A DNA stretch of 46,173 bases from Planctomycetota bacterium (GTDB lineage: Bacteria; Planctomycetota; Phycisphaerae; WQYP01), in NCBI GenBank assembly GCA_021798635.1, contig JAJZGH010000003.1, positions 1 to 46,173 on the forward strand. Reading direction: 5' to 3'. Within the stretch, counting starts at the first letter, position 1. Each line of letters opens with the position of its first letter. Shown here piece by piece: positions 1 to 46,173 of this stretch. The position numbers were made by a program, and so were the translations under genes. Below the pieces are notes generated by a model. The model saw nothing but the letters and a program-made list of their open reading frames with translations, did no database searches and had not been told where the DNA came from.

Positions 1-164
1 TGGGCTGTTACCCGCTGACCGGAGCCATTGAATCCCAGGCGGATACTTTGCCCAAAATTATTGAAGAAATGCTGCTGTTCCGGCAGTCGGAACGTTCAGG
101 CCGGGCGATTGATCATGATGAGCAAGGCTCCATGGAACAGAAAAAACGCGAAGGATATTTTTAA
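1..164 (+). CDS. cysD: Sulfate adenylyltransferase subunit 2, C-terminal end (partial)
   Basis: Only the last 53 residues lie in the window. They are read in the third frame, from [17 protein letters not shown] to a TAA at 162-164. The ending [12 protein letters not shown] and the preceding [11 protein letters not shown] are the conserved CysD C-terminus. CysD is the ATP-pyrophosphatase-type catalytic subunit of ATP sulfurylase, which makes adenosine-5'-phosphosulfate (APS) and pyrophosphate from ATP and sulfate in the cytoplasm; CysN hydrolyses GTP to drive it. The gene is followed on the same strand by the cysN-cysC fusion after a 128-bp gap containing a small hairpin, so the two probably form one sulfate-assimilation operon. 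The missing N-terminus is a window-edge effect, not a truncation. Confidence 0.93.
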
Positions 165-182
165 TGGCCTGCAATCGGTTGA

Positions 183-207
183 TACCGCCGCCGCAACGCG
201 GGCGGTA
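183..207 (+). other. Hairpin in the cysD-cysN spacer
   Basis: TACCGCC at 183-189 pairs perfectly with GGCGGTA at 201-207 around an 11-nt loop. No T-run follows, so it is not a typical intrinsic terminator. It could be a processing or attenuation site setting the CysD:CysNC ratio; that role is inference. Confidence 0.35.
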
Positions 208-292
208 CAACCCCGTGAACGCATGAACATAATACGTTACGATTATCCGCCTCATAATGGCATGAGAAACAAATAGCCAGGAGTTTATCCGC

Positions 293-2242
293 ATGACCGC
301 CATCGAATCCGCCTTGCATGAAGACATCAACACGTATCTGGAACGCAACCAGGCCAAGGAAATGTTGCGTTTCCTGACCTGCGGCAGCGTGGATGACGGC
401 AAAAGCACGCTGATTGGTCGATTGCTGCATGACACGAAAATGATTTATGAAGATCAACTTGCGGCGATACGCCGCGACAGCGTGCGCCACGGCACCACCG
501 GTGGAGACCTTGACTTAGCCTTGTTGACCGACGGGCTGAAAGCCGAGCGCGAGCAGGGCATTACCATTGACGTGGCGTACCGGTATTTCTCAACGGATAA
601 GCGCAAATTTATCATCGCCGATACGCCGGGCCATGAGCAATACACGCGCAATATGGCCACCGGCGCATCAACCTGCCAGTTGGCCATCATTCTGGTCGAT
701 GCGCGGCATGGAGTTGTAGCGCAAACCAAACGCCACAGTTTTATCTGCTCTTTGCTGGGAATTCAGCATGTTGTGGTGACCATCAACAAAATGGATCTCG
801 TGGACTGGTCGCAGGAGCGGTTTAACCAGATCAAGGCCCAGTACACCGAATTTGCCGCCAAGCTGGACATCAAAGATGTACACTTTATCCCCATCAGCGC
901 TTTAAAAGGGGACAACGTCGTAGAAGTCAGTGCGAATATGCCCTGGCATAAAAGCGGCCCCCTGCTGAATCATCTGGAAACGGTCCATATTGCGTCCGAT
1001 CGTAATATGCAGGATTTCCGATTCCCGGTTCAGATGGTGCTGCGACCCAACCTGGATTTCCGCGGTTTTGCCGGCACGATCGCCTCCGGCACAGTGCGGC
1101 AAGGGGATGAGATTATGGTGTTGCCGTCGGGGCGGAAAAGCACCATCCGATCCATTGTTACCCTGGATGGCAAACTTACCGAAGCCCATTGCCCGATGGC
1201 TGTTACGCTGACCCTGGAAGATGAAGTGGATATCAGTCGCGGCGATATGCTGGTGCACGCCCAGACGCCGCCGCAGTTCGGGCAGGATTTTCCGGCGCGG
1301 ATTGTGTGGCTAAGTGAAAAGCCCCTGGATTTAACCGCCGGCTATTTAATCAAACAGACCACCCGTACCACGCCCGGGGAAATCACGCTGCTTAATGGAA
1401 TTGATATTAATACCCTGGATGACAAACCTCTTGAGACGCTGCATCTCAATGAAGTTGGGCGATGCAGCATATCGGTAACCCAGCCGCTGGCTTTTGATGC
1501 GTATCGCCGCAATCGGGCGACGGGATCTTTTATTGTCATTGACCGTCAGAGCTTTAATACGGTTGGTTGCGGTATGATTCTGGAACGTGAACAGCCCAAA
1601 GCTGCCGTTGATCCCTGGGGCAGCACCGAAGCCCCGCGCAATCGCCCGCAAAGCCGTATTTCACCATTGCAGCGCCAGCAACGACTAAGCCAAAAACCCG
1701 CCACGCTTCTGCTTACCGGATTAACCGGTTCTGGGAAGGCCACGATTGCCTATGCTCTGGAGGAGAAACTTTTTGAGCTGGGGAAAATCGCCACGGTTTT
1801 GCACGGGCAGGACCTGCGGCGCGGCATGACCAATGACCTTGGATTTTCCGCTGATGATCGCTCGGAAAATCTCCGCCGTGCCGCGGAAGTCGCGCGCATA
1901 TTTAATGACAGTGGGCTGATCTGTATTTGCGCCATGCTGGCACCCCATGCCGCAGTGCGGGAAAAGGTCCGGAGACTTATTGGGGAAGGCCGATTTCTGG
2001 AAGTACATCTGTCGGCACCGCTGGAGGTGTGCAAGCAGCGTGATCAAAGCGGCATGTATAAGCTGGCCGAAGAAGGGCAGATTAAATCATTCCCCGGCGT
2101 CAGCGCCGCTTATGAAACGCCCAGCGCACCGGATCTTATTGTGCCCACCCACCAGTGGACCGTTGAGCAGAGCGTGGATGCCATTTTGAACCTGATGAAA
2201 AATAAAGGCCTGCTGACCGGTGACAGCGAGTGGGATATCTAG
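293..2242 (+). CDS. cysNC: Bifunctional sulfate adenylyltransferase subunit 1 / adenylylsulfate kinase (CysN-CysC fusion)
   Basis: 649 residues. The N-terminal half is an EF-Tu-like GTPase: P-loop GSVDDGKS at 31-38, then DTPGHEQ and NKMD, followed by beta-barrel domains to about residue 440. The C-terminal part from about 470 is an APS kinase domain (APS + ATP to PAPS). CysN couples GTP hydrolysis to APS formation by CysD, encoded just upstream. The start has AGGAG nine bases upstream. The kinase half is divergent: its P-loop is GLTGSGKAT (476-484), with Ala where Walker A has Ser/Thr; the usual DGDN motif is HGQD (504-507); and the usual Ser of the FISP-like motif is Ala550 in AMLAP. The GQ version is, from memory, shared by a planctomycete-type CysNC subgroup, so the domain may be active or regulatory. 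The family call is certain; kinase activity is not. Confidence 0.95.
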   Translation: MTAIESALHEDINTYLERNQAKEMLRFLTCGSVDDGKSTLIGRLLHDTKMIYEDQLAAIRRDSVRHGTTGGDLDLALLTDGLKAEREQGITIDVAYRYFSTDKRKFIIADTPGHEQYTRNMATGASTCQLAIILVDARHGVVAQTKRHSFICSLLGIQHVVVTINKMDLVDWSQERFNQIKAQYTEFAAKLDIKDVHFIPISALKGDNVVEVSANMPWHKSGPLLNHLETVHIASDRNMQDFRFPVQMVLRPNLDFRGFAGTIASGTVRQGDEIMVLPSGRKSTIRSIVTLDGKLTEAHCPMAVTLTLEDEVDISRGDMLVHAQTPPQFGQDFPARIVWLSEKPLDLTAGYLIKQTTRTTPGEITLLNGIDINTLDDKPLETLHLNEVGRCSISVTQPLAFDAYRRNRATGSFIVIDRQSFNTVGCGMILEREQPKAAVDPWGSTEAPRNRPQSRISPLQRQQRLSQKPATLLLTGLTGSGKATIAYALEEKLFELGKIATVLHGQDLRRGMTNDLGFSADDRSENLRRAAEVARIFNDSGLICICAMLAPHAAVREKVRRLIGEGRFLEVHLSAPLEVCKQRDQSGMYKLAEEGQIKSFPGVSAAYETPSAPDLIVPTHQWTVEQSVDAILNLMKNKGLLTGDSEWDI

Positions 2243-2554
2243 TCCTTAAACAAGCGAGAATTTTGGCGCGTTTTTCATCTTTATAATGTGCTGAACAGGT
2301 GCCCACCGCATCCGTCGGAGCGTGGTGCCTGCATCTGGTCGGGGGTCAATGTTGTGCTTGCTTTTCGGGGTGTCTCCCGGGGTTGGGCTAGCGCGGCGGG
2401 ATACTTGTGGGGTGCTCGCCACCACCGGCAAAGCCAGCGGCTATGTGAAGTTTCCCCCCACGGTTGCATGACCCGGAAATATTGCCACGCCCGCCCGCGT
2501 GTCGCCATTTTCACCCCATGGACATTACGCTCTGCGGCCAGCATAATCTGTGCT
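2243..2554 (+). other. Spacer between cysNC and ppx
   Basis: No gene is supported here. The spacer holds an isolated perfect TATAAT at 2282-2287 without a good -35, one copy of the CCGGAAATATTGCCACG repeat family (2473-2489), and the ppx promoter. An open frame runs through from 2288, but its translation (rich in Trp, Cys and Arg) does not look like protein. Confidence 0.5.
2519..2547 (+). promoter_or_regulatory. Promoter of ppx (leaderless type)
   Basis: TGGACA at 2519-2524 (5/6 to the -35 consensus), a 17-bp spacer and CATAAT at 2542-2547 (5/6 to the -10). The ATG at 2555 follows seven bases after the -10, so transcription should begin at or next to the start codon. No Shine-Dalgarno sequence precedes it. 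Confidence 0.6.
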
Positions 2555-4264
2555 ATGAAAAGTTCGCACACGACCAGAACGGGCGGTTCCTCGATAAAAA
2601 GAGTGTCAGGCACTGTTTCGCTCCCCCGGCCCAAGGCCAGTGTGCGAATCGTCGGCGGTAAAACTCCTCGCCCCCGTACACCGCCCAATACCCCGCCCAG
2701 TACACCACACGGGCTGCGAATTGCGGCTATCGATATCGGCACCAACAGCTTGCACATGGTAATTGTGGAAGTCACAGAGACCATGGGCTTTAAGGTGTTA
2801 AGTTCGGAAAAGGAATTAACGCAACTGGGGAGAGAATCGCTGGTTCGCCATATTCTGCCAAGGCCCGCCATGAATCACACTCTGGGCGTATTGAGCCGAT
2901 ATATGCGCGTGGCGCAAAGCCTGGAGTGCGATCGCGTTCTGGCGTTCGCAACCAGTGCCGTGCGGGAAAGCGTCAATGGCGGCGATTTTGTCCTGATGGC
3001 CAAAACCCAACTGGGGCTGGATATCCGGGTGATCAGCAGTCAGGAGGAGGCGCGTCTGATTTACCTGGCGGTCCGGCAGGCGGTGGGCATGGAAGAAGGA
3101 CCGGCTCTGATTATTGATATCGGCGGTGGGTCGGCGGAATTAATTGTTGGGACTTCAGATAAGGCGTTGCTGCTGGAAAGCCGCAAGCTTGGTGCCAGTC
3201 GGCTTACGCAGCAGTTTATTGAACATGATCCACCGAATAAAACTGAACTGCGGGATCTGCATAAGCATATCCACCGCACCCTTAAGGGCCTGATCTCCCG
3301 CATTCGATCTTTGCATGCGACGAAATTTATCGGCACATCAGGAACCTTGGAAAATCTTGCCGCCATGTGCGTCGGGCAGCATAATCAGGAAGTGGCGCGG
3401 CACCGCGTGAACAGCGAAATGCGGTATGAAGATTTTGATATTATTTGCCGTCGGCTTATACGCTCCACGCTGAAGGATCGCCTGAAAATGCCGGGGCTGG
3501 ATCCGGGCCGGGCGGGGCAGATCATTTCCGGGGCCGTGCTGGTCAATTATCTCTTTGAACAACTGGATATTCCGGTGATTGAAATATCCGACCGCGCCAT
3601 GCGGGAAGGCATGATCATTGACTACATGCAAACCCACTGGCCCAAGGTGCGGCTATCTGTGGAAATTACCGAGCCGCGCCGCCGCAGCGTTATCGAGCTT
3701 GGCCGCCGGTGCAATTATGATGAACCTCATCATGGGCAGGTGGCAAAACTGGCGTTGAGTATTTTTGATCAGACCAGGCGGCTGCACCATCTGGATAACA
3801 GCGCGCGGGAATCATTAGAATATGCGGCCATGCTGCATGATATCGGCTGGCATATCGGTCATAGCGGACATCATAAGCACAGCTATTACCTGATCAAAAA
3901 CGGAGATTTGGAAGGCTTTTCACCGGTCGAACTGGAAATAATCGGCAATGTGGCGCGGTACCATCGGCGGAGCATGCCCAAAAAAAGCCACGGGCCGTAT
4001 ATGTCGCTTACGCCGCCGGAACGGATCGTGGTCGATAAACTGGCAGCAATTTTGCGCGTAGCGGATGGCATGGATCGCGGGCACTATAAAAATGTTCATG
4101 CCGTACGCGTGGCGGTGCGCAATCGTAAAGCGTTTTTCGCCTTGACCAGTCACGCCGATTGTGAACTGGAACTCTGGGCCGCACGGCACAAAGCCGATAT
4201 GTTTGAAAAAGTATTCAACGTGAAAGTAGAACTCTCCGCCCGGCAGAAGAAGCCCCCGTCCTGA
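2555..4264 (+). CDS. Ppx/GppA-family phosphatase with C-terminal HD domain
   Basis: 569 residues from the ATG chosen here. The actin-like Ppx/GppA fold shows IDIGTNS at 59-65, DIGGGSAELIVG from 188 and GTSGTLENLA. A C-terminal HD-type domain follows, with LHDIGWHIGHSGHHKHS from about 427, the layout of exopolyphosphatases that remove terminal phosphate from polyphosphate or hydrolyse pppGpp. Which substrate is used cannot be told from sequence, so no symbol is given. The frame is open upstream to 2288, but the residues there are not protein-like; the start at 2555 is favoured because a good promoter lies directly before it. The first 50 residues are then a Pro/Thr-rich tail encoded partly by repeat-like DNA (AGTGTCAGGCACT near 2602). 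GTG 2642 is an alternative start. Confidence 0.87.
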   Translation: MKSSHTTRTGGSSIKRVSGTVSLPRPKASVRIVGGKTPRPRTPPNTPPSTPHGLRIAAIDIGTNSLHMVIVEVTETMGFKVLSSEKELTQLGRESLVRHILPRPAMNHTLGVLSRYMRVAQSLECDRVLAFATSAVRESVNGGDFVLMAKTQLGLDIRVISSQEEARLIYLAVRQAVGMEEGPALIIDIGGGSAELIVGTSDKALLLESRKLGASRLTQQFIEHDPPNKTELRDLHKHIHRTLKGLISRIRSLHATKFIGTSGTLENLAAMCVGQHNQEVARHRVNSEMRYEDFDIICRRLIRSTLKDRLKMPGLDPGRAGQIISGAVLVNYLFEQLDIPVIEISDRAMREGMIIDYMQTHWPKVRLSVEITEPRRRSVIELGRRCNYDEPHHGQVAKLALSIFDQTRRLHHLDNSARESLEYAAMLHDIGWHIGHSGHHKHSYYLIKNGDLEGFSPVELEIIGNVARYHRRSMPKKSHGPYMSLTPPERIVVDKLAAILRVADGMDRGHYKNVHAVRVAVRNRKAFFALTSHADCELELWAARHKADMFEKVFNVKVELSARQKKPPS

Positions 4265-4271
4265 TTCGTTC

Positions 4272-4313
4272 TTCTAACTCCTAACTCCTAACGCCTAAAT
4301 TCTAGTTTCTAAC
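4272..4313 (+). repeat. Heptamer tandem array, six units
   Basis: Six uninterrupted 7-bp units with consensus TYCTAAC, variants GCCTAAA and TTCTAGT. It starts eight bases after the ppx stop codon. The same unit recurs at 23360-23387. Arrays of this kind resemble the short tandem heptamers described in cyanobacterial genomes. Confidence 0.8.
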
Positions 4314-4343
4314 TGCGCGGTAGGCATTGGCGATTTTTCCGCG

Positions 4344-4349
4344 TATAAT
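4344..4349 (+). promoter_or_regulatory. Perfect -10-like TATAAT upstream of the inverted repeat
   Basis: TATAAT with TTGGCG 11 bp upstream, too close for a standard sigma-70 promoter. The isolated TATAAT at 2282 also has TTGGCG and a T-tract before it. It may mark the start of a structured transcript through the inverted repeat and protease remnant. Confidence 0.3.
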
Positions 4350-4356
4350 AGGAAGT

Positions 4357-4431
4357 CCTGTCCGAGTAATCGACGCTTTGCGACGGCGCGATTTTTGGCA
4401 CCTGCCAAGGAGCGGCGATTACTTGGACAGG
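4357..4431. repeat. Long inverted repeat with CCTGTCCGAGTAATCG arms
   Basis: CCTGTCCGAGTAATCG at 4357-4372 is the reverse complement, with one mismatch, of CGATTACTTGGACAGG at 4416-4431; 43 bp separate the arms. A 14-bp piece of the same arm recurs at 46051-46064 at the far end of the window. This suggests a small dispersed element (MITE-like or REP-like) rather than a local terminator; no T-run follows. Confidence 0.6.
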
Positions 4432-4462
4432 CTCGTAGGATTGTATTGGAAACGACGGGTGT

Positions 4463-4712
4463 ATGCACCGGCTAAGTAGACATTCTCCAGCGATTACCGC
4501 CATTTCATGCCTCATGGCGATGGTTTGGATGCCCGCTGCGCAGGGTATTCATGCCGCCCAGGCACCGGAAACGGTTAGAGCGGTTACCTGGATTGGTCGG
4601 TTGCTGGCGATTCCGGCGGCCCCGTTTCATGCGTCAGCAAAACGGCGCGGGGCAGGTGCAACTGGCAATTCTGCAAACCGGCACTCTAATCGACTCCTAC
4701 CGCACACACTAA
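4463..4712 (+). pseudogene. Decayed secreted trypsin-like serine protease (S1 family) remnant
   Basis: Three frames each carry a piece of one protein. From the ATG at 4463 comes a plausible signal peptide (about 34 residues, ending near HAAQA). A second frame holds SGYLDWSVAGDSGGPV, with the S1-protease active-site Ser motif GDSGGP at 4606-4623, but with an in-frame TAG at 4576. A third frame then continues with FMRQQNGAG and QVQLAILQTGTLIDSYR to a TAA at 4710-4712. Joined at about 4622-4627, GDSGGPVF plus a hydrophobic strand matches the C-terminal end of trypsin-like proteases. Most of the catalytic domain, including the His and Asp motifs, is missing. The 147-codon open frame running on to 4906 is an accident of decay. 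The GDSGGP reading is clear; the history is inference. Confidence 0.5.
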
Positions 4713-4986
4713 ATTTGTGGGCGGTGGCCAGCATTCATGTGCTTTATGCGTGGCAGCATGGTTGCCCGGCCAGGACAATCAAAACAGGCGTCAAACTTCC
4801 CAGTCTTTGTACTATTGAGTCCTTGTCAGCGGCTTACGCACCGCGTTCGCCGCACGTTGGCTTTCTGCGCGTGCTCGCCGCTCGCCCTCCGCCCTGCATC
4901 CTCTGATTCCCTGAGCAAAACATCCGTTATTTTTATCGGCAAATTCGGGCAGATATTGTCCCTGTCAGCATTATAAAGAGGGCCTT
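4713..4986 (+). other. Spacer before secA
   Basis: No gene or strong promoter is seen. TATAAA at about 4971 sits too close to the secA ribosome binding site AAAGAGGG to be its promoter with confidence. Confidence 0.4.
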
Positions 4987-7900
4987 ATGGTCACAGAGTT
5001 TCTCAATAAATCCATGACGAAAATTTTCGGATCCCGCAACGGCCGCCTCATTAAATCTTACCGCCAGCGGGTCACAGCAATTAACGCATTCGAACCGGCC
5101 ATGCGGGTGCTCACCGATGCACAAATGCGGGCCAAGGCGGATGAATTACGCAAGCGCATGGCGGACGGCGAAGCCGATTTGGCCCTGTTGCCGGAAGCGT
5201 TTGCCCTGATGCGGGAATCCATGGATCGCAACATTGGGCTGCGCAATGCCTTCAACCCGGCGTATCCCTTTGATGCCGGCAAGCTTTCCCCGGAAGCGCA
5301 GGGGCAGTACCAGCAAATTAAGGCCAAATGCGTCGGGGAGCATGATTGGCGATTTGTGGAAATTCCCCCGGAACTTTATGAGGCCATCCGCGCCTGCGTC
5401 CCGGACGCCCGCCCCCCCTACCGCGCGCGGCCGTTTGACGTGCAGTTAATCGGCGGAATGGTTTTGTATGATGGAAAAATCGCGGAAATGGCCACCGGCG
5501 AAGGTAAAACTTTCGTGGCACCGCTGTCTTGTTTCCTCATGGGACTTTCCGGCAAGCATTGCCATGTTGTAACGGTCAATGATTATCTGGTACGCCGTGA
5601 TGCGGCGTGGGTGGCGCCGGCGTTTTACGCGCTGGGCATGTCGGTGGGATTTGTGCAATCTCACATGGACAATGAACCGCGGCAAAAAGCGTATCAGTGC
5701 ACCGTGACCTACGGCACCAACAGTGAATTCGGCTTTGACTATCTGCGCGATAACATGAAGCAATCACTGGCGGAACAGGTGCAGGGACCGCTGGATTTTG
5801 CCATTGTTGATGAAGTGGATAGCGTGCTGATTGATGAAGCCCGCACGCCTCTGATTATCAGCGGCCCGGCGCATGATGATTCTCCGCGCTATCGGCAGGC
5901 CGATGAAGTGACGCGCAAACTGATGGCCGCTCAAAAGCCCTGGGACATCGCCAACGCCCGCGTTGAATCGCTTAAGCGGAAGATCAAAGGTTCCGAGGGT
6001 GATATGAAATTGGCGCGCGGCGATTCCGGAAAACTTTCCGCCCTTCAAACCTCCATCGCCGAAGCCCAGAAAGAACTGGAAATTGCCGAAGCTGATCTGG
6101 CCAAACAAATGCAGCTCTATGAAGTGGAACTGGACCGCAAAACCGCCCATTTAACCCATGAGGGTATTCGCAAGGCGCAGGAATTTGCAGGCGTCGGATC
6201 ATTTTATGTCGGCGGCAACATGGATTGGCCGCACCTGCTGGAGCAGTCCTTGCGTGCCCATGTCGTCTATGAAATTGACAAAGACTACGTGGTGCAAAAA
6301 GGTGAAGTGATTATCGTCGATGAATCCACGGGCCGCCTGATGGTGGGCCGGCAATGGAGCGACGGCCTGCATCAGGCGGTGGAAGCCAAGGAACGCGTTA
6401 CGGTAAAGCCCGAAACGCAGACCATGGCCACCATCACCCTGCAGAACTTCTTCAAACTGTACAAACGCATCGCCGGCATGACCGGCACAGCCATGACCGA
6501 ATCCGAAGAATTCGGAAAAATATACACCCTTGAAGTGGTAACTATTCCCACCAATCGTCCCCTGACGCGGCAGGATTTTGAAGATCTCATTTTCATGAAT
6601 GAAAACGCCAAATGGGCCGCGATTGTCGAACAGATCAAGGAAGCCACCGAACGCGGACAACCCGTACTGGTGGGCACCACCAGCGTTGAAAAATCCGAAC
6701 GGCTTTCACATATTCTCACGCAGCAGCATGGAATCGAACACGAAGTTCTCAACGCGAAGAATCATGAACGGGAAGCGGAAATTATCGCCAAAGCCGGAAC
6801 CCAGCAGGCCGGCAAGCTCAACCAGACCGTGGGGCGCGTGACCATTGCTACGAATATGGCGGGCCGCGGTACGGATATTTCTCTGGGTTCAGGCGTGCTG
6901 GAAGCAGGCGGATTATTTGTCCTGGGCACCGAACGTCATGAATCGCGCCGCATTGATAATCAGTTACGCGGGCGCTCCGGACGCCAGGGCGATCCGGGCA
7001 TGTCACGGTTTTTTCTAAGCCTTGAAGATGAACTCATGCGGCTCTTTGCCGGCGATTTTATGCTCAAGGCCCTTCAGAGTCTGGGCATGAAAGAAGATGA
7101 AGCCATTGAACATGGCATGGTCTCCAAGGCCGTGGCCCGGGCACAGAAGAAGGTGGAGGAACGCAACTTCGGCATCCGGAAAAACCTGCTGGAATATGAT
7201 GAAGTTCGTAATTATCAACGCAATTTCTTTTACACGTCCCGTCAGGCCATTCTGGAGGGGCGCAACCTGCAGGTAATTATTTTCGATACAATCGGCGACT
7301 CCGTACGCGATGCGGTGGGACATTATCTGGATAAAGATTATGTGGCGACATGCGTGGCCGAATGGGTCCGTCTGACGTTTAACACGGTTATTGATCCACA
7401 GGATTTGCGGGATACGGAACTCCCTGTGCTGGAAATGACCATTAAAGACAAAGCCCGGGAAGATGCCCGCAGTAACATTCACAGCGCTATCTCGGAATTC
7501 ATGGATCCCGACGCGCAGAGCGAAGATTATGATTATGCCGGCATGTCCTCCTGGGCGATGAGTCAGTTCAAAGTTCAGATCAGTCAGACGCAATTAAAGA
7601 CCATGCAGCGCGATGATATTATCGACACGCTGGTGGAAAAGGCACTGGATCTTATTGACCATAAGGATGTCGGCCCCCTGGCCAAATATCTGGTGAAGGG
7701 ATATCCGCAGCAACAATTAGCGCAGTGGTCCAATGATAAATTTGACTTCACGATTCCCGTGGCGGATCTGACGGGAAAAACTCAGGATCAGGCGGTGGAA
7801 TTAATTCTTAACAACGCCCGGCAGGCCTATCAGCAGCGGGAAATCAGTTACCCGGTGGATTATGCCCTGGAAGCGACGAGCGGTGCCGGCGGCGTCGAAA

Positions 7901-8697
7901 ATGTTTACGCCTCGGAGCAGTTGGCGGTATGGGTAAAGGCCAAATTCGGAACGCCCATTTCCGGTGATGAAATCCGATCTCTGTCACTGGATAAATTGCG
8001 GCAACGGCTCATTGATATTTCGCGACAGGCCCATGAATCCATCGACCAGCAGATAAATGAGGCGGTAACCAAACTTCAGGAATCCCGCATGTTGGCCGCC
8101 TGGGTGTCAGACCGGTTTGTCACGCAGGCCTCAGCCGATGAATTTGACGGTGAACCGCCGGAGGAACGCCGCGAGCGCATCGCCGAGTTAGCCCATGCGT
8201 TTCTGCGCCGGGAACTCACCGAGTTGGAACGCACCGTGCTTTTACAAATTTATGATGTCACCTGGAAGGATCACCTTTACGCCATGGATCAACTGCGTGA
8301 CACCATCGGCTTACGCGGTATTGCACAACGCGACCCGGTGATTGAATATAAGCGGGAAGGCTCGCGGTTGTTTGAAGAATTTCTGAAAAATCTGCGCGAA
8401 AAAGTCACGGATGTCATTTTCCGCATGAGAATCGCCAGCGCCGGTGATATGCGCAATGTGTATGAAGGCCAGGAAGAACTCTTCGACGCCAATGAATCTT
8501 ATGGCGTTGCCGAAAGCGCCGCCGCCCGCGAACTGCAGGCACCCCCGGAGGAAACTTTAACCCCCGAGGCGGACGTTGATGATCAGGAACCCGCGTTTGA
8601 TCCCATTGTCAACGCCGGACCGAAAGTCGGCCGCAATGATCCCTGCCCCTGCGGCAGTGGAAAGAAATATAAACACTGTTGCGGACGCACCGCCTGA
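4987..8697 (+). CDS. secA: Preprotein translocase ATPase SecA, enlarged form
   Basis: 1236 residues against about 900 in E. coli. SecA is the ATP-driven motor that pushes unfolded preproteins through SecYEG. Visible parts: Walker A ATGEGKT (169-175), DEVD (275-278) followed by DEARTPLIISG, the motor motif NMAGRGTDI, RGRSGRQGDPG, and a C-terminal zinc-binding CPCGSGKKYKHCC (about 1220-1232). Two expansions explain the size: a predicted coiled coil of about 75 residues between about 320 and 400, where E. coli SecA has a short linker, and a three-fold repeat of a helical module at about 908-953, 977-1022 and 1034-1080, each beginning LAxW and a KF/RF pair. AAAGAGGG sits five bases before ATG. 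der follows after 16 bp, so they are probably cotranscribed. Confidence 0.97.
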   Translation: MVTEFLNKSMTKIFGSRNGRLIKSYRQRVTAINAFEPAMRVLTDAQMRAKADELRKRMADGEADLALLPEAFALMRESMDRNIGLRNAFNPAYPFDAGKLSPEAQGQYQQIKAKCVGEHDWRFVEIPPELYEAIRACVPDARPPYRARPFDVQLIGGMVLYDGKIAEMATGEGKTFVAPLSCFLMGLSGKHCHVVTVNDYLVRRDAAWVAPAFYALGMSVGFVQSHMDNEPRQKAYQCTVTYGTNSEFGFDYLRDNMKQSLAEQVQGPLDFAIVDEVDSVLIDEARTPLIISGPAHDDSPRYRQADEVTRKLMAAQKPWDIANARVESLKRKIKGSEGDMKLARGDSGKLSALQTSIAEAQKELEIAEADLAKQMQLYEVELDRKTAHLTHEGIRKAQEFAGVGSFYVGGNMDWPHLLEQSLRAHVVYEIDKDYVVQKGEVIIVDESTGRLMVGRQWSDGLHQAVEAKERVTVKPETQTMATITLQNFFKLYKRIAGMTGTAMTESEEFGKIYTLEVVTIPTNRPLTRQDFEDLIFMNENAKWAAIVEQIKEATERGQPVLVGTTSVEKSERLSHILTQQHGIEHEVLNAKNHEREAEIIAKAGTQQAGKLNQTVGRVTIATNMAGRGTDISLGSGVLEAGGLFVLGTERHESRRIDNQLRGRSGRQGDPGMSRFFLSLEDELMRLFAGDFMLKALQSLGMKEDEAIEHGMVSKAVARAQKKVEERNFGIRKNLLEYDEVRNYQRNFFYTSRQAILEGRNLQVIIFDTIGDSVRDAVGHYLDKDYVATCVAEWVRLTFNTVIDPQDLRDTELPVLEMTIKDKAREDARSNIHSAISEFMDPDAQSEDYDYAGMSSWAMSQFKVQISQTQLKTMQRDDIIDTLVEKALDLIDHKDVGPLAKYLVKGYPQQQLAQWSNDKFDFTIPVADLTGKTQDQAVELILNNARQAYQQREISYPVDYALEATSGAGGVENVYASEQLAVWVKAKFGTPISGDEIRSLSLDKLRQRLIDISRQAHESIDQQINEAVTKLQESRMLAAWVSDRFVTQASADEFDGEPPEERRERIAELAHAFLRRELTELERTVLLQIYDVTWKDHLYAMDQLRDTIGLRGIAQRDPVIEYKREGSRLFEEFLKNLREKVTDVIFRMRIASAGDMRNVYEGQEELFDANESYGVAESAAARELQAPPEETLTPEADVDDQEPAFDPIVNAGPKVGRNDPCPCGSGKKYKHCCGRTA

Positions 8698-8713
8698 TAC
8701 CGAAGGAACTTGT

Positions 8714-10054
8714 ATGCCCATACCCATTGTCGCCATCGTCGGCCGCCCCAACGTCGGCAAATCCAGTTTGCTTAATATGCTATCGGGAAAGCGCATCTCC
8801 ATCGTGGACCCTACTGCGGGCGTCACCCGCGACCGCGTATCCAATATTGTGGAAAGCGAGGGACGAAGTTTTGAACTTGTTGATACCGGCGGCTACGGCA
8901 TAGAAGATCCGGATAATCTCACCGAGCAGATTCAGGATCAGATTCGCCGGGCCATTGAATCCGCAGCAGTGCTGCTGTTTGTTGTGGATGCTAAAAACGG
9001 CCCGGTGCCGTTAGATACCGCCGTGGCTCGCCTGATTCGCCCGTTTGCCAAACCGGTGATTCTGACCGTTAATAAAGTGGATGGGCCGAATCTGGCATCC
9101 AATGCCACTGAATTTTTCAAATTGGGCTTTGACGAAATGGTCATGATTTCCTGCCAGCATCGCCGGGGCGGGGATGAATTGCTGAAGGGCATTTTCCGGC
9201 ATCTTGGCCGCAGCGCGAAAATAATACCGGCAGAATCTGAACTGAAACTGGCGGTGGTGGGAAAGCGTAATGCCGGCAAAAGCACCTTGATTAACACGCT
9301 GGCAGGCGGCGAACGCGTGATTGTTTCCGAGGTGCCCGGCACGACCCGTGACAGCATTGACGTTCGCATCGAAATTGAGGGCCGCACCATTACCGTTATT
9401 GACACCGCCGGCGTGCGGAAGCGTGCCCGCATGACCAACAACGATCTGGAGTTTTACAGTTTTCACCGCGCGCAGCGTTCCATCCGCCGGGCGGATGTCG
9501 TGCTGCTGTTAATTGATTCAACGGCTGATATCAGTGATGTGGACCAGAAACTCGCCGCGTATGTGCAGGAGGAATTCCGCCCGGTGATTCTGGTCATTAA
9601 CAAATGGGACCTTGTGGGTGAGCAGGCCACGGTGGAAAGTTACGGCGCCTATGCCGCCAAACGGTTCCCGCAATTGAAGCATGCACCCGTGGCGTGCATC
9701 AGCGCGAAAACCGACAGCGATCAATCGCAGATTGTACGTCTGGCCTTTTCCCTCTTTGAGCAGGCCTCCACACGATTAACCACCGGGCAGTTAAATAAAG
9801 CGGTGGAAGATATTCTGCAATTGCGCGGCCCCAGCAGCCAGGAAGGCAAAATGGTAAAAGTTTATTATGCCACGCAAATTGATGTCCGCCCCCCCACCAT
9901 CGTGCTTTTTGTCAATCATCCCCGCCTGATTACCGAGGAATACAAACGCTTTTTCGCCCATCAGTTGCGGGAGCGCACCGTGCTGCATGAAGTTCCCATC
10001 CGGCTGTTGATCCGCGGCCATCGCGGGAATGAACGCAAAGAGGAATCGGCGTGA
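8714..10054 (+). CDS. der: Ribosome biogenesis GTPase Der (EngA)
   Basis: 446 residues. It has two tandem GTPase domains and a KH-like C-terminal domain, the unique layout of Der, which acts in 50S subunit maturation. Domain 1: GRPNVGKS, AGVTRD, DTGGYG, NKVD. Domain 2: GKRNAGKS, PGTTRDS, DTAGVRKR, NKWD. The open frame extends back to 8576 inside secA, but the ATG at 8714 is preceded by AAGGAA and begins directly with the first beta strand (PIPIVAIVGRPN), as in other Der proteins. Its stop codon lies only three bases from the stop of the convergent recombinase gene. Confidence 0.96.
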   Translation: MPIPIVAIVGRPNVGKSSLLNMLSGKRISIVDPTAGVTRDRVSNIVESEGRSFELVDTGGYGIEDPDNLTEQIQDQIRRAIESAAVLLFVVDAKNGPVPLDTAVARLIRPFAKPVILTVNKVDGPNLASNATEFFKLGFDEMVMISCQHRRGGDELLKGIFRHLGRSAKIIPAESELKLAVVGKRNAGKSTLINTLAGGERVIVSEVPGTTRDSIDVRIEIEGRTITVIDTAGVRKRARMTNNDLEFYSFHRAQRSIRRADVVLLLIDSTADISDVDQKLAAYVQEEFRPVILVINKWDLVGEQATVESYGAYAAKRFPQLKHAPVACISAKTDSDQSQIVRLAFSLFEQASTRLTTGQLNKAVEDILQLRGPSSQEGKMVKVYYATQIDVRPPTIVLFVNHPRLITEEYKRFFAHQLRERTVLHEVPIRLLIRGHRGNERKEESA

Positions 10055-10057
10055 CCT

Positions 10058-11029
10058 TCAGGGCCGCGGATGATGCTGCCGGTGAACATTCTTTAACCGA
10101 TCCGCATCAACATGAGTATATATCTGGGTCGTACCAATATCGGAATGCCCCAGGAGTTCCTGTACGATGCGCAAATCAGCCCCGCCCGAGAGTAGATGCG
10201 TTGCAAAGGTGTGGCGGAGTTTGTGCGGGTGAATATGCTTCAAGCCCGCAGCTCGGGAAATGCGATCAAGTCGCTGCCACAGCACAATGCGATTAATCCT
10301 TTGACCCGAACGGGAAACAAAAACGTTCGGAACCCGGCTTTTCGACACCGCCAGAAGTTTAGGACGCAATTCGCGCATATATTTTTCCATGGCCGCACGG
10401 GCCGGTTTTCCCACCGGAATGATGCGTTCCTTCCGTCCCTTGCCGATCACACGAATAACGCCAAGTTCCGCATGAACATTTCGTTCCGTCAGATCAGCAA
10501 GTTCACTGGCCCGCAGGCCGCAGGCGTAAAACAATTCGATAATCGCCTGATCCCGTAGCGCCAGCGGGTGGGCCGGATCCACCGCCTTCAGAAGTGCCTC
10601 AATTTGCGGACGGTTCATCACATCCGGCAGCTTGCGCCAGCCATGCGCCGTTTCCAGATGCTCGGTGGGGTTTTCCGGGATTTTCCCGCGCGCTACTGCA
10701 AAGCGATAAAACATTTTCAGCGATGCAGTATGCCGCAGCACGCTGCTGGTGCGCAAGTTGCGTTGCGACTGCATATGCTTAAGATATTCGCCGATTACTA
10801 TGCGGTCCACGCGAACCATCGGTCGCGAACACTTCCGGTCACAAAATGCCGCAAACTGCATCAGGTCCGAGCGATAGGCCGCAAGCGTATTGTCCGCCAG
10901 ACCCAGCTCAATTTCGATATACGTAAGAAATTCATTAATGACAGCCAAGTCTTCAGTGGTGTGGACCGGCGGCAAATTGCTGACGGGAGCGTCAGATTTT
11001 CGGCTTTGGCTCAAACTCAATGCGTCCAT
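10058..11029 (-). CDS. Tyrosine recombinase, XerC/XerD type
   Basis: 323 residues, in the size range of XerC/XerD (about 300) with a short extra N-terminus. The catalytic set is complete: Arg in [11 protein letters not shown], Lys in [12 protein letters not shown], HxLR in [14 protein letters not shown], His in [14 protein letters not shown] with the nucleophile Tyr in the same stretch. An N-terminal SAM-like DNA-binding domain precedes it. Such enzymes resolve chromosome dimers at dif during division. No integrase-associated cargo or att repeats were seen beside it, so a chromosomal Xer is more likely than a phage integrase; XerC versus XerD cannot be decided here. GGAGG lies just before the ATG. 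Confidence 0.9.
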
Positions 11030-11434
11030 CCTTGGACCTCCGTTGGGATCGACTAGATCGGCACGATCGCGCCATCCGCGTCAGGCAATCAACCTGTCCC
11101 GAGGTTCTATGCCCTACGCAGATTCTACCGCTCCAAAAGCGGTACGCCAAGCAGTTTCCCGAATTCCCAAAACATGATTCCAATCAGCGCCAGGTGATGG
11201 AGTCCGTTAGCTCAATGCGGCAGCGTTGAGTTGGGCGCGGAATTACAATTTGATGGCACGACGCGTTTCGGCCCGTCGCGATTGGTACGCGCCTGCCGAA
11301 TTGCGGTGCGGATATTTTCCGTGACATTCCACCTCCAACCATGTTGTGTTATTGACACAATGTGGAAGGGGGCGCGTGGGACGAGGAGGGGTCTGGTCCC
11401 GCAATATCGGGTTTTTGCTTTGCGGCCTTACTGC
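11030..11434. other. Spacer between the recombinase and the porin island
   Basis: No gene is supported. It contains the palindrome at 11344-11360 and a weak hairpin CCCG-CAATAT-CGGG followed by TTTTT at about 11397-11415. Short open frames here lack ribosome binding sites and protein-like composition. Confidence 0.4.
11344..11360. promoter_or_regulatory. Perfect palindrome TTGTGT-N5-ACACAA
   Basis: Six-base arms around TATTG, the size of a dimeric-repressor operator, about 75 bp upstream of the porin promoter. An overlapping TTGACA (11352-11357) has no matching -10. The bound factor is unknown. Confidence 0.35.
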
Positions 11435-11463
11435 TTGACAGGATTTCCGAGCTCACATAACCT
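11435..11463 (+). promoter_or_regulatory. Promoter of the OprB porin gene
   Basis: Perfect TTGACA at 11435-11440, a 17-bp spacer, and TAACCT at 11458-11463. The same -35, spacing and -10 occur upstream of blaI (12775-12803), and both continue as TAACCTAA. The predicted start is near 11470, giving a leader of about 50 nt. Confidence 0.65.
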
Positions 11464-11489
11464 AAAGTTTTAAGCCTTGTTTAATAGGT
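11460..11489. promoter_or_regulatory. Candidate BlaI operator half-sites upstream of the porin
   Basis: ACCTA at 11460-11464 overlaps the -10 and is mirrored by TAGGT at 11485-11489, 20 bp away. The same half-sites lie in the blaI promoter with a 6-bp gap. BlaI/MecI dimers bind inverted repeats over promoters; this assignment is inference from shared sequence and position. Confidence 0.45.
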
Positions 11490-11521
11490 AATATAGCGAC
11501 CGGTTATTAAAGGAGATTTTC

Positions 11522-12763
11522 ATGCTTGCCCTCCCGGCCACGCCGCCACCGGTCCATGTTGTCTCCGCTCCCGATATCGCCGCGACTGCACCTGCACCGG
11601 TCGCGCCGGCGACATCAGCGTCTCCCACGGGATCCGGTGCCTATTCCAACACATTCACCGGCGACTGGTTCGGTCTGCGCACCGGACTGGCGGATCACGG
11701 CATTAGTTTCAACGGCTACGGGGTCAATGACAATAGTTGGAATCTTCGCGGCGGAAAAAGCACCCACAATTTTGTCTCCCGCGCCCGTCTGACGTTGGGG
11801 ATGAACCTGGACACGGACAAACTCTTCGGCTGGGCGGGTGGGACCGTGGTATCCAGCGTGCGTTTTCATTTTGGCCCGAACGGCAATGACATCCAATTGG
11901 GATCGCTGCAGGGATTTAGCTATATTGATGACAACCCGCCGACAACCCAATTATATGAATTGTATTTCAAGCAGACACTGCTGGGAGATAAACTGACCCT
12001 GCAGGCGGGACGGATGGACGCCAATAATATTTTTGATATTCCGGTGGACGCCACTGATTTCATCAATCCATCGGCATCCGATGCTCCGTTGACATTGCAA
12101 AACGCCCCACCCTCGCAGGCACCCGGCTTGGCGGCATTTGTCACGGCGATACCTGGAACCACCTTGATTCTCGGTGCATTTTTTAATGGTCGCTCCCATC
12201 CGACGGCTCTGGATGCGATGCTCAATACGCTCGCTACCATCGATGAACCCAATGGAACATCGCTGAATGTTGAATTGGATCATAATTATCATATCGCGGC
12301 CAATATGCCGGGAACGGTGGGAGTCGGGGCGTTCTGGCGCACCGGCCAATTGCCGACCCTCAATGGTGGCACACAATCCGGCACGGGCGGTGGCTGGGCT
12401 TTTATCGATCAAACATTATGGCAGACCGCGAAGGCGGATCATCGCGTGGCAGTCTGGGGAAACTTCACGGGTAATGACCCCCGCGTAAGCGAGATCGACT
12501 ATTCCATTCAAGCGGGCTTGCTGGGGGCTGGAATCATTCCTGACCGGCCCGAAGATAAAATCGCGGTGGGTCTTGATTGGGCGCATACAAGTTCGCATGC
12601 GCAACTGCCAAAGCCTTATGAGATGGCGACCGAGTGCTTCTACGAATATTACCTTGGCCAGGGCGTGACGGTTCAACCTGACGCGCAGTACTTCACCAAT
12701 ACGGGCGGCGGGATATATCCGGCCGCATTAATCGCGATGGTTCGAGTCAGCGTTAATTTTTGA
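11522..12763 (+). CDS. OprB-family carbohydrate-selective porin
   Basis: 413 residues. The start of the OprB fold is clear (TFTGDWFGLRTGLADHGISF), followed by alternating beta-strand patterns, an LQAGRMDANNIFD strand and a C-terminal aromatic Phe (VRVSVNF), as in outer-membrane barrels that admit sugars. AAAGGAG precedes the ATG at a good distance. Oddly, the N-terminus (MLALPATPPPVHVV, then Ala/Pro-rich) is not a recognisable signal peptide, and an in-frame TAA at 11489 limits any upstream extension. Either an upstream frameshift has removed the signal or the gene is non-functional as written. The promoter matches that of blaI, suggesting co-regulation with the M56/BlaI pair. Confidence 0.8.
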   Translation: MLALPATPPPVHVVSAPDIAATAPAPVAPATSASPTGSGAYSNTFTGDWFGLRTGLADHGISFNGYGVNDNSWNLRGGKSTHNFVSRARLTLGMNLDTDKLFGWAGGTVVSSVRFHFGPNGNDIQLGSLQGFSYIDDNPPTTQLYELYFKQTLLGDKLTLQAGRMDANNIFDIPVDATDFINPSASDAPLTLQNAPPSQAPGLAAFVTAIPGTTLILGAFFNGRSHPTALDAMLNTLATIDEPNGTSLNVELDHNYHIAANMPGTVGVGAFWRTGQLPTLNGGTQSGTGGGWAFIDQTLWQTAKADHRVAVWGNFTGNDPRVSEIDYSIQAGLLGAGIIPDRPEDKIAVGLDWAHTSSHAQLPKPYEMATECFYEYYLGQGVTVQPDAQYFTNTGGGIYPAALIAMVRVSVNF

Positions 12764-12774
12764 GCGAGGTGTTA

Positions 12775-12803
12775 TTGACATGGCGGAATTGTTTTGATAA
12801 CCT
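12775..12803 (+). promoter_or_regulatory. Promoter of the blaI-M56-toroid operon
   Basis: TTGACA at 12775-12780, 17 bp, TAACCT at 12798-12803, overlapping the end of the porin-blaI gap. It is the twin of the porin promoter at 11435. The inverted repeat over its -10 and start site would allow autoregulation. Confidence 0.65.
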
Positions 12804-12815
12804 AATTTTCTAGGT
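12800..12815. promoter_or_regulatory. Candidate BlaI operator over its own promoter
   Basis: Inverted repeat ACCTA-ATTTTC-TAGGT, eight bases before the blaI ATG and covering the predicted transcription start. The position is typical of autorepression by BlaI/MecI proteins. The binding assignment is inferred. Confidence 0.5.
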
Positions 12816-12822
12816 GATTAGT

Positions 12823-13227
12823 ATGGCAAATAGCGACGGTCCCACTGAGCGTGAGCTGGAAATCCTCAAAATCCTCTGGAATATGCGTCAAGCCACCGTG
12901 CGGCGCGTCTACGAATATATGCGTCAGCGCGAAGACATCGCCCAGAACACGGTCCAGACCTTTCTCCGAATGATGGAGGAAAAAGGGCTGGTCTCCCACA
13001 AACTGCAGGGCAGGGCTTTTGTCTATCGTCCGCTCTACAGCCGGGGCAAAGTGCTGGCGCGGTTTCTCAACCGGATATTTGACGGTGCGGTAGACCAACT
13101 GGTGCTCAATGCCGTGGAAATTGCGGGACTTTCAATTGAGGAAATTGAAGACCTGGAAAAGAAATTGCGGGCCGCCCGAAGTTCGCGGCAGGCTGATTCC
13201 GGATTGGATCAACGGGCGCCTTTATGA
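12823..13227 (+). CDS. BlaI/MecI-family transcriptional repressor
   Basis: 134 residues, the usual family size. The N-terminal winged helix is evident in TERELEILKILWNMRQATVRRVYEYMR and NTVQTFLRMMEEKGLV, and the C-terminal dimerisation helices end near residue 120. In beta-lactamase and mecA systems such repressors are inactivated by cleavage once a partner M56 membrane protease senses ligand. Here the M56 gene overlaps the repressor stop codon by four bases (ATGA), so they are translationally coupled. No beta-lactamase or PBP gene is nearby; the likely targets are the porin gene upstream and its own operon. The ATG at 12823 is chosen over a GTG nine bases earlier, which falls inside the operator. 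Confidence 0.92.
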   Translation: MANSDGPTERELEILKILWNMRQATVRRVYEYMRQREDIAQNTVQTFLRMMEEKGLVSHKLQGRAFVYRPLYSRGKVLARFLNRIFDGAVDQLVLNAVEIAGLSIEEIEDLEKKLRAARSSRQADSGLDQRAPL

Positions 13228-15236
13228 TTAGCTTTGACCTATGGCTTCTGGATAGCACCTTGATCGTCAGCATTGTGCTCGCGTCGGGCTTTGCAGCCAT
13301 GCTGATGCTCCGGAATCCGGCGCGACAGCAGCGGGTCGGTGAACTAGCCGTGATCGGGGCTTTGGCCGCCATGATGCTCACAGCGCTACCGGGGCTTCCG
13401 CACGTATTCCTGCGATGGTTGCCGGCTGCCGATACCGCCAAGTCTTCCCTTACCGTGGAAACCTTTCATATCGGGCTGACACCACAGAAAAACACCGGCC
13501 GCCGCAGTAATATAATACCGATTCTCCGCCGACCGCAGTTGCAGAATAAAAGAGGCTCGTTTTGGCGAAGCTGCCTGCACTGGTGGCCGGAATATATCAG
13601 CAGAGCCTATTTTCTCGGCGTGGTATTGATGGCTGGAAGGTTGGTTCTGGGCTGGCAACTGTTACGGAAAGCGTCCGCGAAAGCGACGCCTTTTTCCGCG
13701 GATTTTCATATCGAATCACTTGCTTCCGCCGGCCCGCTGCGCAGAAATCTAAAATCCACGGTCGTAAGGATATCCGAAGAGATACAAACACCCATGGCCT
13801 TTGGCATGTTACATCCGGTAATTTTACTGCCCAAAAGTTTTTGCGGCGCGGATGTGACCATGGTTCGCATGGCCTTGACGCATGAACTGACGCATATTGT
13901 CCGTGGTGACACCATCTGGCGGGTGATCCTTGCCTTAGCCGCGGTGCCGCTGTTTTTTCACCCCCTGCTGTGGATTCTTTCCCGCCGCATCCGACTGAAC
14001 CAGGAATTCTTAGCGGACCATTCAGCCGCAGCACTGGCCGAATCCCCCGCCACCTATATCACCGCCATGCTGCAACTGGCACGGGGAATAAAAAACCACC
14101 CCGATGCATTCTTTCCCGCCACGGCACTATTTGGCCGCCGATCCGACTTTTATTTGCGCATGAACCGTCTTCTGACGCAGGGTAATAGCACCACGGCGGA
14201 CTGCTCGGGGAGGTGGTACGTTGGGGCCGTTGCAGGAACGATGCTGATACTTATGCCGGCCTCCATGATCACATTGGCGTCGCCGGCAAAGTCCTTATCC
14301 ACCGCTAACGGTGCCCAGCCAAAGAGCGGCACGATTCATCAGGAGGCTCGCCAACTTGCGCGTAGCGGGTTGGCCTATTTGGGGCGACGACAAAACGCCA
14401 GCGGTGCGTGGCTGGGGCGCTATGGACCAGCAGTTACTGCGATGGTGGTGCGTGGATTTTTGGAGGCCGGCGTATCTGCGGGCAACATTCACGTTAAACG
14501 CGGCTTGCGGTTTATTGAAAGTAACCGCCGATCGGACGGGGGATTTTATAACAATGTCGAACCGGCGTACAACACCGCCATTGTCCTGCGTACGCTTTCC
14601 ATGCTGCCGGAACCCCGTTATCAAAGACAGGCACGCCGGGGCTTGGCGTTTTTGCATCAACAACTGCGGACATCCGTCGCAGATCCCGGCTCTGATGCAG
14701 CTTGGTATATGCACCGCTCGCTTTTCCGGTTGCAGGTGCCCGGCAACCGGTTCGCGCAGTCGGAAAAAACGGTTTCGCATCAGATCACCTCAGGCTTATG
14801 GATATCCGGCAAGATGCTGGATCCGCGGGAACGCGGTGCTGATGCGGTATTAAGACAATACGGCTCAATCACCTACGCCCAACTCAAGAGCATGATTTAC
14901 GCCGGTTTGCAGGCACGCGACCCGCGCGTGGTACATCTCTCTCATTGGATCTCCACCCACTATGCCTTGAATTACAATCCCGCAGAAAATGGTTCGCAGG
15001 GGTTATATTATTACTACGTGGTGTTCGCCAGGGTTTTGCGAGCCGCCGGCCGGGAACGCGTTATAGATGCGGATGGCGTAAGCCATAACTGGCGGCGCGA
15101 TCTGGTAGTGGCCTTGGCCGGGCGTCGCCGCGCCAACGGCAGTTGGAAAAATGGCACCGGCAGCGCCTGGCTGGAGGGTAACCCGGTGATGGCGACAACC
15201 TACGCGGTTTTATCGCTGGATCAGGTGACGCGATAA
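13224..15236 (+). CDS. M56 (BlaR1/MecR1-like) membrane metalloprotease fused to an alpha/alpha-toroid (prenyltransferase/squalene-cyclase-repeat) domain
   Basis: 670 residues. The N-terminal half is an M56 peptidase: hydrophobic segments near the start, at about 40-58, 125-147 and 230-250, the zinc motif HELTH at 220-224 and a third-ligand candidate Glu261 in QEFLADH. A further membrane segment lies at about 333-355. Residues from about 375 to 670 form a repeat domain with QW-like motifs (NASGAW, SDGGFY, ANGSWKN) where BlaR1 carries a penicillin-binding sensor. This domain is closely similar to the entire mature protein encoded next (for example YGSITYAQLKSMIYAGL against YGSMTYSGLKSMVYCGL). 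By topology it would face the periplasm and act as sensor, with the protease acting on the BlaI repressor. The squalene-cyclase DxDD acid motif is not visible. The ligand is unknown. Confidence 0.88.
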   Translation: MISFDLWLLDSTLIVSIVLASGFAAMLMLRNPARQQRVGELAVIGALAAMMLTALPGLPHVFLRWLPAADTAKSSLTVETFHIGLTPQKNTGRRSNIIPILRRPQLQNKRGSFWRSCLHWWPEYISRAYFLGVVLMAGRLVLGWQLLRKASAKATPFSADFHIESLASAGPLRRNLKSTVVRISEEIQTPMAFGMLHPVILLPKSFCGADVTMVRMALTHELTHIVRGDTIWRVILALAAVPLFFHPLLWILSRRIRLNQEFLADHSAAALAESPATYITAMLQLARGIKNHPDAFFPATALFGRRSDFYLRMNRLLTQGNSTTADCSGRWYVGAVAGTMLILMPASMITLASPAKSLSTANGAQPKSGTIHQEARQLARSGLAYLGRRQNASGAWLGRYGPAVTAMVVRGFLEAGVSAGNIHVKRGLRFIESNRRSDGGFYNNVEPAYNTAIVLRTLSMLPEPRYQRQARRGLAFLHQQLRTSVADPGSDAAWYMHRSLFRLQVPGNRFAQSEKTVSHQITSGLWISGKMLDPRERGADAVLRQYGSITYAQLKSMIYAGLQARDPRVVHLSHWISTHYALNYNPAENGSQGLYYYYVVFARVLRAAGRERVIDADGVSHNWRRDLVVALAGRRRANGSWKNGTGSAWLEGNPVMATTYAVLSLDQVTR

Positions 15237-15276
15237 TTGTTGAATACGAGCACCGCTTTTTTTAAGGAGTTTTACA

Positions 15277-16428
15277 ATGCAAAACGGCAAACTTATGACG
15301 GCCTTCCTATGCACATTGTTTTTGGGCATTGCGTCTCCCATTTTCGCCGCTGCCAAGCCTTTTTATAAAACGGATGCGGTTTTGGGGAAAGGCTTGAAAT
15401 ATCTGATGGCGACGCAAGCCCCCAATGGCGGTTGGGTGACGCAGGTCGGCCCCGCCGTCACGGCGCTGGCGGTCAAGGCGATGGTAGGCGCGGGCATTCC
15501 GGCAAGCAATCCTGTGATCGTTAAGGCGATGAGGTTTATCGAAACCACCCGCGAACCGGATGGGGGCTTTTACGTTCATGACCTTCTGCAGAATTATAAT
15601 ACATCCATTGTCCTTTCCACATTGACGATTCTACCGCGTCAGAAATATGCCGCCCAGATTAAAGCCGCACAACATTACCTCATGTCTCTTCAGCATCGAG
15701 CCGGGCAAAGAAACGCCGCCGGAAAGTTAGTTACCCGCAACAGCAGTTGGTATGGAGGCACCGGCTATTATCAGGACCGGCCCGATCTTTCCAACACCTC
15801 TTTCTTCATTCAAGCGCTGCACGACAGCGGCGTACCCGCGAGCAACCCCGCGATGAAGGCGGCTCTGGTCTTCGTAACGCACTGTCAGGAAAACAGCGAA
15901 ACCAACTCCATGGCCTGGGCCAAGGGCACGCATAACGGCGGTTTTATCTATACTCCCGTAAATGGCGGCGGCGGCGATATGGGAGACCACGACACGCTAC
16001 GCGGGGCATCGCACGCCAAGGGTACGCTGAACAGTCAGTGGACAGCCTACGGCAGCATGACCTATTCCGGCCTGAAGAGCATGGTATATTGCGGGTTAAC
16101 GCCCAAGGACCCGCGCGTCATTGCCGCGGTCAAGTGGATACGCGCCAACTGGACATTGAATTCCAACCCCGGCACGGGCGGCAGCCGGATGGGGCTGTTT
16201 TATTATTACCTGATGTTCGCACGGGCACTTCACGCCCTGCATATTAAAACCATTACCGATGACAACGGCATTGTGCACAATTGGCGCTCGGAAATACGGA
16301 AAAAATTAAATTCCCTCCAGAATCCTAACGGATCGTGGAAGAATAAATGGAGCCCGCGCTGGCTGGAGTTCAGCGCTCCGCTTGTGACATCCTACGCCTG
16401 TCTGGTTTTGGACACCGTGGATCGATAA
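15277..16428 (+). CDS. Secreted alpha/alpha-toroid (prenyltransferase/squalene-cyclase-repeat) protein
   Basis: 383 residues with a clear signal peptide (cleavage near IFAAA, about residue 26). The mature part is made of toroid repeats: APNGGWVTQVGPAVTALAVK, EPDGGFYVHDLLQNYN, NGGFIYTPVNGGGGD and NPNGSWKNKWSP. The DxDD and other terpene-cyclase acid motifs are not visible, so enzymatic cyclisation is unlikely. It is the free-standing relative of the sensor domain of the M56 protein just upstream, but has an extra segment around NSETNSMAWAKGTHNGGF that the fused copy lacks. AAGGAG precedes the ATG; the gap to the M56 gene is 40 bp, so they share an operon. It could bind the same ligand in the periplasm, titrate it, or be the object sensed; this is inference. 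Confidence 0.85.
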   Translation: MQNGKLMTAFLCTLFLGIASPIFAAAKPFYKTDAVLGKGLKYLMATQAPNGGWVTQVGPAVTALAVKAMVGAGIPASNPVIVKAMRFIETTREPDGGFYVHDLLQNYNTSIVLSTLTILPRQKYAAQIKAAQHYLMSLQHRAGQRNAAGKLVTRNSSWYGGTGYYQDRPDLSNTSFFIQALHDSGVPASNPAMKAALVFVTHCQENSETNSMAWAKGTHNGGFIYTPVNGGGGDMGDHDTLRGASHAKGTLNSQWTAYGSMTYSGLKSMVYCGLTPKDPRVIAAVKWIRANWTLNSNPGTGGSRMGLFYYYLMFARALHALHIKTITDDNGIVHNWRSEIRKKLNSLQNPNGSWKNKWSPRWLEFSAPLVTSYACLVLDTVDR

Positions 16429-16482
16429 GGCAGCCCCTTCACGATACAGATTTTGCAGCGGCCCCCCGCATCAGGAGTTTTC

Positions 16483-17583
16483 ATGTCCATTTCACCACCA
16501 CGCCTGGCAATCGTCGGCGTGGGCAATTGCGCCAGTTCGTTGATTCAGGGCCTGACCTGGTATCGCCGGAGCGAATCCACCATCGGCCTGATGCACCCGC
16601 AAATCGCCGGGCTTTCCACAGGCGATATTACTTTGGCCTGTGCATTTGATGTGGATGAACGGAAAATCGGTAAGCCATTGGCTCAAGCCATTTTCGCCCC
16701 CCCGAACAACGCTCGGGTGTTCTGCGCCGATCCGGAGGATCACGGCGCGCGCGTGTTTACCGGGCCAATCGGTGATGGCGTCGCCGATCATCTGCAGAGT
16801 TTTGATCCACAACATCGGGTCGCGGCCAGTTCTGATGCCGGCACCGCAACACTGGCGGACGTGATTAACGTTTTGCAGGAAACCCGCGCCAATGTGTTGG
16901 TAAATTATTTGCCCGTAGGTTCACAAAAAGCCTCGGAACTTTATGCCCAAGCCTGTCTGGATACGGGTATTGCCATGGTGAACTGCATACCCGCATTTAT
17001 CGCCAGCGACAGCCTTTGGGCCGCGCGCTTTACCAAAGCCAACATTCCCTTAATCGGCGATGATATTAAATCCCAGTTTGGCGCCACCATCGTTCATAGG
17101 CAACTCATGGCCCTGGCGGAAAGCCGCGGATTTACCATTGATTCAAGTTATCAATTAAATGTTGGCGGCAATACCGATTTTCTTAATATGCTTGAACGCA
17201 GCCGCCTGGGCAGCAAAAAAATCAGCAAAACGCAAGCCGTTAACAGCCAACTTAAAACCGCACTGGATCAGGAACATATTCATATCGGCCCCTCGGATTA
17301 CGTTCCATTTTTAGCTGATAACAAGGTCTGTTATATCCGGATGAATGTGCGCGGATTCGGCGGCCTGCCCATGGAACTGGACCTCAAGTTATCCGTTGAT
17401 GATTCCCCCAACAGTGCCGGCATTGTGGTGGACGCGGTACGTTGCGCCGCGTTGGCCTTGCATCGGAAGGCCGGCGGTCCGTTAGAGGAAGTTTCCGCCG
17501 CGCTCATGAAGCACCCGCCCGTGCAACGGCCCGATGCCCTGGCAGCGGCGGAAATGGATCAATGGATTGACGGCAAAAAGTAA
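16483..17583 (+). CDS. Inositol-3-phosphate synthase
   Basis: 366 residues, the short bacterial/archaeal form of myo-inositol-1-phosphate synthase, which makes inositol-3-phosphate from glucose-6-phosphate with bound NAD. Visible: the Rossmann start LAIVGVGNCASSLIQG, NYLPVGSQKASELYA, NCIPAFIASD, the conserved GDDIKSQFGATIVHR, YQLNVGGNTDFLNM, and KISKTQAV. The start at 16483 has AGGAG six bases upstream; the frame is open ten codons further back without a better start. Products feed inositol lipids or osmolytes. It follows the toroid gene by 54 bp on the same strand, so weak readthrough from the BlaI operon is possible. Confidence 0.92.
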   Translation: MSISPPRLAIVGVGNCASSLIQGLTWYRRSESTIGLMHPQIAGLSTGDITLACAFDVDERKIGKPLAQAIFAPPNNARVFCADPEDHGARVFTGPIGDGVADHLQSFDPQHRVAASSDAGTATLADVINVLQETRANVLVNYLPVGSQKASELYAQACLDTGIAMVNCIPAFIASDSLWAARFTKANIPLIGDDIKSQFGATIVHRQLMALAESRGFTIDSSYQLNVGGNTDFLNMLERSRLGSKKISKTQAVNSQLKTALDQEHIHIGPSDYVPFLADNKVCYIRMNVRGFGGLPMELDLKLSVDDSPNSAGIVVDAVRCAALALHRKAGGPLEEVSAALMKHPPVQRPDALAAAEMDQWIDGKK

Positions 17584-17619
17584 TGCGGGATTGCGCGCAT
17601 CCGGCGTCAATAAGGAACT

Positions 17620-17847
17620 TCACCGGCTGACCAGCAGAACGGGATGATCCAGTTGTTCCGCCGCGTATGCTATGCACGCTTGGATGTCCTCCGCCTCAAG
17701 ATCTGGATAATCGGCCAAGATTTCAGCTTCGGGCACTCTGGCGGCCAGCAGATCCAGCACATCCTTAACGCGGATGCGCATTGCCCGAATGCAGGGCCGC
17801 CCGCCGCATTGTCTGGGGTTGAATGTGATTCTATCGCTAAGTTTCAT
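17620..17847 (-). CDS. DUF433 family protein (antitoxin-like), orphan
   Basis: 75 residues, the usual DUF433 size. The start ITFNPRQCGGRPCIRAMRIRVKDVLDL is the family hallmark (winged helix), followed by LADYPDLEAEDIQACIAYAAE. DUF433 proteins are often paired with a downstream DUF5615 PIN-like toxin; none exists here, because the convergent inositol-phosphate synthase gene ends 36 bp away. It is therefore an orphan antitoxin or stand-alone regulator. The ATG at 17847 is preferred over in-frame ATGs at 17853 and 17880: a perfect TATAAT lies six bases upstream of it and would overlap or precede the others, pointing to a leaderless message. Confidence 0.85.
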   Translation of the reverse strand: MKLSDRITFNPRQCGGRPCIRAMRIRVKDVLDLLAARVPEAEILADYPDLEAEDIQACIAYAAEQLDHPVLLVSR

Positions 17848-17853
17848 GCCCAT

Positions 17854-17882
17854 ATTATATCGACCGGCTCGGTCTTTCACAA
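17854..17882 (-). promoter_or_regulatory. Promoter of the DUF433 gene (leaderless type)
   Basis: On the minus strand, TTGTGA at 17882-17877, a 17-bp spacer and a perfect TATAAT at 17859-17854. The ATG at 17847 begins six bases after the -10. It diverges from the ribF promoter. Confidence 0.65.
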
Positions 17883-17932
17883 ACCCGATTCCCTAAGTTC
17901 GATTTCCGATTGACCCTGCATTGTAAGGGACG

Positions 17933-17960
17933 TTGCGTCTTTAACGCTCTTGCATATACT
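17933..17960 (+). promoter_or_regulatory. Promoter of ribF (leaderless type)
   Basis: TTGCGT at 17933-17938, a 16-bp spacer and TATACT at 17955-17960. The ribF ATG at 17968 follows seven bases after the -10, and no Shine-Dalgarno sequence is present between them. Confidence 0.6.
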
Positions 17961-17967
17961 CTCGGAC

Positions 17968-19026
17968 ATGTTGGTGATACATCATGCAAACGAGTTTCCC
18001 CAGTCCGCAAAACCTTCAGTGTTGTGTGTGGGAAATTTTGATGGCGTGCATTTGGGGCACCAACGGATGCTTGCCGGGGCAAAAAGTCTCGCATGCAAAT
18101 GGAACCTGAATTTTGTAATCATGACGTTTCATCCCCACCCCCTGCACATCCTGCGGCCCAACCTTCCCCGCCAGCCCCTTATGACCGTTGCGCAGCGTAT
18201 GGAGATACTCCAGAGTTTTGAACCGGATGTCTTATGGGTGGTGCAAACCGATCAGCATTTCCTTGATATAACCGCCGACCAATTTATGCAGAAGATGATG
18301 GTTGATACCATTGGCGCAAAAGTTGTTGTCGAAGGACGGAATTTTACCTTTGGCAAGGGGGCACACGGCACAGTTAAGACATTGCAGGAAAAGGGGCCAA
18401 GCTTCGGCTGGGAGACGATCCTTGTGCCCACGCAGCAGGCGGTCTTGCAGGATTTATCGCAGGTGGATGTCAGCAGCAGTCTGATCCGCTGGCTGATCGG
18501 CCACGGCCGCGTCTCCGATGCCCATCGTTTAATGGGCCGCCCCTGCACCCTGCGCGGAATAGTAGTGCACGGAGCCGGCCGGGGAGCGGCACTGGGCTAT
18601 CCCACGTTGAATATCCAGTGTGAACAGTTGCTGCCCGCCGTGGGGGTTTATGCGGGCAACGCAGTCATTGCCGGGCAGACATACGCAGCCGCCATAAGCG
18701 TTGGAAGCAATCCCACGTTTAATGGGACAGCGGTAACCGTTGAAGCCTTTGTACTGGATTTTTCCGGTTCAATATATGATAAGCAGGTGGACCTGCAATT
18801 TACCCGTTGGCTGCGGGATCAATATAAATTTTCCGGCATTGAAGCGCTCAAGGCACAGATAAAGCGCGATATTGATCAGATACGCCGGCATACGCCGGAT
18901 AGTGCCGCAAGCCCGATATCCGGCACGCGCGGAGACACCCGCCCTGCGGATCGGGGCAATGTGAACAATACCCCAGATCAGATGCCCCGTGGTGAAACCA
19001 GCCGAAAGGAAAACGATGTCAGATAA
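17968..19026 (+). CDS. ribF: Bifunctional riboflavin kinase / FAD synthetase
   Basis: 352 residues; typical RibF is about 310. The N-terminal FMN adenylyltransferase domain shows CVGNFDGVHLGHQRML and TFHPHP; the C-terminal riboflavin kinase domain shows GRPCTLRGIVVHGAGRGAALGYPTLN and VGSNPTF. It converts riboflavin to FMN and FAD. An extra hydrophilic tail of about 45 residues (RRHTPDSAAS onwards) follows the kinase domain and overlaps the next gene by 11 bp; the tail also supplies the ribosome binding site of nrnA. The ATG at 17968 is chosen because the promoter ends seven bases before it; a TTG at 17950 would precede the likely transcription start. ribF next to nrnA is a familiar pairing. 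Confidence 0.95.
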   Translation: MLVIHHANEFPQSAKPSVLCVGNFDGVHLGHQRMLAGAKSLACKWNLNFVIMTFHPHPLHILRPNLPRQPLMTVAQRMEILQSFEPDVLWVVQTDQHFLDITADQFMQKMMVDTIGAKVVVEGRNFTFGKGAHGTVKTLQEKGPSFGWETILVPTQQAVLQDLSQVDVSSSLIRWLIGHGRVSDAHRLMGRPCTLRGIVVHGAGRGAALGYPTLNIQCEQLLPAVGVYAGNAVIAGQTYAAAISVGSNPTFNGTAVTVEAFVLDFSGSIYDKQVDLQFTRWLRDQYKFSGIEALKAQIKRDIDQIRRHTPDSAASPISGTRGDTRPADRGNVNNTPDQMPRGETSRKENDVR

Positions 19027-20002
19027 TGAACTGTCCGCCATTGCCCAAGCATTGCATGATGCCAAAAGTGTGGCGATTTTCACCCACGCTCGCCCCGACC
19101 CCGATGCCATCGGCTCTCAAGTAGGTGCCGGCCTGATGCTTGCAGCGCTGGGAAAACAAGTTTATGTGATGTGTCTGCCGCCGATACCGCAACCACTGCA
19201 ATTTCTTCTTAATATGCTGCCGGGATCCTGCATTGAATATACGCCTGAGAAAGCGGCCAACATTTCCGCAGACCGCATTCTGGTGGTGGATACCTCCGCC
19301 CGCCAGCAACTCGAGCCGGCCACAGCATTTCTTGAATCAAGCGCTTCCAAGGTGCTGATTCTCGACCATCATATTTCCGGCGATTTACGCCATGACCTCA
19401 TTTACCGGGACACGTCTGCGGCCGCGTGCGTGGAGATTGTCGCAAAGCTCGGCGGAATACTGGGCGTTGCCTTCAGCAAGAACATGGCGACCGCTTTACT
19501 GGCAGGATTGGTCGGCGATACAGGGTGGTTCCGCTTTGATAGCGTAACACCGCGCACGCATGAAGTAGCCGCCAAATTATTGGCCGCCGGTGCTTCGCCA
19601 TCCGAGCTGTGGGGACGGCTGATGCAAAGCGAAAGAAAATCCAAGCTGGTTCTGTTAAGCCACGCGGTAGGCCGAATAGCGTTTTACGCCCAGGATCGCA
19701 TCGCGTCGATGGAATTATCGAATCAGGACATTGCCCAAGCCCAAGCCGAAACATGGGAAACCGAGGGGCTTATTGATATTCCCATGATGGTTGAAAGCGT
19801 GGTGTGCTCGGTATTTTTAAGTGAAACTCCCGAGGGGAAAATCCGCGCCAGCCTGCGCAGCAAACACACGGTTGATGTGAACGCGGTGTGCCGAGAATTT
19901 GGCGGCGGCGGTCATGCCCGCGCCGCCGGCTGCCGCCTGCCTGGGCCGCTAAATAGCGCGCGGGACGCGCTGGTTAAGGCCCTGGAACGGAAGCTTGGTT
20001 AG
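19016..20002 (+). CDS. nrnA: DHH-family nanoRNase / pAp phosphatase
   Basis: 328 residues. DHH/DHHA1 phosphoesterase: THARPDPDAIGS (metal site), ILDHHISGD (the DHH motif), GDTGWFRF, and a C-terminal DHHA1 glycine motif GGGGHARAAGC. NrnA degrades 2-5-nt RNAs to mononucleotides and can dephosphorylate pAp, the by-product of sulfate reduction through PAPS; the cysNC genes in this window make such a role plausible. The ATG at 19016 follows GAAAGGAAAA and lies inside the ribF tail, so the two are coupled. The 3' end overlaps the convergent ComEA-like gene by 29 bp. Confidence 0.93.
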   Translation: MSDNELSAIAQALHDAKSVAIFTHARPDPDAIGSQVGAGLMLAALGKQVYVMCLPPIPQPLQFLLNMLPGSCIEYTPEKAANISADRILVVDTSARQQLEPATAFLESSASKVLILDHHISGDLRHDLIYRDTSAAACVEIVAKLGGILGVAFSKNMATALLAGLVGDTGWFRFDSVTPRTHEVAAKLLAAGASPSELWGRLMQSERKSKLVLLSHAVGRIAFYAQDRIASMELSNQDIAQAQAETWETEGLIDIPMMVESVVCSVFLSETPEGKIRASLRSKHTVDVNAVCREFGGGGHARAAGCRLPGPLNSARDALVKALERKLG

Positions 20003-20519
20003 TACTTTTGACCACGGAGACCCCGCCGGTAGATATTTGCATTGGAAACCGCAAATAGGGTGAAATGCTCAAAAGGGTTTTGGGGCCGAAGGATGGAACA
20101 TGTCGCAGGTCCTGCATATTCTGAAATACCACCGGCGTCGCCCGGCTCCTATGCCGCTTGCGCCAGGCAAGGAGTTTTTCAGCACGGGCCGGGCCGATGC
20201 TCGGAATCCGAACCAACGAAGCCCAACTCGCTGTGTTGGGATCAATCCGGGTTTCCGTAACACGCGCAGCAAACCCAGGCGAATATTGATTATCCGCAAC
20301 GCGCCGCGTAATGCTGTCGCCTATTGATATAAGCACGATGGCCGTCGCCACGGCTATGGAAAATAGTGCCGGCGGTGACTTTCCACCGAAGCCCGGTGCA
20401 GCGCTGCTGAAAAGGCCACTGTTATCATCCGGTATATGAGGCTCTGGACGAGCCGCAGGCGGTGTGCCGTCTGGAACGCCGCCCTGCTGCGAGGAACCTG
20501 AATTATTTGCTCTCGTCAT
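19974..20519 (-). CDS. ComEA-like helix-hairpin-helix protein with one membrane segment
   Basis: 181 residues. A hydrophilic N-terminus (about 1-48) leads to one membrane helix (ALFSIAVATAIVLISIG), then a tandem helix-hairpin-helix domain: RIDPNTASWASLVRIPSIGPARAEKLLAWR, then DLRHVPSFGPKTL. The pattern N-TAS-x2-L-x2-IP-x-IG is that of ComEA DNA receptors, which bind incoming double-stranded DNA outside the inner membrane during transformation. No other competence genes are in the window, so uptake is unproven. No clear ribosome binding site precedes the ATG. The last 29 bp overlap the 3' end of nrnA. Confidence 0.78.
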   Translation of the reverse strand: MTRANNSGSSQQGGVPDGTPPAARPEPHIPDDNSGLFSSAAPGFGGKSPPALFSIAVATAIVLISIGDSITRRVADNQYSPGFAARVTETRIDPNTASWASLVRIPSIGPARAEKLLAWRKRHRSRATPVVFQNMQDLRHVPSFGPKTLLSISPYLRFPMQISTGGVSVVKSTNQASVPGP

Positions 20520-20599
20520 GCACCGTCCCGCTATGGGATAAGTTATACAACCGCGTGTCCAAAATTTTACGCGGCCAAATTTTCACCTTAAGACAGGTG

Positions 20600-22144
20600 T
20601 TACGCGGTGGTACCGGGAACGCCTTTATTGGCCGCAACTGCTACCGGTGCCGATGCGGATTTCTGTGTCCCCTGCCGCACGGCCATCACGGCACGCCGCA
20701 TGGCCAGCCACGTCTGCATGGCTGGTTTGGCGGTCAAATCCGCAGTAAGCAAACCGCCGCCGGGCACGGACCCGGTTTCCGAATCAACAACATCAGCCCA
20801 TGTCATCGCCTCTACAAAGGGCTTGGAAAGCACAATGTTAGACAATGCCTCAAGCCATTTGCTTTGCAGGTGATCGTTCCAGGGCTTGCGCCATAAACCC
20901 GCGACGGCATTCTTCTCGCTTTGTACGCTCGGCACGCCCATGCGGCTTATGACCACCGGTTTGCCCAAAGCCGAAAAACGATCCAGCATCGCACTGATCT
21001 GAAATAAATCGCGCTGCCAGCCGCCGTCGCGCGGTGTGCCAAAACACAACTGCACGCCGAAAATATCAAACGGAATACCGCTTTGTACCGCCATTTCCGC
21101 ATAAATCATCGGAGGAATGCTGCGCTGATTTTTGGCATAATACTCGCCCCACGGCTGCGTAATTTCGATCATCGTCTGGGCCGTAGGTATCAATTTTTTG
21201 ACCAGCGTAATGGCCATGCGCGTCAGATCCATGAGTTGATCAAAGGTAAAGGAAAAATGCGAATTCACATGCAATCCGCTAAGGACATTCCAAAGAACAA
21301 CATTGGCACCGTAGCGCTGCACCACCCGTTCAATATGTTCATACAGCAAGCCGCGCACGGTTTCGTAATCATGCTCCCAGATATAAAGCCAATCAGGAAT
21401 AGCCGCTTCGGAAAAATGCACCAGCGGGCCGGCCACGATGGGGAGTTTAGACTGCCGAAGGTATTCCACCCAATTGTCCATAGGGGCAGCGTTGAAGGTC
21501 TGCTCCTGAGGCTCCAGAAACTTCCACGTCATCGGGAGATAGACAAACTCGCCGGCGGCCACCACTTTCCGACGATACGCATCATCCGAACGCTCCGGTG
21601 CAGCGGCACAACCAAAAACATTTTTGGGAAAGGCCCGCGTGGCGATGCGGCGCTGTAACAGCAATTCCGCATGAACCAGTGCCGTCTGTTCGGAGGCAGG
21701 CACGGCTATAGTTAGACATTTATCCGCAGACTTGGCGGCTAAAGCCGGATTTTCCAGATTCTCCATGGCTTCGACAAGTAAATCACGGGCTTCATTAAAT
21801 TTCTGATTGACCCCCTGCGCTTCAGGAATATCCAACAGCCCCCAATCTTCCCGCTTCTGCAAGAGCTTCATCATGCGATTGCGGGCCAGTTCAACATTCA
21901 GCACATAAGGCTGGCTGCGTTCGGGCAGGCGAACCGTCTCAAGCATCACGGAACCAAAACCGCGTACCTCCCACATCAACGCCAGCGCCGCCGGCCCGGC
22001 CGGGCGCTTACGACAGCGAATTTCACCATCCACATACGCCAATTCACCGCGGATTGGCACGCTATCGGAACCAACCAGGTAAGCCGAGCCTAAATCCAGC
22101 TCTGTCGGCGCTTGGCCATCGCGGAATACCTGAAAACGTAACAT
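20600..22144 (-). CDS. GH10-like (beta-xylanase fold) protein lacking both catalytic glutamates
   Basis: 514 residues, without a signal peptide. Residues 1-170 are an N-terminal beta-rich region of unknown type (MLRFQVFRDG). From about 190 the order of motifs follows glycoside hydrolase family 10: MTWKFLEPQEQTFN (xylanases: KW-x-x-x-EP-x-x-G-x-F), PIVAGPLVHF, HIERVVQRYGANVVLWNVLSG, FDIFGVQLCF, and LGKPVVISRMGVPS. Where xylanases have the acid/base Glu in WDVVNE this protein has WNVLSG (285-290); where they have the nucleophile Glu in ITELD it has ISRMG (399-403). It is therefore probably a non-hydrolytic carbohydrate-binding or scaffold protein; cytoplasmic location is suggested by the missing signal. 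The ATG at 22144 has GAGAAG upstream. Confidence 0.72.
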   Translation of the reverse strand: MLRFQVFRDGQAPTELDLGSAYLVGSDSVPIRGELAYVDGEIRCRKRPAGPAALALMWEVRGFGSVMLETVRLPERSQPYVLNVELARNRMMKLLQKREDWGLLDIPEAQGVNQKFNEARDLLVEAMENLENPALAAKSADKCLTIAVPASEQTALVHAELLLQRRIATRAFPKNVFGCAAAPERSDDAYRRKVVAAGEFVYLPMTWKFLEPQEQTFNAAPMDNWVEYLRQSKLPIVAGPLVHFSEAAIPDWLYIWEHDYETVRGLLYEHIERVVQRYGANVVLWNVLSGLHVNSHFSFTFDQLMDLTRMAITLVKKLIPTAQTMIEITQPWGEYYAKNQRSIPPMIYAEMAVQSGIPFDIFGVQLCFGTPRDGGWQRDLFQISAMLDRFSALGKPVVISRMGVPSVQSEKNAVAGLWRKPWNDHLQSKWLEALSNIVLSKPFVEAMTWADVVDSETGSVPGGGLLTADLTAKPAMQTWLAMRRAVMAVRQGTQKSASAPVAVAANKGVPGTTA

Positions 22145-22230
22145 CAACTTCTCGCTTACCTAAACCGGCGTCTTCATTGTGTGCCGCCCAACCGGCACGC
22201 TTCTGCGGATAAACCGCATTCGCACGGTGT

Positions 22231-22260
22231 TTTATAGCCTAGAACTTGCAAAACAGTCAA
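22231..22260 (-). promoter_or_regulatory. Promoter of the GH10-like gene
   Basis: On the minus strand, TTGACT (22260-22255), 18-bp spacer, TATAAA (22236-22231). It implies a leader of about 80 nt before the ATG. Confidence 0.6.
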
Positions 22261-22350
22261 ACGTCTGGCTGGAAATGCCGCCCAATGCACTGCCCGCAAC
22301 AGGCTAAAATTCCCCGCCGGCCCACCGTCAAAATTGTAGCCGTGAAAGCA

Positions 22351-22839
22351 CTACCCTTGCGGCCGCCGAGGCTCATTGGCCTCAATTTCATGCAAATATG
22401 CCAAAGTCCGCTCCAATTGCCCCTTCAAGTGCCGCACCCGCAAAAGACTTTTCACACGCGTGAGCAACTCGAGTTTATTGACCGGCTTGGTGAGAAAATC
22501 ATCGGTGCCGCTTTCCACGCCCCGCTCAATATCCCCTAATTCGTTCAACGCGGTAAGCATCAGGATAGGGATGTCGCGATAACGGGCATCGGATTTCAGC
22601 TTACGGCAAACTTCAAACCCGCTCATGCGCGGCATCATGACATCCAGAATAATTAAATCCGGCATGACCTGAGGAATTTTCGCCAAAGCGTCCACGCCAT
22701 CCACCGCCACCTCCGTTGTGCAGTCCATGGATTCCAGATACGCCTGAATCAGCTCAACATTAGGCGGATTATCATCCACGACTAAAATGGTGCTGCGGGG
22801 CAAATGCGTATCATTGCTGCTGCGAACCGGTGCCGCCAT
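22351..22839 (-). CDS. Single-domain response regulator (CheY-like receiver)
   Basis: 162 residues: one receiver domain with all key residues: acidic pair in ILVVDDNPPN, phospho-acceptor Asp in LIILDVMMP, Thr in MLTAL and Lys in FLTKPVN, followed by an Arg/Lys-rich helix (LLRVRHLKGQLERTLAYLHEIE). There is no DNA-binding output domain, so it probably signals by protein contact; no histidine kinase gene is present. The frame is open to 22887, but a strong GGAGG at 22848-22852 points to the ATG at 22839. It lies downstream of the 44-residue basic protein gene on the same strand (80-bp gap). Confidence 0.93.
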   Translation of the reverse strand: MAAPVRSSNDTHLPRSTILVVDDNPPNVELIQAYLESMDCTTEVAVDGVDALAKIPQVMPDLIILDVMMPRMSGFEVCRKLKSDARYRDIPILMLTALNELGDIERGVESGTDDFLTKPVNKLELLTRVKSLLRVRHLKGQLERTLAYLHEIEANEPRRPQG

Positions 22840-22919
22840 ATATAAGGCCTCCATGGTAAAGTGTCCCGCATAAAACGAGGACTGCAAAACCCGGCGGCAT
22901 TATATAGCAACGGGACAAT

Positions 22920-23054
22920 TTATTCTTCTCGCGGAAGCGTCGATAGCGCGCGACGCCCTTCGAGCCGCGCAACCTTTCGCTGCTGGAAACTCGCCTTATT
23001 AAATCCAAATTTATGGGAACGAACTTTAGAACCACTGGTGCGCCGATGGGGCAT
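22920..23054 (-). CDS. Small basic protein, 44 residues, unknown family
   Basis: A complete short gene: ATG (23054-23052), 44 codons, TAA. GGGAGG sits five bases before the ATG, one of the best ribosome binding sites in the window. The product starts MPHRRTSGSKVRSHKFGFNK and ends LEGRRALSTLPREE; more than a quarter of residues are Arg, Lys or His, and Trp and Cys are absent. The composition is like a small ribosomal or RNA-binding protein, but I recognise no family. It precedes the response regulator on the same strand. The reading frame and signal are seen directly; expression and role are inference. Confidence 0.7.
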   Translation of the reverse strand: MPHRRTSGSKVRSHKFGFNKASFQQRKVARLEGRRALSTLPREE

Positions 23055-23160
23055 GGTAACCTCCCAAAAAAAAGAGAAGTCGAAGTCACAACCTCTTCAT
23101 AACATTTTTGATCGGCTAATACAAGCTTAATATTGAAAAAATATTTCCCCGCCCACGGAC

Positions 23161-23387
23161 AGAACCTGGAACCTAGCATCTAGCATCAAGCATTTTACAA
23201 AGGCGCAGCGCTTCCAAAGCATTCTAACCCCTAAATGCTGGCCCAACTCTGTCTCTACTCATTATTCATTACCCACTATTCACTGAAGCGAAGCGCTCCC
23301 CTGTCCTCTGTAACCCGTAACCCGGAATTTAACAAAACAGCAGCGCAGCTTCCAAAACCTTCTAACTCCTAACTTCTAACTCCTGCA
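23161..23387. repeat. Cluster of heptamer tandem arrays
   Basis: The spacer between the small basic gene and tsaD has four separate 7-bp arrays: AGAACCT/GGAACCT/AGCATCT-type units at 23161-23195; units of form xTAxxCA at 23255-23282; ACCCGTA-type units at 23306-23326; and TYCTAAC units at 23360-23387, the last matching 4272-4313. Between them are short palindromic pieces such as GCGCAGCGC and GAAGCGAAGCGC. No coding frame is supported in 23055-23399. Confidence 0.75.
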
Positions 23388-23399
23388 TTCTCGCCCAAC

Positions 23400-24452
23400 C
23401 TACGCCGTCGCTATCGCTGATAAATCCAGATCCGCACAATGCCCGGCCTCCAATAGCTGCGATCCAAGGCCCGCGATCATGGCGGCGTTGTCTGTACAAT
23501 ACGCCATGGGCGGCAAATATAGTGGAATTTTCGCCGTATCCGCCACGCGCTGTAAACAGTTCCGAATGGCCCCATTGGCCGAAACGCCCCCCCCGACAAT
23601 CAAGGATCGGGGATTCACGGCGTCCATCGCCCGGCGCACTTTAATTTCCAACACCTCCGCCACCACGCGCTGAAATGCCGCCGCCGTGTCCGCCCGCTGC
23701 TGCGGTGTTATATCCGCGCTGGTGCGTTGCGCTCCACCCTGGCCGTTCACATGGTACAAAACCGCTGTTTTCAATCCGCTGAAGGAAAAATCCAACGATT
23801 GCTTCCCCAGAAGAGACAATGGGAATTTCACGGCATCCGCCCGACCGCTGCGGGCCAGATTCTCCACCAACGGACCGCCGGGGTATCCAAGTTGCAGTAT
23901 CGCAGCAACTTTATCAAAGGCCTCCCCCACCGCATCATCTATGGTGGACCCCAGGCGATGCAGACAATGAAATGCCTGCACGTCATACAGCGTGGTATGC
24001 CCTCCGGAAATCACCAGCCCCAACGCCGGCAGCGGCGGCGATTCCGGCAGTACCCCCGCCTCTTGACCCACGCGTTCAGCCGGAACAAGACATCCCGCGT
24101 ACAAATGCGCATGCACGTGATTCACACCCACCAGCGGCTTATCCCATGCAAACGCCAAAGCCTTGGCCGCCGACACGCCTACCAGCAGGCACCCTACAAG
24201 TCCCGGGCAATTAGCCACCGCAACGCCCGAGATATCTTTCCCGCTCACCCCGGCGACTTTCATAGCCTGTGCCATAATGTCATTGAGCCACTCAATGTGC
24301 GCCCGCGCCGCAATTTCCGGCACCACCCCGCCATATTTCTGATGCAGATCAATTTGCGTACCAATAACATTAGACCGCACGATGCGGCGATCTTCAACAA
24401 CCGCGCATGCCGTTTCATCACATGTTGTTTCAATACCTAATACACAGGACAT
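23400..24452 (-). CDS. tsaD: tRNA N6-adenosine threonylcarbamoyltransferase
   Basis: 350 residues, the normal length. TsaD transfers the threonylcarbamoyl group to A37 of ANN-decoding tRNAs as part of the TsaBDE complex. Visible: VLGIETTCDETACAVV, the iron-binding HVHAH, ISGGHTTLYDV, FSFSGLKTAV, VGGGVSANGAIR, and the C-terminal YCTDNAAMIAGLG. The frame is open to 24473, but GGAG five bases before the ATG at 24452, and the direct start MSCVLGIETT, fix the start. The receiver-like gene ends 30 bp upstream on the same strand, suggesting an operon reading from 26322 towards 23400. Confidence 0.97.
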   Translation of the reverse strand: MSCVLGIETTCDETACAVVEDRRIVRSNVIGTQIDLHQKYGGVVPEIAARAHIEWLNDIMAQAMKVAGVSGKDISGVAVANCPGLVGCLLVGVSAAKALAFAWDKPLVGVNHVHAHLYAGCLVPAERVGQEAGVLPESPPLPALGLVISGGHTTLYDVQAFHCLHRLGSTIDDAVGEAFDKVAAILQLGYPGGPLVENLARSGRADAVKFPLSLLGKQSLDFSFSGLKTAVLYHVNGQGGAQRTSADITPQQRADTAAAFQRVVAEVLEIKVRRAMDAVNPRSLIVGGGVSANGAIRNCLQRVADTAKIPLYLPPMAYCTDNAAMIAGLGSQLLEAGHCADLDLSAIATA

Positions 24453-24482
24453 GCCAACTCCGTGCCAGAGCACCAGCGCGGG

Positions 24483-24920
24483 TTACCGCGATTCCGATGG
24501 AAAGTCCGCGGTGCGCGTTTTTGTCCCGGATGCCGCCTGTGTTGCAGGCATTGCAGCAGACGTCGCAGCCTCGGCATATTCTTGCACCAGTGCCGGAAGC
24601 AACGTCACGAATTCCGAGCGCGGCACCACCTGTTGCGCACCCGCCTCCATCGCCTGTTGCGCCAAATCCTGCTGAGCATGCGATAGATAGGCGACAATCT
24701 TACAGTCGGGCTTGGTATTTTTTGCCAGTGCTATCGCAGCCAGGGGGTTAATGCCCCCGCAATTCATATCCACAATCAGCAGGTCCGGAGGCGTTATATG
24801 GAGAAACTCACTCAACACGCTGTAAGAGCGCAGCACCCGAACCTGCCGTTGCTGCGCCCGCGCTTCGGCGACAATTTTGGTGGAGAATATCAAGTCTGTT
24901 ACGATCGCCGCCAATGCCAT
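24483..24920 (-). CDS. Receiver-like domain protein (degenerate response regulator)
   Basis: 145 residues. The alternating strand/helix pattern and LLIVDMNCGGINPLAAIALAK, VAYLSH and AGAQQVVPRSEF follow a CheY-type receiver, with Asp in LLIVDMN at the phosphorylation position. The first strand is unusual (AAIVTDLIFSTK, lacking the normal DD pair), the Thr/Ser position is Ser in LSH, and the Lys of the KP motif is Arg (PRS). Phosphorylation by the usual chemistry is therefore doubtful. An Ala/Thr-rich tail follows from about residue 118. It starts four bases after the stop of the membrane-protein gene. Confidence 0.72.
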   Translation of the reverse strand: MALAAIVTDLIFSTKIVAEARAQQRQVRVLRSYSVLSEFLHITPPDLLIVDMNCGGINPLAAIALAKNTKPDCKIVAYLSHAQQDLAQQAMEAGAQQVVPRSEFVTLLPALVQEYAEAATSAAMPATQAASGTKTRTADFPSESR

Positions 24921-24924
24921 AATA

Positions 24925-25572
24925 TTAACTCTCCATGCCCGCTGCCGCTGCCGGCTTTTCCGGTGGGTTTAACACCTGCGCAGCCGTGGCTCGTGCGATG
25001 ACTTCGTTTAACAACGATGGCAGATTTTCATAAATCACAGCATCCAAAACCGCATGATGACTCTGCCCCGAATCATTGGCATATTCAACGGTGACCAGCC
25101 CCGCACCGGGCCACCGTCGATTATCAATAACCTTCATCGCCGAATACGCCACCATACTTCCATTGGGCAGATGCAGCCCCTGATCATCGGCCACAATGCG
25201 TTTGGACTTCACCCGCAGAAACCAGATCATCCCCCCCGCCGCCACGAGGCTGATCGCCAGAACAATCCATCGCTGGTTATGAATATCCGTTACGGTATGC
25301 CAACCCGTAATATTATTCATGTGCACCAGATGATCAAAGCGCAGGCGCTGGGCGTTGGTCGCGTGCTGCCAGCCGGGCCAGGAACGCGCAATGGCCTTGT
25401 CCTTGCCGGTTACCCGATGCGAAAGCAGCATCTGTTTTACCGCTTTGTCATCATGATTCGGCCAGCCGTACCAGCCATCCCAGGCAAACCATGCAGCAAA
25501 GATAATACACAGAAATGCCAGCACCAGCGGACGGCGACGTTCCCAGGGGGCAGGTTGGGCGATCATCTGCAT
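24925..25572 (-). CDS. Membrane protein with two transmembrane helices, unknown family
   Basis: 215 residues. Two hydrophobic helices (LVLAFLCIIFAAWFAWDGWYGWP near 16-38; IVLAISLVAAGGMIWFLRV near 102-121) flank a polar loop rich in Trp and His. A C-terminal soluble domain (about 125-200) has the order 'residue G-x-x-x-P, strand, IDNRRWPGAGLVTVEY', reminiscent of small membrane-anchored PH-like domains, but I cannot assign it. AGGAG precedes the ATG by nine bases. It lies between the SGNH esterase and the receiver-like gene and probably shares their transcript. Confidence 0.75.
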   Translation of the reverse strand: MQMIAQPAPWERRRPLVLAFLCIIFAAWFAWDGWYGWPNHDDKAVKQMLLSHRVTGKDKAIARSWPGWQHATNAQRLRFDHLVHMNNITGWHTVTDIHNQRWIVLAISLVAAGGMIWFLRVKSKRIVADDQGLHLPNGSMVAYSAMKVIDNRRWPGAGLVTVEYANDSGQSHHAVLDAVIYENLPSLLNEVIARATAAQVLNPPEKPAAAAGMES

Positions 25573-25602
25573 TAAATAGAACTCCTGGCGTTGACAAAGC
25601 GA

Positions 25603-26322
25603 TTATTGGAAAACCGCCCGATAGATAATTTTTCCCATCAGCGCCTGCCCCAGCGGATCCGGATGCACCCCATCATGGGCAAAATATTTATACATGGGTT
25701 CCGTCGCCCGCTTCATCATCAAGCCGTGCAGATGTACCACCGGAATGTGCATGGCCCGTGCGGCCCGTTTGATCGCCGGTATGACGCCATGAACCAGCAC
25801 CTTTTCATTAATGCCCCACGGGTTTCCGATACCGAGTTTCTGATTTCGCACCACGGGCGGGGGCGTGCAGATATAGATTTTCGGATGCGCCTGAAGATGT
25901 TCAAAATGCCGGATCAATGATTCCGCATTCGCCGTAAACTGCGATCCGTATTTCTTCCAGTTTTTCGGCTTCGTGTCATTGGTGCCCAGCATAATAATGA
26001 CGATATTGGGATCAAATTTGGTGGCCGCCTTAAACTCCGGCGTCGTCCAGTACGGAAGGTTCCCCTTCTTCAGCAACGTAGCCCCGCTATGACCAAAATT
26101 ATCCGATTTGTACTTTTTCCCCACCAATTTCTGCAACACCCCGGGCCACGCCCGCGCCAGCCGATCATGGGTAATAGTATATCCCCAGGTAATACTGTCA
26201 CCCACACAGGCAATACGTACCCGAGCCGCGGTGGCACGTGGCGCGGTGGCCGACAATGCCCAGCCAAAACACACCAGGGAAACGAGTAGCCAAATGTCGC
26301 GAAGCTTTCCGGAATTCCGCAT
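25603..26322 (-). CDS. Secreted SGNH/GDSL-type hydrolase
   Basis: 239 residues with a signal peptide (DIWLLVSLVCFGWALSATAPRATA, cleavage near residue 33). Blocks of the SGNH fold are in order: GDSITWG (Ser nucleophile), FGHSGATL, MLGTNDTKP (Asn) and HDGVHPD (Asp and His). The family includes sialate and carbohydrate O-acetylesterases and lysophospholipases; the substrate cannot be chosen here. AGGAG lies eight bases before the ATG. It is first of the group running through the membrane protein and receiver-like gene to tsaD. Confidence 0.9.
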   Translation of the reverse strand: MRNSGKLRDIWLLVSLVCFGWALSATAPRATAARVRIACVGDSITWGYTITHDRLARAWPGVLQKLVGKKYKSDNFGHSGATLLKKGNLPYWTTPEFKAATKFDPNIVIIMLGTNDTKPKNWKKYGSQFTANAESLIRHFEHLQAHPKIYICTPPPVVRNQKLGIGNPWGINEKVLVHGVIPAIKRAARAMHIPVVHLHGLMMKRATEPMYKYFAHDGVHPDPLGQALMGKIIYRAVFQ

Positions 26323-26609
26323 AAACCGCTCCTGTTATCATTGCAACCTCACGCCGACGGATAAAAAACCCGCCGCACCACCGCCGAAGTGCCTGAAATT
26401 AAGCCAAAGCCCGCGCTGCGTCAAATCGAACGCGCTCCCACGCCCTGCGCGGCAATACTCCACATCCCGAAAATCGATCCCCGCAACTCCACAAAGCCGC
26501 CTGCTCTGCCAGTGGTGGAACACGGGATAAAAGACCCTCTGTCAGGCCCTTGGCGCAGCGGTAAAAAACGTCGTTATTTCCGCCTGATTTAGCGTTATGT
26601 CGGCGCTGG
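26323..26609. other. Non-coding spacer downstream of clpC
   Basis: No gene is supported. Minus-strand open frames cross the region but have no ribosome binding site and share sequence only through the repeats at 26610-26773. Confidence 0.4.
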
Positions 26610-26626
26610 CCGGAAAAATTGCCACG
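26610..26626 (+). repeat. CCGGAAAAATTGCCACG repeat
   Basis: One of four copies of a short intergenic motif in this window; the others are at about 2473, 29437 (inverted) and 29544. Confidence 0.5.
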
Positions 26627-26650
26627 TCGCACCAGCACCGACAGCCCCGA

Positions 26651-26773
26651 GAGCACCGTGGTGACAACCCGGTGGTTGGCTCGCGATACTGGATCAACCA
26701 CCGGATTACCATCCGGTGCTCACCAAAGCGAACTGGGTCATAGAGCACCGTGGTGACAACCCGGTGGTTGGCT
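26651..26773. repeat. Triple repeat with long hairpin next to clpC
   Basis: A 31-bp sequence occurs identically at 26651-26681 and 26743-26773. Between them an imperfect inverted copy (about 26692-26722) pairs with the first: CCGGTGGTTG against CAACCACCGG around a 16-nt loop, flanked by GAGCACCG against CGGTGCTC. The second direct copy ends six bases before the clpC stop codon. It may terminate or stabilise transcripts; a mobile origin is also possible. Confidence 0.75.
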
Positions 26774-26779
26774 GCCTCA

Positions 26780-29272
26780 TCACGTAGCAACCGCCCCACC
26801 GGCACTTGCCGCGGCAGGTTCCACATGCTTCGGAACCCCGGTAAACCGTAACGATTCTCCGTCACGGTCAATTCTGACGATCGCCATCTGCTTATATTCG
26901 CCACGCAATATGGATTCCGACAACGGATCTTCCACAAATTGCTCAATAGCGCGGCGTAAGGGCCGGGCACCAAAGTCCGGGTTGTATCCCTTTTCAATCA
27001 GCAGATCATGAGCCGCCAGTGTGGTTTCCAGCTTAATCCCCTGCTCCACCAGGCGTTTCGTAACCTTCTGGATTTCAATATCAATAATGCGATACAGATC
27101 TTCTTTGCTCAACGGGCGGAAGATAATTGTATCATCCAGACGGTTGATAAACTCCGGTCGGAAGAATTTTTCAACTTCCCGCAGTAGACCGCGTTTCATC
27201 TGTTCAAAATTCTGATCCAGATCGCGCTTGCCGTAGCCGAAGCCCTGAATGCCGCCGCTCTTAATCAAATCAGCACCGATATTGCTGGTCATGATCAGCA
27301 CGATATTCTTGAAGTCCACCTGCCGCCCCACATTGTCCGTCAGGCGGCCCTCTTCCATAATCTGCAACAGCATGTTGAAGACATCCGGATGGGCTTTTTC
27401 AATTTCATCCAGCAGCACCACCGCGTAAGGCCGCCGACGAATGCGCTCCGTAAGCTGACCGCCTTCTTCATATCCGACATAGCCCGGAGGTGCACCAATC
27501 AACCGGCTGACATTGTGTTTCTCCATATATTCAGACATATCGATCTGAATAAGTGAAGCCTCATTGCCGAACATGAACTCCGCAATCGCCTTGGACAACA
27601 GCGTTTTACCCACGCCCGACGGCCCAAGGAACAGGAAAGTTCCCATCGGACGATTCGGATCTTTCAAACCGGATCGAGCACGGCGTATCGACCGGGACAC
27701 AGCTTTAATGGCATCATCCTGACTGATCACGCGCCGATGCAGCTCAGATTCCAATTCCAGCAGACGCGAAGCTTCCGCATTTTCAAGTCGCGTAAGGGGG
27801 ACACCCGTCATCCGGCTGACCACTTCAGCGACGGTTTCTTCGTCCACCACGCCATCGACTTCCTTGGCCTGCTCACGCCATTTTTTCTGCTCCTCATCTT
27901 TTTTGCGGCGCAGCGCCTCCGCCTGATCCCGCAATTCCGCGGCCCGTTCGTAATCCGCATTTTTTACCGCCTCATCTTTTTCACCGGTCAGATGCTCAAT
28001 CTGTTCTTCCACGTCCGTCAGATTCGGCGGCTTGGTCATGCTTTTCAGGCGAATCCGCGCACCGGCTTCATCAATAACGTCAATGGCTTTGTCCGGCAGG
28101 CAGCGGCCCGTTATATACCGTGTGGAAAGCTCAACGGCGGCCCGCAGCGCCTCATCGGTAATCTGCACGCGGTGATGGGCTTCATACTTATCCCGCAGAC
28201 CGCGGAGAATTTCCAGAGCCTCTTCCTTGCTGGGCGGCTCAACCATTACCGTCTGGAAGCGCCGTTCCAGGGCACTGTCTTTTTCCACATATTTTCGGTA
28301 TTCATCCAGCGTAGTGGCACCGATGCACTGAATTTCACCGCGGGCCAGCGACGGCTTAAGCACATTACTGGCGTCAATTGCCCCCTCCGCACCGCCCGCC
28401 CCGACCAGCGTGTGCAATTCATCAATAAACAGCATCACGTTTTTGGCCCGTCGAACTTCGTTCATCACCGCTTTAATACGCTCTTCAAATTGCCCGCGGT
28501 ATTTCGTGCCTGCCACCATCATGGCCAGGTCCAGCACCACAATGCGTTTGTCCACCAGAATTTCCGGAACATCATTACCGATAATTTTCTGGGCCAGGCC
28601 TTCAACAATTGCTGTTTTCCCCACGCCCGCTTCACCCAGCAAAACAGGATTGTTCTTGGTGCGGCGGCAAAGAATCTGGATGACCCTTTCAATTTCATTG
28701 TTACGCCCAATGACCGGATCCAGCGTCCCCTCCCGCGCCAGTTCCGTAAGATCCCGGCCAAACGAATCCAGCGCCGGTGTGCGGGATTTGGTTTTCCCGC
28801 CTTCCTTGCTTTCCGAGGACCCTTCGCTTTCCACGCCCGCCCCCAGCAGGTTCAATACTTCCTCGCGGACTTCTTCCAGTTTCAAGCCCAAATTCATCAG
28901 CACCTGCGCCGCAACGCCATCCCGTTCACGCAGCAGCCCCAGCAGCAGATGTTCCGTGCCCACATAATTGTGGCCCAGATTACGCGCCTCCTCAATGGCA
29001 TACTCAATGACCTTTTTAGCGCGCGGCGTCTGCGGCAGTTTCCCCATCGTGACCATATCCGGTCCGCTCTTAACCAGTTTTTCAACTTCCAGGCGAACCT
29101 TGCGCAAATCTATATCCAGATTTTTCAATACCGTAGCCCCCACCCCGGACCCCTCCTTCACCAGTCCCAGTAAAATATGCTCCGTACCAATATATTCATG
29201 ATTAAATCTCTGCGCCTCCTGATTGGCCAGAGCCATAACTTTTCGTGCGCGATCTGTAAAACGTTCGTACAT
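26780..29272 (-). CDS. clpC: AAA+ unfoldase ClpC
   Basis: 830 residues, normal for ClpC. Two Clp N-terminal repeats begin at [19 protein letters not shown] and [20 protein letters not shown]; Walker A1 GEAGVGKT is at 213-220; a UVR-type motif ([17 protein letters not shown]) lies in the middle domain; Walker A2 GPSGVGKT is at about 550; and [27 protein letters not shown] follows. ClpC unfolds substrates for the ClpP protease. The frame is open to 29317, but TAGGAG five bases before the ATG at 29272 and the canonical MYERFT start decide it. No CtsR or McsAB genes adjoin it, unlike in Firmicutes, and no CIRCE element was seen. Confidence 0.97.
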
Positions 29273-29436
29273 ATATACTCCTAGGGGAGCCATCCGCACC
29301 ATCGGCGGAATCTGCAACCGTGTGAATTCTACGGATAGCAGAGCACTATAATCAAGTACCCCAAGCGCAAAACCGTAAAAATCCGCAATTCACAACAACG
29401 ATTATCGGCAATTCCCCCCCAAGACGTGAATCTGGG

Positions 29437-29564
29437 GGTGTGGCAATGTTTCCGGGCACCGCGCATCAACTCGACCGGCGAGCCGCCGGGTTTATCCCGG
29501 TGGGCTTCAGCATTCCTGTGAAAAGGCGGCTTTTTTACCCCGCCCGGGAAAATTGCCACGCCCG
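29437..29564. repeat. Inverted pair of the CCGGAAAATTGCCACG family
   Basis: GGTGTGGCAATGTTTCCGGG at 29437-29456 is an imperfect reverse complement of CCCGGGAAAATTGCCACG at 29543-29560, and flanking AATCTGGG pieces match too. About 85 bp separate the arms, like the ends of a small non-autonomous element. Confidence 0.6.
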
Positions 29565-29597
29565 AATCTGGGACCCGGAACCGGGGAGTTAGTCTTT

Positions 29598-29615
29598 AGA
29601 AGCGCTGCCGCTTCT
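29598..29615. terminator. Small hairpin AGAAGCG-CTGC-CGCTTCT
   Basis: A seven-base perfect stem with a four-base loop, followed on the plus strand by ATTTT. It may end the sigma/anti-sigma transcript. Related GAAGCGC palindromes occur near 23206, 23285 and 35595. Confidence 0.35.
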
Positions 29616-29720
29616 ATTTTGCTTGGCAGGTAAACCGACTGATTCCTCCATAACGCTTTGGACCTTGCTGGAGAGGTTGAAGCGCCTGAGATTGCTTTCA
29701 CAGCCGTGTGGAGACTATTT

Positions 29721-30497
29721 TCATCCATGGAGGTCAAAGGGATGGTAGCGCTGTTTTCCTGACAACACGACCGCCCATCCGCACCGCCCGCTCTGGTCCG
29801 GCCATACGGTAACGGTGTAAGGTACGGTCGTATTGCTGTTTCCGGGTAAGCGGGCCAACAGGTGAATAGCGGTGCCTGATGGACTGGTGCCCCCGGGGAT
29901 TAAGCGCGGTGAAAACTGCAGCATCAGGCATGTTACAGGCCCCCGCTGCCACCGGGTTAAAGCGGCCGGCTGGCCGGCAACGGTTACGGCCGCGAAGCCT
30001 GTGAGCTTGAAACCGCCGTAATTATAAAGCTCCACCGGGAATGGCATGGCGGGCAAGGCCTTCTGGAATGATGCCGTCGTGACTTGCCCCGGCGCTAACA
30101 TGGGTTTGTTAAGATACAGCCCCAGGCTTTGCCATGCCAGAGATTTCAGCAGATTTCGTCGCTGGACGTGTATCCAGAATCTTACACCAGCCAAAGCGGC
30201 TAACAGCAAAGCGGCAGCGACCGCCCAGGGTACCAGGCGGCGAATCATGAACTGGACGTTTCCGGATTTATCATCGGGAATTTTCAGCAAGCGTTCAGCC
30301 AGATCGTCCGATGGTTCAGGCTGTGCCGCGGCTAATGCCAAGCGTAATTTTTCCTGTTCCGCCAGCGCGGCGAAGTAATATTCGCGGACATCCTCCGGGG
30401 CTGCCGCTACCAGGCGGCTTAGTTCGCGGCGATGCGGATCCTCCGGTGGAAGAACGCAGTAATGATCAATGATGGTGCGAAGCTCATGGGAATTCAT
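29721..30497 (-). CDS. Putative anti-sigma factor, single-pass membrane protein
   Basis: 258 residues. A cytoplasmic N-terminal helical part (1-85; ELRTIIDHYCVLPPEDPHRRELSRLV), one membrane helix (RLVPWAVAAALLLAALAGVRFWI, about 86-108), and an extracytoplasmic beta-rich region follow. The layout and its start, overlapping the sigma gene stop by four bases (ATGA), are those of anti-sigma factors that hold an ECF sigma factor at the membrane. The zinc-binding HxxxCxxC motif is absent (one Cys, at HYC), so it is not a classic ZAS protein. The function is inferred mainly from the coupling. Confidence 0.72.
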   Translation of the reverse strand: MNSHELRTIIDHYCVLPPEDPHRRELSRLVAAAPEDVREYYFAALAEQEKLRLALAAAQPEPSDDLAERLLKIPDDKSGNVQFMIRRLVPWAVAAALLLAALAGVRFWIHVQRRNLLKSLAWQSLGLYLNKPMLAPGQVTTASFQKALPAMPFPVELYNYGGFKLTGFAAVTVAGQPAALTRWQRGPVTCLMLQFSPRLIPGGTSPSGTAIHLLARLPGNSNTTVPYTVTVWPDQSGRCGWAVVLSGKQRYHPFDLHG

Positions 30498-31072
30498 GAT
30501 CCGACTCCTGTATTTCCGGCGTTCCTTGTCGCTGCGCCCTGACCGGCATGAAGCGGATTGGCATCAATGGATGCCCGCAGCGATTGCTTGGCGCGAAAAA
30601 TTCGCGACAGCAGCGTGCCCAGAGGAATATTCAATTCCCGTGCAGCCGCTGCACAGCTCAGCCCCTCTGAATACACCATAAGAAATGGCCGCTTGAAACG
30701 TATATCAAGTCGGTCCAACCCCACCTGCAGGACTTCACGATTGGCCATATCGGTGGATGTACACATTTTGTCGGCCAATTCGGCGGCGTCTTCCAGCGGG
30801 ACGGTCCGTGCAACACGTCGCTTGTTTAAGGTGCGGAAATGCCGCCGTCGTAAAATCTGAAATAGCCAGCCTCGCAGAGCATTCTCATCCCGCAGGGTGT
30901 GGATTGAACGCCACGCGTGTAAGAAGGTTTCCTGAACTAAATCTTCCGCTCCGCCATCCCGTCCGGAAAGCCGAACTGCATAATGAAACAGCTCTTGCGA
31001 ATGCTCTTTGACGGCGCGTTCGTAAAGTGTGCGGCTAAGGGCGGCATCAGTCATACAGCCATCTTCATCCAT
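30494..31072 (-). CDS. ECF-type RNA polymerase sigma factor
   Basis: 192 residues. Region 2 is seen in LFHYAVRLSGRDGGAEDLVQETFLHAW and region 4 in AAARELNIPLGTLLSRIFRAKQSL, with the two-domain layout of ECF sigma factors. The linker has KMCTSTDMAN. The putative anti-sigma gene follows with overlapping stop and start codons. Another ATG at 31054 is possible; neither start has a strong ribosome binding site. The targets are unknown; the neighbouring PEP-CTERM gene upstream is a candidate by position only. Confidence 0.92.
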   Translation of the reverse strand: MDEDGCMTDAALSRTLYERAVKEHSQELFHYAVRLSGRDGGAEDLVQETFLHAWRSIHTLRDENALRGWLFQILRRRHFRTLNKRRVARTVPLEDAAELADKMCTSTDMANREVLQVGLDRLDIRFKRPFLMVYSEGLSCAAAARELNIPLGTLLSRIFRAKQSLRASIDANPLHAGQGAATRNAGNTGVGS

Positions 31073-31119
31073 CTATTGGACCGGCGGAATTGCCGATTCT
31101 GTTATATCCGACGTATTGA

Positions 31120-31767
31120 CTAAGCGCACGCCGATATATTCTTCGCTGCTACCATTCGCCGACGGCGTAAGATCAGTAATCCCGCCCCACCCAAGGCCCC
31201 CAACAACAGGGCGGGGCTTGGCTCCGGCACCGGCTGCACTTGAAACTGTTCGCCTGTGTCACTAAACGGCGCACCAGCATACACAAATGCTGTGAGCACG
31301 GATGGATGACTTCCGTTGAATGAATAAATGGAATTTCCGAATACGGAAGCCGGGGGATCGGGTGTGGTAAATGAGAAACCCGATAGGGTCTTTCCGGCAT
31401 CCAGATAGCCCGCGGAGCTAGTGGCTTGCCACTCAATCGAAGCCCCTTTCTCTCCAAATGCTCCTCCAACTGACTGTGAGTCCGGCCCGTCTTCCCAGCC
31501 GGTGGGGGCAGAAACGATTGTGGGATTGCTGGCCAGGTAACTCTGGCCGGGAATCCAGGAGAACCAGAATGTACCCATGGTGCTGCCTGAAGTGCCCGTG
31601 TTGGTCAGCGATAAATCATAGGTATAAGAACCGGCACTATGGGAACCCAAAGTGATTGTCGCACTGGCGGTTTCGGCGGCGTAGATGTTTGCCGGTCCAA
31701 CAAACGTCACCGTAGCCGCCATGGCAACGCCAGCCGATAAGATTGATTTTTCCAATGTACTGAACAT
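31120..31767 (-). CDS. PEP-CTERM sorted exoprotein
   Basis: 215 residues: a signal peptide (SILSAGVAMAATVTFVGPANIYA, cleavage near 30), a Ser/Thr/Gly-rich beta-type body, and the C-terminal sorting tag: VPEPSPALLLGALGG, then a hydrophobic helix and RRRR. An exosortase (EpsH/XrtA type) would cleave this tag and attach or release the protein during exopolysaccharide production. An 11-residue tail (MVAAKNISACA) beyond the Arg cluster is longer than usual. No exosortase is in the window. AAAGG precedes the ATG. The body has no recognised function. Confidence 0.88.
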   Translation of the reverse strand: MFSTLEKSILSAGVAMAATVTFVGPANIYAAETASATITLGSHSAGSYTYDLSLTNTGTSGSTMGTFWFSWIPGQSYLASNPTIVSAPTGWEDGPDSQSVGGAFGEKGASIEWQATSSAGYLDAGKTLSGFSFTTPDPPASVFGNSIYSFNGSHPSVLTAFVYAGAPFSDTGEQFQVQPVPEPSPALLLGALGGAGLLILRRRRMVAAKNISACA

Positions 31768-31944
31768 GGGAGACCTTTCTACTTAAAGACCACGACCTGG
31801 CCGCAATCAGACAAAATTGCGTTTCTTATCCTTATAGTGTACGTCATCGCCTTATTTATTCCCGCCGAATATAAACTTTTTACAGCAACGCGGACACGGC
31901 AGTGCCGCTTGCGTTAAACGCCCCTGCTGGGGGAAGCCGGCGTA

Positions 31945-31977
31945 ACCGACCGCCGCGATGGGTCGGTAGATTTTTTT
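31945..31977 (+). terminator. Intrinsic terminator on the plus strand, no gene upstream
   Basis: ACCGACC (31945-31951) pairs with GGTCGGT (31961-31967), followed by AGA and seven T. It lies 30 bp before tRNA-Leu and after no annotated plus-strand gene, so it may end an unrecognised small RNA from about 31800-31940, or insulate the tRNA gene. Confidence 0.6.
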
Positions 31978-32007
31978 CGATTTCGGCGTTAATATGTTCT
32001 TCCATCC

Positions 32008-32090
32008 GCGGGCGTGGCGGAATTGGCAGACGCGCTAGATTCAGGTTCTAGTGTTCAAAAGACGTGGAGGTTCGACTCCTCTCGCCCGCA
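32008..32090 (+). tRNA. tRNA-Leu (anticodon CAG)
   Basis: 83 nt. The acceptor arms are GCGGGCG and CGCCCGC with discriminator A; the D-arm contains TGGCGGAATTGGCAGACGC; the anticodon stem CTAGA/TCTAG encloses TTCAGGT with CAG at 32042-32044. A long variable arm (class II) and the T-arm GGAGGTTCGACTCCT follow. CCA is not encoded. It decodes CUG. Confidence 0.97.
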
Positions 32091-32204
32091 TAACCCAATA
32101 ATTATTAATAGGAAAATACACCCCCCTGAGGGGAATTTTTGAAACCGCACACAGTAACCCTTCGGGGCCCCCTTACCGTTTTGACCGCGCGGCCGACTTT
32201 GCAT

Positions 32205-32272
32205 AAAAAGAGGTGTCTGGTACGAAAGGCACTTCCTTAAGGCGTAAGTGCCCTTCGTACCAGACATCTTTT
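32205..32272. terminator. Long A/T-flanked hairpin, bidirectional terminator or REP-like element
   Basis: Arms of about 27-29 bp pair with a two-base bulge and one mismatch (TGTCTGGTACGAA against TTCGTACCAGACA), starting with an A-run and ending in TTTT, 11-nt loop. It separates tRNA-Leu from the end of asnB and would work in both directions. The core resembles GTGTCAGGCAC at about 2603, a pattern common in REP-type repeats. Confidence 0.65.
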
Positions 32273-32338
32273 CCGCCCGAGATGCCGGCAAGATGCCTGC
32301 GTTACAGATCAATGCCTGGTGCTCTGCAACCCGGAACC

Positions 32339-34192
32339 TCATCGCTGGTGCCATAGTTCCAGCATCAGGCAGGCGAACAGGCGATGGGTATGATCGCGGT
32401 GGGATTGCTGATGTTCTTGAAGTAATGTCTGCAGAAACTTCTGGCTTTGTGCGGACCGGAAAAAAGAGGTTTTTGAAATTAACAGGTCGTGCAGGGGAGC
32501 GCGTAACTGTTGGCGGAACCATTGGCCGATGGGTAAACCAAAACCCTGTTTGGAGCGGTGGGTTATGGCGGGTGGGAGCAGATCGGCAAAACTGCTTTTG
32601 AGTGCCAGCTTTCCGCTGCGGTAATTCAGCAGTTCTGCCGTGGGTATGGCGGCGGCGGATGCTATCACGTGGTGATCCAGAAATGGACTGCGAACTTCAA
32701 GGGCGTTGGCCATGGAGGCGCTATCCACCTTCCACAGAACATCGCCCGGTAAATAATGCTGTTGATCAAGCTGCATGGCTAAGCGAACGGCATCGGACGA
32801 TTTATCTGCAGGGGCCGGCCACGCTAACAATAGATCATCATCCGAAAGCTCCGGCAGCAGCGCGTGCAAATCTGCCGGCGAAAATAGTCTGGTTAATGCG
32901 GCATACCGCAAAGGCCAGGAGGGTTGCCGGGTTGCGGCATGAAATCTGCGCATGCGCGGATGCGGATTTACCAATATGCCGGCAGCCGCGAGAAGACGTG
33001 ATAAACGGGGTGCGTCGGTGATGAGCTGTAAGGCACGATACCGATCATACCCGCCAAAGATCTCATCTCCGCCATCACCGCTGATGGCACAGGGGGCCAC
33101 CATGCGGGCGCAATTTGCCAAATAATACGTGGGCAAAATAGAGGAATCGGCAAACGGTTGCCCGAGTGTATAACGCATCAGCCATTGCAGAGTCTCCATA
33201 GCATCGGCACCGGCGTTGACCTGAAAGGTATGATGCTGCGAGCCAATATGATTCGCGGCGATCTGGGCAAAAGAGGTTTCATCAAAGGCCGCCTCGGCAA
33301 AGCCGATGCTGATGGTATTGATGCGGTCTGACCCAATGTTGGCGGCGTGGCGCTGCATAAGACCGGCGATAATCGTGGAATCAATTCCACCCGAAAGAAA
33401 ACACGCCATAGGAACATCGGCGTGCATCTGGGAAGCAACCGCAGCGCTAATAACTGATGAAATATCCGCGCCGCCCGGTACCGGCGCGTGCGGGGCCGGC
33501 AGCGCGGGCTGCCAATAATATTGCCGGTGGAGATGATCCTGACGGGCAGTCAAACATTCTCCGGGCGATAATTGAAAAATGTTTTCATAAATTGTAAACG
33601 GCGGCGGAAGGTAGCCATGCGCCAGATACCCCGCCACGGACCGCGTGGATACTACCGCCCTGGCACCAAGCGCCAGCAGCGCGGGAACGGTGCTGGCGAA
33701 ATAAAGCACGTTGTCCGCACACTGATAAAACAGCGGCTTTTGTCCCATGCGGTCACGGGCCAAAAACAGCGTCCGGCTGCGCGTATCCCAAACGGCGAAG
33801 GCGAACATGCCGGTTAATTTTTCGGGCATGGCCGAATTCCATTGTTCCCAGCCATGCACGAGCACTTCGGTATCGCTGTGATCACTGGCAAAGGTGTGTC
33901 CCGATTGTTTTAATTGCGACCGCAAGTCCCGGTGATTATATATTTCGCCATTGAAAACCACCTGCACGCTCTGATCTTCATTGCCCATGGGTTGCGTACC
34001 GCCGGCGAGGTCAACAATGCTTAAGCGGCGGTGCAATAAAACGCAGGCGGGGTTGTGGCTGTCGCGCCAGCGGCCCGCGCCATCCGGGCCGCGATGGGCG
34101 AGAAGTTGATCAACCGTGTTCAGTGTGTCGTCAGAAATCGCGGGCTTGTCGGCGGGAGAATTCCATTGAATAATTCCGGCAAAACCACACAT
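32339..34192 (-). CDS. asnB: Asparagine synthase (glutamine-hydrolysing)
   Basis: 617 residues, the usual class-B length. The N-terminal glutaminase starts MCGFAGI with the catalytic Cys2, then RGPDGAG, SIVDLAGGTQPMGNED and FNGEIYNH. The C-terminal synthetase has SGGIDSTIIAGL (pyrophosphate loop) and SGDGGDEIFGGYDRY. It makes asparagine from aspartate, glutamine and ATP. Some related proteins act in polysaccharide or peptide modification clusters, but none is nearby. It starts nine bases after the stop of the RNase D gene, without a clear ribosome binding site, so translation is probably coupled. Confidence 0.95.
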   Translation of the reverse strand: MCGFAGIIQWNSPADKPAISDDTLNTVDQLLAHRGPDGAGRWRDSHNPACVLLHRRLSIVDLAGGTQPMGNEDQSVQVVFNGEIYNHRDLRSQLKQSGHTFASDHSDTEVLVHGWEQWNSAMPEKLTGMFAFAVWDTRSRTLFLARDRMGQKPLFYQCADNVLYFASTVPALLALGARAVVSTRSVAGYLAHGYLPPPFTIYENIFQLSPGECLTARQDHLHRQYYWQPALPAPHAPVPGGADISSVISAAVASQMHADVPMACFLSGGIDSTIIAGLMQRHAANIGSDRINTISIGFAEAAFDETSFAQIAANHIGSQHHTFQVNAGADAMETLQWLMRYTLGQPFADSSILPTYYLANCARMVAPCAISGDGGDEIFGGYDRYRALQLITDAPRLSRLLAAAGILVNPHPRMRRFHAATRQPSWPLRYAALTRLFSPADLHALLPELSDDDLLLAWPAPADKSSDAVRLAMQLDQQHYLPGDVLWKVDSASMANALEVRSPFLDHHVIASAAAIPTAELLNYRSGKLALKSSFADLLPPAITHRSKQGFGLPIGQWFRQQLRAPLHDLLISKTSFFRSAQSQKFLQTLLQEHQQSHRDHTHRLFACLMLELWHQR

Positions 34193-34201
34193 GGCCAGAA
34201 C

Positions 34202-35407
34202 TCACTGTGTCAAAGGTTCAAGAACACCATTGCGGCAGTTAAGAGTGATGGTGCGCTGTGCGGTCAGACAATCCAGCAATGCTTTGCCCAGACATTCATA
34301 CCGCCATCCGCCGGCAAGCTTATGGTTGGTCAGGGGTTTGCCGCCACGCAGGAGATGCGCGAATTCCAGCACGTCGGTCTGAGAAGCGACCAGAGCGGTA
34401 CTGACATGGTTGGCAATGCAAATGGTTTGCGCCAGTGCCCAGGCGGTTTCGCCAAATACCCGCGCATCAGGGGATTCGTCGATTTCCTCGGCAGCGGGTG
34501 GAAAGGCGGATTCGGGTTGCTTTTTCAGACGCGAAATAAGCGACACAATAAATTCCGCATAAGAGGCCAATTCCCGTGACGGGAACTCTTTAATGTTGTT
34601 AAGGCTCGAGGCCCTGGCGGGCAATTGTTTGGCGATGTCCCGTAGGACGTTATCCGGCAGCATGGTGCGGGCGGGTAAATCGTGTTCAAAAGCCAGTTGT
34701 TCACGCCAGGCACAAAGTTCACGCAGCGCCGCCAGTTGCAGGGAATTCAAACTGCGGGGGGCTTTAAGTTTCAGATACGCCAACTGCGGATCATTGGGCC
34801 GCACCGCGGCATCGCAGCGTTCCTCACACGCTGCGGCGGCCCACGCGTGGCGGTTGTGGGACGACAGACGTTGTGAAAGTGCAGCGTAAATAGAGGAGAG
34901 ATATTTGACATCATCAATGGCATATTCATGCTGGGCCTGGGTCAGGGGACGGCGGTCCCAGGCGCTGTAGGTGTGAGCCTTGGCCAATGTTACGCCGCAG
35001 AAATACTCCACCAGCCGGGCATAAGAAAGCGGATAGCCCAAGCCGACCAACCCGGCAAGCACCTGGGTATCCACGACGTTTGCAGGCCGGGAGCCGCTGC
35101 GTTGAGCAAGAATGGCGAGATCCTGTTCACCGGCGTGACATATTTTTAAGATCGCCGGATCAGAAAGCAGAGCCAGTAAAGGGGTAAGATCATCCAGGGC
35201 CATGGGATCAACAAGATGCACCTGTTCACCGATGGAAATCTGGATCAGACAAAGAATGGGCGTATAGGATGTTTCGCCGATAAACTCGGTATCAATACCG
35301 AAAGCTGCGGCGGCTTTCAGTTGATCACATAACGCCAGAAGCTCAGCTTGGCCGGCAAGCAGCATGGCGTGGGGCGGTTCATGTTTGGCTGATTTCACAC
35401 TGTGCAT
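34202..35407 (-). CDS. rnd: Ribonuclease D
   Basis: 401 residues. DEDD-family 3'-5' exonuclease: FGIDTEFIGE (Asp and Glu), the Asp of VVDTQVLAGL, and YAIDDVKYLSSIY (Tyr and Asp), followed by an HRDC domain (LAALRELCAWREQLA). RNase D trims 3' ends of tRNA and other small RNAs. The frame is open to a TTG at 35443. The ATG at 35407 is chosen because a promoter-like pair ends seven bases before it and would exclude longer forms. asnB follows closely on the same strand. Confidence 0.92.
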   Translation of the reverse strand: MHSVKSAKHEPPHAMLLAGQAELLALCDQLKAAAAFGIDTEFIGETSYTPILCLIQISIGEQVHLVDPMALDDLTPLLALLSDPAILKICHAGEQDLAILAQRSGSRPANVVDTQVLAGLVGLGYPLSYARLVEYFCGVTLAKAHTYSAWDRRPLTQAQHEYAIDDVKYLSSIYAALSQRLSSHNRHAWAAAACEERCDAAVRPNDPQLAYLKLKAPRSLNSLQLAALRELCAWREQLAFEHDLPARTMLPDNVLRDIAKQLPARASSLNNIKEFPSRELASYAEFIVSLISRLKKQPESAFPPAAEEIDESPDARVFGETAWALAQTICIANHVSTALVASQTDVLEFAHLLRGGKPLTNHKLAGGWRYECLGKALLDCLTAQRTITLNCRNGVLEPLTQ

Positions 35408-35414
35408 ATCGCGT

Positions 35415-35443
35415 ATTCTGCGGGGGAATGCAATTTCGGGCAA
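35415..35443 (-). promoter_or_regulatory. Promoter of rnd-asnB (leaderless type)
   Basis: On the minus strand, TTGCCC (35443-35438), 17-bp spacer, CAGAAT (35420-35415). The ATG at 35407 follows after seven bases, exactly the spacing seen for ppx and ribF. Confidence 0.5.
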
Positions 35444-35688
35444 GTCTGACGGCGGTCTGGGGGCAAATCGAACGACAGGCAGAGTGTTTGGCCATGCAGA
35501 AGGTGGGGTTGTGGAGCAGCGGGGGCAAGTCGCATTCTGGACATACTGGTAGTATTATTTGAGTATCAGTGGGGATACGGGTCAGGAGGGTTTGGAAGCG
35601 CTTCGCTTTTGGAGAGTGCGAGAAGCGAGATACCGAATGCCACGCGACAGGCTCGTGTCATGATGAAAGTATAAAATTGGGATGGTTT

Positions 35689-37203
35689 ATGGCGTACAGA
35701 TTTGCCAAGGGAATCTGCGTACTGGGCACCTTGCTTGCGGCCCCCCTGCCGGTGCTGTCGGCCAACACTGCCCCGGCCGCGTCACCAAAAAGCAATAACC
35801 CGCAAACCCGACCTCCGAACCTACAACAGCTCCAGCAGGAATTAAACTCACTGCAACAAGAAGTAGCGACACTTAAAACACAGCAGAAAAAGCGGTGGGA
35901 TAGCCGCTTCACCACGCAACAGGTACACGCGATTGTGGAATCGGTACTCAACGATGCGCAGCGCAAGGCTCAAGTGCTGCAACGGCAGGCCACCACCTGC
36001 CACGATCATCGCTTTTACATCGTCGGCAACAAGAATCTGTTTTGCCTGACGATTCGCGGCGATGTGCAGGCGGAGTATACGTTTGCCAGCAGTACGGTAG
36101 GAAATGCCCAAACCATCGATTTGAGCGGCAATCCAGCTGTACCGCCGGCCGTGGGCGACACGAGTAAATTTACGTTGCGTCGGGCACGGCTGATTTTTTC
36201 GGGGCATATTGTTCAGCGGCAGCTTATCTATGAAATATCCGGAGATTTCGCGGGGTCAAGCAATACCTATGGCTATTTCCAGATTAAAACTACTTATGGC
36301 GGTTACTGTTTTAATAAAGCGATAGAGTTGCGAGCCGGCGTATTACCCGTGCCTTTTACTTTTTTAGATGAGTATTCGGCCACGGGGGATGACTTCGGCT
36401 TACACCCCCTGCTGTCGGTACCATTTAATGCTGAGCGTTCCATGGGACTGGATTTATCAGGATGGCTTATCGCGGGACATTTCAGTTACGATATGCAGAT
36501 CAACAATGGCTCGAAAGCCGGCAGCACCTCCACGGCACTGGACAACCGTTTCGGCTACTACGTGCGTGCGCAGTGGTCCGATCGTTGCGTGCGAAGTTTT
36601 CACAGGGAAGCGGATTTTCGGGAGCGGCGACGTTTAGCCTGGATGCTGGGCGCGGGGCTGGGGTATGAAGAACAAAATTCCACGTCCAGCGCGTTTCCCG
36701 CCCCACAGACGACATTAACCCTGCCCGGCCTGGCCACACCGGCTGGCGCGGGCTACTATCCCGGTATTCCGGTCAATGGTGCGATTTACCGCGCCACCAC
36801 GGACTTCCACATTAAATATGAAGGTCTTGATGCCAACGTGACCGCGTTTTTCCAGCAATACAATGACCGGCCTCCCGCAGGCGCTTCGACCGACAGTTTT
36901 GCGACCGCGTTTGGACGCAGAAGTCTTTTTGAGTTCGCCTACTACGGAGAGATGGGGTATTTTCTGGTGCCGCCTCGCTGGCAGATCATCGGACGCGCCG
37001 GAGAATTACTGACGGAATCAGGGAACAGGCAAATGATGGAATATGGCCTGGGACTAAATTATTATTTCTATGGTGAGAACGCCCGCATCCAAACCGCGAT
37101 TATCTACATTCCTGATGCCGCAGCACTTTCAAGCAGCAGCATGAACATCGTCAGCAATGCGCAGAACCTTGTATCATTTGTGCAATTCCAGCTTAAGTTT
37201 TAA
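35689..37203 (+). CDS. OprO/OprP-like outer-membrane porin
   Basis: 504 residues. Signal peptide MAYRFAKGICVLGTLLAAPL (cleavage near VLSANT), then a Gln/Leu-rich coiled coil (LQQLQQELNSLQQEVATLK, about 50-70) as in planctomycete and OprP-type trimeric porins, then a beta barrel (LRRARLIFSGHI, ELRAGVLPVPFTFLDEY, SYDMQINNGSK) ending in a C-terminal Phe. Members pass phosphate or pyrophosphate; selectivity cannot be told here. The frame is open to 35569 but the signal peptide fixes the start; GGGATGG precedes it. The last 11 bp overlap the end of the convergent permease gene. A GAAGCGCTTC palindrome sits near 35595 upstream. Confidence 0.85.
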   Translation: MAYRFAKGICVLGTLLAAPLPVLSANTAPAASPKSNNPQTRPPNLQQLQQELNSLQQEVATLKTQQKKRWDSRFTTQQVHAIVESVLNDAQRKAQVLQRQATTCHDHRFYIVGNKNLFCLTIRGDVQAEYTFASSTVGNAQTIDLSGNPAVPPAVGDTSKFTLRRARLIFSGHIVQRQLIYEISGDFAGSSNTYGYFQIKTTYGGYCFNKAIELRAGVLPVPFTFLDEYSATGDDFGLHPLLSVPFNAERSMGLDLSGWLIAGHFSYDMQINNGSKAGSTSTALDNRFGYYVRAQWSDRCVRSFHREADFRERRRLAWMLGAGLGYEEQNSTSSAFPAPQTTLTLPGLATPAGAGYYPGIPVNGAIYRATTDFHIKYEGLDANVTAFFQQYNDRPPAGASTDSFATAFGRRSLFEFAYYGEMGYFLVPPRWQIIGRAGELLTESGNRQMMEYGLGLNYYFYGENARIQTAIIYIPDAAALSSSSMNIVSNAQNLVSFVQFQLKF

Positions 37204-38179
37204 CCTCCGGCCACGGCACGTTGATATAACGGGGGCCGGGGGCTTTGCGGGACATGATAGCCAATGCGACGATGGCGGCCAGATAGGGCAGCATCTGAAA
37301 AAATTGGAAGGGCACATGGGTCAGGGCGTGGAGGGCGGTATTTTGCGAGGTGTAACGCGCGGTTTGCAGGGTCTGTTGCAGGCTGTTAATTAATCCGAAA
37401 AACAGGCATCCACCGATGATGCCCGGCAATTTCCAGCGACCAAAAATCACCAGCGCTAAAACCACAAACCCCTGGCCACCGGTCATATTGGTTGCGAAGG
37501 CATGGGTTTGCATAATGCTTAAATATGCCCCGGCAGCACCTGAGCACGCCCCCGCGAAAAGCAAACACAGGGACCGCCCCATTCGCACCCGGACGCCCGC
37601 CGCGTGACATGCCTCCGGTGCGTCACCTAATGCACCGATAATTAACCCCAGGCGCGTATGACGCAGCACCCACCAAACCACAACACATAGACATAGTGTG
37701 ATGTAACATAGCGCATACTGGTCAAAGAACACCGGTCCCAGAAATGCGATCTGATGCAACAGAGGAATCGGCACGCGCGAAAAGCCGCTGCCGTGCGGCA
37801 ACGCCGTGGAAAAGCCGAGATTTTCCCGCCAGTTCTGGTACATCATCCAGACCATGCCGCTTAGGCCCACGCCCAGCAGGTCCATAGCCGTGCCGGCGAC
37901 AATCTGATCCGCCCTGCCCCACACGCAGGCCGCCGCGAATATCATTGCCATGATCATTCCCGCCGCTATGGCCGCCAACAATCCGACCGTGCCATGATTA
38001 CTGACCCCCGTGACGGTGTAGGCGGCGATGCAGCCCATGAGCATGGTGCCTTCAATGCCAATATTAATAACACCGGACAATTCCCCGACGAGTTCACCGA
38101 CACCGGCGAGAATCATAGGCGTGGCCGCAGTCAGGGCCTGGCGAGATAAAAACGTGATCATATTGTGCGATGCGGTCAT
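37193..38179 (-). CDS. ABC transporter permease, BMP/nucleoside-type, second subunit
   Basis: 328 residues with about eight to ten hydrophobic helices. VGELVGELSGVINIGIEGTMLMG near the N-terminus and TRLGLIIGALGDAPEACHAAGVRV in the cytoplasmic coupling loop are typical of the NupQ/YufQ-like permeases of BMP-type importers. It forms the channel with the other permease, whose stop codon it overlaps by four bases (ATGA). The last gene of a four-gene minus-strand operon; its 3' end overlaps the porin gene by 11 bp. Confidence 0.92.
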   Translation of the reverse strand: MTASHNMITFLSRQALTAATPMILAGVGELVGELSGVINIGIEGTMLMGCIAAYTVTGVSNHGTVGLLAAIAAGMIMAMIFAAACVWGRADQIVAGTAMDLLGVGLSGMVWMMYQNWRENLGFSTALPHGSGFSRVPIPLLHQIAFLGPVFFDQYALCYITLCLCVVVWWVLRHTRLGLIIGALGDAPEACHAAGVRVRMGRSLCLLFAGACSGAAGAYLSIMQTHAFATNMTGGQGFVVLALVIFGRWKLPGIIGGCLFFGLINSLQQTLQTARYTSQNTALHALTHVPFQFFQMLPYLAAIVALAIMSRKAPGPRYINVPWPEVKT

Positions 38180-39267
38180 GGCGCGGACTCCTGCGTTGGA
38201 GCCGTTACGCGGCGGTCTGCACGGCGCGATTTTCGCAGGGATAATCCGGCCAGCACCAGCATGACCAGGATTATTAGCGCCTTGATAACATTGGCCATAT
38301 TATGCGGCAGCGCCAAAGAGCTTTCCTCCACGCGATAGGCGCCAGTATCCAGAAAGCCAAAAAATAGAGCTGAGATAATAATTCCCAGCGGGTTCAAGCG
38401 GCCCAACAGCGCAACGGCAATCCCGGCGTAGCCATAATTTCCCATGTGGGCGGTCATAAAATGCACCTGCCCCAGAAGTTGAATGGCCCCGCCCAGGCCC
38501 GCGCAAGCTCCGCTGATGAACATGATTTGAAATTGTCGCGCCGTTACGGGCATTTTCATAGCTCGCGCCGTACCCGGATTTAGCCCAACGACCCGTGCCT
38601 CAAACCCGAAGATGGACCGTTGTTGAACTACCCACAGCAGCACCGCAAGCACCAGAGCGAGAATAATTCCAATGTGAAAATCGGTATAGGGGACAAACAG
38701 GGGCAGCCAATATTTACCGGCAATTTCCGGGCTTTGGGCCGCTGCGGTTCCCAGGGCCTGCAACGGCCCCTGCAAAGCCGCCTGAGCCAGATACAGGGCC
38801 ACAAAATTGAGGAGAATGGTAGATAGCACCACGGGTACGGATCTGTAACGCTCAAGGTATTGAGCGACAAGTCCCCAAAGGCCCCCCGCCACCGCCCCGC
38901 CGAGCAAGGCGGTTGGAATCACCAGCGCCGGCTGATGAAAAATCATCATGCGCGTGGTTAAGGCGACAGCGGTCAAAGCGCCAAGCAGAAATTGGCCTTG
39001 TGCACCAATATTTAATACGCCGGCACGAAATGCAACTCCCGCCGCCAGCCCCGTCAACAGCAACGGGCAGGCATCGGCACAGGAACTGCTTAGGGCGTAC
39101 CAACTTCCCGCTGCGCCGCGGAGCCATAAATCCGCAAGGCGTATAGGCGGATACCCCAACAGCGCTGCCGCACCAATCGCCAGAGCCAATACCACGCCAC
39201 ACACCAGTGCGGCCAGGGCTACCGCGATTGCAGCGCTCCAGATGTTGCCGAAAAATCGCTTGAACAT
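38176..39267 (-). CDS. ABC transporter permease, BMP/nucleoside-type, first subunit
   Basis: 363 residues, multi-spanning, with FRAGVLNIGAQGQFLLGALTAV and SIFGFEARVVGLNPGTARAMKMP (coupling loop), matching NupP/YufP-like permeases. The frame is open to 39321, but the ATG at 39267 (MFKRFFGN) shares one base with the ATPase stop codon (TGATG), a coupling arrangement that decides the start. It works with the other permease and the double ATPase as a nucleoside importer. Confidence 0.92.
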   Translation of the reverse strand: MFKRFFGNIWSAAIAVALAALVCGVVLALAIGAAALLGYPPIRLADLWLRGAAGSWYALSSSCADACPLLLTGLAAGVAFRAGVLNIGAQGQFLLGALTAVALTTRMMIFHQPALVIPTALLGGAVAGGLWGLVAQYLERYRSVPVVLSTILLNFVALYLAQAALQGPLQALGTAAAQSPEIAGKYWLPLFVPYTDFHIGIILALVLAVLLWVVQQRSIFGFEARVVGLNPGTARAMKMPVTARQFQIMFISGACAGLGGAIQLLGQVHFMTAHMGNYGYAGIAVALLGRLNPLGIIISALFFGFLDTGAYRVEESSLALPHNMANVIKALIILVMLVLAGLSLRKSRRADRRVTAPTQESAP

Positions 39268-40766
39268 CAGGCCCCCCCGAGCATCAGGCGTCCGATTTCC
39301 ACCGGGGTTGCTTGCGGCCAAGCGGTTGCGGTTAATGCTCCGCTGTTGATAACAGCCACGCGATCACTGATGGAAAGCAATTCATCCAGATCACCATGAA
39401 TCAGGATAATGCCCGCGCCCCGCGCGCGAGCTTCCAGTAATTGCCGCAGCACAAACGCCGTTGCACTGATATCCAGTCCGCGCGTGGGATTGACCGCCAG
39501 AATTAATTCCGGCTGTTGCGATAATTCTCTGGCCAGAACAATTTTCTGTTGATTGCCGCCGGAAAGCGTCGCCGCGGCATCCTCTATGCGGCGGCAGCGA
39601 ATATCGTACTGCCGCACCAGATCAGTGGAATGTTTTCGCCAGGTGCCATAGCGGCAAAAGCCCCAGCGGGCAAACGGACTCTGCCGATACTGACGCAGCA
39701 GCAAATTGGAAGTAACAGCCAGCGGAAGTACCAGTGCTTCTTTGTGCCGATCTTCCGGGATATAGCCAACGCGGATCGGTACGCTGGCATTCCCGCCACT
39801 GCGACGCACAATTCGCCCGGCCGTGGGATTTACCGCCCCGGAAATCAGAGCTGCCAGTTCGCTCTGGCCATTGCCATCCACACCCGCGATGCCGAGAATT
39901 TCATACGGACGCACCGTCAGGTTAATCTGCTTTAACACCGGCGGCCGACGCTTTCCTATGCGGTAATCCACATCCACAAGTTCCAGCATTGGCGGACCTT
40001 GAGTCGGGCGTGCCGAGGGCGTGAGTCGGGGCACGTCCACTTTGGCTCCGACCATTTTTTCCGCAATCTCTTCCACGGATAAATCCGCGATACTGCCGGA
40101 ATAAACCACTTTCCCTCGCCGCAAGATGGAAATCGATTGGCATATTCGCCTGGCTTCAAGAAGCTTATGGCTGATAAATAATACCGTCATTCCGGCCCGC
40201 GCCAGGCTCGCAACGGCGGCGGCCAACTCGTCCACTTCGGCCGGAGTCAAAGCTGCGGTCGGTTCATCGAGGATCAGAATTTTACCGCCGCCGCACAGCG
40301 CTTTAATAATCTCCACGCGCTGCTGCCGCCCCACGGCCAAAGTTCCGACCGGCGCATCAAGTTCCAGCGGCCAGTTTAATTTCCGGCACCAGGAATCAAT
40401 ATCCTGAAGCAATTTGCGGGGGCGGCGCGGAAGCAAGGATTTACCGGCCGCCAGTACAATGTTCTCCAGAACGCTTTGATTCTCTACCAGCTTAAAGTGC
40501 TGATGCACCATACCGATGCCATGCGAGCGGGCGGCGCGTACCGAGCCAGTGGAAATCGGGACACCCATGATTTCCATGCGTCCGGAATCCGGGCACATCA
40601 GTCCGGCGATGATATTCATGAGCGTGGTTTTGCCGGCTCCATTCTCGCCGAGAATGCCATGGACAGTCCCGGCCTGCACCTCCAGCGTGACGTCATCCAA
40701 GGCGCAAACGCCGCCGAACGATTTGCAGATGCCGGTAAGGCCTAAAGCGGGATGCGCCGTGGTCAT
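39267..40766 (-). CDS. ABC transporter ATP-binding protein with two nucleotide-binding domains
   Basis: 499 residues, as in NupO/YufO and RbsA-type proteins. Domain 1: Walker A GENGAGKTT, Q-loop MVHQHFKLVE, ILDEPTAALTP. Domain 2: a degenerate Walker A GVDGNGQSEL, the signature LSGGNQQK and NPTRGLD in Walker B. The second site lacks the usual Lys, as is common in this family. The frame is open to 40898; the ATG at 40766 (MTTAHPALGLTGICKSFGG) follows a G-rich stretch and fits family length. It lies 139 bp after the binding-protein gene. Confidence 0.94.
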   Translation of the reverse strand: MTTAHPALGLTGICKSFGGVCALDDVTLEVQAGTVHGILGENGAGKTTLMNIIAGLMCPDSGRMEIMGVPISTGSVRAARSHGIGMVHQHFKLVENQSVLENIVLAAGKSLLPRRPRKLLQDIDSWCRKLNWPLELDAPVGTLAVGRQQRVEIIKALCGGGKILILDEPTAALTPAEVDELAAAVASLARAGMTVLFISHKLLEARRICQSISILRRGKVVYSGSIADLSVEEIAEKMVGAKVDVPRLTPSARPTQGPPMLELVDVDYRIGKRRPPVLKQINLTVRPYEILGIAGVDGNGQSELAALISGAVNPTAGRIVRRSGGNASVPIRVGYIPEDRHKEALVLPLAVTSNLLLRQYRQSPFARWGFCRYGTWRKHSTDLVRQYDIRCRRIEDAAATLSGGNQQKIVLARELSQQPELILAVNPTRGLDISATAFVLRQLLEARARGAGIILIHGDLDELLSISDRVAVINSGALTATAWPQATPVEIGRLMLGGA

Positions 40767-40905
40767 CCAAGCCCCCCATCCCCGTGGCACTGCCGAGGTA
40801 TGCCTATGTGATCCTGCATAGATAATTGATTCCGTTTTACAGTTTGGGTCATCATTCGTGCGCGATTGACGGGCTGCGGCCTTCCGGCTTGGACACACGT
40901 CGGCA

Positions 40906-41928
40906 TCATGGTGTAACCTTTATTTTGCCGGCCAGTAATTCCTGCCTGGCGTGGGCCACGGCCTTTTGCATCGTCGGGGTAATAACCGATCCAATAAGCT
41001 TGGGGTTTAACACCACAACGCACACGCCATTTTGCAGGTTTTCCGGTGCCACGCCGGGCTTAAACGTTCCGCGCTTCACCTGTACAGCGACACGCAGAAA
41101 GGCCCGATCCAGCCGGATCACCGCACTGGCGGGAGTATACGAGGCGCAGGTGCGATTGTTATTCTGATTGCTGTTGGACCCGAACACGTAGACCGGACCA
41201 TGGCCCAATGTGTTGGCTTGCGCAACGGCCTCAAATACGCCACGGCTGGCGGCATCAACATTTTGATAAATCACATCAATGCCCTGCTGGATAAACGCCT
41301 GGGCCTGACTTTTAGACAATGCCGGCTGATCCCAACTGGTGTAAGCAGCGGCGACTTTAATGGTACGATTGACACTCTTAGCCCCCGCCGCGAATCCACG
41401 GTAGCACGCCACGACTGACGGAATGGCTTCGCCACCGATAAAACCGATTTTTCCGGTTTTGCTTAACATGGCAGCTAATATTCCCAGTTGATACGAAGGC
41501 TGCGCGAGATCAAAATTCAGCGTCAGTACCCCAGGCTTGGTGGTGTCAGCCCCGCTGACGGCAAATTTTGTTTCATGGGCGGTTGCCGCAACTTGGGCAG
41601 CCGGAATGAGAAACTCATAACCATGCCCAATAATGAGATTGTATCCCCGCATGGCGTACGACCGCATAACATCCACAGCGCGAACGGGGGAAATATGTTC
41701 CAGAATTGAAATATGGGCGTGGAGTTTCTTCTTCACCATGAGAATCGCATTTTTCCCTTCCTGATTCCATCCGCCATCGGTCACGCTGCCGGAACAAATA
41801 AAGGCGATGCGTAACGGCCCTTTGATTGCAGCGGCCCTGATTCCTGCAGCGCCGGAGAACATCAACATACAAAACGCCAGCATTGCCGCCGGCCCGTATA
41901 CGGGACGTAGAGAGCTTTTTTTCATCAT
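40906..41928 (-). CDS. BMP-family (PnrA/BmpA-like) substrate-binding protein
   Basis: 340 residues with a signal peptide (AAMLAFCMLMFSGAAGIRAAA). No good lipobox is present (LAFC has Phe before Cys), so it is probably free in the periplasm rather than a lipoprotein. GSVTDGGWNQEG, GHGYEF, FIGGEAIPSVVACYRGFAAG and DVIYQNVD follow the family that binds purine nucleosides. GGAG five bases before the ATG at 41928 decides the start over an open frame reaching 41991. It is the first gene of the importer operon, divergent from ackA-xfp. Confidence 0.92.
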   Translation of the reverse strand: MMKKSSLRPVYGPAAMLAFCMLMFSGAAGIRAAAIKGPLRIAFICSGSVTDGGWNQEGKNAILMVKKKLHAHISILEHISPVRAVDVMRSYAMRGYNLIIGHGYEFLIPAAQVAATAHETKFAVSGADTTKPGVLTLNFDLAQPSYQLGILAAMLSKTGKIGFIGGEAIPSVVACYRGFAAGAKSVNRTIKVAAAYTSWDQPALSKSQAQAFIQQGIDVIYQNVDAASRGVFEAVAQANTLGHGPVYVFGSNSNQNNNRTCASYTPASAVIRLDRAFLRVAVQVKRGTFKPGVAPENLQNGVCVVVLNPKLIGSVITPTMQKAVAHARQELLAGKIKVTP

Positions 41929-42356
41929 CGATTCTCCAAAAACGCGCCGCAGCAGACAGTAAGCCCAAATGATAACCGGTAACTGCGGCAACTACGTCCC
42001 GGCCATTGCTGGGACCGGCTCGTTGGAGCATTATGAACTCTCTAAACGCAAAAAGCCATGGCAACCCCTGATCAGCGCAGGCCAGCGGAAAGACATGCGG
42101 ATCAAAGAGACACAGGTAAGGTCGCGGACGGCCAAAGCCGCCTGTGTTTCGCGGGGCGCACGCATATTCCTTGACTGCGAACGTGCCGGCACTATGATTG
42201 GTATTAGCTGCGGGCAAAGTATTGGAAATGGTGACAGGTGTGCTATGACACAACGCGGCGATGCACTCATTCATGTTCACAACGCCCTGTATGAGGTTGT
42301 CTGGCAGAACTAGCTGGTTAAGCGGATGACCCGCACTTTATAAGCGAAATACGTCA
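41929..42356. other. Divergent control region between the importer and ackA-xfp
   Basis: No gene is clearly supported. It contains the ackA promoter (42171-42198) and a possible 22-codon leader frame (42245-42313, ATG with AGGTG upstream, ending EVVWQN), of low confidence. A second TATAAG at 42339-42344 lies 12 bases before the ackA ATG. I compared the importer leader with common riboswitch cores and saw no match. Confidence 0.45.
42171..42198 (+). promoter_or_regulatory. Promoter of ackA-xfp
   Basis: TTGACT at 42171-42176, 16-bp spacer, TATGAT at 42193-42198, both 5/6 to consensus. It gives a leader of about 150 nt. Confidence 0.6.
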
Positions 42357-43613
42357 ATGCCACAGCATCCTGAAAAAGTTTCCGGAAAAAGTGCCGCACG
42401 GGCCACGCACGCGGTGATAAAAGCTCATCAACCGCCCCTGATTTTGACTGTCAACGCGGGGTCTTCCAGCATCAAGTTTGCGATGTTTGAAAAGGGTAGG
42501 GAACTGCGACGCACGATGCGCGGAAACATTGATCGTATTGGCGGACGGGGCACACGGTTTACAACCCATGATTCACAGGGTCGGCAGCAGATCAGCCGCG
42601 ATATCGATACTGCAGATCATGGCTCTGCGGCGGAATTTCTGCTGAATTTTATCGGTGAACAAAAAGAATTTTCCGCGGTGCGGGCAATCGGGCACCGCGT
42701 GGTGCATGGCATGAGCTATTCGAAACCGGAGCGCATCACTGCCGCGCTCTTGGCCGAACTACGGCGCATTGCCGTGTATGATCCCGATCATTTGCCGGGT
42801 GAAATTCAACTTATCCGGAACTTCCGCCAAAAGCATCCGAAACTTCCCCAGGTTGCCTGCTTTGACACGGCGTTTCACCGCAACATGCCGATGATCGCGC
42901 AAGTGTTACCCATCCCCCGGCGTTATGCGCATGAGGGCTTGCGCCGCTATGGTTTTCATGGATTATCTTATGCGTTTCTGATGGAAGAACTGGTGCGACT
43001 GGGAGACCGGGCCGCTGAAAAAGGCCGCGTGATTCTTGCGCACTTGGGAAATGGTGCCAGTTTGGCGGCCGTGCGCGACGGGAAAAGCCTCGACACCAGC
43101 ATGGGCTTTACGCCCGCCGCCGGATTGATGATGAGTACCCGCTGCGGAGATTTAGACCCGGGAGTTTTCAGTTACCTGTCGCGCACGCAGGGCATGACGG
43201 CAGGCCAATTTCAGAATATGGTGAATCATCAATCCGGACTGCTGGGCGTTTCATCCGTAACCTCTGATGTGCGTGATCTGCTGGCGAGACAAGCGACCGA
43301 CAAACATTGCGCCCTGGCCGTTGAAATGTTCTGCTATCAAGTCCGAAAGTGGATTGGTTCTTTTGCGGCGGCATTAGGCGGCGTGGATACAATGGTGTTT
43401 GCCGGCGGCATTGGCGAAAACGCACCGGTGATCCGCCGAAGCATCTGCCGCGACCTGGCATTCCTGGGTATCCGGCTAAACTCTGCCGCCAACGCCCGAA
43501 ACGCCCCACTGATCTCAGTGCCGGGGGCGGCGGTTACCGTACGCGTCATACATACCGACGAAGAACTGATGATCGCCCGGTCGGTTGTCCGTGCTCTATT
43601 TTGCTTAAAATAA
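42357..43613 (+). CDS. ackA: Acetate kinase
   Basis: 418 residues with a short extra N-terminus. Family motifs: LTVNAGSSSIKFAMF, HRVVHG, CFDTAFHRNMP, RRYGFHGLSYAF, LGNGASLAAV, MGFTPAAGLMMSTRCGDLDPG and FAGGIGENAPVIR. It interconverts acetyl-phosphate and ADP with acetate and ATP. It is followed after 20 bp by phosphoketolase, whose product is acetyl-phosphate, so this is the ATP-yielding step of that pathway. No clear ribosome binding site precedes the ATG at 42357. Confidence 0.95.
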   Translation: MPQHPEKVSGKSAARATHAVIKAHQPPLILTVNAGSSSIKFAMFEKGRELRRTMRGNIDRIGGRGTRFTTHDSQGRQQISRDIDTADHGSAAEFLLNFIGEQKEFSAVRAIGHRVVHGMSYSKPERITAALLAELRRIAVYDPDHLPGEIQLIRNFRQKHPKLPQVACFDTAFHRNMPMIAQVLPIPRRYAHEGLRRYGFHGLSYAFLMEELVRLGDRAAEKGRVILAHLGNGASLAAVRDGKSLDTSMGFTPAAGLMMSTRCGDLDPGVFSYLSRTQGMTAGQFQNMVNHQSGLLGVSSVTSDVRDLLARQATDKHCALAVEMFCYQVRKWIGSFAAALGGVDTMVFAGGIGENAPVIRRSICRDLAFLGIRLNSAANARNAPLISVPGAAVTVRVIHTDEELMIARSVVRALFCLK

Positions 43614-43633
43614 AAATGAAAGGAAGGTAACGT

Positions 43634-46003
43634 ATGGCCACGACAACACTGACGAAGGAAATGCTCGCCAAACTCGATGCCTACTGGCGGGCGGGCAATT
43701 ATCTCTCGGTGGGACAGATTTATCTTTATGATAATGCGTTGTTAAAGAAGCCGTTGAAACTCGAACACGTTAAACCGATGTTGCTGGGCCATTGGGGCAC
43801 CACGCCCGGACAGAACTTTATTTACACGCACTTGAACCGGGTGATCAACAAATACGATCTGGACATGATCTATCTTTCCGGCCCGGGCCACGGCGGCCCG
43901 GCGGTCGTGGGAAATGTATATCTGGAAGGGACTTACAGCGAGATCTACCCAAATATCAGTCAGGATGAGACGGGGATGAAAAAACTTTTCAAGCAGTTTT
44001 CATTCCCCGGTGGAATTCCCAGCCACGCGGCACCCGAAACGCCGGGATCCATCCATGAGGGCGGCGAATTGGGCTATAGCATCAGCCATGCCTTTGGCGC
44101 GGTGTTTGATAATCCGGATCTGATTGCCGCGTGTGTGGTGGGTGACGGCGAAGCGGAAACCGGTCCTTTGGCGACAAGCTGGCATTCCAATAAATTTCTC
44201 AATGCCAGGACCGATGGAGCCGTGTTGCCGATTCTGCATCTGAATGGGTACAAGATTTCCAACCCCACGGTATTGGCCCGCATTGAACCCGATGAATTGG
44301 AACAATTATTGCGCGGTTACGGATGGGATCCGCGTTTTGTTGAAGGGCATGAGCCGGCGCTTATGCACGAAGCGATGGCGACGGCGCTTGATGCGGCAAT
44401 AGAACGCATCTGTCAAATTCAGCAGGAAGCCCGCACGCAGGACAATACGATGCGCCCGCGCTGGCCGATGATTGTTCTGCGGTCTCCCAAAGGCTGGACC
44501 GGGCCGCGCGTCATTGACGGCGTGCCGGTAGAAGGGACGTTCCGCGCGCATCAGGTGCCGTTGTCTGATCCGGCCAAAAATCCCGAACATCTCAAGATGC
44601 TTGAAGCGTGGATGAAAAGCTACCATCCGGAAGAACTTTTTGATGATCAAGGCCGCCTCAAGCCGGAAATAGCGGATCTGGCACCCAAGGGACAGCGGCG
44701 TATGGGAGCGAACCGTCATGCCAATGGCGGCAAGCTGCTGCGGGACTTGCGGATGCCGGACTTCCGCGACTATGCGGTGGCCGTAAGGCAACCCGGCATC
44801 ATGGGCATTGGGGACACGCATGTATTAGGGCCTTTTCTGCGTGATGTAGCAAAACTTAATGGCAGGCCGCGAAATTTTCGACTCTTTGGCCCGGATGAAA
44901 CGCTTTCCAATGGATTGGGAGCGGTTTTTGATCTTACCAACCGGCAATGGGATGCGCGCACCGTGCCCAATGACGAATTTCTGGCAATATCCGGTGGCGT
45001 ACTGGATTCCATGCTCAGCGAGCATCAATGTGAAGGTTGGCTGGAGGGGTATCTGCTGACCGGACGGCACGGTGTGTTTAATTGCTATGAAGCATTTATT
45101 CATATTGTTGACTCCATGTTTAATCAACATGCCAAGTGGCTGGAGGTCACAAACAAACTGCCATGGAGGGCGGATATTGCGTCCTTGAATTATCTATTGT
45201 CATCCCATGTCTGGCGGCAGGATCATAACGGCTTTACGCATCAGGATCCGGGGTTTCTGGATGTGGTGGTGAATAAAAGCCCTGATGTGGTGCGGGTGTA
45301 TCTGCCGCCGGATGCCAATTGCCTGCTTTCCGTCATGGACCACTGCCTGCGCAGCAAACAGTACGTGAATGTGATCGTCGCAGGAAAACATCCGGCACCG
45401 CAATGGTTGCCCATGGAAGACGCAGCGATTCATTGCGAAGAAGGAATTGGTATCTGGAAATGGGCGGGCAATGACGACGGCGTTGATCCTGACGTGGTTA
45501 TGGCCTGCGCCGGTGATGTGCCGACATTGGAAATACTGGCTGCGGTTTCCATTCTGCGGCATGGGTTGCCGGAACTGAAAATCCGGGTTGTTAATGTGGT
45601 GGACCTCATGAAACTTCAGCCAGAGAGTGAACACCCCCATGGTTTAAGCGATTTGGATTTTGATTCTCTATTCACAAAGGATAAGCCGGTGATATTCGCA
45701 TTCCACGCCTATCCCTGGTTGATTCATCGCCTGACGTACCGCCGCAACAACCATCGCAACATTCACGTTCGCGGCTATAAGGAGCAAGGCACTATCACCA
45801 CGCCGTTTGATATGACGGTGCTCAATGATATGGACCGCTTTCATCTGGTGCAGGATGTGGTTGATCGCGTGCCAAAAGCAGGCACACGTGCGGGCTATCT
45901 TAAACAAATGGTGCGTGATAAGCTCATCGAACACAAGCGGTATATTCAACAGCATGGCCAGGACCTGCCTGAAATTCGCAACTGGAAGTGGAGCAGCGAC
46001 TAA
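43634..46003 (+). CDS. xfp: Xylulose-5-phosphate / fructose-6-phosphate phosphoketolase
   Basis: 789 residues, the family norm. Thiamine-diphosphate enzyme splitting xylulose-5-phosphate (or fructose-6-phosphate) with phosphate into acetyl-phosphate and glyceraldehyde-3-phosphate (or erythrose-4-phosphate). Motifs: [81 protein letters not shown] and ENDE-equivalent segments, with the conserved [22 protein letters not shown] ending. AGGAAGG precedes the ATG. Xfp against Xpk specificity cannot be fixed from sequence. Confidence 0.96.
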
Positions 46004-46050
46004 GAGGGTTTGACCGGCGGTTCGAGGAGTTTGGCGTTTTGTGCTCGGAG

Positions 46051-46064
46051 CCTGTCCGAGTAAT
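46051..46064 (+). repeat. CCTGTCCGAGTAAT element copy
   Basis: Identical over 14 bp to the left arm of the inverted repeat at 4357; TTGGCG followed by T-rich sequence also lies upstream of both. The remaining 109 bases to the window end hold no supported gene. Confidence 0.5.
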
Positions 46065-46173
46065 GGCCGGGATTGCGATGGGTCTGAAATGTCCCGTATG
46101 CGCGGCGGAGGATCGAGCCGACTCTTAATAATGAGTCTGCGAGATCCGACAACAAAGCAGGCGGGGCATTTCA

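Follow-up and report, generated by a model that had tools for sequence, protein, structure and literature searches.

The stretch of DNA analysed here (termed the window, to which all coordinates refer) comprises 46,173 nt of contig JAJZGH010000003.1 (assembly GCA_021798635.1), from an uncultured planctomycete, and rather probably encodes an induction system of the BlaR1/BlaI type whose sensor is new, being a trimmed copy of a secreted toroid protein encoded next to it, the probable effector. Gene expression is probably turned on when the receptor detects an extracellular compound, and this ligand is probably polar. The genes concerned are as follows:

11522..12763, + strand, OprB carbohydrate-selective porin gene, the first of the probable regulon (Pfam PF04966, E = 2.2e-40)
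12823..13227, + strand, blaI, BlaI/MecI-type repressor (PF03965, E = 1.1e-25; reading frame openable at GTG 12814)
13224..15236, + strand, M56 protease-toroid receptor, 670 aa (open reading frame list, Pfam, alignment, predicted structure)
15277..16428, + strand, free secreted toroid, 383 aa, 12-helix (alpha/alpha)6 (open reading frame list, Pfam, predicted structure)
16483..17583, + strand, inositol-1-phosphate synthase, INO1 (PF01658, E = 7.6e-35; reading frame from TTG 16453)

Checked against the open reading frames, this layout is as the sequence-only reading had described it: blaI overlaps the M56-toroid gene (by 4 bases) and the gene for a secreted free toroid follows. More likely than not, blaI starts with the ATG at 12823, because the predicted operator ends at 12815; for INO1 the ATG at 16483 is likelier than the TTG at 16453. 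The repressor belongs to the BlaI/MecI family by its Penicillinase_R domain (90.6 bits against a cut-off of 22.6).

The N-terminal half of the receptor is an M56 membrane protease (Peptidase_M56, PF05569, 83.4 bits against a cut-off of 31, E = 2.1e-23), in which three features are of particular concern:

13467..13475, + strand, codons of the HIG motif (H82-I83-G84), in the extracellular loop that joins TM2 to TM3
13881..13895, + strand, HELTH zinc motif, residues 220-224 (alignment)
14220..14276, + strand, TM4, residues 333-351, between protease and toroid (hydropathy; modelled helix 329-347)

Residues H220, E221, H224 and E261 (codon 14004-14006) are invariant in all 25 aligned fused proteins (alignment A1, which holds 25 of 29), as is D265. 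Residues 4-310 superpose on cryo-EM models of BlaR1, and the receptor shows the BlaR1 transmembrane-protease fold with its sensor past the last TM helix. Because this N-terminal half matches BlaR1 structures, the toroid is, by homology, outside the cytoplasm, which bears out the position that the sequence-only reading had given it; a cytoplasmic toroid is ruled out by the same homology together with the TM-like stretch that precedes the toroid. The HIG motif occurs in 41 of 44 fused rows (a number that includes near-duplicates, where a locus and its database protein were both counted) versus 0 of 19 other M56 proteins; one of the three rows without it, P0009, is missing the N-terminal loop. 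The two most divergent fusions, those of genomes G002 and G028, are devoid of HIG, of a free toroid neighbour and of an INO1 neighbour. In BlaR1 the loop equivalent to the HIG-bearing extracellular loop plugs the sensor pocket; confidence in the full-length receptor model is no more than moderate (pLDDT 72.7, pTM 0.46), with the HIG loop below 50. One reservation about placing the toroid outside is the unusually basic character of the loop termed EL1 (+8 over residues 61-118).

Beyond the last membrane helix, the receptor can be compared directly with the free protein, using the following features:

14325..15233, + strand, sensor toroid, residues 368-670 (a trimmed version of the free toroid, with about 10 long helices)
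14817..14834, + strand, receptor-specific LDPxER motif, residues 532-537 (alignment)
15778..15798, + strand, RPDLSNT block of the free toroid, residues 168-174 (alignment)

Over residues 365-670 the receptor matches SQHop_cyclase_C and a toroid fold, not a penicillin-binding sensor. SQHop_cyclase_C matches lie above the cut-off both on the M56 protein (residues 374-446, E = 7.7e-7) and on the free protein (3.7e-10), the fold being that of an (alpha/alpha)6 toroid; there is no transpeptidase domain among the receptor's Pfam matches up to E 0.1, and NCBIfam blaR1_generic scores 52.5 bits against a cut-off of 400. The N-terminus of the free toroid is hydrophobic (KD peak at residues 6-24, then 'AAA') and fits a signal peptide, as judged by eye and by hydropathy rather than by a dedicated predictor. 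Alignment shows that the receptor toroid is paralogous to the secreted toroid encoded beside it in the operon, but without the RPDLSNT block: DLSN is present in 49/49 free toroids versus 0/33 fused ones. (Two further proteins, L071 and L072, which are inside the alignment but outside the toroid tree and motif counts, do not show RPDLSNT either.) The invariant polar residues of the free toroid that the receptor has lost are R168, D170, S172, N173, N210 and Y225; most pocket-type invariants outside the lost block are retained, and D533, E536 and R537 of the LDPxER motif are found in all 35 receptor toroids.

The same comparison bears on the nature of the ligand. In sequence and fold, the toroids best match squalene-hopene cyclases and single-domain class II terpene cyclases, so that they might bind an isoprenoid or hydrophobic lipid, as such kin do, and the system might sense the membrane lipid or hopanoid state. 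DxDD is the catalytic motif of class II terpene cyclases. This motif (at about residue 265) is missing from all 33 fused toroids, the window's included, and occurs in 2 of 49 free toroids (P0053 and P0238, both outside the source's family); moreover, many of the invariant residues are polar. Both observations weaken the lipid interpretation, which we consider improbable. In one search, 2245 toroid relatives were found at E 0.001 or better; one source names many such relatives squalene-hopene cyclase, though DxDD is lacking in all but two of the 49 free toroids in the comparison.

The fused M56-toroid architecture recurs in at least 29 proteins among the 120 database matches listed (one being the window's own; P0006, with 448 aa and no M56 domain in its listing, is excluded from all fused counts), and in 15 of 28 genomes of the source's family. 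(An M56 fragment found at the end of a G003 contig was left out, and L004 and G025:C205, being the same contig, were counted once; four genomes that are 53-82% complete--G003, G008, G012 and G026--have neither a free toroid nor a full fusion.) Conservation of the fusion at 35-84% identity over many contigs excludes a sequencing or assembly artefact, which the sequence-only reading had named as one way of being wrong; co-occurrence with BlaI, the lack of which it had named as another, is seen in 15/15 receptor genomes, in each of which blaI adjoins the fused receptor. It also adjoins 19/19 of the other M56 proteins in family genomes (L089-L107), which carry other C-terminal domains. This last observation, together with the occurrence of toroids in alpha-2-macroglobulin and complement thioester domains, would fit a general envelope-stress switch in which the toroid senses a protein or the envelope state (e.g., peptidoglycan or a periplasmic protein). 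Against such a role, however, the receptor toroid mostly keeps its pocket-type invariants, suggesting a small ligand shared with the free toroid, and INO1 and the porin make the operon look metabolic, not geared to repair; we regard this explanation, too, as having little probability.

Of the 15 receptor genomes, only 6 have oprB immediately before blaI. The free toroid and INO1 form a pair in 20 of 23 genomes, nine of which have no receptor, and four of these nine show receptor-gene remnants. Other neighbours, by Pfam, are housekeeping or unrelated genes, apart from a porin encoded within the operon and, in locus L041, an MFS transporter gene that follows INO1. Because the INO1 pairing persists in receptor-less genomes, some with remnants, effector is a likelier role for the free toroid than decoy, and because G002 and G028 are without a neighbouring free toroid and INO1, it is not essential to the receptor. 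It might instead be a soluble, non-enzymatic co-receptor or decoy that binds the ligand or the HIG loop and so tunes the receptor, which is close to what the sequence-only reading had proposed. The two toroids are indeed paralogues within one operon, and HIG co-occurs with an adjacent free toroid, both being missing in G002 and G028; yet the free toroid is retained with INO1 in the receptor-less genomes and keeps an invariant polar block that the receptor has lost, as would an enzyme or a protein with a second binding function, which makes this an unlikely role. Thus of the earlier proposal--a signalling system with its own soluble receptor or decoy--the first part is supported, inasmuch as BlaI is encoded beside an M56 protease whose extracytoplasmic sensor position is taken by a toroid, with a predicted blaI operator and a probable small regulon, while the second has become less likely.

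Control by BlaI is suggested by a dyad at its own promoter and by a second, degenerate site:

12800..12815, + strand, predicted BlaI operator, ACCTAATTTTCTAGGT (conserved dyad just 5' of the blaI start)
11460..11475, + strand, degenerate operator copy, ACCTAAAGTTTTAAGC, 8/10 positions (upstream of oprB)

The palindrome ACCTA-N6-TAGGT precedes blaI in 15 of 16 receptor loci, with a variant at the sixteenth, and is found at 9/10 or more positions at 0 of the 19 blaI genes adjoining other M56 proteins; these comparisons show a dyad specific to the BlaI type of the toroid receptors and sited at the blaI promoter. A perfect copy lies 5' of one detached free-toroid gene, and copies also precede some oprB genes (9/10 sites in L059 and L060), two of seven oprB loci being without any site. 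No site at 9/10 or better precedes INO1 (0/10 loci) or the in-operon porin gene (0/3). Matches of 8/10 also arise without meaning, in L094 (1 of 19 controls) and, with poor palindromy, in L043; the oprB site of the window, itself an 8/10 match, is therefore weak. The evidence for the operator is the position of the sites; simple match counts provide none, the pattern totalling 16 rows versus about 60 for its reverse. A scan of the window allowing up to 2 mismatches gave 3 matches (two being both strands of one site) versus 0.84 expected, a number reached in 8 of 100 shuffles. A sigma-70 scan of 11200-17900 yielded 3 promoter-like matches versus 4.5 expected, none at blaI; a TTGACA-like box 5' of blaI was seen by eye only.

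These features suggest the following mechanism. BlaI would bind the dyad and repress both the porin gene and its own operon, through which the free toroid and INO1 would be repressed as well; control of INO1 would rest on co-transcription, because no operator precedes it. At rest, the extracellular loop would sit, via HIG, in or on a toroid. A polar ligand--probably one that the free toroid takes as substrate or forms as product, perhaps a glycan or an inositol or phosphate compound--would displace the loop, upon which the protease would cut BlaI and the operon would open. The free toroid would then act as effector (an enzyme or binding protein) for the compound sensed by its crippled copy. 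HIG could instead belong to the free toroid's binding, because G002 and G028 lack HIG, free toroid and INO1 together.

If the mechanism is right, the BlaR1 protease half and its repressor here serve an apparent metabolic or envelope circuit, with a sensor evolved from the circuit's own effector. The defined candidate operator, small regulon and three-residue loop motif make M56 transmembrane signalling testable outside the penicillin setting, and the system points towards a function for a large toroid family without an assigned role. BlaR1 offers a parallel: its sensor domain is class D beta-lactamase-like and guards a beta-lactamase gene, so that its regulon, too, encodes a sensor-related protein. 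More tentatively, the window may hold a second, independent case of this design rule, in which the sensor is a crippled secreted effector, HIG is a built-in pseudo-ligand that fills the space vacated by the RPDLSNT hairpin on its deletion, and what is sensed is the effector's own substrate, polar and envelope- or inositol-linked. Were this true, M56 receptors would be a swappable chassis in the Phycisphaerae, each type having its own BlaI operator.

Among enzymes of similar fold, MmpH methylmannose polysaccharide hydrolase (7qsj) and AprG transaldolase are 12-15% identical to the free toroid, the likeness to MmpH being one of fold only; for AprG a literature search found no paper. Judged by their titles and the openings of their abstracts, the publications found on planctomycete M56/BlaR1 proteins and on M56 combined with squalene-type domains do not describe the system; a search on planctomycete prenyltransferase or squalene oxidase repeat proteins gave no paper, and a broader one gave mostly work on BlaR1/MecR1. 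MmpH and BlaR1/MecR1 are covered by PMC9883506 and PMC9834060, respectively. Squalene-hopene cyclase and its single-domain relatives (2sqc, 8paj, 8pak) differ from the toroids here, which lack DxDD, are secreted or fused to a protease, and show 19% identity to them. The family's other M56 proteins (L089-L107) have the same protease half as the receptor and the adjoining blaI, but neither HIG nor an operator at 9/10 or better. To our knowledge, almost the only role known for BlaR1 is that of an antibiotic receptor. Like the window's system, BlaR1/BlaI and MecR1/MecI of Staphylococcus and Bacillus combine a BlaI-family gene with an overlapping or adjoining gene for an M56 zinc protease that bears a C-terminal sensor, and have a dyad at their own promoter, of the TACA/TGTA type as opposed to ACCTA-N6-TAGGT. 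They differ from it in their sensor, which is a penicillin-binding domain instead of a squalene-cyclase-type toroid; in the HIG loop motif, which is the window receptor's own; and in their regulon, which is a beta-lactamase in BlaR1 systems and here would be a porin, the free toroid and INO1.

The receptor gene of the window, which encodes an M56 protease with a C-terminal squalene-cyclase-type toroid (the fused toroid), lies among the following genes:

11522-12763, + strand: oprB, encoding an OprB carbohydrate-selective porin
12823-13227, + strand: blaI
13224-15236, + strand: M56-toroid gene (the receptor, or fusion)
15277-16428, + strand: free toroid, a secreted protein of the same domain
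16483-17583, + strand: INO1, encoding inositol-1-phosphate synthase

blaI overlaps the protease gene by 4 bases, and 40 bases separate the latter from the free-toroid gene. The OprB ORF begins (11522-11610) with an N-terminus that lacks a clear hydrophobic signal peptide, a Shine-Dalgarno-like stretch preceding its ATG; its start or frame may be wrong. The window is planctomycete DNA. G001 is the closest genome compared, sharing 84% of sampled 31-letter words with the window; the only match to a named locus was with a Planctomycetota MAG, and the fused relatives whose source gives an organism (P0014, P0023, P0025) are Phycisphaerae or Phycisphaerales.

The fusion is carried by 15 of the 28 genomes of G001's family (in G025 split across two contigs), always with blaI immediately upstream (15/15), and gene order is conserved while flanking genes vary between sub-groups. 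The free toroid follows immediately in 12 of the 14 genomes where the contig continues (the copy at locus L060 is cut by the contig end); the exceptions are G002 and G028, whose two fusions diverge most. In all 11 readable loci the following gene is INO1, counting three (L065, L066, L068) in which one porin gene intervenes; that of L066, the one tested with Pfam, is a phosphate-selective Porin_O_P. Among all 28 genomes, INO1 adjoins the free toroid in 20 of the 23 that have it, again counting the three with a porin between, the exceptions being G002, G011 and G028. A free-toroid relative in G002 is spread over two overlapping ORFs (L049 6426-7581), a frameshift or decayed gene, with INO1 elsewhere. 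Nine genomes (L040-L048) have the free toroid and INO1 without the receptor; in four of these, from the genus of G001, stretches of the receptor C-terminus (36-67% identity) stand right before the free toroid, and thus these genomes have lost the receptor while keeping the free toroid. Upstream, oprB immediately precedes blaI in 6 of the 15 genomes. G006 lacks oprB at this position, but its DNA before blaI (L062 5387-5500) ends, by eye, like the oprB 3' end of relatives, perhaps as a remnant of a lost oprB.

A search with an alignment of 25 fused proteins, at E 1e-70 or better, matched 25 of 397 class genomes: 20 from the family and 5 others, these 5 aligning from profile position 329 onward--that is, over the toroid part alone. 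At E 1e-90, G001 was the only match among 392 genomes across the phylum. With cut-offs this strict, and two or three candidates scored per genome, distant or independent fusions may exist.

In 15 of 16 loci (the window and G001, which are near-copies, among them) a 16-base dyad, ACCTA-N6-TAGGT (the putative operator), starts 14-47 bases upstream of the blaI ORF start, each matching 9 or 10 of the 10 consensus positions; the sixteenth, in G028, has ACTTAAGAGTTTAAGT with the same geometry. Of the 19 family blaI genes that adjoin a different M56 protein, none reaches 9 positions, and one reaches 8. Exact TAACCTA-N6-TAGGY occurs at 15 distinct sites across the 28 genomes. Fourteen of these precede genes of the receptor system (blaI, oprB or the free toroid), including one in G013 that stands ahead of a second, broken copy of blaI. 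There (L067 12237-13478), the blaI promoter and 5' part recur in truncated form and are followed by an unrelated ORF of 399 aa, as though an insertion had duplicated them. The sole exact match outside the system (G002 contig 62; L073 1501-1542) lies immediately upstream of a gene whose product looks, by eye, like an alpha/beta-hydrolase; the match is either chance or marks an additional regulon member. The site before oprB matches at 9 of 10 positions in L059 and L060 and at 8 in L057, L061 and the window. Two oprB loci remain: L058 (a short ORF near the contig start) has no site, and L069 runs off the contig. The free toroid of G011, on a separate contig, has its own perfect site; among the free toroids of receptor-less genomes, 0 of 9 have a site of 9 or more.

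An alignment of 35 fused toroids with free ones, 20 from the family and 29 others, indicates how receptor and free protein differ. RPDLSNT (free residues 168-174), Q204, N210 and GGFxY (221-225) are 97-100% conserved in both free groups; there the 35 fused toroids are mostly gaps, without consensus, and by motif search DLSN occurs in 49/49 free and 0/33 fused toroids. The receptor structure model consists of some ten long helices and has low confidence over residues 485-515, where this block is missing. The remaining conserved residues are largely common to both kinds (86-100% in each group): in fused/free numbering, W396/53, GP401-402/58-59, T405/62, Y449/107, Y551/263, K555/267, S556/268, Y596/309, W623/336, N643/356, E651/364 and Y660/373. 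L-D-P-x-E-R is a gain of the fused toroids, all 35 of which have D533, E536 and R537. From these alignments, the receptor's sensor toroid is a trimmed version of the free toroid, the probable effector. In an unrooted, quick tree of 82 toroids one branch (SH-aLRT 100) separates the 33 fused toroids from the rest, and another (SH-aLRT 99) sets off the 20 free toroids of the family; the placement of the fused toroids therefore points, as far as such a tree tells, to a single fusion event and subsequent vertical descent.

In the protease portion, the otherwise variable TM2-TM3 loop contains H-I-G (window H82-G84) in 41 of the 44 fused rows (near-duplicates, a locus and its database protein, included). 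The three without it are P0009, a truncated entry, and G002 and G028, in which the adjacent free toroid and INO1 are also missing. None of the family's 19 other M56 proteins, all with blaI beside them, has HIG. The same loop of BlaR1, EL1 (residues 56-96), occupies the penicillin groove until ligand displaces it, according to PMC9834060, which describes EL1 as modelled from AlphaFold2 and low-resolution density. A tripeptide fixed in this loop would fit a hypothetical built-in pseudo-ligand or a hypothetical site at which the free toroid docks.

Those 19 other M56 genes (L089-L107; 9 in G028), each with its adjoining blaI, have different C-terminal regions, which by eye include ankyrin, leucine-rich, carboxypeptidase-regulatory-like, secretin-like and Ig-like repeats; M56 seems to serve as an exchangeable chassis for receptors. 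Their operators apparently differ between M56 types: upstream of blaI in L095-L099 and L101 and in L103-L106, one set is TGCTAAAATTTTAGCA-like and another GATTACA-N2-TGTAATC-like, the latter being closest to the classical type. Distinct operators per M56 type, if true, would make these insulated channels.

On the most economical reading, the free toroid would act on a polar periplasmic compound or carry it, and the receptor would sense the same compound through a non-functional copy of the free toroid. INO1 and the porins would fit a role in sugar, inositol or phosphate chemistry; because INO1 is frequent across the class (78 of 150 genomes), it is solely adjacency that links inositol to the system. 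A terpene cyclase identity was rejected on motif grounds.

Receptor and repressor are members of the M56 and BlaI families. The sensor domain of the window receptor, when tested, set it apart from BlaR1-type beta-lactam sensors; the likeness to BlaR1/BlaI lies instead in a repressor, a membrane protease, a sensor outside and a small regulon, and by this analogy the pair would operate as BlaR1 and BlaI do.
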